Source: an uncultured Granulosicoccaceae bacterium (lineage in GTDB: Bacteria > Pseudomonadota > Gammaproteobacteria > Granulosicoccales > Granulosicoccaceae). From it: DNA of 40,097 nucleotides. Within the stretch, counting starts at the first letter, position 1, and every line of letters begins with the position of its first letter. Below the pieces are notes generated by a model. The model was not told the origin of the DNA. It was given only the letters and a program-made list of their open reading frames with translations, and searched no databases. Position numbers and translations under genes: made by a program. Below are positions 1 through 40,097 of this stretch, one piece after another. The stretch spans positions 1 through 40,097 of the forward strand of contig CALGKA010000114.1 in assembly GCA_937927895.1 (NCBI GenBank), in the 5' to 3' direction.

Positions 1-582
1 GGGTGGTTAGTCCCACGCTTACGCTTGTGGGTTTCCGTTGACGTGCTTTCTTGTAATACGCAGCTCAGCTGCTTATGGACATGTCTATGTTGTGTTCGTT
101 AGATTTCCAATCCGTGCTTGTCTGGAAACCCACTAGCGTTAGCGTGGGACTCACCTGTATGATTTTTGAGCTTGATTGATGTTGCTCGAACTATTGATTT
201 TTAGTTTTGTGCAGTTCGGCTGTGGATATGAAGCATGATGAGATCGGGGTGGTTAGTCCCACGCTTACGCTTGTGGGTTTCCGTTGACGCGCTTTCTTGT
301 TATACGCAGCTCAGCTGCTTATGGACATGTCTATGTTGTGTTCGTTAGATTTCCAATCCATGCTTGTCTGGAAACCCACTAGCGTTAGCGTGGGACTCAC
401 CTGTGTGAATTCTGAGTTTGATTGATGTTGCTCGAACTATTGATTTTTAGTTTTGTGCAGTTCGGCTGTGGATATGAAGCATGATGAGATCGGGGTGGTT
501 AGTCCCACGCTTACGCTTGTGGGTTTCCGTTGACGTGCTTTCTTGTTATACGCAGCTCAGCTGCTTATGGACATTTCTATGT
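1..582. repeat. 246-bp tandem repeat array (about 2.4 units) with REP-like palindromes
   Basis: The sequence starting at 1 recurs at 247 and 493, an exact 246-bp period, and diverges from the unit near 583. Each unit carries a 26-mer (11-36, 257-282, 503-528) and its near-perfect inverse (124-149, 370-395). The core CCCACGCTTACGCTTGTGGG can form a CCCAC/GTGGG stem, as in a REP/BIME. The array may extend left of the window. It abuts the 3' end of the LysE gene. No coding frame is convincing inside it. An inverted, diverged copy of the same unit lies at 13746-14019. Confidence 0.9.
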
Positions 583-592
583 GACAAACACC

Positions 593-1204
593 CTACCGAT
601 CAGCCAACGCAAGCTTTACAGCCATAAACCCAAACACCCCGGCAAAGCCACGCTTCAACCACATCATTACTCTTGGTGATTCTACAAGGTACAATCGCGC
701 GGTTGATGCAAACGCTCCATACAAAACAAAAACTACAAACGTCATTAACATAAAGACAGCAGCCAGATAACACATATACAACAACGAACCGGCGCGATCC
801 ACTGGAACAAATTGTGGTAGAAACGCTAGAAAGAACAATGACAACTTCGGGTTGAGCACATTTAGTAACGTGCCATTCAGTGCTGTATGCCAATAAGAGC
901 GCTTTGTACTTTGCTCCTCTAAACAAAGTAGACCATCATCTTTAAACATACTCCAAGCCATGTAGAGCAGATACACAACGCCAAGATACTTTATTACTAA
1001 AAAGGCAATAGCGCTTGTGTGAAACACAGCAGCCAGCCCAATTATGCTCGCGAAAGCAGCTGGCACAATTCCAAACGTGCAGCCTAACGCTGCAGCCACA
1101 CTTGCCTTGAATCCGTGACCAAGACCTATCGCTATCGTATACAGCACACCTGTACCAGGCATCAGGACAAGAATAAGTGAGGTCAGTAAGAATTCTAACG
1201 ACAT
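593..1204 (-). CDS. LysE/RhtB family amino-acid exporter
   Basis: This is an inner-membrane protein of about 203 residues with the LysE/RhtB layout: five to six hydrophobic segments, an N-terminal LMPGTGVLYT stretch and the mid-protein signature NPKLSLFFLAFLPQF. Family members export amino acids or small derivatives using the proton gradient; the substrate cannot be read from sequence. The frame is open to a TTG at 1222, but the ATG at 1204 is preferred because AGAGGA lies six bases upstream of it. The gene stands alone, its 3' end facing the 246-bp repeat array. Genes of this family often sit beside a LysR regulator, but no intact regulator is seen here. Confidence 0.85.
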   Translation of the reverse strand: MSLEFLLTSLILVLMPGTGVLYTIAIGLGHGFKASVAAALGCTFGIVPAAFASIIGLAAVFHTSAIAFLVIKYLGVVYLLYMAWSMFKDDGLLCLEEQSTKRSYWHTALNGTLLNVLNPKLSLFFLAFLPQFVPVDRAGSLLYMCYLAAVFMLMTFVVFVLYGAFASTARLYLVESPRVMMWLKRGFAGVFGFMAVKLALADR

Positions 1205-1477
1205 TGATATTCCTCTTTCCAAAAGATCGAGCTTTAAACTTTATCGGAAACCTCTTTAGTAGACTATAGCAACGCCATTGCAACTAACACCATTTTCTAT
1301 AAACGTTTTTATCCAATCAGCCAAACCAGGCAACACTTGTACAGGTCGCGTATTTACTTTACTTAACACACAAATATGGCCTTTTAGAAGTAAACAACTT
1401 CAATTGCATCTTGACCAAACGAATCGAGTTGACCTAAGGTACCGGTATACGTCCCTATTTAGACCAGAAAAAACACT

Positions 1478-1945
1478 GTGAAATCAACACTACAAGTTAT
1501 CACCTCACTCTGCCTCATCGCTACCGGTCTTGCTGTGGCACACACAGGGGCAAGCGGGATTGTTAAGGAACGCATGGATGCCATGGAGGTAATGGATGAT
1601 AAGGTCAAAATAGCCAAAAAGATGTTTCAGGGAAAACAAGATTACCAAAAGTCTGCAATCTCTGATGCTGCAGACGCTTTCGTTTTACACGGTAAAGAAA
1701 TGCTCGAACTGTTCCCGGATACCGATGCCAGTCGCAATGGACACAAAACACGCGCACTGCCAGTAATTTGGGATGAATGGCAGCAGTTCAGCGATCTTGT
1801 TGACGACTTCATTACCGAAAGCCAGGTGCTACAACAAACTATTGCCGACACTGAAGATCAAAACAAAATCGAAAAGGCCTATTTAAACGCTGCTGAACAA
1901 TGCCTTAAATGCCACAAGCGCTATCGCAAACGAAAAAACAGGTAA
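1478..1945 (+). CDS. Cytochrome c' (c-type, C-terminal CxxCH)
   Basis: This 155-residue protein has a Sec signal peptide (charged MKST start, hydrophobic core, likely cleavage after AVA near residue 21), a mostly helical body and a C-terminal haem motif CLKCH followed by a basic tail. Signal peptide plus four-helix body plus haem close to the C terminus is the pattern of periplasmic cytochrome c', a high-spin haem protein linked to NO/CO binding. Translation starts at a GTG at 1478 with a weak ribosome site. No partner cytochrome b gene is adjacent, so it looks like a soluble stand-alone member. Confidence 0.8.
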   Translation: MKSTLQVITSLCLIATGLAVAHTGASGIVKERMDAMEVMDDKVKIAKKMFQGKQDYQKSAISDAADAFVLHGKEMLELFPDTDASRNGHKTRALPVIWDEWQQFSDLVDDFITESQVLQQTIADTEDQNKIEKAYLNAAEQCLKCHKRYRKRKNR

Positions 1946-1971
1946 CTATTGCTAAGAAACAGTAGCAATAG
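1946..1971. terminator. Hairpin between convergent genes
   Basis: CTATTGCTA (1946-1954) and TAGCAATAG (1963-1971) form a perfect 9-bp stem with an 8-nt loop directly after the cytochrome c' stop codon. It lies between two convergent genes and could serve both directions. The following T tract is poor (CACCTATTT), so efficiency is uncertain. Confidence 0.45.
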
Positions 1972-1988
1972 CACCTATTTGCATTACG

Positions 1989-3437
1989 TTATGGCTGCCC
2001 GGGGCTGATGTAGGCCGTTTTAACGGTTGTATAAAATTCTGCTGCCGCCTTGCCCTGCTCTCGTGGACCATAAGAGCTATCACCTCGACCACCAAACGGA
2101 ACATGATAATCCGTTCCCGCGGTGGGTAGATTAACCGTCACAACACCGGTACGTGCGTTGCGCCGAAAGTGTGTTGCCCGCCCCAGGCTCTTGGTAACAA
2201 TGCCAGAGGTAAGGCCAAAATTAGTATCGTTAACTGTCGCTAGTGCTTCGTCGTAGCTTGATACTTTTATAATCGCCGTTAAGGGTGCAAACATCTCTTC
2301 CCGGTTAATGCGCATGTCATTGGTACTGTTCATAATGACACCCGGAGACATATAATAACCCTCATGCGGCATATCAAGCGGCTCACCACCACAGGCAAGC
2401 TCAGCACCCTCAGACTTTGCCAGTGCAACATAGTCTACGTTTTCTTTTAACTGCTGCGCGCTTACTACAGGCCCCATTTGTGTGCCTTCCTCAAGCGCAT
2501 GGCCGACCTTCATGGCTTTTGCGGCCGCTATTAATTTCTCTGCAAAGGCATCGTGAATACTTTCATGCACGATAAGTCGCGATGAAGCTGTACACTTTTG
2601 ACCACTGCCTCCAAACGCGCCACCTGCAGCCACACTAACCGCTAGCTCAAGGTCGGCATCATCCATTACAACCAATGCGTTCTTTGAACCCATTTCCATT
2701 TGGATTTTTGTAAAGTTAGTAATCGCGGCAGCGGCAATCTGCCTACCCACAGGTACAGAGCCCGTAAAAGAGATTGCGTTAATGTCTGTGCTCTCTACCA
2801 ATTGCTGACCAATACTACCGCCCGAACCCATCACTAAAGAGAATAATCCTTTAGGGATATCTTGCTTTGCAATAATCTCTGTTAGCGCGACCGCTGATGC
2901 TGGCGTTATATTCGCGGGCTTCCACACAACCGCATTACCGTAACAAAGTGCCGGGGCGATCTTCCATGAAGCGGTAGCAGTAGGAAAATTCCAAGGTGAT
3001 ATAACCGCTACCACTCCTACCGGTTCACGGCGTACGTCTATCTCTACACCATCTCGAACACTGTCAGCGTTCTCACCGATTTGTCTTAGGCATTCAGCAG
3101 CATAATAAGTAAAGAACTGACCTGCTCTGTATACTTCACCCTTACCTTCCGCTAATGGCTTACCCTCTTCACGACTGAGTAAGGTGCCAAGCTCAACAGA
3201 ACGCTCCATCATTTCGGACCCGATAGCATTCAATACGGCTTGCTTGCGCTCCATGCCGTAAGCTGCCCATTCAAGTTGTGCTTGCCTGGCTTGTTGGAGT
3301 GTTGCATTAAGCTGAGCACTGGTCGCCTGTGTATACATTCCTACTAATTCAGACAAATCTGACGGATTGCGATTTTCTATCTCGCTATCACCCGCCGACC
3401 AGTCACCAGCGATCAAATTCAAATGCGTATCGGACAT
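1989..3437 (-). CDS. NAD(P)-dependent aldehyde dehydrogenase, possibly 2-oxoglutarate semialdehyde type
   Basis: This is a full-length ALDH of 482 residues that oxidises an aldehyde to its carboxylate in the cytoplasm. Visible landmarks are PWNFP at about 149-153, the cofactor-site K173 (VVWKPAN), the general base E249 in QMEMGSKN and the nucleophile C282 in GQKCTASSR. The EMGSKN and GQKCTASSRL versions resemble alpha-ketoglutarate semialdehyde dehydrogenases of sugar-acid catabolism, but that substrate is inferred from motif style only and no sugar-acid genes are adjacent. The ATG at 3437 gives the expected N terminus. The gene is monocistronic and convergent with the cytochrome c' gene. Confidence 0.85.
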   Translation of the reverse strand: MSDTHLNLIAGDWSAGDSEIENRNPSDLSELVGMYTQATSAQLNATLQQARQAQLEWAAYGMERKQAVLNAIGSEMMERSVELGTLLSREEGKPLAEGKGEVYRAGQFFTYYAAECLRQIGENADSVRDGVEIDVRREPVGVVAVISPWNFPTATASWKIAPALCYGNAVVWKPANITPASAVALTEIIAKQDIPKGLFSLVMGSGGSIGQQLVESTDINAISFTGSVPVGRQIAAAAITNFTKIQMEMGSKNALVVMDDADLELAVSVAAGGAFGGSGQKCTASSRLIVHESIHDAFAEKLIAAAKAMKVGHALEEGTQMGPVVSAQQLKENVDYVALAKSEGAELACGGEPLDMPHEGYYMSPGVIMNSTNDMRINREEMFAPLTAIIKVSSYDEALATVNDTNFGLTSGIVTKSLGRATHFRRNARTGVVTVNLPTAGTDYHVPFGGRGDSSYGPREQGKAAAEFYTTVKTAYISPGQP

Positions 3438-3628
3438 ACCAAAGCCTTAATATAAGAGAAGAGTGGGCGCTAGAATGGCGATAGCGGCAAGCGCCGTCAA
3501 TCTGAAAAGGTGGAAACTGCGTGATCGTAATTAGTAACTGCCGTGCGTGGCAAAGTTCGCCGCATGAGGGCTACAATAGCCGCTAAAACAGGCGCTTGAA
3601 TACGCTTATCTCAGCCTAATTCTTAAGG

Positions 3629-4330
3629 TTATTGTTTTCTTTCTAATTTCAATTCAAGTGCTTTCCGGAAATCACGCACTGTGCCGCTAATCAACGGTCG
3701 ATACAAATAACGAAGAATAATACCGGGCACCCAACGACCGCGCTCTTCGTATTTAACCCGTGCACGCGGATGCTCTAAAAAAGCATCAATACCCCGCTTG
3801 GTTACCGGCAGAAACTGATAAAAATCAATGCGCTTCAGATGCTTAATATTTTTATAACCATAATGGTCCGGCACTATTAGCCGCAACGGCGTACCATGCT
3901 TTATTGTCAATGGCTCTCCATCCAGAGAATCCGCTAACATTGCATTCTCTGCTAATAGATCTTCCAGACGCATTGTTATCTGCGCACCGTCTTGCGCGGT
4001 AAATATACAACCTTCTACAGAGTGTTGCGTTGCAAACGGTGGCTGTTGCGATGCTAACAATGGCTCTATGTGTTCAGTGTAAAAATCTCTAAATAAAATC
4101 CCACCCCATTGCAAACCTTGATAGCTCCAAGTGGTGACACAATGAAAGTCTGATTGCTGCAATACCTTTTCAGGCAACAGCTGATCAAAATCAAACTCTA
4201 CCGGCTTATAATTGATCAAAGAAACAATGAAGGTTTTATCGTTCGGCCGTTCGGGAAAACGATGCGTATACTGCGGCAGCCCAAATCGTGGAAAATCACT
4301 GCGTGCTTTTTGACCTTTAGGAAGTTTCAC
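3629..4330 (-). CDS. Molybdopterin-dependent oxidoreductase (sulfite oxidase fold)
   Basis: This 233-residue protein matches the single-domain oxidoreductase molybdopterin-binding family. It has the Mo-ligand cysteine in FHCVTTWSYQGLQWGG and the later GTPLRLIVPDHYGYKNIKHL segment typical of the fold. It lacks a signal peptide and a C-terminal dimerisation domain, so it is a short, probably cytoplasmic member with an unknown substrate. The start is a GTG at 4330. It follows the monohaem cytochrome gene (4352-4828) by 21 bases on the same strand. The pair resembles molybdoenzyme plus cytochrome modules of the SorAB kind, although the missing signal peptide argues against direct periplasmic pairing. 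Confidence 0.8.
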   Translation of the reverse strand: MKLPKGQKARSDFPRFGLPQYTHRFPERPNDKTFIVSLINYKPVEFDFDQLLPEKVLQQSDFHCVTTWSYQGLQWGGILFRDFYTEHIEPLLASQQPPFATQHSVEGCIFTAQDGAQITMRLEDLLAENAMLADSLDGEPLTIKHGTPLRLIVPDHYGYKNIKHLKRIDFYQFLPVTKRGIDAFLEHPRARVKYEERGRWVPGIILRYLYRPLISGTVRDFRKALELKLERKQ

Positions 4331-4351
4331 CCTTACACCTTAGTTCGATTG

Positions 4352-4828
4352 TTATTTTAAAGGGTGAGGAATAAGTACAAAATCATTGCCAGGCGTATGG
4401 CACCCAAAACACAATGGCACACCGTTGCCATTAGCAACAACTGATGAATCAGAAGTAGCGCCTAATATTTCATACCAAAACCAGCCTTGGCCAGCGTTAC
4501 TGTCAACATCGGTTTTGACTGACACAGCCCAACCATTTATGTCACCGTTTTCATCTAACAACTCTTTTACTGCAGCGGCATCTTGCGGGTGAGCTTCTGT
4601 ATTGGCTGCTAATGAACTATTTAAAGCTTTATTAAGGTAGGCAATAACACTAACCGGATGAGGGCCCGCTGACTGATGAGGCTCAGATTCAGAAGCCCAG
4701 TGTTTGTACTTACCACCGGAGAGCCATGCAAACAACTGATCTTTATCAGTAGGCGGAATTTGGGAATCATCTGCATAACCTAAGGGCTGATACATTAATA
4801 ATGCCGCAGCTGCTACACATACCGCCAT
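4352..4828 (-). CDS. Monohaem cytochrome c-like protein with an in-frame TGA in its signal peptide
   Basis: The protein has one haem motif, CFGCH, near its C terminus, preceded by a WFWYEILG segment reminiscent of cytochrome P460-type proteins. The annotated ATG at 4828 leaves a hydrophobic but uncharged N terminus (MAVCVAAAALLMYQPLGYA). Immediately upstream in the same frame is TGA (4831-4829). Before that, an ATG at 4882 would supply a basic n-region (MSNTRKV). Reading through the TGA, for example as TGG, would give an ordinary Sec signal peptide. The gene may therefore be inactivated by a nonsense mutation or translated from 4828. It is co-oriented with the molybdopterin gene 21 bases downstream. 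Confidence 0.65.
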   Translation of the reverse strand: MAVCVAAAALLMYQPLGYADDSQIPPTDKDQLFAWLSGGKYKHWASESEPHQSAGPHPVSVIAYLNKALNSSLAANTEAHPQDAAAVKELLDENGDINGWAVSVKTDVDSNAGQGWFWYEILGATSDSSVVANGNGVPLCFGCHTPGNDFVLIPHPLK

Positions 4829-5254
4829 TCACATTGTGGTTAAAAAAGAGTTCGAAATACCTACCTTCCTTGTATTAGACATAGCCAGTGTCCATCCACA
4901 AACAACGCTACTGCGGACCACCCAGGACACGTGATCTTTCGCTGACCCTATATAGTTATTTAGAATGACTAAACGCCTACATGAGGTAGGCAAAATCTCA
5001 CGCACCTGGAACAACCTCGCTACGCGCTGTTTATGGATGGGCACTAGCTAATACTCCTTTTCAAAATATATGTTGTATACAGATCACACCCTACAGTGTC
5101 AGCATACCCGTTAAGAATTGGGCGAACAATATCTTAATAGTCTTTACAGACTTGCCCAGCCGCATCAGTTAACAACACTAGCACAGGCGATATAAGCCTA
5201 AACGGTGGTTTTAAAGTATCATAAGGCCAATTTCACGCTACCGATCGGAACCCC
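4829..5254. other. Divergent intergenic region
   Basis: This gap separates the minus-strand cytochrome gene from the plus-strand hotdog gene. It holds the probable 5' part of the cytochrome signal peptide (4832-4882) and must contain promoters for both directions. No clear consensus promoter, terminator or RNA gene was found. The minus-strand frame 4829-5044 is open but shows no protein-like features upstream of 4882. Confidence 0.5.
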
Positions 5255-5728
5255 GTGACTACCAATAAAGTACTCAAAATTTATCACAAAACCCTACGTT
5301 GGCCTTTTGGCCGACAATTATTTTCGGCATTTGCTGCACGCCAGGCACCCTACTTTAAAACGGTTTCGCCTCTGGTCACTGTACTTGAACCGAACAAGTG
5401 CGAGGTACTGGTTAAGAAGCGTAAGCGTGTTCAAAACCATATTGGCACTATGCATATTATTGCCATTGCCAACGGCCTTGAGATGGCTATGGGATTTATG
5501 GCAGAGGCTTCCATACCAAAGCACTTGCGTTGGATACCGAAAGGCATGGAGCTTACTTATCCGAACAAAGGGGCAACAGATATTTTGTGCACAGCCACAG
5601 TACCTGCTGAAGGCTGGGTGGCGGGCGATCTTCCTGTGAAAGTTGAAGCGGTTGACAGTAATGGCACTGTGGTGGTTGAAGGAACAATTTACCTTTGGAT
5701 CAGTGAAAAGCCTGCCAAAAAACCTTAG
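5255..5728 (+). CDS. DUF4442-type hotdog-fold protein (thioesterase-like)
   Basis: This 157-residue protein resembles the DUF4442 branch of the hotdog superfamily. It has an N-terminal helix (FGRQLFSAFAARQAPYF), a strand-rich section with KRKRVQNHIGTMH, a central helix NGLEMAMGFMAE and C-terminal strands. Hotdog proteins of this kind are thought to act on acyl-thioesters, but no enzyme activity can be assigned. The start is a GTG at 5255; the ribosome site is weak. It is followed 100 bases later by the GST gene on the same strand. Confidence 0.7.
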   Translation: MTTNKVLKIYHKTLRWPFGRQLFSAFAARQAPYFKTVSPLVTVLEPNKCEVLVKKRKRVQNHIGTMHIIAIANGLEMAMGFMAEASIPKHLRWIPKGMELTYPNKGATDILCTATVPAEGWVAGDLPVKVEAVDSNGTVVVEGTIYLWISEKPAKKP

Positions 5729-5828
5729 TCGTCGTACGCGTGCTACGAGTTGCACGTTATTCAAGCTGTCTACATGTATACTAGGCAGCCTGTTACACCG
5801 CACCTCATACAACTAAAAGAGATTTCCA

Positions 5829-6446
5829 ATGTCTGATTATAAACTGACTTACTTTGATTTTGATGGCGGCCGTGCCGAACCTATCCGCATTGCATTCCAT
5901 GCAGCGGGAATTGCATTTGAAGACAACCGAATCTCGTTTCAAGAGTTTGGTGAAACCCGATCAAGCATGCGTTTTAATGCTGTTCCGCTATTGGAAATAG
6001 ATGGCGCACAAGTCACCCAATCTAACGCTATTGCACGCTATGTTGGAAAGCTGGCCGATTTATATCCGAGTGACCCATTACAAGCACTTTACTGTGATGA
6101 AGCCTGCGGCGCTATTGAAGATCTTACCCATTATGTTGTGCAAACTTTCGGCTTAAAAGATGATGATCTTATCGCCGCGCGTAAAGTATTGACAGAAACT
6201 CGAATTACTACTTTCTTGAAGGGCCTGGAAGAATTGCTTACACGTGGTGGTGGTGAGTACTTTGCCGATGGTCAATTGACTATTGCAGATCTCAAAGTCT
6301 TCATGCAGACGCGGTCTTTATTAGCAGGAACACTCGATCATGTTCCTACTACTATTGTGCAGGAGTGTGCGCCCGGGTTGGTGGAGCATGAAGCTCGGGT
6401 TAGCGGTGATTCGCGTGTGGTTGCTTATTACGCTACTCGGGCTTAG
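5829..6446 (+). CDS. Glutathione S-transferase, sigma/alpha-like
   Basis: This 205-residue cytosolic GST conjugates or reduces substrates with glutathione. The N-terminal thioredoxin fold has the catalytic Tyr8 in LTYFDFDGGRAEPIRIAF, a motif typical of sigma- and alpha-like classes. It is followed by the cis-Pro strand AVPLLEIDG and the glutathione-binding QSNAIARYVGK. The C-terminal helical domain contains GQLTIADLKVF. The substrate is unknown. An AAAAGAG ribosome site lies upstream of the ATG. The stop codon runs into a G-rich tract and then the hairpin-repeat array at 6456. Confidence 0.85.
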   Translation: MSDYKLTYFDFDGGRAEPIRIAFHAAGIAFEDNRISFQEFGETRSSMRFNAVPLLEIDGAQVTQSNAIARYVGKLADLYPSDPLQALYCDEACGAIEDLTHYVVQTFGLKDDDLIAARKVLTETRITTFLKGLEELLTRGGGEYFADGQLTIADLKVFMQTRSLLAGTLDHVPTTIVQECAPGLVEHEARVSGDSRVVAYYATRA

Positions 6447-6455
6447 GGGGGGGCT

Positions 6456-6871
6456 TTGCCTTGCAGGCGTCTTTCGAGCGTTGCATGCCTGGCGGCGGCT
6501 TTATCGTTTTGACTTGTCCTGCGGTCGGCTGACGTGCTTGGCATGCCCTGCCGGCGGCTTATCGTTTTGACTTGTCCTGCAGACAGCTACGTGCGTGGCA
6601 TGCCTACCGGCGGCTTATCGTTTTGACTTGTCCTGCGGACGGCTACGTGCGTGGCATGCCTTCCGGCGGCCTATCGTGTTGACTTGCCTTGCAGGCGGCT
6701 GACGTGTGTGTGACATGCCCTGCCGGCGGCCTGTCGTATTGACTTGCCTTGCAGGCGGCTGTCGTTTTGACTTGCCCTGCCGGCGGCTGTCGTTTTGACT
6801 TGCCCTGCCGGCGGCTGACGTTTTGACTTGCCCTGCCGGCGGCTGACGTTTTGACTTGCCCTGCCGGCGGC
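6456..6871. repeat. Short hairpin-repeat array (28-bp units and longer composite units)
   Basis: The right part (about 6748-6871) is a near-perfect 28-bp tandem repeat built on CCTGCCGGCGGCTGTCG plus TTTTGACTTGC. The left part uses longer composites of about 56-60 bp, each ending in the same TTTTGACTTG segment. The core is G[TC]C[CT]-TGC-[GA]G[AG]C, and the arms change together between copies (GTCC/GGAC, GCCT/AGGC). This suggests a selected or mechanistically required hairpin. Arg/Gln/Pro-rich frames across it are by-products of the repeat. The same family recurs, inverted, at 39551-39666. Confidence 0.85.
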
Positions 6872-7280
6872 CTTCATTTTTGAAAGACCAAAAACAGAAG
6901 CAAAAAGTCTTCTTGCTACTTTGTTGCCCCTTAGGGGTGGCTTCGCCATTTTTTGAAATCCTCTTCCATGGGGTCGCACGGTATGCACATCCATGTGCAC
7001 CGCGCTCAAAGCGCCGTCCCTGGCGCTTTGACCCCATTCCAGATGATTTCAAAAAACAACAAAAAGCGCGTTAACAGCGTTAACTGCATTCACTTCGTGA
7101 GTGTCGGCACTCTACGTCGGCTTTTTGGGATCTAAGCAACTGATGGGTTTGTGGTTCGCGACGCTCAGTTGGGCTGGTTCTAGCTGATGGTTCTCGAGCT
7201 CGTTTCTGTTGTTATTCCGGTTTTGTTTACTGCTTACAAAGCTTTAGGTCTTCAGGTAGGAGTTCGCTTATAATTTCTTT
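6872..7280. other. Gene-free stretch with a branched inverted-repeat element
   Basis: The region opens with small hairpins (CCCCTTAGGGG; TGGCTTCGCCA). Its centre, 6949-7056, is a nested palindrome. The outer arms are TTTTTTGAAATC (6949-6960) and GATTTCAAAAAA (7045-7056). The inner arms are ATGGGGTC (6968-6975) and GACCCCAT (7030-7037). Inside are two hairpins: TGCACAT/ATGTGCA (6984-6999) and CAAAGCGCC/GGCGCTTTG (7007-7030). Together they can fold into a three-way junction. GTTAACAGCGTTAAC follows near 7070. No gene is seen, and only one copy occurs in the window. Confidence 0.7.
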
Positions 7281-7942
7281 AGGAAGCCCGCCAGCGTTAG
7301 CGAGGGATTAAAGAACCGTGACGTTTAGTATTTAGCTTGCTTTAAACCTATCACTGATGTTAGTTCTTGGCTTTTTTCGAAAGCAAAGCTATCCGAGGCA
7401 TCTCACTATAAATCCCCTCGCTCACGCAGCGGGCTTCCTAAAGATGGCGAGGGTAGATTGGTAAGGGGTAGTGCTGCTGCGTACGTTAGGAAGCCCGCCA
7501 GCGTTAGCGAGGGATTAAAGAACCGTGACGTTTAGTATTTAGCTTGCTTTAAACATATCACTGACGTTAGTTCTTGGTTTTTTTACGAAAGCAAAGTTAT
7601 CCGAGGCATCTCACTATAAATTCCCTCGCTCACGCAGCGGGCTTCCTAAAGATGGCGAGGGTGGTTTGCTAAGGGGCTGTGCTTGCAGCGTATGTTAGGA
7701 AGCCCGCTAGCGTTAGCGAGGGATTAAAGAATTGTGACGTTTAGTATTTAACTTGGTTTAAACGTATCACTGACGTTAGTTCTTAGTTTTTTGCGAAAGC
7801 AAAGTTATCCGAGGCATCTCACTATAAATTCCCTCGCTAACGCAGCGGGCTTCCTAACGATGGCGAGGGTGGATTGCTAAGGGGCAGTGCTTGCAGCGTA
7901 TCTTAGGAAGCCCGCCAGCGTCAGCGAGGGACTTAAAGAACG
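7281..7942. repeat. About 208-bp repeat array with REP-like palindromes, second subtype
   Basis: Units begin at 7281, 7488, 7697 and 7905 (periods 207, 209 and 208); the last is partial. Each unit starts with GGAAGCCCGCCAGCGTTAGC and continues GAGGGA, then carries its inverse about 130 bp later (7413-7438, 7622-7646, 7830-7854). The 26-mer shares the framework GGAARCCCRCNAGCGTNAGC plus GNGGGA with the repeats at 1-582 and 13746-14019, but has CGAGGG in place of CGTGGG. The array fills the gap between the convergent GST and lipoprotein genes. Confidence 0.9.
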
Positions 7943-8063
7943 TGAAGCCTAATTATTATCACGGTTTCAAATGAACTCTGTCCATTCTTCTGCTTCAGAT
8001 TTATTTGAAGGATAGTTAATCGGTATTAGTAAAGATGCAAAACACCTTCGCTTTCAAAAACAA

Positions 8064-9050
8064 CTACCGCGATATAACCGTCAACTTGCTAACCGCAGGG
8101 CCTTCAGCTGCAACCAAAACATGAGCACCGTCTGCGCTGTAACTTATTCCTTCTGCTTGAGTGTTAAAAGAATTCACAGGCACTGAAAGTACGGTATCAG
8201 CTGCACGTGTTAACGAATCCGCGGTGCCTTCACCTTCCTGGGCTGCCCAAATATGCACCTGACCGGTTAATGAAGGACCATACGTAAGCACTGCTATTTC
8301 ACGTCCGTTTGGATGAATATCTATATCGGTTATAGCGTTAACTCCCGGGCTTGACGATAAAGCCACTAAACCGCGATATTCCATCACTATACTGCTATTT
8401 TCTATTCCGCTGGCCAGTGACCCTTTCCATATTCCTTGTGCTGTGGTGTCTTGTCCGTTTTTGGCAATTACCACTACAGTGTCGTTATCACCATCTATAA
8501 ACACCGCCTCGGCATCATACGAGTTACCATCAGCGTAGCTCAGTGCAACACGGCGACTGTTGCTTTCAATAGTGAAACCCACAGATAGGTCTCCTAATGC
8601 AGGCTCGGGAATCACCAATAGGCTTTGATCACGACGAGCTCCACTGTTGTTACCAATATCAGCCACTATAATATGCGGTACACCATTAAGTTTTGCACCC
8701 GCTATTGCTTCCCAATCTACTGCTTCAGTGTCGGTTATCGTTACGGTTCCGAGCCCTTGGCCGGAGACATTTGTCACGTATACAACAGGCCCATCACCAC
8801 TATCGTTGTGGGCATAATAGAGATTATTTAATAGTTGGGATCGTTGCAGGCCGCTGGCTTCTTGCAGTTGCTCATCGGCAAAAGATACGGTGTACGGAAC
8901 TTGCTGTGTCACGCCTGGTGCCAAGAGCCCTAGCTCTGAATTGTTGATTGCATTGTTTTCAGTCTCTGGTGTTGAACTACTACCACCACAGGCAGACAAC
9001 ATAAGTAACGCAACAACTCCACCAGCTGTTTGCTTTAAATCATTATGCAT
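8064..9050 (-). CDS. Lipoprotein, probable beta-propeller
   Basis: This 328-residue protein has a lipoprotein signal peptide ending in the lipobox LSAC (Cys21), followed by a flexible CGGSSSTPETENN linker. The body has several repeated strand-like blocks with ASGL...YAHNDSGDG, DWEAIAG and IIVADIGNNSGARRD motifs, which suggest a beta-propeller domain on the outer or inner membrane. The function is unknown. It is monocistronic; its 3' end faces the 208-bp repeat array, and a remnant of another secreted-type gene lies just upstream. Confidence 0.75.
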   Translation of the reverse strand: MHNDLKQTAGGVVALLMLSACGGSSSTPETENNAINNSELGLLAPGVTQQVPYTVSFADEQLQEASGLQRSQLLNNLYYAHNDSGDGPVVYVTNVSGQGLGTVTITDTEAVDWEAIAGAKLNGVPHIIVADIGNNSGARRDQSLLVIPEPALGDLSVGFTIESNSRRVALSYADGNSYDAEAVFIDGDNDTVVVIAKNGQDTTAQGIWKGSLASGIENSSIVMEYRGLVALSSSPGVNAITDIDIHPNGREIAVLTYGPSLTGQVHIWAAQEGEGTADSLTRAADTVLSVPVNSFNTQAEGISYSADGAHVLVAAEGPAVSKLTVISR

Positions 9051-9100
9051 AACAAATCACGCTCTTTGTGTATTTTCTAATTAGCATAAGCATTCAGGCC

Positions 9101-9307
9101 TCATTGACCATACAAGCTCTGTGTATAGCTACAATTACTTAGATCCTCACAGCCGGTTAAAACAATCGTTGTGAAGATTGATGGGGTGCTATCAGGCAGA
9201 GAACTTGCGGAAGGTTCGTACCATGCATACCTTGGATCTGCCGGCCCACCGTTATCATTGTCATTCAATTGAATTTCAATCCAAAAAGTCTCAACAACCT
9301 GGCCTCT
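9101..9307 (-). pseudogene. C-terminal remnant of an unidentified gene
   Basis: A frame of 68 codons, closed by TGA at 9310-9308 and ending at TGA 9103-9101, has protein-like composition: WIEIQLNDNDNGGPADPRY, then acidic, Ser/Pro-rich and Cys-containing stretches, ending QSLYGQ. It has no plausible start codon or ribosome site. It could be the tail of a decayed extracellular protein. It lies 50 bases upstream of the lipoprotein gene. The rest of the gap (9308-9588) shows nothing recognisable beyond the leader of the monooxygenase gene. Confidence 0.4.
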
Positions 9308-9600
9308 TCAAACTGTGGATTTACATATTACCCTACTATTTGTAACGTTGTCTTGACATTGGCAATGATATATCGTGATTTACACACCTTATCATTTTCT
9401 GAATTCTTGTTTGTCATTAGTATGACCGATGAAAAACTGCCCATTTGACGGGGCAACTACAAATATATTGGGGAACCTACGTATACCCCAACCTGATGCA
9501 TCTAACGACCAGACAACACAACAATAGTTCTGCAATTTTCAACCTTGTGATATGGTTTTAAAGCAACTGGATTAAACGTACGCTAAAATTGGAGGAAGTT

Positions 9601-11412
9601 ATGGCTGTTATCGCAGAAGACCTCGCTAACAAGCAGGTCACCCATTGGCTCGGTGCTTTAGAAAAAGCACTAACAGAGCAAAACATCGACGCCGCCGTTG
9701 ACCTTTTTGACGACGATTCATACTGGCGTGATTTTGTTACTTTCACATGGAACCTCGACACCTCAGAAGGCAAAGGGGCCATTCGTTCAATGCTTGAAAA
9801 TACGCTCTCTTTAACCCAACCTTCAAACTGGCAACTTGAGGGTGACGCCAACTCTGCTGACGGTGTCACTGACGCATGGTTTACGTTTGAAACTAAAAGC
9901 GCACGTGGCAAAGGTCACATTCGACTCAAGGGCGACAAATGCTGGACACTGCTAACCACCATGCTAGAACTCAAGGGGCACGAGGAAACCAATGACAAAC
10001 ACGGGACTCGAGAATTTGGTGTAGAGCATGGTGCAGTTAAAAATCGACCCAATTGGATAGAACGTAAAACCCAGGAAGAATCCGACCTGGGTTATAAAAC
10101 GCAACCTTACTGTGTAATTATTGGCGGCGGTCAAGGTGGTATAGCGCTTGGGGCAAGACTCAAAAGACTCAACGTGCCGACCATTGTTATAGAAAAGAAT
10201 GAACGCCCTGGTGACTCCTGGCGCAATCGCTATCGGTCACTGTGTTTGCATGACCCAGTCTGGTACGACCACCTACCCTATCTACCATTTCCTGATCATT
10301 GGCCGGTGTTTTCCCCAAAAGACAAAATTGGTGATTGGTTAGAGATGTACACCAAGATTATGGATATAAACTACTGGACAAAATCAGAATGCACCAGCGC
10401 AAGCTATGATGAGGCCAGTGGCAAGTGGCGCGTTGCAATTGATCGTGACGGTGAGCAAGTCATACTTGAACCAACACAGTTAGTACTCGCTACAGGTATG
10501 TCTGCAGTACCGAATATGCCAGAGGTACCCGGCGCAGACTCCTTTGCAGGCACTGTTTGCCATTCAAGTAAACATGCCGGCGGAGAGGGATACGAAGGCA
10601 AGAAATGTGTAGTGATTGGATCTAACAACTCTGCCCACGATATATGTGCAGACCTCTGGGAAAACGGTGCTGACGTCACAATGATTCAACGCTCTACAAC
10701 TCATATAGCGAAATCTGAAACACTGATGGACCTCGCTCTTGGCGGTTTATATTCTAAACAAGCGGTTGATGCTGGTGTCACTACCGACACCGCTGATCTA
10801 ATCTTTGCATCAATACCGTACAAAATATTGCATGAATTCCAGATCCCTGCCTACGAAGAAATGAAGAAACGTGATGCTGAAATGTATGAAGGGCTAGAGA
10901 AAGCCGGCTTCATGCTCGACTTCGGGGAAGACGGTTCCGGACTATTCATGAAGTATCTTCGCCGCGGATCGGGCTACTACATAGATGTAGGTGCATCACA
11001 ATTAATCATTGATGGGGAAATAAAACTCAAGAGCGGTGTTAACGTTACCGAGATTAAAAAGAACTCTATCTGTTTTGATGACAATTCCGAACTCGATGCC
11101 GACCTTATTGTATTCGCCACTGGATACAGCTCAATGAATGGCTGGGCGGCTAACCTGATCTCACAAGAGACCGCAGACAAAGTCGGTAAGTGCTGGGGGC
11201 TTGGCTCCGATACAAAGAAAGATCCAGGCCCGTGGGAAGGCGAGTTACGCAATATGTGGAAGCCTACCCAACAGGAAGGCTTGTGGTTTCACGGTGGCAA
11301 CTTGCATCAGTCAAGGCACTATTCGCTTTACCTTACCTTGCAATTAAAAGCGCGTATGGAAGGTATCAATCAACCGACCTACAACATGAAAACGGTAAAC
11401 CATTTGTCGTAA
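9601..11412 (+). CDS. Flavin-containing monooxygenase with N-terminal NTF2/SnoaL-like domain
   Basis: This two-domain protein has 603 residues. Residues 1-125 look like an NTF2/SnoaL-like cone. From about 170 onward there is an FMO-type flavoprotein with FAD motif GGGQGG (175-180), an FAGTVCHSS segment resembling the FMO/BVMO fingerprint and the NADPH motif GSNNSA (340-345). Near 500, ELDADLIVFATGY is the typical ATGY motif. Such enzymes oxygenate heteroatoms or carbonyls using NADPH and O2; the substrate is unknown. The frame opens at TTG 9589, but ATG 9601 is chosen because GGAGG lies at 9591-9595. It is convergent with the slipin gene. Confidence 0.85.
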   Translation: MAVIAEDLANKQVTHWLGALEKALTEQNIDAAVDLFDDDSYWRDFVTFTWNLDTSEGKGAIRSMLENTLSLTQPSNWQLEGDANSADGVTDAWFTFETKSARGKGHIRLKGDKCWTLLTTMLELKGHEETNDKHGTREFGVEHGAVKNRPNWIERKTQEESDLGYKTQPYCVIIGGGQGGIALGARLKRLNVPTIVIEKNERPGDSWRNRYRSLCLHDPVWYDHLPYLPFPDHWPVFSPKDKIGDWLEMYTKIMDINYWTKSECTSASYDEASGKWRVAIDRDGEQVILEPTQLVLATGMSAVPNMPEVPGADSFAGTVCHSSKHAGGEGYEGKKCVVIGSNNSAHDICADLWENGADVTMIQRSTTHIAKSETLMDLALGGLYSKQAVDAGVTTDTADLIFASIPYKILHEFQIPAYEEMKKRDAEMYEGLEKAGFMLDFGEDGSGLFMKYLRRGSGYYIDVGASQLIIDGEIKLKSGVNVTEIKKNSICFDDNSELDADLIVFATGYSSMNGWAANLISQETADKVGKCWGLGSDTKKDPGPWEGELRNMWKPTQQEGLWFHGGNLHQSRHYSLYLTLQLKARMEGINQPTYNMKTVNHLS

Positions 11413-11423
11413 TTACTAAAATC

Positions 11424-11446
11424 CGGGAGGGCAGACCGCCCTCCCG
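11424..11446. terminator. Perfect 9-bp hairpin between convergent genes
   Basis: CGGGAGGGC (11424-11432) and GCCCTCCCG (11438-11446) pair perfectly around AGACC. The hairpin sits between the stop codons of the monooxygenase and slipin genes and can act in both directions. Neither side has a long T tract, but the GC-rich stem and position make termination likely. Confidence 0.6.
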
Positions 11447-11450
11447 CACC

Positions 11451-12590
11451 CTACTTCTTTAAGCGAACCAGTCCATCCATTACGGAATCCAAACCACCGT
11501 ATACAGACAAGCTGCCCACTTTTTCGGTTACTCTTTCCAGAGTTTCCAGTTCCTTCAAACGCAATGCAACACTATTGCCTTCCATCACTTTCGCGGTGTT
11601 CAACAACGAACGTGTTGCATTGGTTTCTTCACGACGACGAATAACATTCGCTTGCGCCATTTTATCCGCCTCTACCACTTTAGCCAGCAACTCTTTCATG
11701 TCGCCGGGTAGAATGATGTCTTTAACACCAACACTTTTAACGCTGATACCCACCTCACTAAAGCGTGAGCCTAGTGATTTGGCAACCTGCTCGTCAATAG
11801 ACGTTTTATCTTCAAGCAAAGCATCTAAAGTGCGTGTACCCACTGCTGCACGTAAGCCAAACTGAATTTCCTTATACAAATGATCCATAGGATCTTTGAG
11901 CTTACGTAACGCAAGTGCTGCATCTTCAAACTGATAAGTTGCAGCCAGGTTAATTCTTAAAGCGACTTTGTCACTGGTTAGAATTTCCTGACCTTGCACT
12001 TCAAGCGTTCTGACACGCATGTCGATCAGATCAATGCTAACTACACGATCAACGTTAAAATAGGCATGCAAACCAGCGTTCAAGCTTGCAACAATTTCAC
12101 CGTCAACGTACAACAGCCCCACATGACCTTCAGGAACAACACGCCCTACAACAGCGTTTTTCGCAATCGCTTTAACACGACCATCAGCGCTTCCGAACAG
12201 TAATCGAGCAATACGTCTCTCAACAGCAAGACCGACACTTAGATCAAAGCGCTCCACTTTAAGTTTCACAAGTCCCTTAAAGTACATTTTTCGCAACGAC
12301 GGACCTATCACTGCCGACACCTGATCATTGATGTAAACCAAAGCTACTTCTTCTGCTTTAGTTTCAATCACATCAAAAGCTTCACTGACCAGTTCAGGCT
12401 CTGATTGGACTAAATAGTCTTCCATTCTGTGCTCAAACTCTGGCTTACTGATATCGAATCGTTCCAGCTCATAATTGGAAGTCAAAGTCAGGTAACGATA
12501 AATCCCCGGTGCAAGGAAAGCGTAAAAATCTCCGTCCTTGTACAGGAGAGCACGTTCATGCTTACGCACGATAAACTTTCTGTAAAACAT
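11451..12590 (-). CDS. Slipin-type SPFH/band-7 protein
   Basis: This 379-residue protein has a tandem arrangement. An N-terminal module (FIVRKHERALLYKDG...LAPGIY) is followed by a full SPFH domain (VPEGHVGLLYVDGEIVASL...VDLIDMRVRTLEVQGQEILT) and a C-terminal helical tail beginning at VVEADKMAQANVIRRREET. SPFH proteins build membrane-associated rings or scaffolds. This one lacks an obvious N-terminal membrane helix. The frame runs upstream to TTG 12704, but ATG 12590 is preceded by AAGGAG at ideal distance. About 270 bases further upstream, on the same strand, lies the structured tRNA-like region. From memory, slipins occur in some RtcR-type RNA-repair loci; no rtcB, rtcA or rtcR gene is in this window. 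Confidence 0.8.
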   Translation of the reverse strand: MFYRKFIVRKHERALLYKDGDFYAFLAPGIYRYLTLTSNYELERFDISKPEFEHRMEDYLVQSEPELVSEAFDVIETKAEEVALVYINDQVSAVIGPSLRKMYFKGLVKLKVERFDLSVGLAVERRIARLLFGSADGRVKAIAKNAVVGRVVPEGHVGLLYVDGEIVASLNAGLHAYFNVDRVVSIDLIDMRVRTLEVQGQEILTSDKVALRINLAATYQFEDAALALRKLKDPMDHLYKEIQFGLRAAVGTRTLDALLEDKTSIDEQVAKSLGSRFSEVGISVKSVGVKDIILPGDMKELLAKVVEADKMAQANVIRRREETNATRSLLNTAKVMEGNSVALRLKELETLERVTEKVGSLSVYGGLDSVMDGLVRLKK

Positions 12591-12822
12591 TGCGTTCTCC
12601 TTATACGTTAAAAATATCCGCCGAAACGGGTTAAAAGTTGGCACCGTTGCCACAACATCACTGTGGATCATTGGCATGGATAGCTTGGATGCGAAACGCG
12701 CCACGTACAGTACAACGGCGTGATAAACACAAACAACTGTTCATCAGCACCTTGCACCGCTTGCAGTGAGTCACTCACCGAAACCAGCCAACATCACAAC
12801 AACCGACTGTGATACTGCTGTA

Positions 12823-12854
12823 GTGTTACAACACAATATTTGCTGATGTAACAC
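12823..12854. promoter_or_regulatory. Inverted repeat in the slipin leader, possible operator
   Basis: GTGTTACA (12823-12830) and TGTAACAC (12847-12854) form a perfect 8-bp inverted repeat with a 16-base spacer, about 230-260 bases upstream of the slipin start. A second dyad, ATCACA...TGTGAT, lies just downstream on the slipin strand. Spaced dyads of this kind can be activator binding sites. No sigma-54 (-24/-12) element with correct spacing was found between here and the slipin gene. Confidence 0.3.
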
Positions 12855-12857
12855 GTA

Positions 12858-12951
12858 CCGGCAACGGTTGCCGGGTGCGGGTGATTTCTCACCCGGTTAA
12901 TGCGGAGTCGAACCGCAGGCTTTCGCCGTTCCCATGATGGCGTTGAAGGCC
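12858..12951 (-). ncRNA. Second tRNA-like/structured element (T-arm plus stable hairpins)
   Basis: On the minus strand, directly after the cloverleaf, comes a long bulged hairpin (GGCC at 12951-12948 to GCC at 12920-12918). Next is a canonical T-arm, TGCGG TTCGACT CCGCA (12917-12901). Then come a 7-bp hairpin capped by GAAA (CGGGTGA/TCACCCG, 12895-12878) and an 8-bp palindrome CCGGCAAC/GTTGCCGG (12874-12858). The T-loop TTCGACT fits tRNA rules, but no matching D-arm or acceptor 5' strand is visible. It is therefore half of a tRNA or a tRNA mimic. The compact hairpins suggest a functional RNA rather than decay. Confidence 0.5.
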
Positions 12952-12953
12952 AG

Positions 12954-13027
12954 GTATGAAAGCTGGAATCGAACCAGCTACCCTCAGATTAGAAATCTGA
13001 TGCTCTAACCAAATGAGCTATTTCATG
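12954..13027 (-). ncRNA. tRNA-like cloverleaf, anticodon UCU, without CCA
   Basis: All four arms can be drawn on the minus strand: acceptor CATGAAA/TTTCATA, D-stem GCTC/GAGC with loop ATTTGGTTA, anticodon stem TCAGA/TCTGA with loop TTTCTAA (anticodon TCT, Arg), variable loop GGGTA and T-arm GCTGG TTCGATT CCAGC. Oddities are a C1-A72 mismatch (otherwise a mark of initiator tRNA), an AT-rich acceptor, a discriminator C followed by CTGG instead of CCA, and T15/A48 in reversed Levitt orientation. It may be a tRNA-Arg(UCU) with unusual ends, a tRNA pseudogene, or a tRNA mimic inside a longer RNA. It lies in the slipin leader. Confidence 0.6.
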
Positions 13028-13037
13028 GTTCATCTGT

Positions 13038-13163
13038 GCTTAACAGCTCGGTACACACGGTGCGATGATTAGCGTTGGTGCGCCAGCGAGGCATAAAACC
13101 TCGGCCGCTGAATCTGTTAAACCTACAAATGATAGGTGTACCGAATCGAATAAACGACTCAGT
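13038..13163 (-). ncRNA. Structured RNA region 5' of the tRNA-like cloverleaf
   Basis: On the minus strand, a 9-bp hairpin ACTGAGTCG/CGATTCGGT (13163-13140) is followed by a long-range stem GTTTAACAG (13122-13114) pairing with CTGTTAAGC (13046-13038). This stem encloses an inner hairpin CGAGG/CCTCG (around 13103-13087). The cloverleaf starts ten bases after the closing stem. A perfect AGGAGG at 13180-13175 precedes the region, but no ATG/GTG/TTG follows at proper distance. The layout suggests one RNA carrying a closed stem domain and a tRNA-like domain. Confidence 0.45.
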
Positions 13164-13191
13164 AAATTCGTTATCCTCCTAAAAATAAAGT

Positions 13192-13224
13192 AAAAAAAAC
13201 CCTGGTGGAACGAGTCGACCAGGG
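13192..13224 (-). terminator. Rho-independent terminator of the small four-Cys gene
   Basis: CCCTGGT (13224-13218 on the minus strand) pairs with ACCAGGG (13206-13200) and is followed by eight T residues (13199-13192). It ends the transcript of the small ORF at 13287-13472 and separates it from the tRNA-like region. Just upstream on the same strand, two mutually exclusive stems are possible: TGAAAG/CTTTCA and AAAGGCT/AGCCTTT. Confidence 0.8.
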
Positions 13225-13286
13225 CTTTTAAAGGCTATCTGAAAGACTCGCGGTGCAAGCCTTTCACTGAATTTTCAGCTATTTGC

Positions 13287-13472
13287 TTACCACATACGTA
13301 CTTCATTGGGGCGAATACTATGTATACGCCTACCATTGTCCACACTGCATCTTTGTTCAAGTTGCCATGCAGCTGCGCTACACCCTGTAGGTTCTATTGC
13401 GAAGAACGACTCATTCGCCTTGCAGATATAGCAGTTATTGGTTGGCAGTAATTGTTGTGTTTGAATTTTCAT
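13287..13472 (-). CDS. Small four-cysteine protein, probably iron-regulated
   Basis: This is a 61-residue ORF beginning MKIQTQQLLP with four cysteines, including a CYIC pair near residue 14 and single Cys residues near 31 and 42. It ends in RIHSIRPNEVRMW. No family is recognised; the CxxC pair could bind metal. Support for expression is unusually good: a TTGACA-N16-TATACT promoter ends 11 bases before the ATG, Fur-box-like sites lie upstream, and a strong terminator follows. The promoter position implies a near-leaderless mRNA, and no ribosome site precedes the ATG. The transcript could alternatively be an iron-regulated small RNA of about 280 nt. Confidence 0.45.
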   Translation of the reverse strand: MKIQTQQLLPTNNCYICKANESFFAIEPTGCSAAAWQLEQRCSVDNGRRIHSIRPNEVRMW

Positions 13473-13482
13473 TAGGAGCGCG

Positions 13483-13528
13483 AGTATACGGACACTTAGT
13501 TATATGTCAACAGTGATAATAATTTATT
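13483..13528 (-). promoter_or_regulatory. Sigma-70 promoter with overlapping weak Fur-like site
   Basis: On the minus strand, TTGACA (13510-13505) and TATACT (13488-13483) are separated by 16 bases, a near-consensus promoter. Transcription should begin near 13476, leaving a leader of about 4 nt before the ATG at 13472. TGATAATAATTTATT (13514-13528, plus strand) matches the 7-1-7 Fur consensus at 11 of 15 positions and abuts the -35 box, so it could repress. Confidence 0.65.
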
Positions 13529-13557
13529 TTTGAAAGTAGCGACAAGTTCAATCAACG

Positions 13558-13572
13558 TGATTACCATTATCA
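13558..13572. promoter_or_regulatory. Fur box
   Basis: TGATTACCATTATCA matches the 7-1-7 Fur consensus TGATAATNATTATCA at 13 of 15 positions. It lies about 48 bp upstream of the -35 box of the small-gene promoter. With the weaker promoter-proximal site it suggests Fur control. A fur gene sits at the end of this window. Confidence 0.6.
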
Positions 13573-13745
13573 TTTACATAAAACCCAGCATTTAACTGGT
13601 GTTTTCAACACTTACTTACACCTAAAAACCATGGCTCTAGAGTCTCTTTTGAAACTTGAGGGTTTCCGATTAAGCTTCCAGTGTTTGGTTTCAGGCCTGT
13701 GTTTTTTTTTACCTAAGATAATAACTAAGCTACTTTTTCTTATAG

Positions 13746-14019
13746 TCCCACGCTAACGCTTGTGGGTTTCCTGAAACGCACAACATGGAACCTAACGAGC
13801 ACCAACATAGACATGTCCATAAGCAGCTTTGCAGCCGTTTTATGAATAAAGTACGTCAACGGAAACCCACAAGCGTTAGCGTGGGACTGACCACCCCGAT
13901 CTCATCATGCTTCATATCCAGAACCGAACTGCGCAAAACTAAAATCTCATAGTCCGAGTTACATCATTCAAGCTCAAAACTCATACAGTTCAGTCCCACG
14001 CTAACGCTTGTGGGTTTCC
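13746..14019. repeat. Inverted, diverged copy of the 246-bp repeat unit
   Basis: The REP-like 26-mers occur at 13746-13771, 13861-13886 and 13994-14019. Between them the sequence is the reverse complement of the unit at 1-582, including the GACATGTCCATAAGCAGC segment and ACCCCGATCTCATCATGC. It lies between divergent genes (small four-Cys gene and SDR), unlike the other arrays. Confidence 0.9.
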
Positions 14020-14154
14020 TGAAGGTGGGCACGTATCAGTTAACAAGCACTGAAAGACCAATGCCGACTGAACTAATCTTTGTGGTAAATTAGAAATATA
14101 GTAAACCACCAAATTATTGATAGACGTAACAACCGATAAAGTGAGACACCAAAC

Positions 14155-14862
14155 ATGCTAAAACCTAACGGTCGAGTAGTCATGATATCGGGAGCTAATC
14201 GAGGCATTGGTCTGGCAACAGCACACGCACTATCTACCGCTGGTTACAGAGTAAGCCTTGGTGCACGCACCCCTGCGAGTATCGATTTATCGTCATTCGC
14301 GAATGAAGTAGCGGTTCACACGTGGGACGCTAACGATCAAGAAACATCAGCCCAATGGGCAGAAGCTACACGCAACCAGTTCGGCTCTATAGATGCGATT
14401 GTATTAAACGCAGGAATAATCGTTAACGCTGATTTGGAAACAGGCTTGGAATCAGACATGGACGATATGTGGAATGTCAATTTCAAAGGTCCGTTACGTC
14501 TGATCAGATCTGTACTGGCAGATCTCAAAGTCTGTGGTCATGGTCGAGTTGTTAATGTGGTATCACTCTCAGGCAAACGTTTATTAAACGAATCAAGTCT
14601 GGGTTACGCTGCATCGAAATTCGCTTCATTGGCATTAACCCACGCTATTCGTCGTAATGGTTGGGATAGCGGCATTCGCGCTACAGCCGTGTGCCCGGGC
14701 TTGGTAGATACCGATATGGTGACTAATGTAACAACACCGGAAGGTCAGTTTAAAATTACACCAGCCGCCATAGCAGCAACGGTCGCATACGCCCTATCCC
14801 TTCCGAATGACGCATCAGTGGCAGAGATACTGGTGAACAGTCGACTAGAACCCTCTTTCTAA
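14155..14862 (+). CDS. Short-chain dehydrogenase/reductase
   Basis: This is a classical SDR of 235 residues. It has the nucleotide-binding GANRGIG (13-19), the structural NAG (85-87), an active-site serine in VVSLSGK (137-139) and Y151-x3-K155 in GYAASK. It also has the PG motif after the active site (CPGLVDTDMV). It should reduce or oxidise a carbonyl/alcohol with NAD(P)H; the substrate is unknown. The ATG at 14155 has a weak GTGAGA ribosome site. It stands alone, with the SEC-C pseudogene 100 bases downstream. Confidence 0.85.
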   Translation: MLKPNGRVVMISGANRGIGLATAHALSTAGYRVSLGARTPASIDLSSFANEVAVHTWDANDQETSAQWAEATRNQFGSIDAIVLNAGIIVNADLETGLESDMDDMWNVNFKGPLRLIRSVLADLKVCGHGRVVNVVSLSGKRLLNESSLGYAASKFASLALTHAIRRNGWDSGIRATAVCPGLVDTDMVTNVTTPEGQFKITPAAIAATVAYALSLPNDASVAEILVNSRLEPSF

Positions 14863-14964
14863 TTTATTCAACTGATCACCTTGGTAGAATCAAACAGCCG
14901 TTTTGGAATAAAACGTATTAACATAGAACACGCGAATATTTGTTCGCACACAAGGAGTGACATC

Positions 14965-15203
14965 ATGAAAAACCAATACGAAAAACCGTTCTTTTGAACC
15001 ATCCAGCAAACGTCGGCGTGGCTTCCCCTCTGAAACTCAAGTTAAACGCGGCCTAAGAAAAGTCGGCAGCGACAAATACTTAGTGGAAAAACTGGGCCGA
15101 AACGATCCCTGCCCATGCGGTTCTGGTCGTAGATTTCAAACGTTGTTGTATTCAGTCAAAGAGTCTTCAAGATTCGGCTAGAAACGACTACTATCGCGAG
15201 TAG
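14965..15203 (+). pseudogene. SEC-C motif protein gene with two frameshifts
   Basis: A good ribosome site (AAGGAG) precedes ATG 14965, but the frame stops after ten codons. Dropping one A from the A5 run after ATG restores a basic protein ([19 protein letters not shown]) reaching [12 protein letters not shown]. Removing one C near 15142 restores the rest of the zinc motif as KRCC, with a tail ending NDYYRE at TAG 15201. The intact product would be about 78 residues with a C-terminal SEC-C zinc-binding motif ([13 protein letters not shown]). Two independent +1 changes suggest recent inactivation, unless they are assembly errors. Confidence 0.75.
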
Positions 15204-15249
15204 AACCATGCAACTTGCATCGGACATAATGTCTGGTGCAGGTATTAGA

Positions 15250-16140
15250 TCAGAGTTCTACCACTTGCCGTGGCCATAAAATATACAAACCAGCGAGCAT
15301 TATCAGGCCACTACCGACAATCATGGAGTTGCTTAATTTTTCCCCGAAAACCAAAACGCCCAAGGCAATACCAAACAGCATACGAGAATATCTAAACGGG
15401 GTAACCGCCGATACCTCTCCGGTTCGCATAGCCATCATTAGTGCGGCATAGGCAATAACACCTGCGGCTATCGCACAAAGCAATAAAATCATGGCATTGA
15501 CGCTTAACCCTAGAAATGATTTTGCATCCCACATTGAATACAAGCCACCGGCAACAGCCACTGCTAGAAAACCGTAAAAACCAAGGACCGCTGTGGTCAA
15601 AGAAGCGGGCGCGGCCCGTGAGGCAAGGTCTCGACCAGCAAGGCCCAGCATTCCTATAACGGCTAATAGTGAGAGCACAGAGAAGCTCGACGCCCCGGGC
15701 TTAACGACTATAAACACCCCGATTAAACCTAACAAAATGGCAGCCCATCTAGCTAACCCGACGCGTTCACCAAATAAAATAGCTGCACCTGCAACCACTA
15801 CTATTGGGGTTGCCTGAAGAATCACAGTGGCTGAGGAAAGCGAAGTCAGAGTTACGGCGAGAAAATAAAACAGCCGCCCAGTTATCTCAAACAAAAAGCG
15901 ATACCGCATCGGCTGTGAGAGTACTGCTCTAGAGAACAATTGTTCGGATCGAACCACGGCCACAAGCGCAAATACCATCGCGCCAATGAGTCCAAATAGA
16001 ATAAGCACCTGGCCAATCGGCAGTACAACAGCCACCGCTTTAACCAGGGCATCCTCTACAGCGAACGCAGCCATTGCGAGCAGCATGCAGAGACTACCGA
16101 TCAAATTCCCTCGACGATCCGCTTTTATAGAACTTTTCAA
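15250..16140 (-). CDS. EamA/DMT-family transporter
   Basis: This is an inner-membrane protein of 296 residues with ten predicted hydrophobic helices arranged as two EamA repeats. The first repeat ends in AILLGLIGVFIVVKPG and the second in GSGLIMLAGLYILW, the usual helix-closing segments of the drug/metabolite transporter family. It probably exports a metabolite; the substrate is unknown. The start is uncertain: TTG 16140 gives the full first helix, but no good ribosome site precedes it. It lies 29 bases downstream of the HerA-like ATPase gene on the same strand. Confidence 0.8.
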   Translation of the reverse strand: MKSSIKADRRGNLIGSLCMLLAMAAFAVEDALVKAVAVVLPIGQVLILFGLIGAMVFALVAVVRSEQLFSRAVLSQPMRYRFLFEITGRLFYFLAVTLTSLSSATVILQATPIVVVAGAAILFGERVGLARWAAILLGLIGVFIVVKPGASSFSVLSLLAVIGMLGLAGRDLASRAAPASLTTAVLGFYGFLAVAVAGGLYSMWDAKSFLGLSVNAMILLLCAIAAGVIAYAALMMAMRTGEVSAVTPFRYSRMLFGIALGVLVFGEKLSNSMIVGSGLIMLAGLYILWPRQVVEL

Positions 16141-16169
16141 ACTATTAATACGTGTACCTATTAGTGGCT

Positions 16170-18758
16170 TTAGCCCGCTGGAATAATCTTAGCTCTACCA
16201 CCAACCTTTGCCACCCAGTGCGGCTGCCAGGCAACACCAAACACCTCAAGCTCTATATTCTTCTTTAACGGTGAAACGCTAATCACATCAATATCAGCCG
16301 CTATGCGAGTCCACTCACGGTCTATCTCAAGCATCTCTTGTTCATGCTTTTGAGTGAGCTCATCAAGTTGCGCTCTAAGCGCTCTAAGTTCTTCAACAGA
16401 TTCGTTAACCGCGGCTTTTGCATTCTGTTTCTGCCGACGCTTAGTTAATGCCGAACTCACTCCCGAACGCCGACGACTTCCACCCCCAAATAGCCCACCA
16501 GCAATATTTGCTAAGGTTTTACCGTAGCTAACCATGGTTTCCATTTTTAATGCTTGAAGGGTGTCTTCGTCTTCTTCAAGGTCACGCTCCTCACGCCGAA
16601 GCTTAGTGTGCAATCGGTCTAACTGCTTTTCAAAGCGAGCTTGAACTTTTTCAATTTCAATATCTTCTTTGTCGTCCGCCGCATCGTTGCAGCGAGCCAG
16701 GAACTCCCGCTCAGATTCATTGGGGTCAGACGTAATTTTTAATTTGGCGTTGTGATACAACGGCAATACCGCTTCACGATAGATGTGATCAACATATTTT
16801 TTCGATAGTGACGATACTTTGCGTGAACTTTGCAAAATGGCATCCATCTCACCATAATGTACATCGTCTTCTGGCTCGTGATCTAGCTCATCATGGTCAA
16901 TGGGATCAATGGCGAATTTTTCGAATGTTAAGTTGCTACGTTTTTCCGGGTCAGGAATAAATGCGGCATAACGACGGCGTTCGTTGTAGGAGCCTTTTCT
17001 ATCAGTGTACAGCACATCAACCTGCATCATTAAACCAGGCAGATAGACCAAGCCAAGCTTTTCTGCATCATTCACAGATGCAGCACTATTGCCTTGCTGA
17101 AGTGCTCGATAAAAACTAACCTTGCGCGGCAAAAAGAACTCATCAAGACCCGATGCGACAGGCGCTCTTGTCTGTGTGTATTTTTGCATTGCCTTATTAA
17201 CAGATTTTTTTGCTGTCGGCTCAGGCACAACTTCAACGGGTTCTGATGCAACCACTTTAGACCCTTTACGCTTTTTAGACTTTTGCGTTGACCCGCCTTG
17301 CACTGCCACCACAGGTTTCGCACGTGCATCACTACCTTCTTTAATCACACCTGCGAGTGCATTCAAATCTGCGATCCTATTGCGAGTCATTGGGCCCGCC
17401 ATATAGTTCATTGCCCAGCGCGTCTGAAAAAGCTCAGGCCCTCCCCGGCTATGCACGTTGTTTATCATAAACACGCGCTTACCAAGGCCTGACAGCATCT
17501 TGTCTGACGCACTTCGATCAAAGCCGTTGCCGCTCGCACCCTGCAAACCATCGAGTAGTCGATCTTTATCTCTTTCCGTTTGCAGCCGGCCGATAAACCA
17601 GGTACCCGCGTTAGATAAGCCTTTGTAGTCAATATCAACAGGGTTTTGTGTTGCGACCACCATACCCACACCAAAAGCGCGCGCCTGCTTGAACATTCTT
17701 AACATCGGCTTTTTAGATGGCGGGTTGGCGGTAGGCGGCAGGTAACCAAAGATCTCATCAAAGTACACCATCGCGCGTAAACCAGTAGTACCCGACTGCG
17801 AGCGCATCCATGTTTCAATCGCCGAATACAGCAGCGTTACAATAAACATGCGTTCGGTTTCACTTAAGTGGGCGATATAAAAGATACTGTGTTTAGGCTT
17901 GCCCTCCGGTGTGTACAGCAGTGATTGTATATCGAGTGATTCCCCCGTGATCCAGGGGGCAAAAGAAGGAGCAGCAATAATGCTATTAAGTTTCATAGCA
18001 AGCGCCATTCGATCTTTCTTAGGATAAAACTGATCCACCGAAAAGAAACCAAGCTTTTCGAACGGTGGGTTTTGGGTTTGCATAATTAGCTCCCCCATAT
18101 CTACATCTTTACCGGCCGCCCAGGAGTCGGCAATTATTTTTGATAACAAAATATGTTCGGGGTCACTTATCGGATCTATATCGTTCAGACCAATAAGACT
18201 CAATAGCGCGGTAACGGTACCTTCTATTTGTTCTAGTAAAACTTCCAGGTTAGCGTTCCAGTCTAGCTGCGGAGCTTTCAGCGATGCCAGAATACTAATG
18301 GGCTTACCCGAGGTAGAGCCCGGCGTGTAGACCGTTCGCTCTACGGCATCTTTTAAGCGCTGTATACGATCAGATCCAATTCCCCAGCCTGCAAGACCAT
18401 TCTTCCAAAGCTTAGCGGTATCTTCTGCTGCCTGCTCTACAGTTACCCCTTCACGGCGGGCGTTATCGGCATTGATCCATGGTTTGAAATCTTCCGGCAA
18501 CATCTCCGGGAAGTGCAACAGAAGATTGGTGATATCACCTTTGGGGTCAATCAATATGGCAGGCAAATTATTTAGTGCAGCCTCCTCCATGATATCGAGA
18601 CACAAGCCGGTTTTACCTGAACCTGTCATACCCACCACTACGGCATGGGTAGTGAGATCATCGGGATCGTAGGTATACGCCTCTTCTGTAGTTTCACCTG
18701 TGTCGGCATCTACTCGACGACCGATATAAAACTCATTGGGATAATCTACTGATGACAT
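16170..18758 (-). CDS. HerA/FtsK-superfamily ATPase with C-terminal coiled coil
   Basis: This is a large cytoplasmic ATPase of 862 residues. It has Walker A GMTGSGKTG (43-51), a DPKGD motif (71-75), Walker B AMVYFDEIFG (329-338) and the sensor-like VATQNP (368-373), in the order seen in HerA/VirD4-type ring ATPases. Residues from about 480 to 540 are a basic, low-complexity linker. The last 200 residues include a long charged coiled coil (KLRREERDLEEDEDT; LRALRAQLDELTQKHEQE). The family is widespread but poorly characterised, and a DNA- or protein-pumping role is only inferred. No nuclease partner is adjacent. Confidence 0.75.
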   Translation of the reverse strand: MSSVDYPNEFYIGRRVDADTGETTEEAYTYDPDDLTTHAVVVGMTGSGKTGLCLDIMEEAALNNLPAILIDPKGDITNLLLHFPEMLPEDFKPWINADNARREGVTVEQAAEDTAKLWKNGLAGWGIGSDRIQRLKDAVERTVYTPGSTSGKPISILASLKAPQLDWNANLEVLLEQIEGTVTALLSLIGLNDIDPISDPEHILLSKIIADSWAAGKDVDMGELIMQTQNPPFEKLGFFSVDQFYPKKDRMALAMKLNSIIAAPSFAPWITGESLDIQSLLYTPEGKPKHSIFYIAHLSETERMFIVTLLYSAIETWMRSQSGTTGLRAMVYFDEIFGYLPPTANPPSKKPMLRMFKQARAFGVGMVVATQNPVDIDYKGLSNAGTWFIGRLQTERDKDRLLDGLQGASGNGFDRSASDKMLSGLGKRVFMINNVHSRGGPELFQTRWAMNYMAGPMTRNRIADLNALAGVIKEGSDARAKPVVAVQGGSTQKSKKRKGSKVVASEPVEVVPEPTAKKSVNKAMQKYTQTRAPVASGLDEFFLPRKVSFYRALQQGNSAASVNDAEKLGLVYLPGLMMQVDVLYTDRKGSYNERRRYAAFIPDPEKRSNLTFEKFAIDPIDHDELDHEPEDDVHYGEMDAILQSSRKVSSLSKKYVDHIYREAVLPLYHNAKLKITSDPNESEREFLARCNDAADDKEDIEIEKVQARFEKQLDRLHTKLRREERDLEEDEDTLQALKMETMVSYGKTLANIAGGLFGGGSRRRSGVSSALTKRRQKQNAKAAVNESVEELRALRAQLDELTQKHEQEMLEIDREWTRIAADIDVISVSPLKKNIELEVFGVAWQPHWVAKVGGRAKIIPAG

Positions 18759-18844
18759 ACGTTATATAGTCCGAACAGATTGATCAAAAGAAAAACATAA
18801 GCAGGGATTGTTAAACAATACCTGAGGAAAAACAGATTGCAGCA

Positions 18845-19852
18845 TTATTTGAAAAACGCCTTACAAACTGATGTGACTTTAATAACATCGTCTATTGTCA
18901 CATCCTTATGCAACACTAGTCGAACCGTCTCGCCTGCACTGACGATAATTTTCTTAGACTCAAGATGCGCCGCTAATTCGGTCGCCACGCGTTTTCCGCA
19001 ATGCAGAAACACCATGTTGGTTTGCACGCTGTCTTCTGTCATGTGTAGTTCGTCAATATCGCGCAATCCCTCAAACAATGCTCTTGCATGATCATGATCA
19101 AATTGCAGGCGATCTATATTTTCATTGAGTGCGACAATGCCGGCCGATGCAATGTAGCCTGCTTGTCGCATACCACCGCCAAGCATTTTTCTCCATCGGC
19201 GGGCATTATGAATAAAGTCAGCACCACCACATAAAACAGAACCTACCGGTGCACATAGCCCTTTGGATAAACACACTGATACCGAATCAAACGGCTGGCT
19301 AATATTTTTAACATCTACACCATGAAAAACTGATGCATTAAAAATTCTTGCACCGTCTAGATGGAGCAACAAACCTTTAGAGTCTGCAAGCTCTCTTACC
19401 GCGGGCAAGTAGTCCATAGGTAAGGCACGACCGTGCATGGTGTTTTCAAGCGCTAATAATCGGGTTTTGGCAAAGTGGACATCATCGGGCTTTATAGCAG
19501 CTTCTATATCTTCAAGTGCCATCGTGCAATCAGAGCGTGTAGGCAATGGCTGTGGCTGAATGCTACCTAGCACGGCAGCACCACCGCCTTCGTATTTATA
19601 GGTATGTGCGGTCTGTCCGACTATGTATTCATCACCTCTTTGACAATGGGTCAGTAGCGCAATTAAGTTGGTTTGCGTACCACTGGGAGCAAACAGCGCA
19701 GATTCAAAACCTAACTTCGCAGCCGCGAGCGCTTCTAGCTCATTAACGGTTGGATCAGCACCATAGACATCATCACCAACAACGGCCGATGACATGGCTT
19801 TTTTCATGTTTGCAGTCGGTGTGGTTACTGTATCGCTGCGCAGATCAATCAT
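18845..19852 (-). CDS. ltaE: Low-specificity L-threonine aldolase
   Basis: This is a PLP enzyme of 335 residues that cleaves L-threonine or L-allo-threonine to glycine and acetaldehyde. It starts with the family signature MIDLRSDTVTTPT. The PLP-phosphate binding SGTQTN lies at 57-62, HLDGAR with the cofactor aspartate at 164-169 and the Schiff-base lysine K197 in VCLSKGL. The length matches the family. It lies between the ATPase gene and the phosphoribosyltransferase gene on the same strand with short gaps (86 and 43 bases), so co-transcription is possible. Confidence 0.9.
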   Translation of the reverse strand: MIDLRSDTVTTPTANMKKAMSSAVVGDDVYGADPTVNELEALAAAKLGFESALFAPSGTQTNLIALLTHCQRGDEYIVGQTAHTYKYEGGGAAVLGSIQPQPLPTRSDCTMALEDIEAAIKPDDVHFAKTRLLALENTMHGRALPMDYLPAVRELADSKGLLLHLDGARIFNASVFHGVDVKNISQPFDSVSVCLSKGLCAPVGSVLCGGADFIHNARRWRKMLGGGMRQAGYIASAGIVALNENIDRLQFDHDHARALFEGLRDIDELHMTEDSVQTNMVFLHCGKRVATELAAHLESKKIIVSAGETVRLVLHKDVTIDDVIKVTSVCKAFFK

Positions 19853-19895
19853 GGAGTTTGGCTACCAGTTGAATTTTAAAAGCGTTTGTATAAGT

Positions 19896-20477
19896 TTAAG
19901 ACTGTGTTTTGTAGTATTCGTCCATCTCATCGACAAATGGCAACAGCCCTGGCTTATTCTCCGCAAGCTCTATGCGGTTAAGCCCATCAATTTCGTGAGG
20001 GAACACCAACCACTTGTCGGTCTCATGGATATAATAATTCGGCGTGATTGAAGTTCTGTTTTTTGTCGGCTTAAAATAGGGTGTGGCTATTCGAATGTCT
20101 GTTGGGGTATTTCGACGTGCCTTAGCGGTAAGTGTGTTTATCACACCTTGTACACTTAAGCCTGTGTCAAAGACATCGTCAACTATCAGTAGGGAATCAT
20201 CAGCGTTGATGTTATCCACCAAATAATCTAAACCGTGCACACGTACCGGTGCTTCCAACCTGGCTTTTGCACTATACGAAGAGGTTCTTATTGAAATATG
20301 ATCAGTATGAGTGCCGTAGTAGTCCAGCATTTCCTGCACTGCAATTCCCACCGGTGTACCACCACGCCACACACCCACTATAAAGTTTGGGCGGAAGCCA
20401 TCTTTAAGAATATTAACAGCCAATCTCCATGAATCTTCCAGTAGAGATTGCGCTGAAATAAATAACTTGTCAGACAT
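19896..20477 (-). CDS. Phosphoribosyltransferase (hypoxanthine-type family)
   Basis: This is a cytoplasmic PRTase-fold protein of 193 residues. The PRPP-binding loop is LLIVDDVFDTGLSV (96-109), preceded by a VGVWRGGTPVG loop (35-44). It belongs to a COG2236-like group of purine or xanthine phosphoribosyltransferases, but the base specificity cannot be read. It lies 21 bases downstream of pyrF, which suggests a shared nucleotide-related transcription unit. Confidence 0.8.
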   Translation of the reverse strand: MSDKLFISAQSLLEDSWRLAVNILKDGFRPNFIVGVWRGGTPVGIAVQEMLDYYGTHTDHISIRTSSYSAKARLEAPVRVHGLDYLVDNINADDSLLIVDDVFDTGLSVQGVINTLTAKARRNTPTDIRIATPYFKPTKNRTSITPNYYIHETDKWLVFPHEIDGLNRIELAENKPGLLPFVDEMDEYYKTQS

Positions 20478-20498
20478 AGAGTTTGAGTGCCGGTTGAT

Positions 20499-21200
20499 CT
20501 AGAGTTTTTGTAAATCTAGAGAAATTTGTTTTAGTGTCGCTACAGGGTCAGGTGCACCCGTGACTGAGCGCCCTATGACTAAATAATCCGCACCGCCCTC
20601 AACCGCTTTAACGGGCGTCATAACACGGCGTTGATCCGAAGCATCATCGCCTGCGAGGCGAATGCCCGGCGTCACCTTTATAAATCCTGGAAGCGTGGTA
20701 TTAAGCATTGACGCCTCTAGTGGTGAACACACTACGCCATCACAACCCGATTTTTTCGCAAGTGTTGCCAACAGTTCGACCTGCTTATCAATCGGGTGTG
20801 TTACACCGACATCTGCAAGCTCACTTTGCTCCATGCTGGTAAGAACGGTAACAGCAATTAGTAGTGGTGCACGACTAGTCCCGCTATGCGCTGCATCATA
20901 GGCTGCGGCCATCATACGTTCACCACCGACAGCATGTACATCAACCATCCATACACCGAGATTGGCGGCCACACGAACCGCTGATGCAACCGTATTAGGT
21001 ATATCGTGAAATTTAAGATCTAGAAAAACGTCAAAGCCATTTTTTTGCAATGCCTCTACTATTACAGGGCCTGCTGAGGTGAACAGTTCTTTACCCACCT
21101 TTACCCGACACAACGCTGGATCAAGTGTTTTAGCCAGTGACAAGGCCAGATCAGCAGTCGGCTTATCGAGTGCTACGATCACTTTTTTTTGATCACTCAC
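20499..21200 (-). CDS. pyrF: Orotidine 5'-phosphate decarboxylase
   Basis: This enzyme makes UMP from OMP in the last step of de novo pyrimidine synthesis. The active site K34 and DLKFHD (61-66) are intact, as are the C-terminal TPGIRL and phosphate-binding VIGRSVTGA segments. The start is a GTG at 21200, overlapping the end of lapB (stop 21195-21193) by 8 bases, with GGAG upstream inside lapB. The frame extends further upstream, but that part lies within lapB and is not pyrF-like. The lapB-pyrF order is the standard gammaproteobacterial one. Confidence 0.95.
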
Positions 21201-22371
21201 CTTCAGCTCCAATAATAACTTTGACAGAATTCCAGTTTTCGCAACCCGGGCAATACCATTGTATTTGCTTGCAACGGTAACCACAGCGATCACACAGGTA
21301 AACCGGCTTTTCATCGGTGACATCACGCAGCATTTCAACTATGGCCGCTACTTTGGGTTTATCTTCAGGCTTGGTGAGCTCAAGTTCGTATTCAGCCCAG
21401 TCGCGCAACCCTTTAAGCGATGGCCGTTTGGCTAGTTGCTCTATAAAAAAGTCAGACGCCTGTTGCTCACCTTCAAGCTTACTGATGGAATCGCGTGCTA
21501 ATTTGATTACGCTATAGCTGTTTTGTCTGCCACGTACGTACTCCAGATGATTGCGCAAAGCTTGTTGGTCACCGCTTTCATGCAGAGCTGAAAAATAGGA
21601 CTCTGCAATTTCCGGCACTAACTCAGGGTGATGTTTTTCAATCTGTTCAAAATTCGCAATCGCCTCAGGGTATTTTTTTAGCCTTATGCAATGACGGCCA
21701 AGCATAACCAAAGCCCTGCTGCACTGGGGCTCGGCCTTTAAGGCTTTTTGCAACCACTGGTAGGCGTCTGTTGCGTTATCTTCTATTTCAGCAATTGCTG
21801 CGAGCTCACAACAGTATTGGGCCTGCAGTGCATTTTTTTCTGACGCATCTAATGAAGTGTTAGCACCCGCTAAATCGATGGCTGCCTGCCACTCTTGCTG
21901 CTTTTCATACAAGCGCAATAAACTCGCTTGTGAAGCTGCATCATTAGGGTTGTCTTTGACCAACGGTTTTAGCAAAGCCTCTACCCGATCAAGCAAACCG
22001 GCACCGGCGTAATCACGCGCGAGTTCAAGTTTGATTTTACGTTGCTGATCAGCCGACAGACTACCCTTTGACAGCAAATGCTCATGCACGCCGATTGCAC
22101 GCGAGTATTCACCGCGACGCCTGAATGCATCGCCCATAGTGAGGTAGAGCTCAACAGATTGATCATCTACTGCATACTGTTCGAGCAGATTGTTGAGCTC
22201 AGGGTCTCGCTCTACCCGATCATCGTGATCTGGCAACAGAGAAGACAAATCTGTGCTGCCTCCGCGGGTAAACACACGCGACAGATTAGATAGGGAATGA
22301 CGAAGTTTTTCGTACCCGATGAGCCAGCCAGCAAAGCCCGCCAGCAACACCAGCCACCAGGAAAATTCCAT
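21193..22371 (-). CDS. lapB: LPS assembly protein B (TPR-rubredoxin)
   Basis: This is an inner-membrane-anchored regulator of 392 residues that controls LpxC turnover through FtsH and so sets LPS level. It has an N-terminal transmembrane segment ([16 protein letters not shown]), tandem TPR repeats from about 70 to 330 and a C-terminal rubredoxin-type knuckle pair CDRCGYRC...CPGC near 360-378. Length matches E. coli LapB. The partner gene lapA, usually just upstream, is absent: ihfB ends 194 bases away with no membrane-protein frame between. Confidence 0.95.
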
Positions 22372-22414
22372 TGATATAGTTAAGAGTAGTGTCAGCCGTA
22401 GCCTGTACTCTAAT

Positions 22415-22434
22415 TCTGACGATCTACCGTCAGA
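22415..22434 (-). promoter_or_regulatory. Hairpin in the lapB leader
   Basis: TCTGACG and CGTCAGA form a perfect 7-bp stem with a 6-nt loop 44 bases upstream of the lapB ATG. No T tract follows. Further upstream the CCGACA/TGTCGG dyad near 22534-22555 (downstream of ihfB) may be the ihfB terminator. The 194-base gap contains no lapA. Confidence 0.4.
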
Positions 22435-22565
22435 TTGTCGAGCAATTGCTTTATAAGGTGGAAATTAAATTGCGACAGAGATATATCTGTCCGGCTGCGT
22501 CTTTGATTCGATTAATACCGACAATTGATACCGACAACCAGGTGACTGTCGGCAATCAAAACAGC

Positions 22566-22934
22566 TTAAGAATCTGTGCCTGTTTTCTTTTGGTCGTCAG
22601 CAGACAAATTATCGCTTTGGTTGGCGCTTTGATTGGTAGAGTCGCTACTTGGTGGATTCACGTTAACGCGCTCACGTAGCTCTTTACCGGGCTTAAAATG
22701 AGGTACATGCTTACCTGTTAAGGCAACTGCATCACCTGATTTCGGGTTGCGACCCATACGCGGTGGACGAAAATGGAGACTGAAGCTTCCAAAGCCACGA
22801 ATCTCTATGCGCTCACCGGTCGACAACGATTGGCTCATTCTTTCAAGCAAGCCTTTAACTGCCAGCTCAACATCACGTAGTGCAAGATGAGATTGGTTGT
22901 CGGCTAATGCCTCGATCAGATCAGACTTTGTCAT
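22566..22934 (-). CDS. ihfB: Integration host factor subunit beta
   Basis: This is a DNA-bending nucleoid protein that pairs with IhfA. Residues 1-94 are a standard HU/IHF fold with the signature [19 protein letters not shown], including the proline at the tip of the DNA-inserting arm. A tail of about 28 Ser/Asn/Asp-rich residues ([20 protein letters not shown] onward) follows and is absent from E. coli IhfB. It lies downstream of rpsA on the same strand, as in most gammaproteobacteria. Confidence 0.95.
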
Positions 22935-22979
22935 CGGCCATCACTCCAGGGGTTAGTGCATTAAATAAGTTAGTCGCAA

Positions 22980-22999
22980 GGCGCCCATAGCCGGGCGCC
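22980..22999 (-). terminator. Hairpin between rpsA and ihfB
   Basis: GGCGCCC (22980-22986) and GGGCGCC (22993-22999) pair perfectly around a 6-nt loop, 12 bases after the rpsA stop. No T run follows, so it may be a partial terminator or a 3'-end stabiliser that adjusts ihfB relative to rpsA. Confidence 0.5.
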
Positions 23000-23011
23000 T
23001 AACAATACTTA

Positions 23012-24793
23012 CTACTCTTCTTCTGAACCGCTGCTTACGTCCGCAGCATCATCAGAACTTGCCGCTTCTGCTGGTGCCGTATCATCAGCCGGCGCCTCAT
23101 CTGCGGTTTGTATGCCACCATCGTCCTTGGATGTCATTTGTTCTTTCATTAGATCGCCAAGAGTGGTCGGGGCATCATTTGAACCTTGCGCATAATCACG
23201 CATTGCCTCGCCTTCTTCCTCGTAGTCTTTCGCCTTAATTGAAAGCGAAATGGCACGAGCTTTACGATCAATGTTAATGAACTTGGCTTCGAGCTCTTCG
23301 CCCTCTTTTAAGTGCATTTTGAGATCTTCAACACGATCACGAGAATACTCGCTAGCGCGTAAGATGCCCTCTACACCGTCACCAAGATTCACCATCGCTG
23401 CTTTTGTATCGACTTCTGTGATGATGCCTTTAATGATGGAGCCTTTCGGATTATCAGCGACAAACTGACCGAATGGATCTTGCTCAAGCTGCTTCACACC
23501 AAGAGAGATTCGCTCACGCTCTGGGTCAACCGCCAAAACAATGGCTTCGATCTCCTGGCCTTTCTGGAAATTGCGAACGGCTTCTTCGCCAGTATCGTTC
23601 CAGGAAAGGTCAGAAAGGTGGATCAGGCCGTCAATGCCGCCTTCAAGACCAATAAAGATTCCGAAGTCAGTGATTGATTTAACCTTGCCAGAAACACGGT
23701 CATTCTTGTTGAAGTTCTGTGAGAATTCATCCCAAGGGTTTTGCTTACACTGCTTAACACCAAGCGAAATACGACGACGCTCTTCGTCGATGTCTAGGAT
23801 CATAACTTCCACTTCATCGCCCAACGCTACTACCTTATTCGGGTTAACGTTGCGGTTAGTCCAATCCATCTCTGAGACGTGGACAAGACCTTCAACACCC
23901 TCTTCGATCTCAACAAAGCAACCGTAGTCTGCGATGTTTGTGACTTTACCGAAGATACGAGTATTTTCAGGGTAACGACGAACCAGATCTGCCCATGGAT
24001 CATCACCCAATTGCTTAAGACCCAGTGATACACGATTACGCTCGCGATCAAACTTAAGGACCTTAACTTTCATTTCCTGACCAACTTCTACCACTTCACT
24101 TGGGTGCTTAACACGCTTCCACGCCATATCAGTGATGTGTAGCAGGCCGTCAATGCCGCCAAGATCAAGGAACGCACCGTAATCGGTAAGGTTCTTGACG
24201 ATACCAGTAACTTCCTGGCCTTCCTGCAGGCTTTCAAGCAGTTGCTCACGCTCTGCGCTGTATTCTGATTCAACCACTGCACGACGCGAAACAACCACGT
24301 TGTTACGACGACGATCCAACTTAATAACTTTGAATTCAAGCTCTTTGCCTTCAAGGTAAGAAGTGTCACGTACTGGACGGACATCTACCAATGAACCTGG
24401 AAGGAAGGCTCTGATATCGTTGATTTCAACAGTGAAACCACCTTTGACCTTACCTGTAATATTACCGGTAACGATCTCTTCTGTTTCTTGAGCTTTCTCA
24501 AGCACAGCCCATGAGCGCGCGCGCTTGGCTTTTTCACGTGAAAGGCGAGTTTCACCGAAACCGTCTTCAACGGAGTCCAGGGCTACTTCAACCACTTCAC
24601 CGACGGTTACGGTCACATTGCCGGTTTCGTCGAAAAATTGTTCTACCGGAATAACACCTTCCGATTTTAGTCCAGCGTGGACCATGACAAAGTCACCGGT
24701 AATTTCTACTACCGTACCGGTAAGGATGGCACCGGGTTTCATTTGGGTTTGAGCAATACTTTCCTCAAACATCTCAGCAAAAGATTCAGACAT
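23012..24793 (-). CDS. rpsA: 30S ribosomal protein S1
   Basis: This protein binds mRNA for translation initiation on the 30S subunit. At 593 residues it has six S1 domains, visible as repeated [12 protein letters not shown] / [12 protein letters not shown] / [11 protein letters not shown] segments. After about residue 540 comes an acidic, Ala/Asp-rich tail ([19 protein letters not shown]) longer than in E. coli (557 residues). It lies between cmk and ihfB, the canonical order. The start is ATG 24793. Confidence 0.97.
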
Positions 24794-24892
24794 TAATTAA
24801 TGATTCCAAGAATAAATTTCAGTGCTAGCGACAATCCTGGTCGAAGCAAGGCGATTAAAAGAAACTGCGATCCATCGCAGTGGTTAGTGTAA

Positions 24893-25645
24893 TTATAATC
24901 TATTTCCAGCAAAATCAAGCACTTTTGTGACCACCTCTTCAATGGTCTGGGTGCTAGAGTCAATGGTAATAGCATCTGCAGCGGCCACTAAGGGCGCAAT
25001 TTCGCGGTTGTAGTCGCGATCATCACGCTCGTTAATGTCTGCAAGCAAGCCGACAATATTAGCTTCTATTCCCTTTTCTATCAACTGTTTATGTCTTCTT
25101 TGAGCGCGAATTTCCGCACTTGCTGTTAGATAAATCTTTAATGGCGCATCAGGAAAAACCACAGTGCCCATATCCCGGCCATCAGCGACTAGGCCTGGCG
25201 GCCTTCTCCAACGCAACTGCCGATCCAGCAATGCCGTACGAAATGGCGCAATAGTGGCGATCTGCGAGGCACGTAAGCCGACTTCTTCGCGGCGCAGCTC
25301 ACTTGTCACGATTTCACCTTCCAGCAGCACATCACTGCCACCACAAGCACTACGCTTGAAGGTAACAGGTGCGATCATGACTAGTTCGACCAGGGAATCG
25401 ACGTCATCTGCAGCGATCTCTCGATTTAGAGATGCCAATGCCATAACCCGATACAGTGCCCCACTATCTAAATAGTTGTAAGCCAAATGTTCAGCTACCG
25501 CGCTTGCGATCGTACCCTTGCCTGAACCGCTCGGCCCATCAATGGTAATCACAGGCGCTAGTGCTGCGTCAGTAGGCTTTGCAGGGCTTCTCTTTGGCTT
25601 AGCAGGAACCTTTGATCTTTTTATAGTCGTCTCGATATCACTCAT
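24893..25645 (-). CDS. cmk: Cytidylate kinase
   Basis: This enzyme phosphorylates CMP and dCMP to their diphosphates. The P-loop GPSGSGKGT is at 37-45, followed by YLDSGALYR and the DGRDMGTVVFPDA substrate/lid region. An N-terminal extension of about 25 basic residues (TIKRSKVPAKPKRSPAKP) precedes the usual start of the family, which begins near APVITIDGPSG. ATG 25645 is preferred over GTG 25651, with GAGGCGG upstream. It lies 12 bases downstream of aroA, and rpsA follows: an aroA-cmk-rpsA operon. Confidence 0.95.
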   Translation of the reverse strand: MSDIETTIKRSKVPAKPKRSPAKPTDAALAPVITIDGPSGSGKGTIASAVAEHLAYNYLDSGALYRVMALASLNREIAADDVDSLVELVMIAPVTFKRSACGGSDVLLEGEIVTSELRREEVGLRASQIATIAPFRTALLDRQLRWRRPPGLVADGRDMGTVVFPDAPLKIYLTASAEIRAQRRHKQLIEKGIEANIVGLLADINERDDRDYNREIAPLVAAADAITIDSSTQTIEEVVTKVLDFAGNRL

Positions 25646-25657
25646 AAGCACCGCCTC

Positions 25658-26968
25658 TCAATCAGTGGAATCTACCTTCATTCCTAATTCTGACATCAAA
25701 TCAAAGAAGCCCGGAAATGATGTTTCGATATGCTGGGTATCATTTACCGTAATCGGCCCGCTCGAACCTAGAGCTGCCACACAAAAAGACATCGCGATAC
25801 GGTGATCAAAGTGCGTTTCAACCACCCCGCCTGTGATTTGTGACCCGTTTATGATCATGCCATCTTCGGTGGCGGTGGCATCGACACCGATGGCAACCAA
25901 ACCCTCTGCCATCGCGGCGATGCGGTCGCTCTCTTTTACACGCAGTTCTTCAGCGCCAGTAATACGTGTCGTACCTTCAGCCATTGCCGCTGCAATGAAT
26001 ACCACGGGTAGTTCATCAATGGCGAGCGGCACCAGGCGCTCTGGAACATCAATGCCTTTAAGGTTTGCACTTTTAATATGAATATCGGCAATAGGTTCAG
26101 CGCCTGCCATGCGTTCATTTTTAATGGTCAAATCAGCGCCCATCAATTTTAGGATATCAATCACACCGGTGCGGGTCGGATTAACCCCGACCCCGGTAAT
26201 AGTGACATCTGAATCTTTAGCGATACTGGCTGCCACCATAAGAAATGCCGCAGATGATATATCGGCGGGAATAACCAAGTCACACGCTTGCAATTTGCCA
26301 CACCCTTGCAGGGATATTTTATTGCCATTGGTTTCTACCGCATAGCCAAACGATCGCAACATACGTTCAGTGTGATCGCGGGTGGGGGCAGGCTCCGTAA
26401 CACTAACCTCGCCTTTTGCATACAAGCCCGCAAGCAATACACAAGACTTCACCTGTGCACTGGCGACCGGTAAATCATAATGGATAGCATTAATCGCACT
26501 TACAGGCTTAATGTTTAATGGCGGCTTACCTTGACTATCACCGCTTATATCTGCACCCATCTTTTGTAAAGGCGTTATTACCCGCCCCATAGGCCGACCG
26601 GAAAGTGATTCATCGCCAATGATCGAAGAACCAAAATGTTGTGCGGCCAGTATCCCTGCTATTAAACGCATACCAGTTCCAGCGTTACCCATATCAATAA
26701 CCCCGGTAGGCGCACGTAAACCGTTCAAGCCAACACCTTTAATGGTTAAGCTGGTTTCATTAAAGCGATCTATTTCAACGCCCATACTTTGAAACGCCCC
26801 GGCAGTATTGAGGCTGTCTTCACCTGCCAAAAAACCCGTTACGTTTGTAACGCCGTCGGCTAGAGAACCAAAAATTACAGCCCGATGCGAACAAGATTTA
26901 TCACCTGGCACTGTAACGACACCATTCATGCTGCCACCTGCCTGCAACGTGGTGTTTATGCTTTTCAT
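25658..26968 (-). CDS. aroA: 3-phosphoshikimate 1-carboxyvinyltransferase (EPSP synthase)
   Basis: This enzyme joins PEP to shikimate 3-phosphate in the sixth step of the shikimate pathway. Motifs are PGDKSCSHRA with the catalytic K24, GNAGTGMRLIAG (PEP site) and ELRVKESDR near the C terminus. At 436 residues it is full length. It is a stand-alone gene; in Pseudomonas tyrA and aroA are fused, whereas here tyrA (27050) ends 81 bases upstream. Confidence 0.95.
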   Translation of the reverse strand: MKSINTTLQAGGSMNGVVTVPGDKSCSHRAVIFGSLADGVTNVTGFLAGEDSLNTAGAFQSMGVEIDRFNETSLTIKGVGLNGLRAPTGVIDMGNAGTGMRLIAGILAAQHFGSSIIGDESLSGRPMGRVITPLQKMGADISGDSQGKPPLNIKPVSAINAIHYDLPVASAQVKSCVLLAGLYAKGEVSVTEPAPTRDHTERMLRSFGYAVETNGNKISLQGCGKLQACDLVIPADISSAAFLMVAASIAKDSDVTITGVGVNPTRTGVIDILKLMGADLTIKNERMAGAEPIADIHIKSANLKGIDVPERLVPLAIDELPVVFIAAAMAEGTTRITGAEELRVKESDRIAAMAEGLVAIGVDATATEDGMIINGSQITGGVVETHFDHRIAMSFCVAALGSSGPITVNDTQHIETSFPGFFDLMSELGMKVDSTD

Positions 26969-27049
26969 GCTATGCCTTCGCTTATATTGTGTATTGGGTT
27001 TAACGTTTATTTATCTATGACACTCGTACGAGCGCAGTATATTTAATTC

Positions 27050-27952
27050 TTACACTTCAGTGGTTTTATCATCATTAACCATCTTATCCACTGAGTCTGC
27101 CGGTAATACTTTGGTATCACGTGTCTCTTTAGCAGTGGCGAACAATTGCTCTAACGCACTGCCATCTTTCTTATCAATGGCGTCTACCAGAGTATCAAGC
27201 CCGTTCTGAAACTCAGACAACGCTTCAAGCAATGCTTGCTGATTGTACAAACAAACGTCCCGCCACATGACAGGATCGCTTGAGGCAATGCGCGTGTAAT
27301 CTGCAAAGCCGCCACCGGTGTGATGCAGCAATGGTGATTTTTGATCCATGCGGTGCAGAGTTTCTACCAGGCTAAACGCCAACATGTGCGGCAAGTGACT
27401 AGTGGCCGCAAACACTTGGTCGTGGTGTGCTGGCTCCATTACCTCAAGCTTCGCACCCGTTGCTCGCCAAAGCTCAGAAACAACATCTACCGCTTCAACG
27501 GATGTTTCTTCCATGGGCGTTAGTATTAAGCGCTTGTTTTCATAGAGTGTTGCGAATCCCGCTTCTACACCGCTGTGCTCAGTGCCGGCAATCGGGTGCG
27601 CCGGTACGAAGTTTTGAAAGTGCTGCATCCACTGGCGCGCTGAATCTATCACGCTTTGTTTTACAGAACCCGCATCCGTCACAATAGTCGTAGGCGCCAA
27701 CGCAGGGGATATTTCCTGTAGCACTCGATCGATCGCACCGACAGGAGTCGCAAGCAAAACGATATCACTGCCCTCTACTGATTCTGGTAGAGAAGTGTTC
27801 CAAGTATCAATGATGCCGCGCTCAACCGCGCGCTCAAGGCTACGCTCTGAACGACCAGCTCCAACGATGTGCACATTGAGCCCCGCCGCGCGCAAGCCCA
27901 GTGCAAATGAACCGCCAATCAAACCGACGCCAATAATGGTGATCTGAGTCAT
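27050..27952 (-). CDS. tyrA: Prephenate dehydrogenase
   Basis: This enzyme converts prephenate to 4-hydroxyphenylpyruvate for tyrosine synthesis. It has an N-terminal Rossmann motif GVGLIGGSF (8-16), then TDAGSVKQ, the substrate-site HPIAGTEHSGVEAG and the helical dimer domain with ATSHLPHMLAF. Monofunctional, 300 residues from ATG 27952. The frame is open upstream to TTG 28018, but that leader is not family-like. The C-terminal 25 residues are acidic and variable. It lies directly upstream of aroA on the same strand. Confidence 0.93.
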   Translation of the reverse strand: MTQITIIGVGLIGGSFALGLRAAGLNVHIVGAGRSERSLERAVERGIIDTWNTSLPESVEGSDIVLLATPVGAIDRVLQEISPALAPTTIVTDAGSVKQSVIDSARQWMQHFQNFVPAHPIAGTEHSGVEAGFATLYENKRLILTPMEETSVEAVDVVSELWRATGAKLEVMEPAHHDQVFAATSHLPHMLAFSLVETLHRMDQKSPLLHHTGGGFADYTRIASSDPVMWRDVCLYNQQALLEALSEFQNGLDTLVDAIDKKDGSALEQLFATAKETRDTKVLPADSVDKMVNDDKTTEV

Positions 27953-28226
27953 TCTGTTAAAGAACCAACCTAAAAGAGATAGCGCAAAAGTGTTAACCCG
28001 ATCACCCCAAACTGCCAAAAGCCTATGACCGCACCAGCTAACCGTGTCCAGCGCGTAGTTTACAGGGAACTAAGTAATATTGCTTTGCCAGGCAAGGACC
28101 AAAAATGTGAATCACGACCTTAGCTGTGGCGCACTACCTGCACCTGCTTTACCGCTGATTTACGTAAACGCCGCGAGCCATTGGTATTTTTAGGTCCACC
28201 GGATACTGGACCAGACGCTAAGGCCA

Positions 28227-28255
28227 TTGAACGGCACCGGGAACGACAATACAGT
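28227..28255 (+). promoter_or_regulatory. Candidate sigma-70 promoter of the OmpA-like gene
   Basis: TTGAAC (28227-28232) and TACAGT (28250-28255) are spaced by 17 bases and lie 20 bases before the ATG at 28276. The rest of the 323-base gap between tyrA and this gene (27953-28275) contains only a TTTACGTAAA palindrome and no recognisable gene. Confidence 0.35.
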
Positions 28256-28275
28256 CGCTATAGAGAATTTTTAGC

Positions 28276-29787
28276 ATGCCATTGCTTACAAACACAATGC
28301 ACTCAAACAGTTCATTACTACCAGCCGAGTCTGGCTGTACTCCTCGACGTTCGCCTTGGCTTGCGTTAGTACTACCCATCACACTAGTGGCAGGCTGCGC
28401 TAGCGGACCTAATTCACGCGATATCATTGACTATACCGTCACTGAAGCAGAATATTACGCCGCCACCACACCAGTGCAGCAAGTAGCAGAGGCTATTCCA
28501 GCGCCGCCCTCGCAAGCATCTTGGCAAGCGCCTTCTATGCAAGCGCCTTCAATGCAAGCTCCGTCTATGCCAGCACCAACTATTGCTGCGGCAGAAGTTG
28601 CGGCCATGCCGGAAATCCCCAAACCACTACAACAACCTGCAGTTGAACCACCGGCTGCCGCTGCTGTCGCGTTCGCTGAGCCACCAGCTGCTAAGCCAGC
28701 GCCCCTTGCATCACTACCTACTGAAGAACCTGTACTTGCCAGTGCCATCGGCACAACAGGTTTTGGTAAATCAATTTACGCAGTAGCCGGGCTTGGTGGA
28801 GCCAGATTAAGCCCCGACACCACCGCTGTAGAAGGCTGGACCCCGGACGACACCGTTTCAGGTGGCGGCCAAATAACTGTCGGCGCTGACTTAAGCAAAC
28901 GTCTTTCATTAGAGGTGCACTCAGGTGACTTCGGCAGTGCTGGTTTATCACCGCTGGGTCGAGTTGAGTACTACATGAATGGTGTTAGCGCACTTTTATA
29001 TGCCGGTAAAAACGTTGACCGATATCGTCGCCAAGGCTTAAACGGTTATGCCCGCGTAGGCTTCAACCAAATACGCAACAAGCCTATTGGTGAAGTCCCG
29101 TTTATCGAACAAACGTCTACCACGCCATCAGTTGGCCTGGGCGTAGAATACAATACACGTTCAGGCATAGGCTTCAGAGCAGATGCCGTTGCGTATAACA
29201 GTGATGTTCAGTACGGCCAGCTAGGCATGCTTTACCGCATGGGCAAAAAACCCCAACGCGCAAAACTTGCAACTGCCGATAACAACACTGAAGTAGTCAC
29301 GTTAGACGCAGAACCACTGTTAGGAGCGGCCACCCCTGCTATGGATCTTCCAGAGCTTTCTCTTGATAACACTACCGATATGCGCCTTGAACAAGTAGTT
29401 GATGAGCAGCTTCTATACACTACTGATCAAGCTTCGGAATCTTGCATGCAGTTAAACGGCACACTACACGGCGTTAACTTCTTTCGCGGTTCAGCTAGCT
29501 TGACGAAAGCGGCAACCAATATACTTAACAATGTTGCGGAAACACTCAACAGTTGCACTAACCGCCTAGTGGTTATTAACGCACACACTGACAACGAAGG
29601 CAGCGCTTTTGACAACAACGCACTTTCTAAGAACCGTGCTCGTTCAGTGGTTAGGCACTTAGCACGTCAAGGCGTGAGCCTGGATAGAATGAATCCGGTG
29701 GCCTACGGCGAAAGCAGCCCTGTGGCCTCTAACAAAACGCTTGAAGGTCGTATGCGTAACCGCAGAGTTGAAATCAACGTACAGTAG
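28276..29787 (+). CDS. OmpA-family outer-membrane lipoprotein
   Basis: This 503-residue protein has an N-terminal signal ending in lipobox LVAGC (Cys41) and a Pro/Ala-rich linker with four tandem QAPSM-like repeats (residues about 78-100). A mid-section of short beta strands follows (SIYAVAGLGGARLSP to YGQLGMLYRMGKK), possibly a small barrel. The C-terminal OmpA peptidoglycan-binding domain has HTDNEGS, NALSKNRARSV and YGESSPVASNKT...GRMRNRRVEI. It likely links the outer membrane to peptidoglycan. It is on the plus strand inside an otherwise minus-strand block. The ATG at 28276 has a weak ribosome site; ATG 28297 is an alternative. Confidence 0.85.
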   Translation: MPLLTNTMHSNSSLLPAESGCTPRRSPWLALVLPITLVAGCASGPNSRDIIDYTVTEAEYYAATTPVQQVAEAIPAPPSQASWQAPSMQAPSMQAPSMPAPTIAAAEVAAMPEIPKPLQQPAVEPPAAAAVAFAEPPAAKPAPLASLPTEEPVLASAIGTTGFGKSIYAVAGLGGARLSPDTTAVEGWTPDDTVSGGGQITVGADLSKRLSLEVHSGDFGSAGLSPLGRVEYYMNGVSALLYAGKNVDRYRRQGLNGYARVGFNQIRNKPIGEVPFIEQTSTTPSVGLGVEYNTRSGIGFRADAVAYNSDVQYGQLGMLYRMGKKPQRAKLATADNNTEVVTLDAEPLLGAATPAMDLPELSLDNTTDMRLEQVVDEQLLYTTDQASESCMQLNGTLHGVNFFRGSASLTKAATNILNNVAETLNSCTNRLVVINAHTDNEGSAFDNNALSKNRARSVVRHLARQGVSLDRMNPVAYGESSPVASNKTLEGRMRNRRVEINVQ

Positions 29788-29804
29788 TCACAAGCTTCAA
29801 CTAA

Positions 29805-29837
29805 GCCCGCGCAGTCTATGACCGCGCAGGCTTTTTT
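29805..29837 (+). terminator. Rho-independent terminator after the OmpA-like gene
   Basis: GCCCGCGC and GCGCAGGC form a GC-rich stem with one C-A mismatch, followed by six T residues at 29832-29837. It lies 18 bases after the stop codon, between convergent genes. Confidence 0.75.
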
Positions 29838-29861
29838 GTGAGCACAAGCTTTAGTTAAGCC

Positions 29862-31028
29862 CTATACCTTACGCACCTTCATAATGCCTTCAATAGAAAG
29901 TATCGCCTCAAGCGTATCACTTGGAATTTCCTTTTCAACGTCAATCAACGTGTAGGCAATAGCACCTTTTGATTCATTGATCATATGCTCTATATTCACC
30001 GACGACTGACCCAACTGATGCGAGATCTGACCTACCATATCCGGTACGTTTTTATGGATAATCACTAGCCGGTAGTCACTCTTTCGAGAAAGCTCAACGT
30101 TTGGAAAATTAACGGAGTTACGTATATTTCCGTGCTCAAGAAAATCTTGTAACTGATCAGCTACCATTATTGCGCAGTTAACTTCCGCCTCTGCTGTGGA
30201 TGCACCCATGTGCGGCATGGTAATCACACCCGCATGATCAATGGTATCTCTGGTAGGAAAATCCGTAACGTATCTTTTTAGCTTACCGTCAGTCAGCGCT
30301 TTTAAAACCGCAGCATCGTCAACAATACCCGCACGTGCGAAATTAAGCACAACAGCGCCATCTGGCATGGTCGCTATACGCTCAGCATTAACCAGGTTTT
30401 TAGTCGCATCAATCAACGGAACATGCACTGTTACAAACTCGCTGCGCGCAAAGACGTCGTCAATGCTACCAGCCTTCTCGACTATTCGATTAAGCTTCCA
30501 TGCGTTGGCAACGGTAAGACCAGGGTCAAAAGCGACAACATCCATACCCAAACCAGCGGCTGCATTCGCCACCTCTACCCCGATAGCACCCAGACCAATA
30601 ACACCTAGCGTGCGACCAGGCAGCTCTCGACCGACAAATTTCTTCTTGCCGCCTTCGACTTCCTTATCAAGTTCATCACCACTTGATGAAAGTGCACCTG
30701 TGTAGTCAACGGCTTCGTATAAATTTCGCTCAGCCATAAATAAAGCCGCCAATACCAACTCTTTCACGGCATTAGCATTAGCGCCCGGCGCATTAAACAC
30801 TGGCACGCCCAATTCAGTTAGCCGTTCAACGGGGATATTATTCACGCCAGCACCGGCACGACCTACCGCTTTTAGCTGGTCACCGAACTGCATATCGTGG
30901 AGTTTTTGTGAACGAAGCATAATTGCATCCGGGTTCGATGCGCCATCGTCAAGGGTGAATTTTGATTCATCGAAACGCTTTAAACCAAGCGGTGAAATAT
31001 TATTGATCGTCTGTATTTGATAAGGCAC
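29862..31028 (-). CDS. serA: D-3-phosphoglycerate dehydrogenase with C-terminal ACT domain
   Basis: This enzyme oxidises 3-phosphoglycerate to 3-phosphohydroxypyruvate, the entry to serine synthesis. It has an N-terminal substrate lobe with VGRAGAGVNNI, a Rossmann core with GLGAIGVEVA, catalytic-region NFARAGIVDD and HMGAS, and an ACT domain over the last 75 residues for feedback control. The frame extends to 31118, but that N terminus is not family-like. GTG 31028 places the conserved YQIQTINNIS at the start, with AAGGGA upstream. It occupies the position between gyrA and tyrA where serC and pheA are found in many gammaproteobacteria. Confidence 0.9.
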   Translation of the reverse strand: MPYQIQTINNISPLGLKRFDESKFTLDDGASNPDAIMLRSQKLHDMQFGDQLKAVGRAGAGVNNIPVERLTELGVPVFNAPGANANAVKELVLAALFMAERNLYEAVDYTGALSSSGDELDKEVEGGKKKFVGRELPGRTLGVIGLGAIGVEVANAAAGLGMDVVAFDPGLTVANAWKLNRIVEKAGSIDDVFARSEFVTVHVPLIDATKNLVNAERIATMPDGAVVLNFARAGIVDDAAVLKALTDGKLKRYVTDFPTRDTIDHAGVITMPHMGASTAEAEVNCAIMVADQLQDFLEHGNIRNSVNFPNVELSRKSDYRLVIIHKNVPDMVGQISHQLGQSSVNIEHMINESKGAIAYTLIDVEKEIPSDTLEAILSIEGIMKVRKV

Positions 31029-31416
31029 TGAGCCGTAATCCCTTTTACTTAAAGCATTAATATTCAAATGAAATTCGACGTTACGAATGGCATAACAAAA
31101 CCAATATGCAGCACACAATGCTCTTTAACAAAAAGCACTGGCTTGCTTATCTACGAATTTCAAAACGACCGGCAATTGTGCAGGAACGACTCGATTATGT
31201 CCAGAAAAATACGTGCTTTTTAGCTTTTATTCGACAGTTAGTTTTGCAAAGATATTTACCTAATTGACAGGCACCTCAACATAATAGAAATGCCTACAAT
31301 TGCTCAGTTAAACACCGTACCGATTGCGAATTTCAGTTAATAAATGGAACGCGTGAGAAGCTCTGTGGATCGCAAAAAACTACGTCTTTAAGGCCTGACA
31401 GTTGGATTTACAGTAC
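31029..31416. other. serA leader / gyrA-serA intergenic region
   Basis: This gap holds the upstream region of serA. It is AT-rich and contains no convincing gene, RNA or consensus promoter. The minus-strand frame 31029-31118 that continues serA upstream lacks family features. Confidence 0.5.
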
Positions 31417-31440
31417 CCCGGCGGAACACATACCACCGGG
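31417..31440 (-). terminator. Hairpin after gyrA
   Basis: CCCGGTGG and CCGCCGGG (minus strand, 31440-31417) form an 8-bp stem with one T-G wobble and an 8-nt loop, 12 bases after the gyrA stop. A TTTTTT run occurs only about 35 bases later, so it may be a weak terminator or an mRNA 3' stabiliser. Confidence 0.45.
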
Positions 31441-31452
31441 AATAATCTATGC

Positions 31453-34167
31453 TTATTCGTCTTCAGAGTCAGTATCTGAATCGCTATCTGTGCCGTTGGT
31501 ATCGTCAGATTCTTGATTTGCGGAATCTTCATCCACAGGGTTATCTTCAGGTGCAGACTTATCATCTGGCGCGGCATCAGCAGTTGAATCGGAGTCGACC
31601 GGAGCGCCACCTACCTCACCCTCAATAACATCATCATCGTCTTCGTTAACGACGCGCACCAGTTGCACTAGCTTTTCATCATTGGTTACTCTGATAAGTC
31701 GCACACCTTGCGTGTTACGACCCAAGACACTAATGCCATCAACGGCGGTACGGATTAATGTACCGTTGTCGGTAATAAGCATAACTTCATCGGTATCCTG
31801 CACCTGAGTCGCGCCCACTACCGCACCGTTTCGATCAGAGGTTTTTATATCAATAACGCCTTTACCACCGCGGCCCTTAGCAGGGTATTGATCAGTTGCA
31901 CTGCGTTTACCATAGCCATTTTCAGTGGCGGTAAGGATATCGCCCTCTTCCTCAACAACAATCAGCGCGATAACGCTTTCAGACTCCTCTATTTTAATGC
32001 CACGTACACCTGCAGCGGTACGGCCCATCTGACGCACTGCATCTTCCATAAAGCGCATGGCTCGACCACTACTTGAGATCAGCATGATATCCTGGCCGCC
32101 ATCAGTTAGCGCCACATTGATTAGTTCATCTTCATCACGCAGCGCAATGGCAATAATGCCGTTAGCACGTGGACGTGAGAAATCAGCCAATGATGTTTTC
32201 TTAACAACACCGTTGCGCGTGGCAAAGAATACAAATTGATCTTCGGAATATTCACGAACCGTTAATACTGCACTGACTCTTTCATTTTCTTCAAGCGGTA
32301 ACAGATTAACGATTGGCCGACCGCGCGCACCACGACTAGCAATTGGAAGCTCGTAAACACGTTTCCAGTACACCTTACCAACGCTTGTAAAGAACAAGAC
32401 GGTGTCGTGCATACTGGCGACAAATAGCTTGTCTATGAAATCTTCGTCTTTCATTGACGTAGCAGACTTGCCCTTACCGCCACGCTTCTGCGCGGTGTAG
32501 TCAGATAATGGCTGCGCCTTGGCATAACCTGCATGCGAAAGCGTGACGACTACATCTTCATCAGAGATTAAGTCTTCGACTGTCATCTCTGAGTGATCAA
32601 TCATGATTCTGGTACGGCGTTCATCACCGTATTGCTCAAGCACTTCGTTGAGTTCGTCACGTATTACTTCGCGCAGACGATCAGGGTTTTCTAGAATTTC
32701 CATAAAACCTTCAATACGGGTAAGAATCTCACCGTACTCAGTAATGATTTTATCTTGCTCAAGGCCTGTTAAGCGATGCAAGCGGAGATCAAGAATCGCT
32801 TGTGCCTGTGCAGCAGACAAATGGTAGCCATCATCAAGGAGGCCGAATTCATCGCCCAGGTTATCCGGCTTTGAGGCAGCAGCACCCGCTCTTTCAAGCA
32901 TATCGACTACATAACCGGGCTTCCAAACCCCTGCTATCAGCTTTTCCTTAGCCGCTGGCGGATTCGGTGAGCCTTTAATCAATTCAATGATCGGGTCAAT
33001 ATTGGCAAGTGCGACAGTCCAACCTTCCAGAATATGAGCACGCTCACGAGCCTTGCGCAGGTCAAAAATAGTACGGCGTGTAACCACTTCACGACGATGG
33101 CGAATAAAGGCATTTAGGATCTCTTTGAGTGTTAATAGACGCGGTTGCCCTTCTATTAACGCCACCATGTTGATACCAAACACGGTTTGCAGCTGAGTTT
33201 GCTTATAAAGCTGATTCAGCAACACATCACCCGGCTCACCACGGCGTAGCTCAATAACCATACGCATGCCGTCTTTGTCTGATTCATCACGAAGCTCGGT
33301 GATGCCTTCTATCTTTTTGTCTTTTACTAGCTCTGCTATTTTTTCAAGCAAGCGAGCCTTGTTAACCTGATACGGGAGCTCGGTAACGATAATGGTGTCT
33401 TTACCGGTTTTTTCGTTGTGCTCTACTTCAGCCACGGCCCGAACATGGACTCGGCCACGGCCTGTTTCATAGGCTTCTCGTATGCCACGCGCACCGTTGA
33501 TAATGCCGTGTGTGGGGAAATCCGGCCCTGGAATGTGCTCCATTAACTCTGGCAATGAGATATCAGGGTTGTCAAGCATGGCAAGAGTGCCGTTGATAAT
33601 TTCTGAAATATTGTGCGGCGGTATATTGGTTGCCATACCCACTGCAATACCAGACGAACCATTGATCAATAAATTAGGAATGCGTGCAGGCAATACCGCA
33701 GGTTCAGTTTCTGAACCGTCGTAGTTATCGGTGAAATCAACCGTTTCTTTGTCCAGGTCTGCCAGTAGTTCTTGTGCGATACGCGCCATACGAACTTCTG
33801 TGTAACGCATAGCGGCTGGTGAATCACCGTCTATAGAGCCAAAGTTACCTTGCCCATCAACCAACATATAGCGCATTGAAAACGGCTGTGCCATTCGAAC
33901 AATGGTGTCGTAGACAGCTGTATCACCGTGCGGGTGATATTTACCGATCACGTCACCGACAACACGCGCCGACTTTTTATACGACTTGTTCCAATCGTTG
34001 CCGAGCTCACTCATGGCGTATAAAACACGCCGGTGAACTGGTTTTAAACCGTCTCTGACATCAGGCAGTGCACGACCCACGATTACGCTCATGGCGTAAT
34101 CAAGGTACGACTGGCGCATTTCGTCTTCGAGATTTACCGGTAAGATTTCTTTAGCAAAATCAGCCAT
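31453..34167 (-). CDS. gyrA: DNA gyrase subunit A
   Basis: This subunit performs the cleavage-religation and DNA-wrapping steps of negative supercoiling. The 904-residue protein has the catalytic Tyr122 in [10 protein letters not shown] and the quinolone-determining region [11 protein letters not shown] with Thr83 and Asp87, Thr83 being natural in Pseudomonas-type GyrA. It has a GyrA-box equivalent QKRGGKGKS, beta-pinwheel repeats and a long acidic C-terminal tail (about 70 Asp/Glu/Ser residues). It is divergent from mtaD, as in Pseudomonas. Confidence 0.97.
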
Positions 34168-34403
34168 TTTTAATCAGTGATTACTCGAGGTTACAGTTGC
34201 GGGGAAGCAATTTTAGAAGGGCATTTATTCACTTCCAAATGATACCACAGACTCCTTATTAATAGGCGAGTTTTAGCACCCCGGAAAATGATAAAAATTG
34301 AGACCAGAATTAATAACTTAGTTGCCAAAATTTCCGCCATATGTTGAGGCCGGTGAACATCGGTGGAAACATTGACCACTTGCCGCCCGCAGGCCACAAC
34401 GTT

Positions 34404-35738
34404 ATGGTTCACAGCATGAATAAAAATCCCATTGCCCTACACCCGCGCTGGATAGTTTGCGTGGATGACGCCAACCGCGTACTGGAAAACCATGCGCTTA
34501 TAATTAGCGACGACAAAATCGACGATATTGTTCCATGGCCTGATGCGCATCAACAATACGCCAACATAGAGGTGATTGAGCTGCCGCAGCAGGCACTATT
34601 ACCCGGGCTGATCAACACCCACACACACCTCGCCATGAACCTGCTGCGCGGCTATGCCGACGACCTACCACTGATGGCATGGCTCAATGATCATATCTGG
34701 CCCGCAGAAGGCGCTCACGTGAATCAACAATTCGTCGCAGACGGCACACGCCTGGCCATCGCCGAATCAATACAAAGCGGCGTTACCTGCTTTAACGACA
34801 TGTACTTCTTCCCTGATGTAGTCGCTGAAGTGGCGCACGAAATCGGCATGCGCGCCAGCATTGGATTAATAGCGCTAGACTTCCCTACCGTGTGGGCGCA
34901 GAACGCCGATGAGTACTTAAGCAAAGGCGTAGCATTACACCGGCAACTGCAGTCAAGCAAACTGATCAGCACCATGTTAGCGCCACATGCACCGTATACG
35001 GTTTCTGAAGAACCACTAAAAAAGATTGCTCAACTACGTGATGAGTTGGGCATTGGTATTCATATGCACATACATGAAACTCAGGCCGAAGTAGAACAGT
35101 TTGAGGAACAGCATGGCATGCGTCCGTTAGCAAAGCTTGAAAAGCTTGGCTTACTTAACGAGCGACTCTGTGCCGTGCATGTAACACAAGCAACAGACAA
35201 AGAAATTGAAGCACTGACCAAACACCAATGCCACGTACTACACTGCCCTGAATCCAATTTAAAGTTAGCCAGCGGCATAGCACCCATCTCTGCAATGACA
35301 GACGCCGGTATTAATATAGCCATGGGCACCGATGGTGCCGCCTCTAACAATGACCTAGACCTACTGGGTGAAACACGTACCGCAGGCTTTATTGGCAAGG
35401 TAGCCGCTGACAACGCCGCCGCTTTACCTGCAAGCCAACTGCTACGCATGGCTACTATTAACGGCGCAAAAGCACTGAACTTAGATAAGATCACAGGCTC
35501 AATTGAAAAAGGCAAACAAGCCGATTTAATCAGCGTTGATTTTAATCAAATATCTATGCAGCCAGTATACGATCCTATTTCGCATTTAATTTATAGCGCC
35601 AACAGAGACAATATAAAAAATACCTGGGTAGCCGGTAAGCGCTTACTCAAAAACAGACAACTGACCACTATGGATGCCAGCAGCCTTATCGATAACGCAC
35701 ACGAGTGGGCGCTGAAAATAAAAGGCAATCAGTCATGA
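34404..35738 (+). CDS. mtaD: 5-methylthioadenosine/S-adenosylhomocysteine deaminase
   Basis: This amidohydrolase deaminates MTA and/or SAH, feeding purine salvage and SAM recycling. The metal site is visible as [13 protein letters not shown] near the N terminus, [10 protein letters not shown] centrally and [13 protein letters not shown] towards the C terminus. The frame begins at 34341, but ATG 34404 (or 34416) fits the family better. Its stop overlaps the ubiG start by 4 bases (ATGA), indicating translational coupling. gyrA-mtaD-ubiG-mupP order supports the assignment. Confidence 0.88.
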
Positions 35739-36475
35739 GCATTGCAAACCCAAAAGACCAAAGCGTAGACAAACCTGATAACGTCGATACAAACGAAATA
35801 GACAAATTCAGTGAAATCGCCAGCCGTTGGTGGGATACAGAAAGTGAATTTAAACCCCTGCACGATATCAACCCGCTAAGGCTACACTATATTAACCAAC
35901 ACGCCCCACTTGAAGGCAAACGGGTACTAGATGTCGGATGCGGCGGCGGAATCTTATCAGAATCTATGGCACAGCTTAACGCGAATGTAACGGGTATAGA
36001 TTTATCAGCACCCGCGATTGAAGTTGCCACCTTGCATGCAATGGAAGCAGGCGTTGAGAATCTACAATACAAGTGCTGCAGTACAGAAGAATTCGCAGCA
36101 GAACACGCTGGGTCATTTGATATTGTTACCTGCATGGAAATGCTTGAACATGTGCCAGAACCAGAAGATATAGTCCAAGCCTGTCAAACGCTATTAAAGC
36201 CTGGTGGTGCGGCCTTTTTCTCTACATTAAACCGCAACGGTAAATCATGGCTTATGGCTATTGTAGGTGCCGAATACCTACTTAATTTAATACCTCGTGG
36301 CACCCACGATTGGGATCGTTTTATTAAACCATCAGAACTCGCCAGTTGGTGCAGGCAATGCGATTTACAGACTGAAAACATCACCGGACTGCACTATCAG
36401 CCGCTGAGCAAAACGTATTCAACCGGGCCCAACACCGACGTAAACTACATGATGTTTTTAACCAACAACGCTTAA
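35735..36475 (+). CDS. ubiG: Ubiquinone biosynthesis O-methyltransferase
   Basis: This SAM-dependent enzyme performs two O-methylations in ubiquinone synthesis. It has the N-terminal family segment [19 protein letters not shown], the SAM motif VLDVGCGGG (about 66-74) and [11 protein letters not shown] in motif II. The C-terminal region includes [15 protein letters not shown]. It has 246 residues from ATG 35735, coupled to mtaD. Confidence 0.95.
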
Positions 36476-36521
36476 ACAATAGCAGCCAACCATAGCCACT
36501 TCCAACCATGGCCACTTATAT

Positions 36522-37178
36522 ATGTCCCACCCGCAAGCAGTGTTTTTTGATCTCGATGGCACATTGATCGACACAGCACCAGACATGGGTGGCGCACTTA
36601 ACCGCATGCTTAAAGAGCGGCAGCGCTCATTAGTCCCCGCAGAAATTTATCGTGCGCATGTATCTCATGGCTCAATTGCATTATTAAGGCTGGGCTTTCC
36701 CGAGCTTGATCCAGCTACCGAGTTATTTGATCTAAGAACAGAATTTTTAGCCATTTATAAAGCGCACATCGCCCACGAAAGCGCACTTTTCGAAGGCATG
36801 GAATCGGTACTTAGCACGCTTGAAGCCGCTAACATTCCATGGGGCATTGTTACCAACAAACCTGAAGCGTTAACCCTTAAGTTACTTGACGCCATGGATA
36901 TCACCAAACGTTGTTGCAGCATTGTAGCCGCAGACACCACAACCCACGCTAAACCACACCCGGCGCCGATGAAACTTGCTTGTAAACGTGCCGCGGTAGA
37001 TCCCGCAAAGTGCTTCTATGTCGGCGATGCACAGCGTGATATCGAAGCCGGACGCAGCGTTGAAATGAAAACTTTTGTGGCCGACTGGGGTTACATTGAT
37101 AATACAATAGACGATTCGTATTCCTGGGGCGCTGATTTTCACCTGCAAACCCCTGAAAAACTGCTGAATTACCTTTAA
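36522..37178 (+). CDS. mupP: HAD phosphatase, probable N-acetylmuramic acid 6-phosphate phosphatase (MupP) / phosphoglycolate phosphatase
   Basis: This is a HAD-superfamily phosphatase of 218 residues. It has motif I FFDLDGTLIDT with the nucleophile D10 and acid D12, motif II in IVTNKP, and motif III/IV K...GDAQRDIEAG. It was long annotated as phosphoglycolate phosphatase (gph). The gene following ubiG in Pseudomonas is MupP, which dephosphorylates MurNAc-6-P in peptidoglycan recycling, and this context favours MupP. Substrate choice is not decidable from sequence. Confidence 0.75.
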   Translation: MSHPQAVFFDLDGTLIDTAPDMGGALNRMLKERQRSLVPAEIYRAHVSHGSIALLRLGFPELDPATELFDLRTEFLAIYKAHIAHESALFEGMESVLSTLEAANIPWGIVTNKPEALTLKLLDAMDITKRCCSIVAADTTTHAKPHPAPMKLACKRAAVDPAKCFYVGDAQRDIEAGRSVEMKTFVADWGYIDNTIDDSYSWGADFHLQTPEKLLNYL

Positions 37179-37320
37179 TTCGACCAACTCTTGACGCATC
37201 AATTCCAGGTAAGCATTAACGCTCTGTGTAGCGTATAAACCCCCACCAAACCGCCACAAAACTTATCACTACAGCCACCTATACTCCTGAAATTGCTTAT
37301 GCAAATAGAGGAGTAAAAAA

Positions 37321-38022
37321 GTGAAGAATACATTTTCAAAATGGCCTGGCGCCTGGGAGCGCCATCTAATTAGACGCCACTCACACCCTCACTACTTCGG
37401 CTCCGGCACTAAAACCACAGAACAAGATCTAATCGAAGCAAAAGCTCGCGACCAACAAGAGCTAGCGCAGTTTCACAGCAGCCTACAAACAATTGTTGAC
37501 CGTACCACGGAGCTAAATGAAGAAAGCAGTGCCAACACGATAATGGCTTTGAAAAAGGATCTGGAAATCTGTCACGACACAGCCTTTGGACTGGCCGCAG
37601 ATCTAAGTGATCAAAAAGCCGCTATTGCAGCACTCAATGATGTAATCACCACTGCCATGCGGCGCACACTACGCGACAAAGACGAACCCAACCATCTACG
37701 CCTGATTCAAAACGAGTCCAAACGGATCTCACAACTAAGCCGCCTTCAATACCCTATTGTCTGCGATTTACTGCGATCCATAAGCCCAATACCCAAAGGC
37801 GAACTCACTGCCGCCCTGCTTTCAGAATCAGAAGCCGCCTATATTACAGCGCTAGAAGTCATGAGCCGCAACGATAAAGAATACTTAGCCAAAAGAATTG
37901 ATACAATCATCGACTCACTCAATTTTGAAAAATATATAAGTAAGGCCATTCGCAAGCGCGATCTATTGCGCAAGAACCTGCCTGATCTACCTATCAATAA
38001 CGAAGAGCCGGCAATGAGCTAG
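37321..38022 (+). CDS. Conserved-looking helical protein of unknown function
   Basis: This 233-residue protein has a strong ribosome site (GAGGAG) seven bases before the GTG start. It is almost entirely helical and charged, with heptad-like stretches around 45-120 (ELNEESSANTIMALKKDLEI; LAADLSDQKAAIAALNDVIT). It has no signal peptide or membrane segment. No family is recognised. It lies between mupP and the squalene/phytoene synthase homologue on the same strand, with gaps of 142 and 114 bases. Confidence 0.6.
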   Translation: MKNTFSKWPGAWERHLIRRHSHPHYFGSGTKTTEQDLIEAKARDQQELAQFHSSLQTIVDRTTELNEESSANTIMALKKDLEICHDTAFGLAADLSDQKAAIAALNDVITTAMRRTLRDKDEPNHLRLIQNESKRISQLSRLQYPIVCDLLRSISPIPKGELTAALLSESEAAYITALEVMSRNDKEYLAKRIDTIIDSLNFEKYISKAIRKRDLLRKNLPDLPINNEEPAMS

Positions 38023-38136
38023 ATCCCAAGCTTAAATTCGGCAACAAAACCGGTTGCCAATGACCAAAAAATCAATACTCAGTAAAGCCACCAAAGCACA
38101 CACAATCGTACGTGCCATCTTAATGAGCACCTCCCA

Positions 38137-38991
38137 ATGACAAACGCCAACACCGGTGGCGTTGAAGAGTGGATAGATAAAGCGCTACCCGCAGGCAGCG
38201 GCAGATACTATGCAGCCCTTCACAGCGACTCCAGCCTACAGTCAAGACAAAAACTATACGCCACACTAATTTCGATTTTCAGCAAGCTAGGTTTTCAGAG
38301 CCGCGAAATTGAAGTAGCCAGGCACAAACTAGAATGGTGGCGCACAGAACTAGAAAAAGAAACCCACAACCACCCTGTGATGGTTGCACTAAGCTACGCA
38401 CAAGCACCGCAACACACAAACAAACACCTACAGCAATTACTAGCAGGCTACGGCATGCTACTAACAACAGGCAGCCCTTCAACCGACAACGAAAACAAAC
38501 AGTTCCACCTAAATACCGGCGCTACCGCCTGCCACCTACTTTGTGAAACCGAAGAAGACACAGAAGTACTCAATGACGTAGGCATAACACTATCCAGATT
38601 CCGCTGCCTGAGAAACCTCCGCCAACACATAGAAAACGGCCTCCTATGCCTACCCATGTCAGCAATAGAAACCGCCAACCTCAGCCCCGCCCAACTCACC
38701 CCGGGTAAATCCACCCCGGAAGCCCAGGCCTTCCTATTACAAGCTTGCGACAAACTCCTTAGCGACATGCAAAACGTATCAATCAACATGCAAGACTACA
38801 TTGCAGAGGCAAACAGCGATGAGCAAAGAAAATACAAAGCATTATATGTTTATCTAGTACTGCAGACTAAGTTGCTAACGACCATACAAAAAGACGGTGC
38901 GCAGTTGCTGACAAAGGAGACAAGGCATACGCCGATTAAGAATTACTGGCATGCGCTTAAGGCTGCACGGGCGTTTGAAAAGTTGTGTTAG
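38137..38991 (+). CDS. Squalene/phytoene synthase family protein lacking catalytic aspartates
   Basis: This 284-residue helical protein has landmarks of the head-to-head prenyl synthase family: SGRYYAALHSD at the start, ARHKLEWWRTELEK near 60 and the region ending in G-x-LCLPMSAIE near 165. The metal-binding motifs are gone: the position of the first DxxxD has no Asp pair, and the second reads LRNLRQHIEN instead of xxRDxxxD. It is therefore probably a non-enzymatic assembly-factor-like member. The ATG at 38137 has no clear ribosome site. A hairpin GGCAAC/GTTGCC lies in the gap upstream. Confidence 0.6.
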   Translation: MTNANTGGVEEWIDKALPAGSGRYYAALHSDSSLQSRQKLYATLISIFSKLGFQSREIEVARHKLEWWRTELEKETHNHPVMVALSYAQAPQHTNKHLQQLLAGYGMLLTTGSPSTDNENKQFHLNTGATACHLLCETEEDTEVLNDVGITLSRFRCLRNLRQHIENGLLCLPMSAIETANLSPAQLTPGKSTPEAQAFLLQACDKLLSDMQNVSINMQDYIAEANSDEQRKYKALYVYLVLQTKLLTTIQKDGAQLLTKETRHTPIKNYWHALKAARAFEKLC

Positions 38992-39003
38992 GGTTTATTT
39001 TTG

Positions 39004-39020
39004 AAGCCTTAATAAGGCTT
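39004..39020 (+). terminator. Short hairpin after the synthase-like gene
   Basis: AAGCCTT (39004-39010) and AAGGCTT (39014-39020) form a 7-bp stem, 13 bases after the stop codon. The following T tract is short (TTAATG). Termination is plausible but weak. Confidence 0.35.
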
Positions 39021-39096
39021 TAATGTTGAGTTGTGGCTGCGCTTTGGGTTGCTTTCTTTTTTGAGGTCCTTTGGTTATTAAGCTTCACGGGTTTTA

Positions 39097-39485
39097 AGTC
39101 CCACGCTTACGCTTGTGGGTTTCCTTAAAAGATAAAAGATTACGAGCGTTTTTTGTTTAGTTGGGGGTTCTTTTTGAGGTGTGTGAATTAGTACGCTTCA
39201 CAGTTCTTTAGTCCCTCGCTTACGCTAGCGGGCTTCCTAAAAGATAGAAGATTACGAGCGGTTTTTGGTTTAGTTGGGGGTTCTTTTTGAGGCGTGTGAA
39301 TTAGTAGGCTTCTCAGCTCTTTAGTCCCTCGCTTACGCTAGCGGGCTTCCTAAAAGATAAAAGATTACGAGCGGTTTTTGGGTTTAGTTGGGGGTTCTTT
39401 TTGAGGTGTGTGAATTAGTAGGCTTCACAGTTCTTTAGTCCCTCGCTTACGCTAGCGGGCTTCCTAAAAGATAAAAGATTACGAG
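39097..39485. repeat. 113-bp repeat array mixing both REP-like subtypes
   Basis: Units begin at 39097, 39210, 39323 and 39437 (periods 113, 113 and 114). The first unit carries the CCCAC...GTGGG subtype found at 1-582. The next three carry the CCCTCGC...AGCGGG subtype found at 7281-7942. The spacer is the same in all four. It fills the gap between the convergent synthase-like and fur genes. Confidence 0.9.
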
Positions 39486-39550
39486 TTAAAAGGATGATGA
39501 GAACGTTCTACTTACGCTCATATACCTACTGAGTCGGCAGGCCATGCATC

Positions 39551-39666
39551 ACAAGTCAGCCACGTCCGCAGGACAACCCAAAAAAGACAGCCGCCAGCTG
39601 GTTGTACCGAGTAAATCAGCCGTCCGCAGGACAAGCCTAGCGACAGCCGCCTGCAAGGCAAATCAA
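39551..39666. repeat. Inverted copy of the short hairpin-repeat family
   Basis: Cores GTCCGCAGGAC (twice) and GCCTGCAAGGC are the reverse complements of those at 6456-6871, set in related CAGCCGNC contexts with spacers of 30-50 bp. It lies directly next to the REP-like array and downstream of fur. Confidence 0.75.
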
Positions 39667-39701
39667 GCCCAATGCCCACAAGGATAAAGATATAGACAAA
39701 G

Positions 39702-40097
39702 TCAGTCCTTCAACACTCCATACAAAACAATACTATGATCCTGCAAATCATAGCCAAGCTCCCCGGCAATCTCCCGAAGCCGTTCTTCGAGCTGCTCGTC
39801 TTTAAACTCCGCCACCTTGCCAGTCTTAATACACACAAGGTGATCGTGGCTGTCGCCGGTATCCAGTTCAAACATAGCTTGCCCACCATCAAATCGGTGA
39901 CGCGTGACTAGACCTGCCGACTCAAACTGGGTAAGTACTCTGTACACGGTGGCCAGGCCAATTTCGGTATCGTCAGCCAATAGTGCTTTATAGACATCTT
40001 CAGCACTCATGTGGTGCTCTACCGTATTCTCAAGAATTTCTAATATCTTAAGACGCGGCAGCGTGACTTTAAGACCGGCACGTTTAAGGTCTGCTGT
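39702..40097 (-). CDS. fur: Ferric uptake regulator Fur (5' end outside window)
   Basis: This iron-responsive repressor binds AT-rich Fur boxes. The visible part begins in the wing-helix domain (TADLKRAGLKVTLPRLKIL) and includes the recognition helix EIGLATVYRVLTQFESAG and metal ligands in HDHLVCIKTGKVAEF. The usual CxxC has only its first cysteine (CIKTG), and the C terminus (SIVLYGVLKD) is short and lacks the second Cys pair. It therefore lacks the cysteine-based structural zinc site of E. coli Fur. The first residues and the promoter lie beyond 40097. Confidence 0.93.
   Translation of the reverse strand, partial: TADLKRAGLKVTLPRLKILEILENTVEHHMSAEDVYKALLADDTEIGLATVYRVLTQFESAGLVTRHRFDGGQAMFELDTGDSHDHLVCIKTGKVAEFKDEQLEERLREIAGELGYDLQDHSIVLYGVLKD

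What the first reader, a model, noticed from the sequence alone, without database searches (positions are those of the whole stretch)
12858..13163. Structured RNA locus with a tRNA mimic upstream of a slipin gene
On one strand, within 306 bases, there is a 9-bp hairpin, a long-range 9-bp stem (GTTTAACAG/CTGTTAAGC), a complete cloverleaf, a second canonical T-arm, a GAAA-capped hairpin and an 8-bp palindrome. The slipin gene follows on the same strand. Bacterial Y RNAs (YrlA class) combine a stem domain with a tRNA-like module, and slipins appear, from memory, in some RtcR-controlled RNA-repair loci. No rtcB, rtcA, rtcR or Ro gene is present here, so this could be a reduced or different RNA-slipin system. 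The functional link is inference.
Basis: partly seen in the sequence, partly recalled or inferred. Interest (0 to 1): 0.78.

Follow-up and report, generated by a model that had tools for sequence, protein, structure and literature searches.

The report
tRNA-mimicking RNA paired with slipin
Just upstream of a slipin gene lies a structured RNA that imitates a transfer RNA; the same RNA-slipin pair recurs in many proteobacteria, often inside RNA-repair operons, and the "anticodon" of the mimic changes from species to species, so the pair looks like a partner of bacterial tRNA defence or repair.

Summary
On the minus strand the window carries a structured RNA (about 13,122-12,879) and a slipin gene (12,590-11,451). 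A covariance model of the RNA's 5' domain finds it upstream of slipin in 73 of 78 usable related loci. The model alone hits 24 genomes; 22 have slipin downstream on the same strand. Three helices covary. The cloverleaf is a mimic, not a tRNA: no CCA, a 1:72 mismatch, 29 anticodons among 59 loci with 7-nt loops, and near-identical Pseudomonas copies that differ mainly in anticodon arms and D-loop. In Pseudomonas and Burkholderiales the same RNA starts the RtcR/sigma54-driven slipin-rtcB operon. In the window's genome no RtcR was found; an rRNA-like sigma70 promoter and a terminator precede the RNA. It is no Y RNA by Rfam score, and no Ro60 gene was found in its family. Most likely mechanism, inferred: a tRNA decoy or scaffold acting with a soluble SPFH-protein assembly against tRNA-cleaving enzymes. 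I saw no published description in the searches made.

The parts
13483..13510 (-). sigma70-type promoter TTGACA-16-TATACT (11 of 12 matches) followed by a GC-rich, rRNA-promoter-like discriminator CGCGCTCC (likeness recalled)
   Evidence: 1 of 30 shuffles of this stretch scored as high; a promoter match of at least 10 of 12 in 19 of 44 RtcR-less loci, 17 of these with a T-run of 6 or more between promoter and RNA
13287..13472 (-). possible leader ORF, 61 aa, starting about at the predicted transcription start; not shown to be translated
   Evidence: similar start (MKI.. or MKT..) in L002, L003, L042, the rest diverges
13192..13228 (-). intrinsic terminator between promoter and RNA (possible attenuator, or the end of a separate upstream small RNA)
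   Evidence: -16.5 kcal/mol, 0 of 200 shuffles as good; T-runs in relatives. The terminator scan did not list it (its loop limit is 8 nt)
13028..13122 (-). 5' domain: closing helix P1 (13122-13114 with 13046-13038), hairpin P2 (13103-13099 with 13091-13087), helix P3 with a 2-nt U-A bulge (13084-13078 with 13058-13050)
   Evidence: model R1 69.2 bits, E 1.2e-16 (hit 13120-13028; the window's copy is one of the seeds)
12953..13027 (-). complete tRNA cloverleaf mimic, anticodon loop TTTCTAA (UCU), C1:A72 mismatch, no CCA
12938..12952 (-). free-standing hairpin with a 7-nt loop of anticodon-loop type (CUUCAAC; family consensus C-U-N-N-N-A-C/A)
12901..12927 (-). GAAA-capped hairpin and second T-arm (TGCGG-UUCGACU-CCGCA)
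   Evidence: similar T-arms in relatives by eye
12879..12894 (-). 3' hairpin GGGTGA-GAAA-TCACCC
11451..12590 (-). slipin (SPFH/Band_7) gene, 379 aa, no hydrophobic membrane segment; three small beta units, SPFH domain, long helix (predicted)

Best explanation
Shown: this is one member of a conserved family of structured noncoding RNAs that sit a median of about 515 nt upstream of one slipin subfamily. They have a three-helix 5' domain; most have one or two tRNA mimics whose anticodon arms vary strongly; more than half of those with a mimic have a free-standing anticodon-like hairpin after it. In many beta- and gammaproteobacteria this RNA is the first part of the RtcR/sigma54-driven RNA-repair operon (RNA, slipin, RtcB). 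In the window's lineage RtcR was not found and, in the window and 16 other RtcR-less loci, a strong sigma70 promoter and a T-run precede the RNA. Inferred: the RNA is made as a stable tRNA mimic and acts with the soluble SPFH protein, which probably forms a ring or cage. Together they would catch or occupy proteins that bind or cut tRNA anticodon arms (anticodon nucleases), or hold broken tRNAs. The varying anticodon loops would track changing nucleases. Identity as a conserved RNA-slipin module: about 0.9. Decoy/scaffold mechanism: about 0.4.
For: Covariation of P1 (13:104 pairs in 45 of 45; 11:106 in 37 of 43 with 22 double changes), P2 and P3 (99.7% of cells), above shuffles and slid controls as a whole. 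P1 was used neither to choose seeds nor to build the model. In 44 distinct non-seed rows six of seven P3 pairs hold in at least 41 of 42-43 and one in 33 of 43. Slipin link in both directions: RNA upstream in 73 of 78 loci, slipin downstream in 22 of 24 RNA-only hits, the own genome included. sigma54 site upstream of the RNA in 29 of 38 RtcR loci against 2 of 46 others, shuffled expectation 1.4%. RtcR in 40 of 80 and RtcB downstream on the same strand in 42 of 80 loci. Mimic: CCA-like tail in 9 of 72 against 59 of 67 for tRNAs further upstream in the same loci; 29 anticodons in 59. Differences within ten groups that I chose: anticodon 47%, loop flanks 35%, anticodon stem 21%, T-arm 9%, D-stem 2%. 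Anticodon-like loop C-U-N-N-N-A-C/A right after the cloverleaf in 32 of 72 against 0.09 in shuffles, highest 1 in 100. A tRNA-Arg(TCT) with CCA exists elsewhere in the genome. Published expression: tRNA gene PA4581.1 among the largest rises in a late infection isolate, PA4582 raised 3.2-fold by peroxide (passages, PMC8743555, PMC1250226).
Against: Five E. coli sequences and one Citrobacter sequence keep the sigma54 site, a variant 5' domain (by eye) and a T-arm but show no cloverleaf where it was sought, so the anticodon mimic is not universal. ARAGORN saw no cloverleaf in 21 of 93 loci in the range used. The window genome has no RtcR match and only a distant RtcB far from slipin, so repair need not be involved there. 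Fragments of the Salmonella Y RNA, which has a tRNA-like domain, were not detected after anticodon-nuclease action (passage, PMC7790460). Fast change of a loop can also mean weak constraint. P1 as a whole pairs in only 62% of cells. No RNA-protein contact is shown. A PaFlo8 deletion in P. aeruginosa had no effect on pyocyanin, swimming or biofilm; the nine-gene SPFH deletion had modest effects (passages, PMC13086221).
Confidence: 0.5

Rival explanations
1. Cis-regulatory leader: the tRNA-like RNA is a switch in the slipin mRNA that controls its expression (T-box-like sensing, attenuation, or translation control) and has no separate life as an RNA.
For: It lies on the same strand as slipin, a median of 515 nt ahead; a T-run, with terminator hairpins seen by eye, lies between promoter and RNA in 17 of 44 RtcR-less loci; an ORF starts near the predicted transcription start in the window.
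Against: The terminator lies before the structured RNA, not after it; 28 of 38 RtcR loci show no T-run within 200 nt upstream, yet keep the RNA; a full cloverleaf with free anticodon is not part of any leader type that I can recall; no T-box hit.
Confidence: 0.25
2. Processing signal: the cloverleaf is there so that RNase P and other tRNA enzymes cut the transcript and free the slipin mRNA.
For: Of the parts compared, D-stem and T-arm differ least within groups; processing enzymes are known to read the T-arm (recalled).
Against: Does not explain the conserved 5' domain, the extra anticodon-like hairpin or the varying anticodon loops.
Confidence: 0.12
3. Spare tRNA or decaying tRNA array: the cloverleaf is a tRNA gene that supplies or once supplied tRNA-Arg next to slipin.
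For: Whole tRNA arrays accompany slipin in several loci (L033-L035, L047, L058, L061); in the window the mimic's best-scoring match among the fetched tRNAs is the genome's own tRNA-Arg(TCT), 56 identities (tRNA-Met(CAT) has 59 at a lower score).
Against: Lacks CCA while 31 of 33 distinct tRNA sequences found in fetched stretches of this genome end in CCA (the 33 include the mimic); 1:72 mismatch; 6- and 8-nt anticodon loops in 13 of 72; U33 in only 40 of 59; other helices covary.
Confidence: 0.05
4. It is a Y RNA (YrlA) working with a Ro60 protein.
For: Same operon neighbourhood type and tRNA-like module (passages in PMC7790460); one weak YrlA hit, 26.3 bits, in L091.
Against: Below the gathering score of 69, no hit in the window, TROVE matched in 0 of 48 genomes of the family.
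Confidence: 0.04

Closest known systems
[quoted passage not shown]
   Same: Noncoding RNA with a tRNA-like module, encoded in an RNA-repair operon beside RtcB/RtcA.
   Different: 5' domain not recognised by the YrlA model; full cloverleaf with anticodon arm, sometimes two; partner gene is slipin, not Ro60.
RtcR/sigma54-controlled rtcBA RNA-repair operon (E. coli, Salmonella, Pseudomonas)
   Same: Pseudomonas and Burkholderiales members of this RNA lie between the sigma54 site and slipin-rtcB.
   Different: In the window's genome no RtcR match, no sigma54 site found within 200 nt and no linked RtcB; promoter is sigma70-type and rRNA-like.
P. aeruginosa PA4581.1, listed as a tRNA gene, and PA4582 (PaFlo8)
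   Same: The PA7 locus shows the same RNA with a cloverleaf just upstream of the slipin. That PA4581.1 is this cloverleaf is my inference from locus-tag order.
   Different: Treated in print as a tRNA gene of unknown significance (PMC8743555, passage).
Stomatin/HflK-HflC SPFH assemblies and the major vault protein
   Same: SPFH domain and long helix; Foldseek hits to stomatin (E 9.5e-17) and, at rank 14, major vault protein (E 2.7e-11).
   Different: No membrane segment by hydropathy; the N-terminal repeats alone give no match with E of 0.001 or better, vault included.

Membership tests
YrlA Y RNA | Score at or above the Rfam gathering threshold | tested here: not met
   none in window; best 26.3 against 69 bits, in L091, one of 11 loci scanned
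YrlA Y RNA | Ro60 (TROVE) partner gene in the genome | tested here: not met
   0 of 48 family genomes, own genome (92.6% complete) included
YrlA Y RNA | tRNA-like module | tested here: met
YrlA Y RNA | Ro-binding stem motif | not tested
   motif only recalled
RtcR-controlled RNA-repair operon | rtcR gene | tested here: not met
   own genome, 92.6% complete; 1 of 48 family genomes has a match
RtcR-controlled RNA-repair operon | sigma54 site upstream of the RNA | tested here: not met
   none within 200 nt in the window
RtcR-controlled RNA-repair operon | linked rtcB | tested here: not met
   only a distant RtcB on contig 18; relatives G010, G017, G035 (slipin in two pieces) and G036 have RtcB next to slipin
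RtcR-controlled RNA-repair operon | slipin and RNA as in the RtcR operons | tested here: met
Functional tRNA-Arg(UCU) | encoded CCA, as in other tRNAs of this genome | tested here: not met
Functional tRNA-Arg(UCU) | paired 1:72 | tested here: not met
   C:A in window
Functional tRNA-Arg(UCU) | anticodon conserved in relatives | tested here: not met
Functional tRNA-Arg(UCU) | U33 | tested here: met
   loop TTTCTAA in the window; in the family only 40 of 59
Functional tRNA-Arg(UCU) | aminoacylated in cells | not testable with these tools
   needs RNA from the organism
T-box or other Rfam leader | Rfam match over the element | tested here: not met
   only tRNA above threshold
Slipin / SPFH | Band_7 domain | tested here: met
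   E 7.7e-27
Slipin / SPFH | N-terminal membrane segment (typical of slipins; recalled) | tested here: not met
   highest 19-residue hydropathy 0.99 (highest of 14 relatives 1.41)

The most novel reading that the evidence does not exclude
A new kind of bacterial ribonucleoprotein: a soluble SPFH cage loaded with an RNA that displays one to three changeable anticodon loops, acting as bait for anticodon nucleases. Its loops evolve in an arms race, and it has passed between RtcR/sigma54 control and rRNA-type promoter control, a bacterial parallel to Ro60-Y RNA or vault particles.
Probability: 0.25. Interest if true: 0.93.

Novelty: new variant of a known kind. Interest (0 to 1): 0.8.

Why it matters
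A gene in P. aeruginosa that is listed as a tRNA, and cloverleafs like it ahead of slipin in Burkholderiales, are probably part of a conserved noncoding RNA. It would give RNA-repair operons a second tRNA-mimic RNA besides Y RNA and give an unexplained slipin subfamily a candidate partner. It makes direct tests possible in laboratory strains: in 1,621 of 5,426 complete E. coli genomes one place covers at least 80% of a query around a reduced version.

Tried and rejected
Rejected: ordinary tRNA-Arg; Y RNA membership; phage cargo (no slipin match at E 1e-10 in 50,697 phage records); known defence protein (no PADLOC hit; no NCBIfam hit above cut-off). The idea of a mini vault particle was tested with the N-terminal repeats alone and not supported (best E 5.7e-3 to unrelated folds, major vault protein E 0.38 at rank 50). 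A sigma54 site for the window was sought and not found. A pseudoknot between AGCG and CGCU, suspected at first, was dropped: I saw it only in part of the family and did not test it.

Limits: the 45 seeds of model R1 were picked by a script that demanded at least 6 of 7 P3 pairs and then chosen by eye: of 80 candidates in 93 loci (13 gave none), 32 were dropped as misplaced or doubtful, and 3 near-duplicates were left out of alignment A2. So P3 counts on A2 are partly circular; non-seed rows (aligned to the model, three of them a partial or an off-place weak hit) and P1 are the cleaner test. In P1 the pairs 12:105 (20 of 45) and 7:110 (13 of 43) are poor; in non-seed rows P2 is irregular (18 of 40 at one pair). 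Loci L031, L032 and L037 repeat L003, L004 and L008 and were left out of the 93-locus set. 21 of 93 loci gave no ARAGORN cloverleaf in the range used. Five of 78 loci had no R1 hit (L064, L068, L069, L082, L110); by eye L110 has a P3 with a compensatory change, uncounted. The family set of 15 leaves out L004 and L014 (no upstream DNA), L018 (broken gene, no hit) and L019 (gene in pieces, hit). Two RNA-only hits (G468, G713), the weakest, had no slipin; for G713 I looked at 3.1 kb only. Anticodon differences are counted on pairs, which share ancestry. RtcR and RtcB counts come from loci that contig ends often cut, so they are lower bounds. The two RtcR-less loci with a sigma54 site (L090, L091) come from short contigs that may have lost rtcR. 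Of the 29 sigma54 sites the one in L070 lies at 70 nt and is poor. Papers: in 10 searches no listed title, abstract start or passage that I read describes this RNA; the library is partial, most listed papers were seen as listings only, and the 2016 review of RNA repair systems that I looked for by a recalled DOI was not held, so it may mention the link. I know PMC10272220 and PMC7824862 from passages only.

Full report
What is there. The minus strand from about 13.51 to 11.45 kb reads: a sigma70-type promoter (13510-13483), a leader of about 250 nt with a possible 61-aa ORF, an intrinsic terminator, a structured RNA (13122 to about 12879) and slipin (12590-11451; Band_7 E 7.7e-27). The RNA stretch folds far better than shuffles (z -4.95; z -6.29 for the stretch up to slipin). 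The cloverleaf scores 64.2 bits as a tRNA. No other Rfam family reaches threshold over the element.

A conserved RNA family. Upstream of them I found a recurring domain. Alignment A2 (45 sequences) gives a closing helix P1, a hairpin P2 and a helix P3 with a 2-nt bulge. P3 pairs in 99.7% of cells; for P2 and P3 together the covariation score is 0.481 against 0.198 in shuffles. P1, not used to choose or model anything, pairs at 13:104 in 45 of 45 and at 11:106 in 37 of 43 with 22 double changes; 12:105 pairs in only 20 of 45 and the outermost counted pair in 13 of 43, 62% of cells in all. In 44 distinct non-seed hits six of seven P3 pairs hold in at least 41 of 42-43, and the seventh in 33 of 43; P2 is less regular there (18 of 40 at its worst pair). 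P2 on A2 pairs in 81%.

Link to slipin. Model R1 lies upstream of slipin in 73 of 78 genome-contig loci with at least 650 nt upstream, and in 15 of 15 loci of the family set, one of them (L006) only as a partial match at a contig end with E 0.77. In the other direction, R1 alone hit 13 of 370 genomes of the class and 13 of 397 of the phylum; two genomes, one of them the window's own, are in both, so 24 in all. Slipin follows on the same strand in 12 of 13, in the thirteenth 1.4 kb on, and in 9 of 11 of the new phylum hits. The two without are the two weakest matches. One hit with slipin lies in another class of the phylum (G640, slipin 35% identical to that of PA7).

Link to RNA repair. With PA7 proteins as queries RtcR was found in 40 of 80 loci, in 39 of these divergent and 0.6-1.0 kb upstream; in 42 of 80 an RtcB follows on the same strand, two of these at 29-30% identity and one only as a piece. 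RtcR and RtcB of P. aeruginosa PA7 were confirmed by Pfam. A sigma54 site lies 36-48 nt upstream of the R1 start in 28 RtcR loci (70 nt in L070), 29 of 38 in all, against 2 of 46 others; shuffled expectation is 1.4%. So in these operons the RNA is probably the first thing transcribed. A Citrobacter plasmid record has rtcR, slipin and a nucleotidyltransferase. In 1,621 of 5,426 complete E. coli genomes one place covers at least 80% of a 701-nt query from the slipin locus; in the four with annotation that I opened it lies next to yjbD or its counterpart. Five E. coli sequences and one Citrobacter sequence align there with the sigma54 site kept, one base changed in Citrobacter.

The window's lineage. 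RtcR gave no match in the own genome nor in 47 of 48 family genomes, the own one included; the one match is in a genome 80% complete. RtcB matched in 22 of 57 genomes and lies next to slipin in G010, G017, G035 and G036; the own genome has only a distant RtcB on another contig. Of 44 RtcR-less loci scored, 19 have a promoter match of at least 10 of 12, 17 of them with a T-run of 6 or more between promoter and RNA; several carry a GC-rich discriminator as in rRNA promoters, a likeness that I recall. In the other 25 no such promoter was seen. T-runs also occur within 200 nt upstream of the RNA in 10 of 38 RtcR loci, against 22 of 46 others.

The tRNA mimic. ARAGORN finds a cloverleaf 280-760 nt upstream of slipin in 72 of 93 loci. 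Loops: 59 of 7 nt, 11 of 6, 2 of 8. Among the 59 there are 29 anticodons, and U33 in 40. A CCA-like tail appears in 9 of 72, against 59 of 67 tRNAs lying further upstream in the same loci. Within ten groups that I chose, the anticodon differs at 47% of compared positions, the loop flanks at 35%, the anticodon stem at 21%, the T-arm at 9% and the D-stem at 2%. Three Pseudomonas copies (L048, L049, L053) carry two mimics each, nearly identical apart from the anticodon arms and a few D-loop bases. The best hairpin found just after the cloverleaf has a 7-nt loop in 44 of 72 loci, starting within 10 nt in 39; in these 39 the loop reads C (36), U (37), three variable, A (34), C or A (37), the pattern of an anticodon loop. 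The full pattern C-U-N-N-N-A-C/A is met in 32 of 72; 100 shuffles gave 0.09 on average and 1 at most. In the own genome a tRNA-Arg(TCT) with CCA exists.

The protein. AlphaFold gives mean pLDDT 80 for slipin: three small beta units, the SPFH domain, a long helix. No stretch is hydrophobic enough for a membrane helix by the usual rule, which I recall. Foldseek ranks stomatin first, then HflK/C and prohibitins, and the human major vault protein at rank 14 (E 2.7e-11). The N-terminal part alone (pLDDT 89) gives no match with E of 0.001 or better, so a vault relationship is not shown.

How it works. Position at the head of RNA-repair operons, a tRNA body without a usual acceptor end, and anticodon loops that change faster than the rest suggest bait or competitor for enzymes that act on anticodon arms, with slipin as scaffold. 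Authors of the Salmonella study raised a competitive-inhibitor role for the Y RNA's tRNA-like domain (passage, PMC7790460). The main counter-evidence is the E. coli form, in which no cloverleaf was found, and the lack of any binding data. A cis-acting leader remains the chief rival.

Literature. PA4581.1, a tRNA gene, was one of two named as showing the highest increase in a late isolate (passage, PMC8743555); PA4582 rose 3.2-fold with peroxide (passage, PMC1250226); the operon with RtcR in the opposite direction is described in PMC8619066 (passage); PaFlo8 is noted in the rtc locus in PMC13086221 (passages). In the ten searches I saw no description of the RNA.

Noticed in passing
G000 contig 18: about 17.0-17.9 kb (L117:3023-3899): A cluster of at least six odd tRNA genes (His, Lys, Trp, Glu, Cys, Arg), five with CCA, about 2 kb from the genome's distant RtcB gene; it may be a second stress-tRNA locus.
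   Followed up: partly
L033-L035, L047, L058, L061: Arrays of tRNA genes lie upstream (and in L033-L035 also downstream) of the slipin of the RNA-slipin pair.
   Followed up: partly
L059:2418-3599: Three copies of the 5' domain in a row ahead of one slipin.
   Followed up: no
window 13745-14020: Three copies of a short hairpin-forming repeat (CCCACGCTAACGCTTGTGGG), in both orientations, between the RNA locus and the SDR gene; seen by eye, not tested.
   Followed up: no
window 6932-7074, minus strand: TwoAYGGAY RNA motif, 51 bits.
   Followed up: no
window about 12655-12636, minus strand: A block GTTGTGGCAACGGTGCCAAC close to the slipin start recurs in L002, L003 and in variant form in L009, L038-L040.
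   Followed up: partly
L122:2801-5230: In G006 an ORF that looks by eye like a nucleotidyltransferase, and then a distant RtcB, follow slipin; annotated E. coli and Citrobacter records also have a nucleotidyltransferase there.
   Followed up: partly
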